Assembly: GCF_001298715.1 (NCBI RefSeq)
Contig: NZ_CDSC02000272.1
Location: 1 to 17,058, forward strand
Direction of reading: 5' to 3'
DNA: 17,058 nt
Source of the DNA: Bathymodiolus azoricus thioautotrophic gill symbiont
GTDB lineage: Bacteria; Pseudomonadota; Gammaproteobacteria; PS1; Pseudothioglobaceae
Shown here in pieces: positions 1 through 17,058 of the stretch. The position numbers were made by a program, and so were the translations under genes. How positions within the stretch are numbered: the first letter of the stretch is position 1; the number at the start of each line of letters is the position of its first letter. The notes under the pieces were generated by a model. It made no database searches and had not been told where the DNA came from. It saw only the letters and a program-made list of their open reading frames with translations.

Positions 1-168
1 CTAATTACCCTGTTCAAAAGATAAATTTTTTACCTTTATTTCTCTTGCTAAAACTTTCATTTTCTCAATGGCCAAGTCATAGTGCTCCTTGGCAAGTAAT
101 TCACACAATGTTTTAAAATCAAAATCAGTTGTGTGCGTATAATCGTAATTCTTAATTTTTTTAACCAT
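1..168 (-). CDS. small protein of unknown function, 55 residues
   Basis: A complete short frame runs from ATG at 168 to a TAG stop at the very edge of the window (1-3). It encodes a lysine-rich, mostly hydrophilic 55-residue peptide beginning MVKKIKNYDYTHTTDFDFK. The middle (about residues 18-45, with ELLAKEHYDLAIEKMKVLA) looks helical and amphipathic. Its start overlaps the stop of the upstream PLP decarboxylase gene by 8 bp, the usual geometry of a translationally coupled downstream gene, and AAGG lies just before the ATG. I recognise no family, signal peptide or membrane segment. It could be real, or a chance frame at the end of the operon. The coupling and sensible composition favour a real gene, but at this length the evidence is modest. 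Confidence 0.5.
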   Translation of the reverse strand: MVKKIKNYDYTHTTDFDFKTLCELLAKEHYDLAIEKMKVLAREIKVKNLSFEQGN

Positions 169-1543
169 TACCTTGTAGTGCCTTGCCTGTATTAATTAAA
201 CGATTTAATAGTGCTGTTAGTTTCACTTGATTGATATTAATATTACTAATCAAGAGTCGAAATACCAATTTTTCTTCTATATAAGCAAGCGCAAGCAAGG
301 CTTGCTCATCCTTTAATAATTTATTGCGTAAATTTTGGTTAAAAGTATTAGGCTCTTGTACTTTAAAACGAAAACACACATTAAACGAAGTCCGTTTTCC
401 CACCATTTCTAGCTCACTACTGACATTAATAAAATCCTCTGCAAATTTTGCTAATTGGTAATAGTTTTCAACTCTATCAGAAAAACCTTGCTTAGAATAA
501 AATTTCCAGTCTAAAAACCACTTTAAACTGTCCACACGACGACCGCATTGCAGTGAATTAACACCCAAATCAACTGCATTATCTCGAAAAATATAACTAT
601 TATCGCCATCTGCACAAGTACCAGATAATAAATTCTGACGATTTAACAATAAAAAGTTACACATTAGACTACTACCAAGCATTTTATGAAAATCCATCGT
701 AAAAGAGTCTAGTTGCTCAATACCAGTTAAAAATTTAGCTTTCAATATTGGGCTCATTACTGCTGCTCCACCCCAAGCACCATCACCATGCAACCAAAAA
801 TGGTGTTTATTTTTTAGTATTATTAGCTTCTCAATATTGTCATAAGCACCACGCACTGTTGTCCCTAGAGTTGCACAAACAAAAAATGCGATACCGTCAT
901 TTTTTTGAACCTTCCCAATAGCCTTATCAAGTGCTAAGGCGTCCATTTCTCCATTCTTAGTGATTGGCACTTTAATTAAGTTCTCAGTACCGATACCTAA
1001 AATATTCACCGCCTTATCTAGCGAATAATGTGCATCATCACTAACAAAAGCAAACAAAGGTTTTTGATCAAATAACCCTTGTTGCTTTGCATCTTTTGAT
1101 GCTTGATTGCGCGCCACCATCATGGCAATCATATTAGCATTGCTTGAGCCAGTTGTCATCTGCCCTTCACCTTGTTTAAAACCAACACACTCAAGCATTT
1201 GCTCAAGCATGTAGGTTTCCATTAAGGTAGCAACAGGTGCAGATTCAAAAGTGCAAGCTGAAGTGTTACTTAATGCAACAATAACCTCTCCTAAAATTGA
1301 AGGCGCATTAGCACCCGACCACATACGATTAGCAAAACCAATATGACTGGTATCAGGAGAATAATTTAGATATTGTTGCACCCAAACAAACAATTGCGCC
1401 CAGTCCTGAGTTGATTGCTTATTTAAGTCTAATATTTCAGTTAATTCAGCAGTTGATTGATAATTAACCAGCTGATTATTGCTTTTTGCATTTGAGTATT
1501 GTAGTATTTTCGCTATTTTTTCAAGCAATTCCTTGTCTTGCAT
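161..1543 (-). CDS. group II pyridoxal-phosphate-dependent decarboxylase
   Basis: A 460-residue soluble enzyme of the glutamate/aromatic/diaminobutyrate/sulfinoalanine decarboxylase family, at normal length. Family landmarks are all visible. There is a glycine/serine phosphate-binding stretch TTGSSNANM at 130-138. The PLP-stacking His is in DDAHYS (H172). The ring-nitrogen Asp is in HGDGAWGG (D254). The Schiff-base Lys is in DFHKMLGSS (K287), where many relatives have DAHKW. The enzyme removes the alpha-carboxyl of an amino acid, but the substrate cannot be read from sequence; glutamate, aspartate, cysteine sulfinate or diaminobutyrate are all possible. The ATG at 1543 has AGAGGA upstream. 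That sequence overlaps the stop of the membrane-protein gene, so the two are probably co-expressed. Fold and cofactor are secure; substrate is unknown. Confidence 0.9.
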   Translation of the reverse strand: MQDKELLEKIAKILQYSNAKSNNQLVNYQSTAELTEILDLNKQSTQDWAQLFVWVQQYLNYSPDTSHIGFANRMWSGANAPSILGEVIVALSNTSACTFESAPVATLMETYMLEQMLECVGFKQGEGQMTTGSSNANMIAMMVARNQASKDAKQQGLFDQKPLFAFVSDDAHYSLDKAVNILGIGTENLIKVPITKNGEMDALALDKAIGKVQKNDGIAFFVCATLGTTVRGAYDNIEKLIILKNKHHFWLHGDGAWGGAAVMSPILKAKFLTGIEQLDSFTMDFHKMLGSSLMCNFLLLNRQNLLSGTCADGDNSYIFRDNAVDLGVNSLQCGRRVDSLKWFLDWKFYSKQGFSDRVENYYQLAKFAEDFINVSSELEMVGKRTSFNVCFRFKVQEPNTFNQNLRNKLLKDEQALLALAYIEEKLVFRLLISNININQVKLTALLNRLINTGKALQGNG

Positions 1544-1558
1544 TGATCAGAAAATCCT

Positions 1559-2059
1559 CTAATTGGGTTTCTTATTCAGCCATACCATAACAACACCCAA
1601 AACTAAGATAGACAAAGCTACATTTGCCAAACTAGTGTCTGCGCACGAATTAGGTGCTATAAACACCGCTTGACAAGCTACTTCGTTCACAACTTGCCAA
1701 GTTGGATGCCAGCCAAGTGGAGTAACAATATGAAAAAATATTGCCCCTACCATCACCACTGATGCCATTAATCCGCCAATACAGTGTAGTTTTTCTCTAT
1801 GCTTCCACAATACAATTGGTGACAATAATACCAAAGCAGTTGCTAGCTCAGCTAAGCCGATTAAAATCGCACCGTACTCAGTAAACAATTCACCTAATGT
1901 AGTGTTAATGGTATCGCTAATCCAAATACCGATAGTGCCAAAGATATGCTGCGGCTCTAGTGCGGTGTTGTCAAATTTATAAAACAATGAACTAAGAAAT
2001 ACATTTGATGCCCATAGAGCGATTAGCCAACTGATTATAACTTTAATTGTATTATTCAT
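1559..2059 (-). CDS. DoxX-like four-helix membrane protein
   Basis: A 166-residue integral membrane protein with four hydrophobic helices at about residues 7-27, 62-84, 92-116 and 143-162. The first helix ends in SSLFYKF, followed by an HIFGTIG stretch. The second helix carries GLAELATALVLL, and the third GGLMASVVMVGAIFFH. This layout is that of small DoxX-type inner-membrane proteins, whose biochemical role is generally unclear. A loop between helices 3 and 4 contains two cysteines (VACQAVFIAPNSCAD), which could form a disulfide if periplasmic. The start at 2059 follows a GGGAAAGG purine run. The PLP decarboxylase starts 15 bp after this stop, so the pair probably share a transcript. The family assignment is by pattern only; it could be another four-helix membrane family. 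Confidence 0.7.
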   Translation of the reverse strand: MNNTIKVIISWLIALWASNVFLSSLFYKFDNTALEPQHIFGTIGIWISDTINTTLGELFTEYGAILIGLAELATALVLLSPIVLWKHREKLHCIGGLMASVVMVGAIFFHIVTPLGWHPTWQVVNEVACQAVFIAPNSCADTSLANVALSILVLGVVMVWLNKKPN

Positions 2060-2098
2060 CCTTTCCCTTTTTTATATTTTATGTATTATTTTTTTACA

Positions 2099-3160
2099 TC
2101 ATAAACGATTCAATGCCTTACCAGAATCTAAAACCGTTCTTGTCATTTCAGCAGCGCCAACTAACGAGTCAGCCTTTTTAGTATGCCAAAGGATTAAACT
2201 AGCAGCTAAAACCAAGCCATCATAAAACAATCCTTTATCGCCTGATAAAGCGGATTTTCCTAACTTAACTGTATAATCTGCCAAAGCTTTAATATCGCTA
2301 TGCACATCCAACTTATCAGGAAATGAAATAGCGCGCAACTCTTGCTCAATACCCAATGACTTAGGGTTGATATCTACCCTATCTTGCTCAATTAAGCCTT
2401 GGTAAGAAACCATCAAGCCGTTTTGACGAAGTGAAGGGATGACGCCACCTTCAACACCACGCACTAATAATGCACTATCCATACCACTGGCATCCACCAA
2501 ATGCGCATAGATTGGTGGATACGGTTTGTGCACATAACCCAAAATCGAGTGTGTGGTCTTACCTCTTAGTGGTCCAATCAGTGTTTCCACGGTGTTAATC
2601 ACGGTACGCTTAATAAGTCGCTCTCGTAATGGCACTAAGTCATGCAAGCCACTACAATAACTGGCTTGATCAACATAACTCCAGCCAATAGATGCATTTT
2701 CTAATCTGTTTTTTGCTTGTTCGGTTGAACAATCAACATTCAAACCCAATGCTTGATTGATGTGCCTATGTGTCAATCCAAATTTTGGCGATACACTATC
2801 AAGCCCATGAATAACCGTCGGTAAACCCAACTCTGCTAATAGTGGCGGTAAAAATGATGAAATCGGAATTGAGCGATTGTAGCCACTATATGGGTCACCC
2901 AAATCCACCAAATCCCTAACATTAATTTGTTGTTTGTCACTCTGAGCAAGAAGAGCGGCTAAAATGCCCTCATTCTCCTCCATGCTCTCGCGCTTCATAC
3001 GCAAAGCAATTAAAAAAATGGCAGAACGCACATCATCAATTTCACCACGCAAAATGGCTTGCATGCCATCTCTAGCCTCTTCAAAAGCAATATCTTTACT
3101 CAAATCTGGACCGGTTGCCACACGTTGAATAATAGATTTCATTAAGTCTTGTGTATTCAT
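2099..3160 (-). CDS. anthranilate phosphoribosyltransferase-like protein (TrpD2/YbiB type)
   Basis: A 353-residue protein with the glycosyltransferase family 3 (TrpD-like) layout: an N-terminal helical domain (about 1-75) and a larger alpha/beta domain. The TrpD correspondences are clear. HGLDSVSPKFG matches the HGNRSVSSKSG region, and HDLVPLRERLIKRTVINTVETLIGPLRG matches the conserved R-L-RT-N-GPL segment. The PRPP loop, normally GTGGD in true TrpD, reads DLGDPYSGYNR (about 86-96), so the anthranilate phosphoribosyltransferase reaction is unlikely. It lies 1 bp after the Rieske gene and there are no other trp genes here, which also argues against a tryptophan role. The related YbiB/TrpD2 branch has been linked to nucleic-acid binding; whether this protein shares that is inference. 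The function remains open. Confidence 0.8.
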   Translation of the reverse strand: MNTQDLMKSIIQRVATGPDLSKDIAFEEARDGMQAILRGEIDDVRSAIFLIALRMKRESMEENEGILAALLAQSDKQQINVRDLVDLGDPYSGYNRSIPISSFLPPLLAELGLPTVIHGLDSVSPKFGLTHRHINQALGLNVDCSTEQAKNRLENASIGWSYVDQASYCSGLHDLVPLRERLIKRTVINTVETLIGPLRGKTTHSILGYVHKPYPPIYAHLVDASGMDSALLVRGVEGGVIPSLRQNGLMVSYQGLIEQDRVDINPKSLGIEQELRAISFPDKLDVHSDIKALADYTVKLGKSALSGDKGLFYDGLVLAASLILWHTKKADSLVGAAEMTRTVLDSGKALNRL

Positions 3161-3161
3161 A

Positions 3162-3464
3162 CTAAGATATCTTTATGTATATTTTATTATTTTCTTGTTT
3201 AACTGCATAGGTTTGCATATCTTCCACATCCTCTTCTGAGCTGTTACCTGTGGCCAAATCAAAACTATAGCCATGCAATGAACATTTCACTCGATTGCCC
3301 TTAAGACAACCCAAAGTCAATTCAATATCTTCATGCGGGCAACGATTTTCTGCTGCATATAAAGAGCCGTTATTCATTGTTACAAACACCTTAACACCCT
3401 CCTCAAGCGTCGTCGCAACCATCGTGCCTTCTTTTGGTGCAATATCTAATGCCTTTACCCACAT
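3162..3464 (-). CDS. small Rieske [2Fe-2S] ferredoxin
   Basis: A 100-residue soluble Rieske-type iron-sulfur protein. The two cluster-binding motifs are CPHE (C42, H44) and CSLHGYSF (C61, H64), with the usual 16-residue gap between them. It resembles NirD-like and dioxygenase-ferredoxin electron carriers. There is no leader or membrane helix, so it acts in the cytoplasm. I chose ATG at 3464 because GGAG lies 9 nt upstream and its A is the last base of the upstream transglycosylase stop (TAATG). A longer frame from TTG at 3479 would start on top of that Shine-Dalgarno sequence. The gene ends 1 bp before the TrpD-like gene. No oxygenase or reductase partner is in the window, so its redox partner is unknown. 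Confidence 0.88.
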   Translation of the reverse strand: MWVKALDIAPKEGTMVATTLEEGVKVFVTMNNGSLYAAENRCPHEDIELTLGCLKGNRVKCSLHGYSFDLATGNSSEEDVEDMQTYAVKQENNKIYIKIS

Positions 3465-4075
3465 TAGAAAAAACTCCAAATACTATTTTTATCCAGTCTT
3501 GAGGTGCATTGATTAAGTTGTCGTTGATAACGCCTAGCATTAGCAGAAACCTCCTTGGCAACCTTTTTAAGCCAAAGTTTGGCGTGATGAGTTTTACGGT
3601 TGAAGCCACCATGACCCTCATGGTAAGCTAGATATTGATTGTAAGCATCGGCCTTGTTGATGTTTGAGCGTTTTGCGGATCTATTGACATACCAACCAAC
3701 AAAGTCAACAGCATCTTCAAAATCCTCACGACTTGCATCTGTGTTACCTGTCTTGAGCTTGTACAATGCCCATGTTGCATCTGTTGCTTGTGCGAAACCA
3801 CGAGCAGTGGTTGGTCTAAACCAAGGTATCACACTAAATAATTTTTCTCTTGGCGGTCTTGCATCCGATTCAAAATGTGACTCTTGATAGATAATAGCCA
3901 ATTGCACATGCATTGGTACACCATATTTTTTCTCTGATGCTTTTACTGCCTTATACCAACGAACCTCTTCATCCATTAAAGTGCAAATATTACCAACTGT
4001 TATTGCATCAGATGAAAATAAGGAGAAACAACCACTTAAAAATAAAGACAGCAATAACAGCGTCAGTTTTTTCAT
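3464..4075 (-). CDS. lytic transglycosylase lipoprotein (SLT domain)
   Basis: A 203-residue lipoprotein with a lysozyme-like SLT domain that cleaves peptidoglycan glycan strands. A lipoprotein signal occupies residues 1-16 (MKKLTLLLLSLFLSGC, lipobox LSGC, lipidated C16). The residue after the cysteine is Phe, not the Asp inner-membrane retention signal, so outer-membrane anchoring is expected. The catalytic Glu is E65 in IIYQESHF. Family features ARGFAQATDATW (91-102) and YHEGHGGF (151-158) follow. It resembles the short EmtA-like or SLT-domain lipoproteins rather than the large Slt70 type. Its ATG shares its A with the stop of the cold-shock/membrane gene (TAATG), and its own stop overlaps the Rieske start in the same way. 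Confidence in fold and lipoprotein status is high; physiological role is inferred. Confidence 0.88.
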   Translation of the reverse strand: MKKLTLLLLSLFLSGCFSLFSSDAITVGNICTLMDEEVRWYKAVKASEKKYGVPMHVQLAIIYQESHFESDARPPREKLFSVIPWFRPTTARGFAQATDATWALYKLKTGNTDASREDFEDAVDFVGWYVNRSAKRSNINKADAYNQYLAYHEGHGGFNRKTHHAKLWLKKVAKEVSANARRYQRQLNQCTSRLDKNSIWSFF

Positions 4076-4395
4076 TAATTTGCAAAGCCAATAAATTCTT
4101 TAAAAAGGATAACAATCTGAGTAACAAACAAAAGTGTAAACAATGCTATAATCGCTCTATCGCTCAGACCTTTGCTTGATGTAACTTTCGCCTTACCCTC
4201 CAACTTGATATTATTAGCAACCAAACCTTTGTCTGAAGTTTCTACATGGAATACCACACGGGTATTGACTTTTAAGCGAGAATTATTAACGATATTTTTC
4301 TGATGTGCAAAATACTGCTCACCATCATCACCTAAAATAAATCCATAACCTTTGCTACCAAACTGGGTAACCTTACCTTTTACTTTTTTTGCCAT
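4075..4395 (-). CDS. cold-shock domain protein with C-terminal membrane anchor
   Basis: A 106-residue two-part protein. Residues 1-68 form a cold-shock (OB-fold) nucleic-acid-binding domain. The RNP1-like motif KGYGFIL is at 15-21 and an RNP2-like YFAHQ at 28-32, where canonical CspA has VFVHY. A basic linker (KAKVTSSKGLSDR) leads to one hydrophobic helix at about 81-103, ending in FIGFAN. The predicted topology puts the nucleic-acid-binding domain in the cytoplasm beside the inner membrane. Cold-shock domains joined to membrane segments are known in proteobacteria but their roles are poorly defined. It starts 8 bp after the tpm stop, and its own stop overlaps the transglycosylase start by one base. 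It may bind RNA near the membrane; that is inference from domain order. Confidence 0.8.
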   Translation of the reverse strand: MAKKVKGKVTQFGSKGYGFILGDDGEQYFAHQKNIVNNSRLKVNTRVVFHVETSDKGLVANNIKLEGKAKVTSSKGLSDRAIIALFTLLFVTQIVILFKEFIGFAN

Positions 4396-4403
4396 TTTTA
4401 TTC

Positions 4404-5051
4404 TTATATTTTTTGCAAATTATAGACTGCTTTTTCAACAAAATCAGCCCCCACTTGTTGATACTTGGGTTCATTTTGAATATCATCAAAGCATTCTAAC
4501 TGCTTACACTTAAAGCCCTTAAAAAGCTGTACCACCTCAGCCTCACTCACTGCATAAGGTGGACCACTTATTTTCGATTGTGGGTAATTTCGTGTTAACA
4601 ACAACATTTGACAACCACTGGGTATGATAGCGTGTAAGTGTTGTGCATATCTTACCCTTAAATCTGCAGGTAATGCAATCAGTGAACCCCTGTCATAGAC
4701 CACCCTAACTGCGTTTAAATGCGTGGCATCAAGGTCAAAATAATCACCACAGAAAATACGGATATCTTGTGCATCATAAATGCTGAATTTTTCCACTTTT
4801 TGCATGGAATATTCAATATTATTCTCAGTAAAGAAAGCCTCAACAGCCAGTGAACTTAACTCAATACCGATCACCTTATACTGCTGTTCTAAGAAATACC
4901 TCATATCTTGGCTTTTGCCACACAACGGTACAAAGACTGTGTCGCCTTTTTGCAGTGCTAAACACGCACCAAATTCTAATAACTTAGTGTTTGTCGTATC
5001 CATGTGCCAAAATGTGGCATCATCCTTCCAATGCTGTAACCAATCTGTCAT
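4404..5051 (-). CDS. tpm: thiopurine S-methyltransferase family SAM-dependent methyltransferase
   Basis: A 215-residue class I methyltransferase matching bacterial thiopurine S-methyltransferases in length and landmarks. Present are VFVPLCGKSQDM (39-50, SAM-binding loop), VIGIELS (60-66, acidic end of strand 2), CGDYF (101-105), YDRGSLIALP (119-128) and SGPPYAVSEAEV. Family members methylate thiols and, in bacteria, have been linked to selenium and tellurium methylation; the native substrate here is unknown. ATG at 5051 is chosen because AAGGAG (5057-5062) sits 5 nt upstream. A GTG two codons earlier would abut that Shine-Dalgarno. It heads the minus-strand chain and diverges from the thioredoxin-like gene over 34 bp. 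Family confidence is high; substrate confidence is low. Confidence 0.88.
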   Translation of the reverse strand: MTDWLQHWKDDATFWHMDTTNTKLLEFGACLALQKGDTVFVPLCGKSQDMRYFLEQQYKVIGIELSSLAVEAFFTENNIEYSMQKVEKFSIYDAQDIRIFCGDYFDLDATHLNAVRVVYDRGSLIALPADLRVRYAQHLHAIIPSGCQMLLLTRNYPQSKISGPPYAVSEAEVVQLFKGFKCKQLECFDDIQNEPKYQQVGADFVEKAVYNLQKI

Positions 5052-5079
5052 TATCACTCCTTAAAGAACCTTTATAATA
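5051..5079. promoter_or_regulatory. overlapping divergent promoter elements between tpm and the thioredoxin-like gene
   Basis: On the plus strand TATAAT (5073-5078) is a perfect -10 hexamer, with a weak -35 candidate TTATCA (5051-5056) at 16-bp spacing. The expected start of transcription then falls at or next to the ATG at 5086, so that message would be leaderless; no Shine-Dalgarno is visible before it. On the minus strand TATTAT (5079 to 5074) is a 5/6 match to a -10 for tpm, sharing almost the same bases. Its -35 is poor. The two promoters would compete for one site. Confidence 0.5.
5057..5062 (-). promoter_or_regulatory. ribosome binding site of tpm
   Basis: On the minus strand AAGGAG ends 5 nt before the ATG at 5051. 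It fixes the tpm start there and excludes the upstream in-frame GTG. Confidence 0.75.
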
Positions 5080-5085
5080 TGCAAC

Positions 5086-5586
5086 ATGGATATTAAAAAA
5101 CCTACTCGTAAAACCATCATGCAATTTGTGATGGTTATTTTAGCCGTTTTTATTATCCGTGTGTGGCAACAGCAAGATTTAATCACCGGCGTAGCGCCCA
5201 GTTTCACCTCTAAAACTTTAAGTGGCGAGATTGTTAACAGCAAACCCTTACCCAATCAAACTATATTAATACATTTTTGGGCAACTTGGTGTGGCATTTG
5301 TCGTTTAGAAAATGATAATATTCAAGCAATCAGTAAAGACTATCGTGTACTAAATATCGCCATGCAATCAGGCACGGATGCCGAATTAAAAGAATACGCC
5401 AAGAAACACAATATGCGTCTTGATAATATGATTAACGACAACTCAGAAACCCTTGCAAGACTCTTTGGTGTGCGTGCCACGCCTAGTAGTTTTTTTATTA
5501 ATCCTGAAGGCAGGATCCAATTTAGCGAGGTGGGTTATGTCACCACGCTTGGGTATCGATTGCGATTATGGTGGGCTACACTGTGA
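5086..5586 (+). CDS. membrane-anchored thioredoxin-like disulfide oxidoreductase (TlpA/ScsD type)
   Basis: A 166-residue protein with one N-terminal signal-anchor helix at about residues 11-27 and a thioredoxin-fold domain that should lie in the periplasm. The active site is WATWCGIC (C69, C72). The cis-proline loop is GVRATPSSFFI (P133). This is the arrangement of TlpA/ResA/ScsD-type proteins, which reduce or exchange disulfides in exported proteins or in cytochrome c maturation. The redox partner is not in the window. The final codons are unusual for the family (GYRLRLWWATL), but the frame is intact. A perfect TATAAT stands just upstream and no ribosome binding site is visible. Its stop overlaps the start of ung, so the two are coupled. 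The exact subfamily is uncertain. Confidence 0.85.
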   Translation: MDIKKPTRKTIMQFVMVILAVFIIRVWQQQDLITGVAPSFTSKTLSGEIVNSKPLPNQTILIHFWATWCGICRLENDNIQAISKDYRVLNIAMQSGTDAELKEYAKKHNMRLDNMINDNSETLARLFGVRATPSSFFINPEGRIQFSEVGYVTTLGYRLRLWWATL

Positions 5587-6230
5587 ATTGGCACCCACAA
5601 GTAAACAATTTATTACAAAGTAAATCTGGGGAAAATCTAAAAGCATTTTTACAGCAAGAAAAACAAGCTAGAAAAATAATTTTTCCGCATTCTAACAACT
5701 GGTTTAAGGCTTTTGAATTAACACCATTTAATGATGTTAAGGTGGTAATTTTAGGGCAGGACCCCTACCATAACGATGGGCAAGCGCATGGTTTGAGTTT
5801 TTCTGTGCCTGATGGCGTGACCATACCACCTTCTCTAAGAAATATTTATATAGAATTACAATCTGACCTTGGCGTTGTACCAAATACTAGTGGTAATCTT
5901 GAACATTGGGCAAAGCAAGGTGTGTTACTGCTTAACAGCGTCTTAACGGTTGAGAAAAATTCACCTGGATCACATACTCAATCAGGCTGGGTGGACTTTA
6001 CTGACGGGGTAATTGATATCATCAACGCAGAAAAACAAAATGTGGTATTTCTATTATGGGGTGCTTATGCTTACAAAAAAGCAGTGCTCATTGACAACAA
6101 CAAACACTTGGTTTTAACTGCAACCCACCCTTCTCCATTCTCAGCACACAAAGGATTTTTTGGTTGTAAACATTTCTCTAAAGCCAACAAGTACCTTAAA
6201 ATGCATGAACTAAAACAAATTAATTGGTAA
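5568..6230 (+). CDS. ung: uracil-DNA glycosylase, family 1
   Basis: Removes uracil from DNA, the first step of base excision repair of deaminated cytosine. The 220-residue length fits family 1. The water-activating motif GQDPYH is at 63-68 (catalytic D65), followed by GQAHGLSFSV. LLNSVLT is at 121-127, and the DNA-intercalation motif HPSPFSAH is at 187-194 (H187). The ATG at 5568 overlaps the thioredoxin-like gene by 19 bp. A GTG at 5583 is an equally good start: it forms a 4-base GTGA overlap with that gene's stop, has GGTGGG upstream, and gives a protein starting at NWHPQ that aligns better with known N-termini. I keep the longer form but regard 5583 as at least as likely. The function is secure. 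Confidence 0.95.
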   Translation: MVGYTVNWHPQVNNLLQSKSGENLKAFLQQEKQARKIIFPHSNNWFKAFELTPFNDVKVVILGQDPYHNDGQAHGLSFSVPDGVTIPPSLRNIYIELQSDLGVVPNTSGNLEHWAKQGVLLLNSVLTVEKNSPGSHTQSGWVDFTDGVIDIINAEKQNVVFLLWGAYAYKKAVLIDNNKHLVLTATHPSPFSAHKGFFGCKHFSKANKYLKMHELKQINW

Positions 6231-6266
6231 ATATTCCAATCTATATAAATTAAGGATAATAAGGTT

Positions 6267-7304
6267 TTGAAATTAGTGATTGATGACGCTTGCTATGCAT
6301 ACGACAAAATATTCTCTGAATTTGGCGAAATTGTCACTATGGCTGGGCGTGATATTGATGCTAATTCAGTCCAAGACGCTGATGTGCTTATCGTACGCTC
6401 ACGCACCAAAGTTAACCAAAAACTATTGCAAGACTCTCAAGTTAAGTTTGTTGGCTCAACAGTGGCTGGGCTAGATCATGTTGACCAAGATTATTTAAAA
6501 ACAAATAATATTACTTTTTTCTCAGCACAGGGTTGTAATTCAATGGCAGTGGCAGAATTTGTCATTAGTGCCATTGTTAATTTAGCAGATGAATTTGATT
6601 TTGACTATACCCAAAAAACCCTAGGTATTATCGGCGTGGGCAATGTGGGTTCGCGTCTTGCTGCTAAGGCTGAGTTAATGGGCATCAAAACTTTACTCAA
6701 TGATCCGCCACGAGAAGATACCGAAGACTTACCCGAGTTTGTTGATTTAGACGTAGCGCTTAGCGCTGATATTGTTACTTTTCACACACCACTTACCTTT
6801 GATGGCGAGCATCCGTCGTATCAATTATTAAACGCAAAGAATTTCCACAATATCACCAATGAAACCATTGTCATTAATGCAGCGCGTGGTGGCGTGATTA
6901 TTGAGGATATTTGGCAAAAGACACAAACCAAAGTCAATATTATTGACTGTTGGGAAAACGAACCTAGTATCAATCAAACCTTGCAAAAAAACGCCTATTG
7001 GGCAACACCACACATCGCTGGACATTCAGTTAATGCTAAATTTATGGGCAGCTTTATGGTGTATGAAGCGCTGTGTAAATTTATCGGTATTAAACAAAAT
7101 ACAGACACTGTGAATTTAATCAATCCAGGGGCATTATCAATCAATCAAGATAATCTAAAAGACACACTAAATGATATTTACGATTTTAAGCAAGATACAA
7201 TAGCAATTGCGAATATTAAGAATTTTGAAAGTTATCGTCGCAGTTATCCTATTCGCTATGAATGGCATCATTTTAATTCATCTTTTCCTTTGCCTTTACT
7301 TTAA
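6267..7304 (+). CDS. pdxB: erythronate-4-phosphate dehydrogenase
   Basis: Oxidises 4-phosphoerythronate in the DXP-dependent pathway to pyridoxal phosphate. The 345-residue NAD-dependent enzyme of the D-2-hydroxyacid dehydrogenase family shows the NAD-binding motif [12 protein letters not shown] (120-131). The catalytic set is Arg in NAARGG (R207), Glu in DCWENEP (E232) and His in PHIAGHS (H249). The stretches [13 protein letters not shown] and [13 protein letters not shown] are characteristic of PdxB rather than of phosphoglycerate dehydrogenase. The likely start is TTG at 6267, preceded by AAGGA about 10 nt upstream; no ATG gives the full N-terminal strand. It lies 36 bp after ung in the same direction and is convergent with the thioredoxin-TPR gene. 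The PLP made by this pathway is the cofactor of the decarboxylase at 161-1543, though no direct link is implied. Confidence 0.93.
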
Positions 7305-7343
7305 GAACGCAAACAAACTGCCAACCAATTCAACACTAAACAT

Positions 7344-8222
7344 TTATTGAGAAATAAGATTAGCCAAGCGTCGTCGATATACCCTCGCTTGTTCTAGATT
7401 CGTGTTCTCCAACATATTACAAACCATGCCAATCATTTCTTTGGCAGCGCCGTCTTTGAATTCAGCATCATTTTCTTGAATGAAAAACAAAGCTTCTATA
7501 CCACGCTCAATATCGTGCTCGGAAAATAAACAAACTGCCAAATCAAAATATGCTTGATAGTCATTAGGTGACTTCAATATATGTGCTCGTAGCTGCGCTA
7601 TGCCAACTGTATTTTGCGCTAAACGCTTGAAGTTAAGTTGACTGGCAATTGATACGCCAATGTCTAATTTCTGTGCAACTTCTGGCAACCTATCAAACAA
7701 ACTTTGCGCTCGCTCTATCTCGCCAATATCTAAGAAAATTTGCGTCATATCCAAAGCCACCCGCACATTGCTTGGGTCAGATGAAATCGCTTGAGTCAAC
7801 AGTATAATTGCTGCTTGAGTGTCGCCAGCTATGTGTTTTTCTCTTGCTTGCTCGCGTATATTATCAGATTCACGAAAAACGCCGTAATGCTTTAATAAAA
7901 TGCGCAACTCTTCTGCTTGCAATTCACCCTCTTCGCGTTGCACTTCTTTGCCATCTTTAAACACTACAAGCGTTGGTACATTGGTAATGGAGAATTGTTG
8001 CTTAAGTTCATCTTGCTCATCAATGTCAATTTTGGCAAAAATAAACTTACCAAAAAACTCGCTTGCCAAATCTGAAATTGCATACTCAGTTTTAATACAT
8101 GGCTCAGACCAAATACCCATAAATTCTATCAATACAGGTAAATGTGATGAGTTATGCATCACCAAATCTTCAAAGTTATTTTTACTGACTTCAAATATTA
8201 ACGGTTTATTTTCAGTGCTCAT
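7344..8222 (-). CDS. CnoX/YbbN-like thioredoxin-TPR protein (co-chaperedoxin type)
   Basis: A 292-residue cytoplasmic protein with an N-terminal thioredoxin fold (about 1-112) and a helical TPR-like region (about 120-290). This is the domain order of E. coli CnoX (YbbN). The active site reads WSEPC (W38, S39, C42), so the first thioredoxin cysteine is replaced by serine. E. coli CnoX likewise keeps only the second cysteine (SxxC), so this protein should not act as an ordinary disulfide reductase. The cis-proline is NVPT (P83). CnoX is known to hold unfolding clients and hand them to GroEL. The start overlaps the stop of the 84-residue gene by four bases (ATGA), making this the last gene of the RuBisCO operon. 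The link to RuBisCO folding is inferred from location. Confidence 0.87.
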   Translation of the reverse strand: MSTENKPLIFEVSKNNFEDLVMHNSSHLPVLIEFMGIWSEPCIKTEYAISDLASEFFGKFIFAKIDIDEQDELKQQFSITNVPTLVVFKDGKEVQREEGELQAEELRILLKHYGVFRESDNIREQAREKHIAGDTQAAIILLTQAISSDPSNVRVALDMTQIFLDIGEIERAQSLFDRLPEVAQKLDIGVSIASQLNFKRLAQNTVGIAQLRAHILKSPNDYQAYFDLAVCLFSEHDIERGIEALFFIQENDAEFKDGAAKEMIGMVCNMLENTNLEQARVYRRRLANLISQ

Positions 8223-8473
8223 CTTGGTTGGAATAATATAGATTTAATCGTTTGGTAGTTGGTGGCAATGTTGCGTAAATTCTCTTCTCCTTGCTCTTTA
8301 TTTGCCAAGTTTTTTTTAATGTCTTTAATTTGCTCAACATATATTTTTTTCAATGTATCTAATGTTGCATTAACCTCATAAACGCTTGGATTGTCCTCGT
8401 CTTTCCAATCTTGCGGTAGCGTATGTGGATACTTAGGTTTAAACTCTAGAATATCTTTGTCAGTTTCAAACAT
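8219..8473 (-). CDS. small charged protein of unknown function in the cbb operon
   Basis: An 84-residue soluble protein I do not recognise. The N-terminal third is rich in proline and acidic residues (EFKPKYPHTLPQDWKDEDNPSVYEV). From about residue 35 onward it appears to be one or two long charged helices (TLDTLKKIYVEQIKDIKKNLANKEQ, then LRNIATNYQTIKSIL) of coiled-coil character. There is no signal, membrane segment or cysteine. The ATG directly follows the cbbO stop (TAAATG), and its own stop overlaps the CnoX-like start (ATGA), so it is translationally locked between activase and chaperone genes. It may be an adaptor or a CbbO/CnoX partner; this is inferred from position and helical character only. 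Confidence 0.78.
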   Translation of the reverse strand: MFETDKDILEFKPKYPHTLPQDWKDEDNPSVYEVNATLDTLKKIYVEQIKDIKKNLANKEQGEENLRNIATNYQTIKSILFQPR

Positions 8474-10834
8474 TTATGCGGTCAGGCTTGCAAACAACAA
8501 TGGCAACTGCTCAGGTAATTTCTCAACATTATCAACTATGGTGTAATTATTTTCACCAAAGATACGCTTAACATAGGTGTCTGCTTGAGGATCAAGCGTT
8601 AAACAATAAGTTAGAACACCTGTAGAATACAATTCTTCTACGGCTTTTTTAGTGTCAAAACGCAGATGTTGCGGATCACTTTCGTCAATATCGGCAGGTT
8701 CACCATCAGTGACCAATAAAATCAATTTTCGTTTTTGTTGTTGTTTATGCAAGTGTGTGCCGGCGTGCCTAAGGGCTGCGCCCATACGGGTAGACAAGCC
8801 ACCTTTCATACCTGCTAAACGAGATTTAGCGTCATCATCAAAGTGCTGATTAAAGTCTTTTAAGCGGAAGTATTGCACATCATGACGACCATCAGAAGCG
8901 AAGCCGTGTAGTGCAAATGGGTCGCCAATACCTTCAATCGCAGTCGACACCAAAGTTGCCGCTTCGCGGGTTAATTGTAAGACTGTTTTATCTGAACCCT
9001 CCATAACTTCATTGGTAGATTCTGACAAGTCTAGCAACACCACTACTGATAAATCACGGGTATTTAGCACATTGCGCATAGTGATTCTTGGATTGGGTTG
9101 CTCACCCATACGAATTGCAATCATGGCATCAATTGCTGCATTAATATCCACTTCATCGCCATCTTCCATACCGCGTTGTCGTTGAACGCCAGCAGGGGCT
9201 AATAAATCAATAATTTGACGGATGCGGTGTGCAATTGACTTATATTCAGTCAAGATATTTTCAATATCTTCAGGGTTGCCTTTTGGTGGTCTACGCTCAA
9301 AAATGGTTGCCCAATCAGGGCGATGTAGTTGGATTTGATAATCCCATTCTTGATAATGAAATGGATCAGAAACTGGCTCTTTACCCCAGGCATCGTTAAA
9401 CGACTTGGCGTCATCAGATAAATCATCTTCATAGGTGCGCATAATATCTGTACAAGTCCAGATCACTTGCGCATCATCGCCTGCCAATTCACAATCAACT
9501 TCATGTGCCATCATTAATGGACTCACTTCATAGCGCACTTGCTGCTGGCTCGCAGCCACATATTCCACACCCTTGTCCCAATTAATATCTTCATACTGCC
9601 ATATAATACGATTATCATCACGATAATCAACACGATAACGCTCTAAAATTCTAAGACTGGGTACTTCTTTTCGACCTTCAAAAATATTATAAAGCTCAAC
9701 ACCCATTAGCCATGCAAAATGATTATCGTCTTGATTGGCTTCAATTTTTTCATGAAATTTAGCTGCAAATTTATTGAGTTGTTCGTCATTACCTTTTTCA
9801 TCCTCATCTAATAATTGCAATGCGAATCCCTCAAGAATGCTCATGGTTTTATGTTCGGCAGGCTCTTCATGTTCAAGCATTATCAATGAGCGCCATAATT
9901 TCTTCAAACCAGGAAATTCATTAACAGCTTTATATTCAACACGCGCATCTTCTAAAAGACCAATAAAAAACATCTGTGCAGGGCTGAGCTGCTCGGCAGA
10001 CATTGGCTGACTGGTATACATCATATGCGCAGCCATATGTGCCACGGTAGCACGATAAATTTCCAAACCTTCAATGCTCTGATCATCACTTAATTTAATA
10101 TCATCAAGTGCATCTGGCACATAGAGAATTTTGTTTTCTATATAGGGTCTAAAATCCGTATATTCTGCGCCTGTAGGACGAATAAAGAAATCACGCCCCC
10201 ATAAGGCACGCAAATAAAAATTTAACTTACGCTGTACTTTAATAAATAAAACACCTCGGCGTTCTCTCTCTAGCATAGCACGAGAATCAGCCGACTCAAG
10301 TGAGAAATAAGAAGTAAGATTGTTATAATCTCTACGATAAGCCTTAGCGCCAAAATTAGCCCAACGGCGTAACCCACTCAAGGTTAACTTTGATAATAAT
10401 TCGTCAATATGCATCAACATCGGACGCAAACCACGAGCCGCTGTTGATACTAACTGATGGATTAAGGTTAAATAACCACGCACTAATTGCGCATCACCAA
10501 GATGACGGGCAACATTCGGCAAGGTAGACAATAGCAATATAATAACTTCACCAGAAGTCATTGATGAGGCTTTCATCGCTGCCGTAACACAATCAGGAAT
10601 AATATCCTCACCACACTCTTTAGCCATCTGTGGCATCACTTCAAGATAAGTCATCACCAAGTCATTACCACGACCTAAACCACACAGCGCTTTAGCGCCA
10701 TCCAGATAGTCTTTAAGTCCAGCAGGAGAAATAACACGCACAGCATCCTGGAATGTTGCCTCTAAAACTTCCTTAACTTCAGGCGCGATTTCTACTAAGA
10801 AATCAGCGTAGTCTTCTAATAGTATTTTTGACAT
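8474..10834 (-). CDS. cbbO: RuBisCO activase subunit CbbO (VWA domain)
   Basis: A 786-residue adaptor of the CbbQO activase, which removes inhibitory sugar phosphates from form I RuBisCO. The large N-terminal part (about 1-570) is helical. The C-terminal von Willebrand factor A domain (about 590-786) has an intact MIDAS metal site: LDLSES (D602, S604, S606), T682 in LSTRMG, and D710 in VTDGEP. In the studied CbbQO system the VWA domain binds RuBisCO and one CbbO sits on a CbbQ hexamer. A VAHMAAH stretch (H266, H270) recalls the HExxH motif of some relatives but lacks the Glu. The gene follows cbbQ after 31 bp and is directly abutted by the 84-residue gene. NorD is the main alternative family, but context decides for CbbO. 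Confidence 0.94.
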   Translation of the reverse strand: MSKILLEDYADFLVEIAPEVKEVLEATFQDAVRVISPAGLKDYLDGAKALCGLGRGNDLVMTYLEVMPQMAKECGEDIIPDCVTAAMKASSMTSGEVIILLLSTLPNVARHLGDAQLVRGYLTLIHQLVSTAARGLRPMLMHIDELLSKLTLSGLRRWANFGAKAYRRDYNNLTSYFSLESADSRAMLERERRGVLFIKVQRKLNFYLRALWGRDFFIRPTGAEYTDFRPYIENKILYVPDALDDIKLSDDQSIEGLEIYRATVAHMAAHMMYTSQPMSAEQLSPAQMFFIGLLEDARVEYKAVNEFPGLKKLWRSLIMLEHEEPAEHKTMSILEGFALQLLDEDEKGNDEQLNKFAAKFHEKIEANQDDNHFAWLMGVELYNIFEGRKEVPSLRILERYRVDYRDDNRIIWQYEDINWDKGVEYVAASQQQVRYEVSPLMMAHEVDCELAGDDAQVIWTCTDIMRTYEDDLSDDAKSFNDAWGKEPVSDPFHYQEWDYQIQLHRPDWATIFERRPPKGNPEDIENILTEYKSIAHRIRQIIDLLAPAGVQRQRGMEDGDEVDINAAIDAMIAIRMGEQPNPRITMRNVLNTRDLSVVVLLDLSESTNEVMEGSDKTVLQLTREAATLVSTAIEGIGDPFALHGFASDGRHDVQYFRLKDFNQHFDDDAKSRLAGMKGGLSTRMGAALRHAGTHLHKQQQKRKLILLVTDGEPADIDESDPQHLRFDTKKAVEELYSTGVLTYCLTLDPQADTYVKRIFGENNYTIVDNVEKLPEQLPLLFASLTA

Positions 10835-10865
10835 AATCTGTACCGAACTGGCAAGATGACACTAA

Positions 10866-11681
10866 TCAACCTAGGAAAGTTTGAACTGCTGCATGAAGTG
10901 TATCACGCATGTCTGGATCATCGGTGAGTGGCGTAATCATCGTCATAGAACACGCCGCTTCAGCATCAACGCCTTTGGCAATTAACTGACCAGCGTAGAC
11001 CAATAAGCGTGTTGAAATACCCTCGTCTAAGCCATGTCCCTTAAGGTTTCTAGCGCGGTGTGCGATTTGCACTAATTTCTCAGCCATGATTTCATCAACA
11101 CCTGATTCTTTGGTGACAATAGCCACTTCTAATGCAGTTTCCGGATAATCAAAATCCAAGCCACCAAATCGTTGTTTGGTAGACTGTTTAAGGTCTTTCA
11201 TTAATGACTGATAACCAGGATTGTAAGAAATAACCAATTGGAAATCAGGGTGTGCCTTAACCAATTCACCCTTCTTATCAAGTGGTAATTCGCGACGATG
11301 ATCGGTTAATGGATGAATAACAACTGTGGTATCTTGGCGCGCCTCAACAATCTCATCTAAATAACAAATCGCACCAATACGCGCAGCTGTTGTTAAAGGT
11401 CCATCTTGCCATTTTGTACCATCTTTATCCAATAGGAAGCGGCCCACTAAATCAGATGCGGTCATATCTTCATTACAGGCAACACTAATTAAAGGTCTGC
11501 CTAATTTCCAAGCCATATATTCAACAAAGCGTGATTTGCCACAACCTGTCGGACCTTTGATCATCATCGGCATACGCACATCGTAAGCTGATTGATACAG
11601 CTCTACTTCATTATCAACAGCTTCATAATACGGCTCATCTTTAATAATGTATTGTTTTGGATCTATTTTTATATCAGACAT
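10866..11681 (-). CDS. cbbQ: RuBisCO activase AAA+ ATPase CbbQ (MoxR family)
   Basis: A 271-residue MoxR-type AAA+ ATPase forming the motor ring of the CbbQO activase. Walker A is GPTGCGKS (43-50) and Walker B is ICYLDE (105-110), followed by EARQDT. Sensor and arginine-finger regions follow (SYNPGYQSLMKDLKQSTKQRFGGLDF, then GISTRLLVYAG). Length and motifs match CbbQ; NorQ is the close relative, and the RuBisCO genes nearby settle the choice. The ATG has GGAG about 8 nt upstream. It sits between the 105-residue gene (26-bp gap) and cbbO (31-bp gap). Expression should depend on read-through of the terminator after cbbS, or on an unseen internal promoter. Confidence 0.95.
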   Translation of the reverse strand: MSDIKIDPKQYIIKDEPYYEAVDNEVELYQSAYDVRMPMMIKGPTGCGKSRFVEYMAWKLGRPLISVACNEDMTASDLVGRFLLDKDGTKWQDGPLTTAARIGAICYLDEIVEARQDTTVVIHPLTDHRRELPLDKKGELVKAHPDFQLVISYNPGYQSLMKDLKQSTKQRFGGLDFDYPETALEVAIVTKESGVDEIMAEKLVQIAHRARNLKGHGLDEGISTRLLVYAGQLIAKGVDAEAACSMTMITPLTDDPDMRDTLHAAVQTFLG

Positions 11682-11707
11682 AACACTTCTCCACTATTTA
11701 TTAATTT

Positions 11708-12025
11708 TTATTCATCTTCATCATCAGTTTCATGCTCACCCGACCAACCTGCTTTTTTAGCATTTTGGATGGCAACATCATGAATACGCTGATGCCGTTC
11801 GCGCAATTCTGGCGGCAGGTAACTCACCATGCAACCATACTTATCCCACTCAGCATTAACCTCTTGCAACAAGGCATCAATGCCGGCTAAATTCCAACCT
11901 TCACAAGTCTGCGTTTCCTTAATCAATCCAAATACCCACGCATCTCTAATAACCTTACCAATGGTGGTCATGCCGCCATTAATTTCATTATTGATGCCTA
12001 CATATATTTTAGGTTTATTTGCCAT
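11708..12025 (-). CDS. small acidic protein of unknown function between cbbS and cbbQ
   Basis: A 105-residue soluble protein starting MANKPKIYVGINNEINGG. It has an ordered-looking core with ARG/TRP landmarks (IGKVIRDAWVFGLI, TCEGWNLAGIDALLQEV, SYLPPELRERHQRI) and an acidic tail ending ETDDEDE. There are two cysteines, at 41 and 65. The open frame extends upstream to 12088, but that part is encoded by the palindromic hairpin and is repetitive in sense, so I take the ATG at 12025. The ribosome binding site before it is weak. I cannot name the family. Its place between RuBisCO small subunit and activase suggests a role in RuBisCO assembly or activation; this is inference. Confidence 0.8.
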   Translation of the reverse strand: MANKPKIYVGINNEINGGMTTIGKVIRDAWVFGLIKETQTCEGWNLAGIDALLQEVNAEWDKYGCMVSYLPPELRERHQRIHDVAIQNAKKAGWSGEHETDDEDE

Positions 12026-12044
12026 AATTTTACTATCTTTAAAA

Positions 12045-12094
12045 GGTTTTTTGTCTTTAAAAGTCTGGAAGCAAACTTTTAAAGACAAAAAACC
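12045..12094 (-). repeat. perfect 20-bp inverted repeat (hairpin) upstream of the 105-residue gene
   Basis: The arms at 12045-12064 and 12075-12094 are exact reverse complements, with a 10-nt loop at 12065-12074. On the minus-strand transcript the stem begins GGTTTTTTG and ends CAAAAAACC. The 5' arm reuses the 10 bases 12085-12094 that also form the 3' half of the cbbS terminator, so the two stems cannot coexist. It can form only in transcripts that pass the terminator. At 20 uninterrupted pairs it is near the length favoured by RNase III, and it ends 19 nt before the ATG of the next gene. Confidence 0.85.
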
Positions 12095-12120
12095 CCAACA
12101 ACAAGGTTAGGGTTTTTTGT
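12085..12120 (-). terminator. intrinsic terminator after cbbS
   Basis: On the minus strand, 16 nt after the cbbS stop, a stem pairs 12120-12106 with 12099-12085 (15 pairs, one G-U) around a 6-nt loop. Its core is CCCUAAC/GUUGGGG, followed by six U then GUCUUU. The U run can also pair with the A run before the stem, so the shape can terminate in both directions. It should reduce transcription into the downstream genes relative to cbbL and cbbS. Confidence 0.82.
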
Positions 12121-12136
12121 TAGAACTCAGTGAGTA

Positions 12137-12484
12137 TTAAACCGTTTGACCACGGTAAATAACCATTGAAGTTCCTGCACATTGAGCAAAGTTGTCTAAA
12201 CCTAGCAAACGAACATGGTTGTCCGGATGTGCAGTATGACAATTTTCAATTTCTTGAAGGATTGCATCAACATCTGTTTCACCAAACATTGGCAACTTCC
12301 ACATGTACCAATATGAACCAGCAGCATGCTGTGGCTCAGTATGTTCTACACTTGGGTTCCAACCTTTGTCAACAATATATTGAATCTGCACACGCATCTG
12401 GTCCGCAGTTAAGGTAGGTAGGTATGAGAAAGTCTCGAATTTACGACTTTCAGCGTTACCTAAACTTGATTGATAATCTTGCAT
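12137..12484 (-). CDS. cbbS: RuBisCO small subunit, form I
   Basis: A 115-residue small subunit of ribulose-1,5-bisphosphate carboxylase/oxygenase, which caps the large-subunit octamer to make the L8S8 enzyme. The hallmark [12 protein letters not shown] lies at 57-68. The N-terminal [23 protein letters not shown] is typical of proteobacterial form IA small subunits, which lack the long C-terminal extension of red-type (IC/ID) forms. The ATG is preceded by AGGAGA at 12491-12496. The gene begins 14 bp after cbbL, the usual arrangement for equal expression. It is followed within 20 bp by the terminator, consistent with cbbLS forming the main transcript. Confidence 0.97.
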
Positions 12485-12498
12485 ATTATTTCTCCTAT

Positions 12499-13917
12499 TT
12501 ATTTATGAGCCGCGTCAATCTTATCAACGGTATCAAATTCAAACTTGATCTCTTTCCAAGTTTCCATTGCGATTGCCAATTCAGGACTGTGCTTAGCTGC
12601 TGAAGTAAGAATATCTTTACCTTCTTTCTCTAATTCACGACCAGAGTTACGAGCTTCAACACAAGCCTCAACCGCAACACGGTTAGCTGCTGCGCCTGCT
12701 GCGTTACCCCATGGGTGACCTAGCGTACCACCACCAAACTGTAAACAAGAATCGTCACCGAAAATGTTTACTAGTGCTGGCATGTGCCATACATGAATAC
12801 CGCCAGAAGCAACAGGGATTACACCCGGCATAGAGCCCCAGTCTTGATCAAAGAAAATACCGCGTGAGCGATCTTCCTTAATAAATGAATCACGCATAAT
12901 GTCAATCCAACCTAGCGTTGCTTCACGATCGCCTTCAAGCTTACCTACAACGGTACCTGAATGCAAGTGATCACCACCAGATAAACGCAAAATCTTAGCA
13001 AGGACACGGAAGTGAATACCGTGGTGCGGATTACGGTCTAATACTGCGTGCATTGCACGGTGAATGTGTAATAACATACCGTTATCTTGACACCATTGTG
13101 CTAATTGCGTATTGGCACTCCAACCACCAGTAATGTAGTCATGCATAATGATCGGGGAACCGATTTCTTTAGCGTATTCAGCACGCTTCATCATTTCATC
13201 AGATGTTGGCGCTGTAACATTTAAATAGTGACCTTTACGCTCACCCGTTTCTGCTTCAGCTTTCTCAATTGCTTCTTGTACGAAGTCAAAACGAGCTCTC
13301 CAACGCATAAATGGCTGTGAGTTAATATTTTCATCGTCTTTGGTGAAATCTAAGCCACCACGAAGACCCTCATAACAAGCACGACCATAGTTCTTAGCTG
13401 ATAAACCTAACTTAGGCTTAATAGTACAACCCAATAAAGGACGACCATATTTGTTAAGAATATCACGCTCCATCTGAATACCTTGTGGCGGACCATTACA
13501 AGTCATAACATAAGCGATTGGGAAACGAATATCTTCCAGTCTTAATGCACGCAATGCTTTAAAGCCAAATACATTGCCCACCAAAGAAGTCATTACATTA
13601 ACGACTGAACCTTCTTCAAATAAATCAATCGGATAAGCAACGAATGCATAGAAACATGTATCGTCACCGGGTACATCTTCAATCGCATAGGCGCGACCTT
13701 TATAGTGATCCAAATCTGTCAACAAATCTGTCCATACTGTTGTCCAAGTACCTGTAGAAGATTCAGCTGCAACTGCTGCTGCAATTTCTTCTCTAGGAAC
13801 GCCCTCTTGTGGTGTTACTTTAAAACACGCCAGGATATCCGTTTCTAACGGGGTATAATCCGGCATCCAATAAGTATCGCGGTAATCTTTTACACCCGCA
13901 TCATAAACTTTAGCCAT
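12499..13917 (-). CDS. cbbL: RuBisCO large subunit, form IA
   Basis: Catalytic subunit of RuBisCO, fixing CO2 onto ribulose-1,5-bisphosphate in the Calvin cycle; 472 residues, full length. The active site is complete: K167 and K169 in TIKPK; the carbamylated lysine and metal ligands in DFTKDDE (K193, D195, E196); H286 and R287 in HIHRAMH; H319; and loop 6 lysine K326 in [10 protein letters not shown]. Overall sequence is proteobacterial form IA. Residue D81 in the IEDVPGDD segment appears to correspond to the acidic residue (numbered 82) reported as the docking site for the CbbO metal-binding domain; the alignment is mine by eye. ATG at 13917 has AAAGGAGA 8 nt upstream. It is first in the operon and divergent from cbbR. 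Confidence 0.98.
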
Positions 13918-13925
13918 TTCTATGG

Positions 13926-13933
13926 TCTCCTTT
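13926..13933 (-). promoter_or_regulatory. strong ribosome binding site of cbbL
   Basis: On the minus strand AAAGGAGA lies 8 nt before the cbbL ATG. It is the most complete Shine-Dalgarno in the window, in keeping with very high RuBisCO synthesis. Confidence 0.8.
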
Positions 13934-13949
13934 CATTAAAAGAACACAT

Positions 13950-13978
13950 ATCATACAATAATAAATAAATAATGTAAA
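13950..13978 (-). promoter_or_regulatory. sigma70-type promoter of cbbL
   Basis: On the minus strand -35 TTTACA (13978 to 13973) and -10 TATGAT (13955 to 13950) are separated by exactly 17 bp. Each matches the consensus at 5 of 6 positions. The predicted start is near 13943, giving a leader of about 25 nt that contains the ribosome binding site. In so AT-rich a region chance matches are common, but the pair, spacing and placement are all right. Confidence 0.72.
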
Positions 13979-13995
13979 ATAATATTTATTTATTA
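13959..13995. promoter_or_regulatory. candidate CbbR operator (inverted repeat) between cbbR and cbbL
   Basis: Arms 13959-13971 and 13983-13995 are exact 13-bp reverse complements of an AATAAATAAATA type, with an 11-nt centre. LysR-type regulators bind interrupted palindromes with a T-N11-A core, and CbbR sites follow TNA-N7-TNA, which this can satisfy. It covers the cbbL -35 hexamer and part of the spacer, and lies 18-54 bp before the cbbR ATG, so it could serve autoregulation as well. The sequence is of low complexity, so the palindrome could be partly accidental. Confidence 0.5.
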
Positions 13996-14012
13996 AATAA
14001 TAAATTTTATTT

Positions 14013-14906
14013 ATGATTAATTACACCCTTAAGCAACTCTATAGCTTTGAAGCGGTTGTGCGCTTAAAAAGTTTCACCAAAGCAAGTAAAGAACTTTATA
14101 TTACCCAACCTGCAGTGTATATGCAAATACAGCAATTGATACAAAATATCGGTGCAGAATTACTCAGCACTAAAGGCAAAAAAGTTTCACCCACGCATAT
14201 TGGTAAGAAATTCTACCAAACCTGTTTAACAGTGATTGCTAAGTTGGAACAATCAAAGGCAGATATCGAGCAAACCTTAAACCCTGACTCTGGGCATTTA
14301 GAGATTTCAGTTGCTACCACCACCAATTCTTTTGTTTCACGCGTATTGGCACAATTTAAACAACAATACCCTGATATGACCTTCCACTTGGAAGTAACTA
14401 ACCGTAAACTCTTGTTAGAAAAATTATCTAATCACAGTTCTGATTTGGTGGTTATGGGTGAGCCTCCTGCGGATATGTCGCTGATTACACAGCCATTTAT
14501 GGAAAACCCACTCATTGCCATTGCCCACCCTGATCACCCTTTGCTTAAAAACAAGAAGAATTCTATTAAGGCACTCAGTAAAGAAACTCTAATTACGCGT
14601 GAACAAGGCTCTGGAACGCGTATTACTATTGAACGCATTCTAGGTATGAAGTTTAACTCTGAAATCGAAATTAACTCAAATGAAGCAATCATTGAAGCAG
14701 TTCAAGCAGGGCTTGGCATTGGCTTTGTATCTAAACATACCGTTAAACTGGAACTTGAAAATGACATTATCAAACAACTGAATATTGATAAATTTCCAGT
14801 TATGCGTCATTGGCATACTGTACATAGTAACAAAACAGAACTTTCACCCATTGCTCAACGCTTTAAAGCGTTTATCATTGAAAGTGGGCAAAAGGTCTTT
14901 AGCTAA
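14013..14906 (+). CDS. cbbR: LysR-type transcriptional regulator of the cbb operon
   Basis: A 297-residue LysR-family regulator with an N-terminal winged helix-turn-helix (about 4-62) and a periplasmic-binding-protein-like effector domain (about 90-290). Divergent placement 95 bp from cbbL and the TLKQLYSFEAVVRLKSFTKAS start are as in CbbR, which activates Calvin-cycle operons in response to metabolites. The recognition helix is unusual. It reads TQPAVYMQIQQL where most family members have TQPAVSxQIxxLE, and the following wing region has GAELLSTKGKKVSPTHIG, without the common LFxR and LTxAG residues. The effector domain is intact (GSGTR, EAVQAGLGIGFVSKHTV). Its last 8 bp overlap the end of purU on the other strand. 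Confidence 0.9.
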   Translation: MINYTLKQLYSFEAVVRLKSFTKASKELYITQPAVYMQIQQLIQNIGAELLSTKGKKVSPTHIGKKFYQTCLTVIAKLEQSKADIEQTLNPDSGHLEISVATTTNSFVSRVLAQFKQQYPDMTFHLEVTNRKLLLEKLSNHSSDLVVMGEPPADMSLITQPFMENPLIAIAHPDHPLLKNKKNSIKALSKETLITREQGSGTRITIERILGMKFNSEIEINSNEAIIEAVQAGLGIGFVSKHTVKLELENDIIKQLNIDKFPVMRHWHTVHSNKTELSPIAQRFKAFIIESGQKVFS

Positions 14907-15747
14907 ATACAATAGTTTTATTATTACAAATTAGCACACGATCTTCAAGATGGTACTGTAAACCTTTGGCAAGTGTAACTTTTTCAATGTCTTGTCCCAT
15001 TTGTTGCATTTCTTCTGCACTATCGCTATGATTAACTCTAAGTACATCTTGCTCAATAATCGGACCTTCATCTAACTCACTGGTGACATAATGACAGGTT
15101 GCCCCAATAAGTTTAACGCCCCGTTGTGCTGCACGCTCATAAGGGTTAGCGCCAACAAACGATGGCAAAAAAGAATGGTGGATATTAATAATCTTACCAC
15201 TGTATTTGTCACACATTGACTTTGGAATAATTTGCATATAGCGCGCAAGCACAATCACATCAGGTTGGAAGGCATCAACCGTATCCATCATCTTTGCCAT
15301 GTCAGATACTTTAGTGTCTTTATTGATGTCAACTTTTTTAAAGTCTACATCATACCAACTGGCAAGTTTTTTCAATTTATCGTGGTTAGACAGAACACCA
15401 ATAATCTGAGCTTCCATTTCTGACTCATGCCCACGGTGCAATAAATCTGCCACACAATGCGACGACTTTGAGCCCATAATCAACACACGCTTAAGTTTTC
15501 TGACATCATTCATCTGCCAATTCATTTGGTACTTTTGAGCCAATTGTGCAAATTCTTGCTGAAATTCATCAAATGAACAAGTGAGATTTGATTCAATCTC
15601 AATACGCATAAAAAAATGCTTATTTTGTTCATCAAGATGATGATGGGCTTCTTTAATATTACCATCTCGTTTGAAAATAAATTGACTCACTTTGGACACT
15701 AAACCGTGTGCATCAGGGCAAGAAATTAATAGTCGATAAGTATTCAT
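14899..15747 (-). CDS. purU: formyltetrahydrofolate deformylase
   Basis: Hydrolyses 10-formyltetrahydrofolate to formate and tetrahydrofolate, balancing the one-carbon pool. The 282-residue protein has an N-terminal ACT domain (about 3-80, beginning YRLLISCPDAHGLVSKVSQF) and a C-terminal formyltransferase-fold domain. The hydrolase catalytic set is N188 and H190 in INIHHSFLP and D226 in ELDEGPII. I start at ATG 15747, 10 bp after the argJ stop, because the ACT strand starts there. An in-frame ATG at 15777 would add ten residues and overlap argJ, and neither has a clear ribosome binding site. Co-transcription with argJ is likely. GlnU-like or phosphoribosylglycinamide formyltransferase is excluded by the ACT domain. 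Confidence 0.93.
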   Translation of the reverse strand: MNTYRLLISCPDAHGLVSKVSQFIFKRDGNIKEAHHHLDEQNKHFFMRIEIESNLTCSFDEFQQEFAQLAQKYQMNWQMNDVRKLKRVLIMGSKSSHCVADLLHRGHESEMEAQIIGVLSNHDKLKKLASWYDVDFKKVDINKDTKVSDMAKMMDTVDAFQPDVIVLARYMQIIPKSMCDKYSGKIINIHHSFLPSFVGANPYERAAQRGVKLIGATCHYVTSELDEGPIIEQDVLRVNHSDSAEEMQQMGQDIEKVTLAKGLQYHLEDRVLICNNKTIVFS

Positions 15748-15757
15748 ATAAATGACA

Positions 15758-16975
15758 TTAAGTGCGGTATTCTGCATTAATTTTTATATAATCATAAGAT
15801 AAGTCTGTTGTCCATACACTCTCAGATGTTTTGTCCTTACCGATTTCAATAGTAACAACAATATTGTCCTTTGCCATCTCAGCACTGCCTGCTGCTTCGG
15901 TGTAATGTTCATCCAATTCACCACGGCTAACAATACAAACCCCGCCGAGATAAATATTAACCTCATCAGCTTTTAAATGTGCAATATTTGAGCGCCCCAC
16001 TGCTGCCAAAATTCGACCCCAATTGGCATCAGAGGCAAACAGGGCTGTTTTAACCAATAGTGAATGCGCCACCGTGTAAGCCACCTCTAAACAGTCTTCA
16101 TCACTCACGCCACCTTTAACGCAAATTTCAACAAACTTAGTCGCCCCCTCACCATCTTTGATAATTTTATGTGCTAAAGTCTGCGTTACTTCATTGAGTG
16201 CTTGTTGAAATTCGTCCGTGCAATCACTCAGCTCAACTTTTGATGCACCCGTCGCACTGAGTGAGCAAGCATCATTGGTTGAGGTATCGCCATCAACGGT
16301 AATACGATTAAATGATTGATTAGTCGCTGTTGTTAGGCAGCTTTGTAACTCAGGTTGACTGGCTTTAACATCGGTAAAAATAAAACTTAGCATGGTTGCC
16401 ATGTTTGGACGAATCATACCTGAACCCTTGGCAATACCGCTAATCGCTACCGTTTTTCCATTAACTGTAAATTGTTTTGAAGCGGTTTTTTCAACCAAGT
16501 CAGTGGTGAGGATTGCTTGTGCCACTTGAGATAAATTATCATTTGCCAATCTCGTTGAAAGTTTGGCAATGTTATCTTTAAAACACTGCATTGGTAGTGG
16601 CTGCCCAATAACACCAGTAGAAAATGGCAACACTTGTTCAGTGTCAATATTTAATGATTGCGCTACCATTTCACACACTTGATAAGCATTATCAAGCCCT
16701 TTATTGCCACTGGCAACACCTGTACCTGCATTGGCGTTGCCACTATTAATGACCAAAGCACGCACATTATTATTAAGATGGTTTTTTGCCACCACCACAG
16801 GCGCAGCGCAAAAAACATTTTGGGTAAATACTGCTGCTGTTTTGGTTTCAGGCACAAAAGAAACGATAGATAAATCTAACTCTTCAATATTTGCATTTAA
16901 ATTTTGTGCGCGCTTAATGCCAGCATTAATAGCTGCACAGCTTACACCTTTAATATTTAATAATGAATTTTTCAT
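15758..16975 (-). CDS. argJ: bifunctional glutamate N-acetyltransferase/ornithine acetyltransferase
   Basis: Transfers the acetyl group from N-acetylornithine to glutamate in the cyclic arginine pathway; many members can also use acetyl-CoA. The 405-residue precursor is of normal length and should cleave itself between A193 and T194 in PNMATMLSF, making T194 the nucleophile of the beta chain. Other landmarks are VINSGNANAGTG (oxyanion region about 75-86), STGVIGQPLP, DGDTSTND and SDANWGRILAAVGRS. The start ATG has an AGGGG purine run 7 nt upstream. The last 5 codons overlap only the alternative longer purU start. Whether it is mono- or bifunctional cannot be decided from sequence alone. Confidence 0.95.
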   Translation of the reverse strand: MKNSLLNIKGVSCAAINAGIKRAQNLNANIEELDLSIVSFVPETKTAAVFTQNVFCAAPVVVAKNHLNNNVRALVINSGNANAGTGVASGNKGLDNAYQVCEMVAQSLNIDTEQVLPFSTGVIGQPLPMQCFKDNIAKLSTRLANDNLSQVAQAILTTDLVEKTASKQFTVNGKTVAISGIAKGSGMIRPNMATMLSFIFTDVKASQPELQSCLTTATNQSFNRITVDGDTSTNDACSLSATGASKVELSDCTDEFQQALNEVTQTLAHKIIKDGEGATKFVEICVKGGVSDEDCLEVAYTVAHSLLVKTALFASDANWGRILAAVGRSNIAHLKADEVNIYLGGVCIVSRGELDEHYTEAAGSAEMAKDNIVVTIEIGKDKTSESVWTTDLSYDYIKINAEYRT

Positions 16976-17058
16976 TATAAACCCCTAATTATAAATCCCC
17001 AGTAATCAAGGATATTTTACTTATTTAAGGCGTTTGTAAAAAAATTATTATTTACCCC
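16976..17058 (-). promoter_or_regulatory. argJ upstream region with weak promoter candidates
   Basis: On the minus strand a perfect TATAAT occurs at 16993 to 16988, only 12 nt before the argJ ATG and with no good -35. A TTTACA at 17040 to 17035 is a better -35 but has only AAATAT as a -10 partner. The window ends before any upstream gene, so whether argJ is first in its operon cannot be judged. Confidence 0.3.

Follow-up and report, generated by a model that had tools for sequence, protein, structure and literature searches.

The gap behind cbbS, the RuBisCO small-subunit gene of the Bathymodiolus azoricus thioautotrophic gill symbiont, contains an intrinsic terminator and a second hairpin, hp2, which is a conserved, lineage-restricted RNA element without an Rfam match (none in the whole window at the gathering threshold). 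Judged from its anatomy, hp2 is most likely a processing or stability hairpin of read-through RNA. The chances appear about evenly balanced that the arrangement as a whole is a leaky terminator combined with such a read-through-only hairpin, placed between cbbLS and the genes small ORF, cbbQ and cbbO. The window, i.e. the whole stretch of DNA that was analysed, comprises 17,058 nucleotides (contig NZ_CDSC02000272.1), and the features considered here are the following:

14013..14906, plus strand: LysR-type regulator, CbbR-like, divergent from cbbL (Pfam LysR domains)
12499..13917, minus strand: cbbL, RuBisCO form I large subunit (Pfam PF00016 and PF02788)
12137..12484, minus strand: cbbS, RuBisCO small subunit (Pfam PF00101, E 8.5e-39)
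12085..12120, minus strand: intrinsic terminator with a 15-bp stem and its U-tract at 12092-12087 (sequence, folding and family comparison)
12085..12094, minus strand: ten bases common to both stems, namely two core G, the six-T tract and GT (sequence; pairing split computed)
12045..12094, minus strand: hp2, a 23-bp hairpin with its loop at 12071-12068 (folding, family occurrence and constraint)
11708..12025, minus strand: small ORF of 105 aa, conserved, between cbbS and cbbQ (kept in relatives; no family assignment)
10866..11681, minus strand: cbbQ, RuBisCO activase AAA+ subunit (Pfam PF08406 and PF07728)
8474..10834, minus strand: cbbO, activase adaptor with a VWA domain (Pfam PF00092; named from position and domain)

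In the window, 111 bases separate cbbS from the small ORF. No match to the 105-aa ORF was obtained in Pfam, NCBIfam or the PDB. This ORF is the next gene after cbbS in 55 of 118 loci, a figure that rests on a motif rule and is an undercount, and it is missing from the 19 loci of genus g5, where cbbQ comes directly after the cbbS gap. The top NCBIfam model for the LysR-type regulator is CbbR, with 241 bits, below the cut-off of 450. In the scan of named genomes, the nearest cbbS is that of the Bathymodiolus heckerae thiotrophic symbiont (97% amino-acid identity), followed by those of a gammaproteobacterial MAG (86%) and Candidatus Ruthia (85%). A gene for RNase III, with a match above the model cut-off, is encoded in the symbiont's own genome. 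A promoter scan of 12000-12140 listed none on either strand, and no -10-like box common to the hp2 relatives was found by eye. Loci L003 and L014, and loosely L005, which have no hp2, possess a TATAAAAT-like box directly behind the terminator U-run, possibly the promoter of the genes downstream.

A sequence-only reading of the window had proposed an intrinsic-type terminator after cbbS, and this was borne out by the stem, its U-run and the family comparison. Its stem joins 12120-12106 to 12099-12085 on the minus strand in 15 pairs, including one G.U, with an energy of about -18.7 to -19.4 kcal/mol. The core comprises 7 bp (12112-12106 with 12099-12093, CCCTAAC/GTTGGGG) and is followed by six T, so that 12120-12085 has the G+C-containing stem and the U-run directly behind it that define an intrinsic terminator. 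A simple terminator scan of the window did not list this element, probably because the U-run sits within the extended stem. The family search covered 83 genomes, with a cbbS match in 41 and none in 42. Five of the 41 matches were left out: three stand before what we take, from a motif, to be a carboxysome shell-type gene, a fourth ends at a contig edge, and the fifth matches at 37% and has an ambiguous next gene. A terminator, called by a crude script rule, follows cbbS in 35 of the 36 comparable loci, the exception being L017, and is therefore ordinary. Of the 80 loci that the named genomes provided, L033-L035 were already present among the family loci and were dropped, and six of the resulting 77 were unclassifiable. 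The same rule called a hairpin plus a run of four or more U in 44 of the 71 that were left and none in 27, many of which have a strong hairpin lacking a U-run. At some of the wider loci (gaps of at least 400), moreover, cbbQ was taken as the next gene and the small ORF missed.

Both stems drawn by the sequence-only reading were recovered base for base. Against 200 dinucleotide shuffles each, none of which folded as well, the terminator stretch scores z -4.95 and the hp2 stretch z -9.05. In hp2, 12094-12075 forms 20 Watson-Crick pairs with 12064-12045. Counted inward, the stem has 23 pairs, including one U.G, and it reaches 25 if two outer G.U are added, at about -30 kcal/mol. The outer 8 pairs (12094-12087 with 12052-12045) use the terminator U-tract, and the inner 15 join 12086-12072 to 12067-12053. 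Because 12094-12085 belongs to both stems, the two cannot both be complete. The element ACAAAAAACC is present at 12120-12111 and again at 12054-12045. This ten-base repeat, which had been described for the window, holds there but is not a general trait, as both copies are exact, by eye, only in G000 and G056 among the nine hp2 genomes. Across these nine carriers hp2 has 20 to 25 contiguous pairs including G.U, with 20 or 21 in five of them. In all nine it offers the approximately two turns of regular double strand that, together with a gene for the enzyme, are asked of an RNase III substrate. It is, besides, a stable conserved structure between genes of one run, which in structure and conservation makes it a candidate intercistronic stability or processing hairpin.

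Searches with an exact pattern and with a covariance model found hp2 in the same 9 of the 83 family genomes, which belong to two genera. Each carrier has it at a single place, invariably between cbbS and the small ORF, and this rules out a dispersed repeat or mobile palindrome. The covariance model was built from the nine carriers, so that their recovery is by construction and the informative part is that nothing else was found; 72 candidates were scored per genome under strict filters, which weak relatives may escape. Antisense scores of this model are lower in all nine genomes, which is no evidence on the strand, as the model itself was built on the coding strand. The order-level search spanned the same 83 genomes as the family search.

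The 36 comparable family loci include 12 with a terminator and a second hairpin (hp2 in nine), 23 with the terminator only and one, L017, with neither. Relatives lacking both inverted repeats, which the sequence-only reading had set against itself, are thus represented by L017 alone. The second hairpin is absent from 23 further loci and is therefore lineage-restricted and not obligatory. The small ORF is present at 17 family loci, of which nine have hp2, three a different or weaker second hairpin and five none (L003, L005, L008, L014 and L017). The three are L004, L011 and, with a weaker hairpin, L013, all with another sequence at the same place after cbbS. The second hairpins of L004 and L011 do not overlap the terminator U-tract. 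No second hairpin is present in any of the 19 genus g5 loci. From a complete genome of the same genus, 400 kb were sampled, including one stretch picked to contain that genome's cbbS, and scanned on both strands. The sample contains 48 terminator-like sites, of which two are followed by a stem of at least 14 pairs that begins no more than 25 nt from the start of the U-tract. Only at the cbbS site does the following stem begin inside the terminator's own U-tract.

The hp2 carriers do not form one clade. This grouping is rejected both on the tree of cbbL and cbbS (p-AU 1.4e-6; L015 only a third filled) and on that of the small ORF and cbbQ (p-AU 0.0085; most inner branches unresolved), and the presence and absence of hp2 need five changes on each of the two trees. 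Either hp2 is ancestral, with repeated loss or replacement, or it has spread by short-tract exchange. It is dispensable or replaceable, as it is absent from 74 of the 83 family genomes and its carriers are no clade. By its cbbL-cbbS sequence L003 belongs with L001 and L002, and by its small ORF and cbbQ with L014; this difference in partners upstream and downstream probably reflects a recombination break near the cbbS gap.

Evolutionary constraint on the second stem was supported. The 30 inner-arm bases of hp2 have a mean identity of 0.92 (92%) over 35 genome pairs, L009/L010, whose cbbS and arms do not differ, being excluded. Mean identity at fourfold sites in the same pairs is 0.75 for cbbS and 0.40 for the small ORF, and in every one of the 35 pairs the inner arms exceed both flanking genes. 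The small ORF, which starts 15 to 38 bases downstream of hp2, is the fairer neutral guide, since codon bias may raise the cbbS figure. The loop varies freely between genomes. Eight distinct sequences, read in the coding-strand sense, yield 106 Watson-Crick, 12 G.U, no A.C and 2 other cells for the inner 15 pairs, and 52 Watson-Crick, 7 G.U, no A.C and 5 mismatched cells for the outer 8. Five pairs between the U-tract and the downstream A-tract are kept in all eight. The compensatory changes that the sequence-only reading had suggested seeking in relatives are present to a small extent only. There is one double change in the stem, U-A to C-G in G069; the covariation score was reached by none of 500 shuffles, and none was as high in the share of paired cells (96.7% against 94.5% in the shuffles). 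On the other side, 15 of the 23 pairs are invariant, the two pairs with changes on both sides were equalled by 27 of 500 shuffles, and the pair types by 385 of 500. The formal covariation signal may be called positive but thin. The primary sequence of hp2 is conserved beyond the needs of a purely structural role.

The sequence-only reading had also taken the two stems to be mutually exclusive and the second to unfold the terminator, a structural switch in which hp2 would invade the terminator in read-through RNA. For each of the nine genomes, the full terminator with the rest of hp2, the core with full hp2, hp2 by itself and all intermediate splits were evaluated. In this energy enumeration, to which other folds are external, the best split keeps both hairpins in 9/9 genomes. 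The full terminator with the rest of hp2 and the core with full hp2 are 0.1 to 2.6 kcal/mol apart (at most 1.0 in seven of nine), and as these two side-by-side states are nearly equal in energy, the U-tract can, by the model, trade partners; a fold with hp2 as the sole hairpin lies 1.4 to 14.0 kcal/mol above the best split. When all folds are allowed, mean pairing of the core is at least 0.97 in seven genomes; the window reaches 0.67 and G058 0.01. The lowest-energy fold of the window gap (-34.4) combines hp2 with a different small upstream helix and lacks the terminator core; in the centroid (-33.1), core and hp2 stand next to each other. Exclusion and unfolding thus describe G058 and in part the window, but not the other seven genomes. 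Such a switch is consistent with the conserved pairing of the U-tract, with the near-equality of the two states and with the folds of these two genomes; against it stand the enumeration, the paired core of the majority, the restriction of Watson-Crick pairing by hp2 into the core to three genomes (G000, G058 and G056), and the timing, as unfolding after read-through would come too late for a termination event already missed. We consider it very unlikely, and on the modelled energies it would be at best a trait of a minority of carriers. Because the terminator is transcribed before it, hp2 can form only in read-through RNA, as the sequence-only reading had concluded, and, being made later, it cannot decide the termination event that has passed. 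An attenuator or antiterminator switch was rejected on this order of transcription and on the best splits, the deviation of G058 and partly of the window in the ensemble notwithstanding.

That hp2 is instead a back-up terminator in tandem with the first is unlikely. It does lie directly behind the first, and by eye a T-run of 4 to 6 follows it in seven of nine genomes (G000, G058, G056, G052, G059, G057 and G069), but G053 has only three T there and G063 no T-run, and the stem base is A-U rich, with A-U pairs or mismatches at the end in six of nine. With such a base and a U-run that is not conserved, hp2 lacks the form of an intrinsic terminator, and a terminating role would not require the conserved pairing of the upstream U-tract. 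A constraint at the DNA level, with hp2 as a palindromic operator, for example for the LysR-type regulator, appears quite unlikely. It would agree with the highly conserved primary sequence of the stem and with the shift of the cbbS-cbbQ non-coding region of a vent metagenome fragment by a LysR protein, as given in an excerpt of PMC5506194. If one mismatch is tolerated, the window has 17 copies of the motif CTTTAAAAG, six of them within 12037-12084; 9.65 were expected, and a count as high was seen in 10 of 200 shuffles. However, none of the nine inner stems is a perfect DNA palindrome, and on the coding strand five pair positions show G.U and none shows A.C (p about 0.03, one-sided sign test). 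These G.U pairs without A.C, together with the constraint on the arms, favour selection on the coding-strand RNA over selection on a DNA palindrome. The spacer between cbbR and cbbL contains one copy of CTTTAAAAG with a mismatch and no exact copy, and a CbbR-type DNA motif was rejected on this ground. Lastly, the arms might be kept alike by mutation, through template switching between quasi-palindromes or short-tract recombination, and not by selection. The scattered carriers, the change of partners of L003 across the gap with its probable break nearby and the A-tract copy that is exact only in some genomes would all fit this, but the arms are alike between genomes and not just within one, next to a small ORF whose fourfold-site identity spans 18 to 84% between hp2 genomes; the loops have diverged, and mutation alone would not be expected to leave G.U without A.C. 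This explanation is highly improbable.

The preferred reading, a leaky terminator with a read-through hairpin, may be set out as follows. RuBisCO is required in large excess over its activase. If the terminator after cbbS is leaky, many transcripts would end behind cbbLS, and those that run on into the small ORF, cbbQ and cbbO would carry hp2, whose 5' arm begins in the terminator U-tract. The two hairpins could stand next to each other, and the U-tract could switch partner. On the read-through RNA hp2 would act as a processing or decay-barrier element, through an endonuclease cut or through protection of an end, with RNase III as the leading candidate for a cut. The stability of cbbLS would thereby be uncoupled from that of the activase genes, with a possible effect on protein ratios, and the arrangement may raise the abundance of the RuBisCO message above that of the messages for its helper proteins. 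RNase III cleavage of hp2 is plausible. A more specific version, in which the U-tract is used twice, is rather doubtful: it would be the released 3' tail in terminated RNA and would be captured by the downstream A-tract in read-through RNA, completing a two-turn duplex, a mark for cutting or binding that read-through molecules alone would carry and that would set the RuBisCO:activase ratio, in a cis-acting RNA family new to Rfam and to the literature searched. The autotrophs considered here encode RuBisCO and activase in one gene run, and a terminator with a read-through-only hairpin would, if true, set their ratio in a compact manner. Other operons would be worth examining for a U-tract that serves both a terminator and a duplex formed later.

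Several known systems resemble parts of this arrangement. In the cbb operon of Ralstonia eutropha, a premature terminator right after cbbS, which lowers the downstream genes, was reportedly described by Schaeferjohann, Bednarski and Bowien in 1996. The two operons are alike in this terminator and differ in their downstream genes, and we know of no second conserved stem behind the Ralstonia terminator. With attenuators hp2 shares an RNA segment able to pair with either neighbour; it differs from them in that its alternative partner is transcribed after the terminator. Like the stems at which RNase III processes operons, hp2 is a regular intergenic double strand of 20 to 25 pairs, cleavage here being only a candidate; the 20 or 21 pairs of five of the nine carriers, however, are under the minimum target size of 22 nt used in an excerpt of PMC5371410. 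Intergenic hairpins shape operon stoichiometry in malE-malF (excerpt of PMC5927463) and in the puf operon (excerpt of PMC11354728). As in these two, a stable hairpin lies between the abundant upstream and the scarcer downstream products, which are here predicted. Unlike those described in the two excerpts, hp2 sits behind a complete intrinsic terminator and borrows its U-tract. The cbbLSQO cluster of Acidithiobacillus ferrooxidans is co-transcribed according to RT-PCR (excerpt of PMC2942843), and read-through past cbbS thus occurs in a relative of this operon type. In Candidatus Thiodiazotropha endolucinida, a distant symbiont, the median TPM of rbcS and rbcL is 97,217.9 and 25,842.7, and cbbQ is within the 40 most abundant transcripts, by the portion of PMC13137333 consulted; a large drop after cbbS is therefore not a given. 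No paper on this hairpin was among the matches listed in the open-access literature on cbb operons, RubisCO stem-loops, Bathymodiolus transcripts, operon stoichiometry and activase ratio.

Unrelated hairpins were also noticed elsewhere. Seven lucinid-symbiont loci, chosen by eye and mostly from Thiodiazotropha (L036, L038, L040, L071, L072, L074 and L088), possess a second hairpin of their own behind the cbbS terminator, common to the seven and about 85-135 bases after the cbbS stop; its sequence was not seen at L051 and L058 of T. endolucinida. In G056, three copies of an element (L134, L141 and L151) have a 20-bp perfect hairpin in a long reading frame and perhaps represent an insertion sequence.
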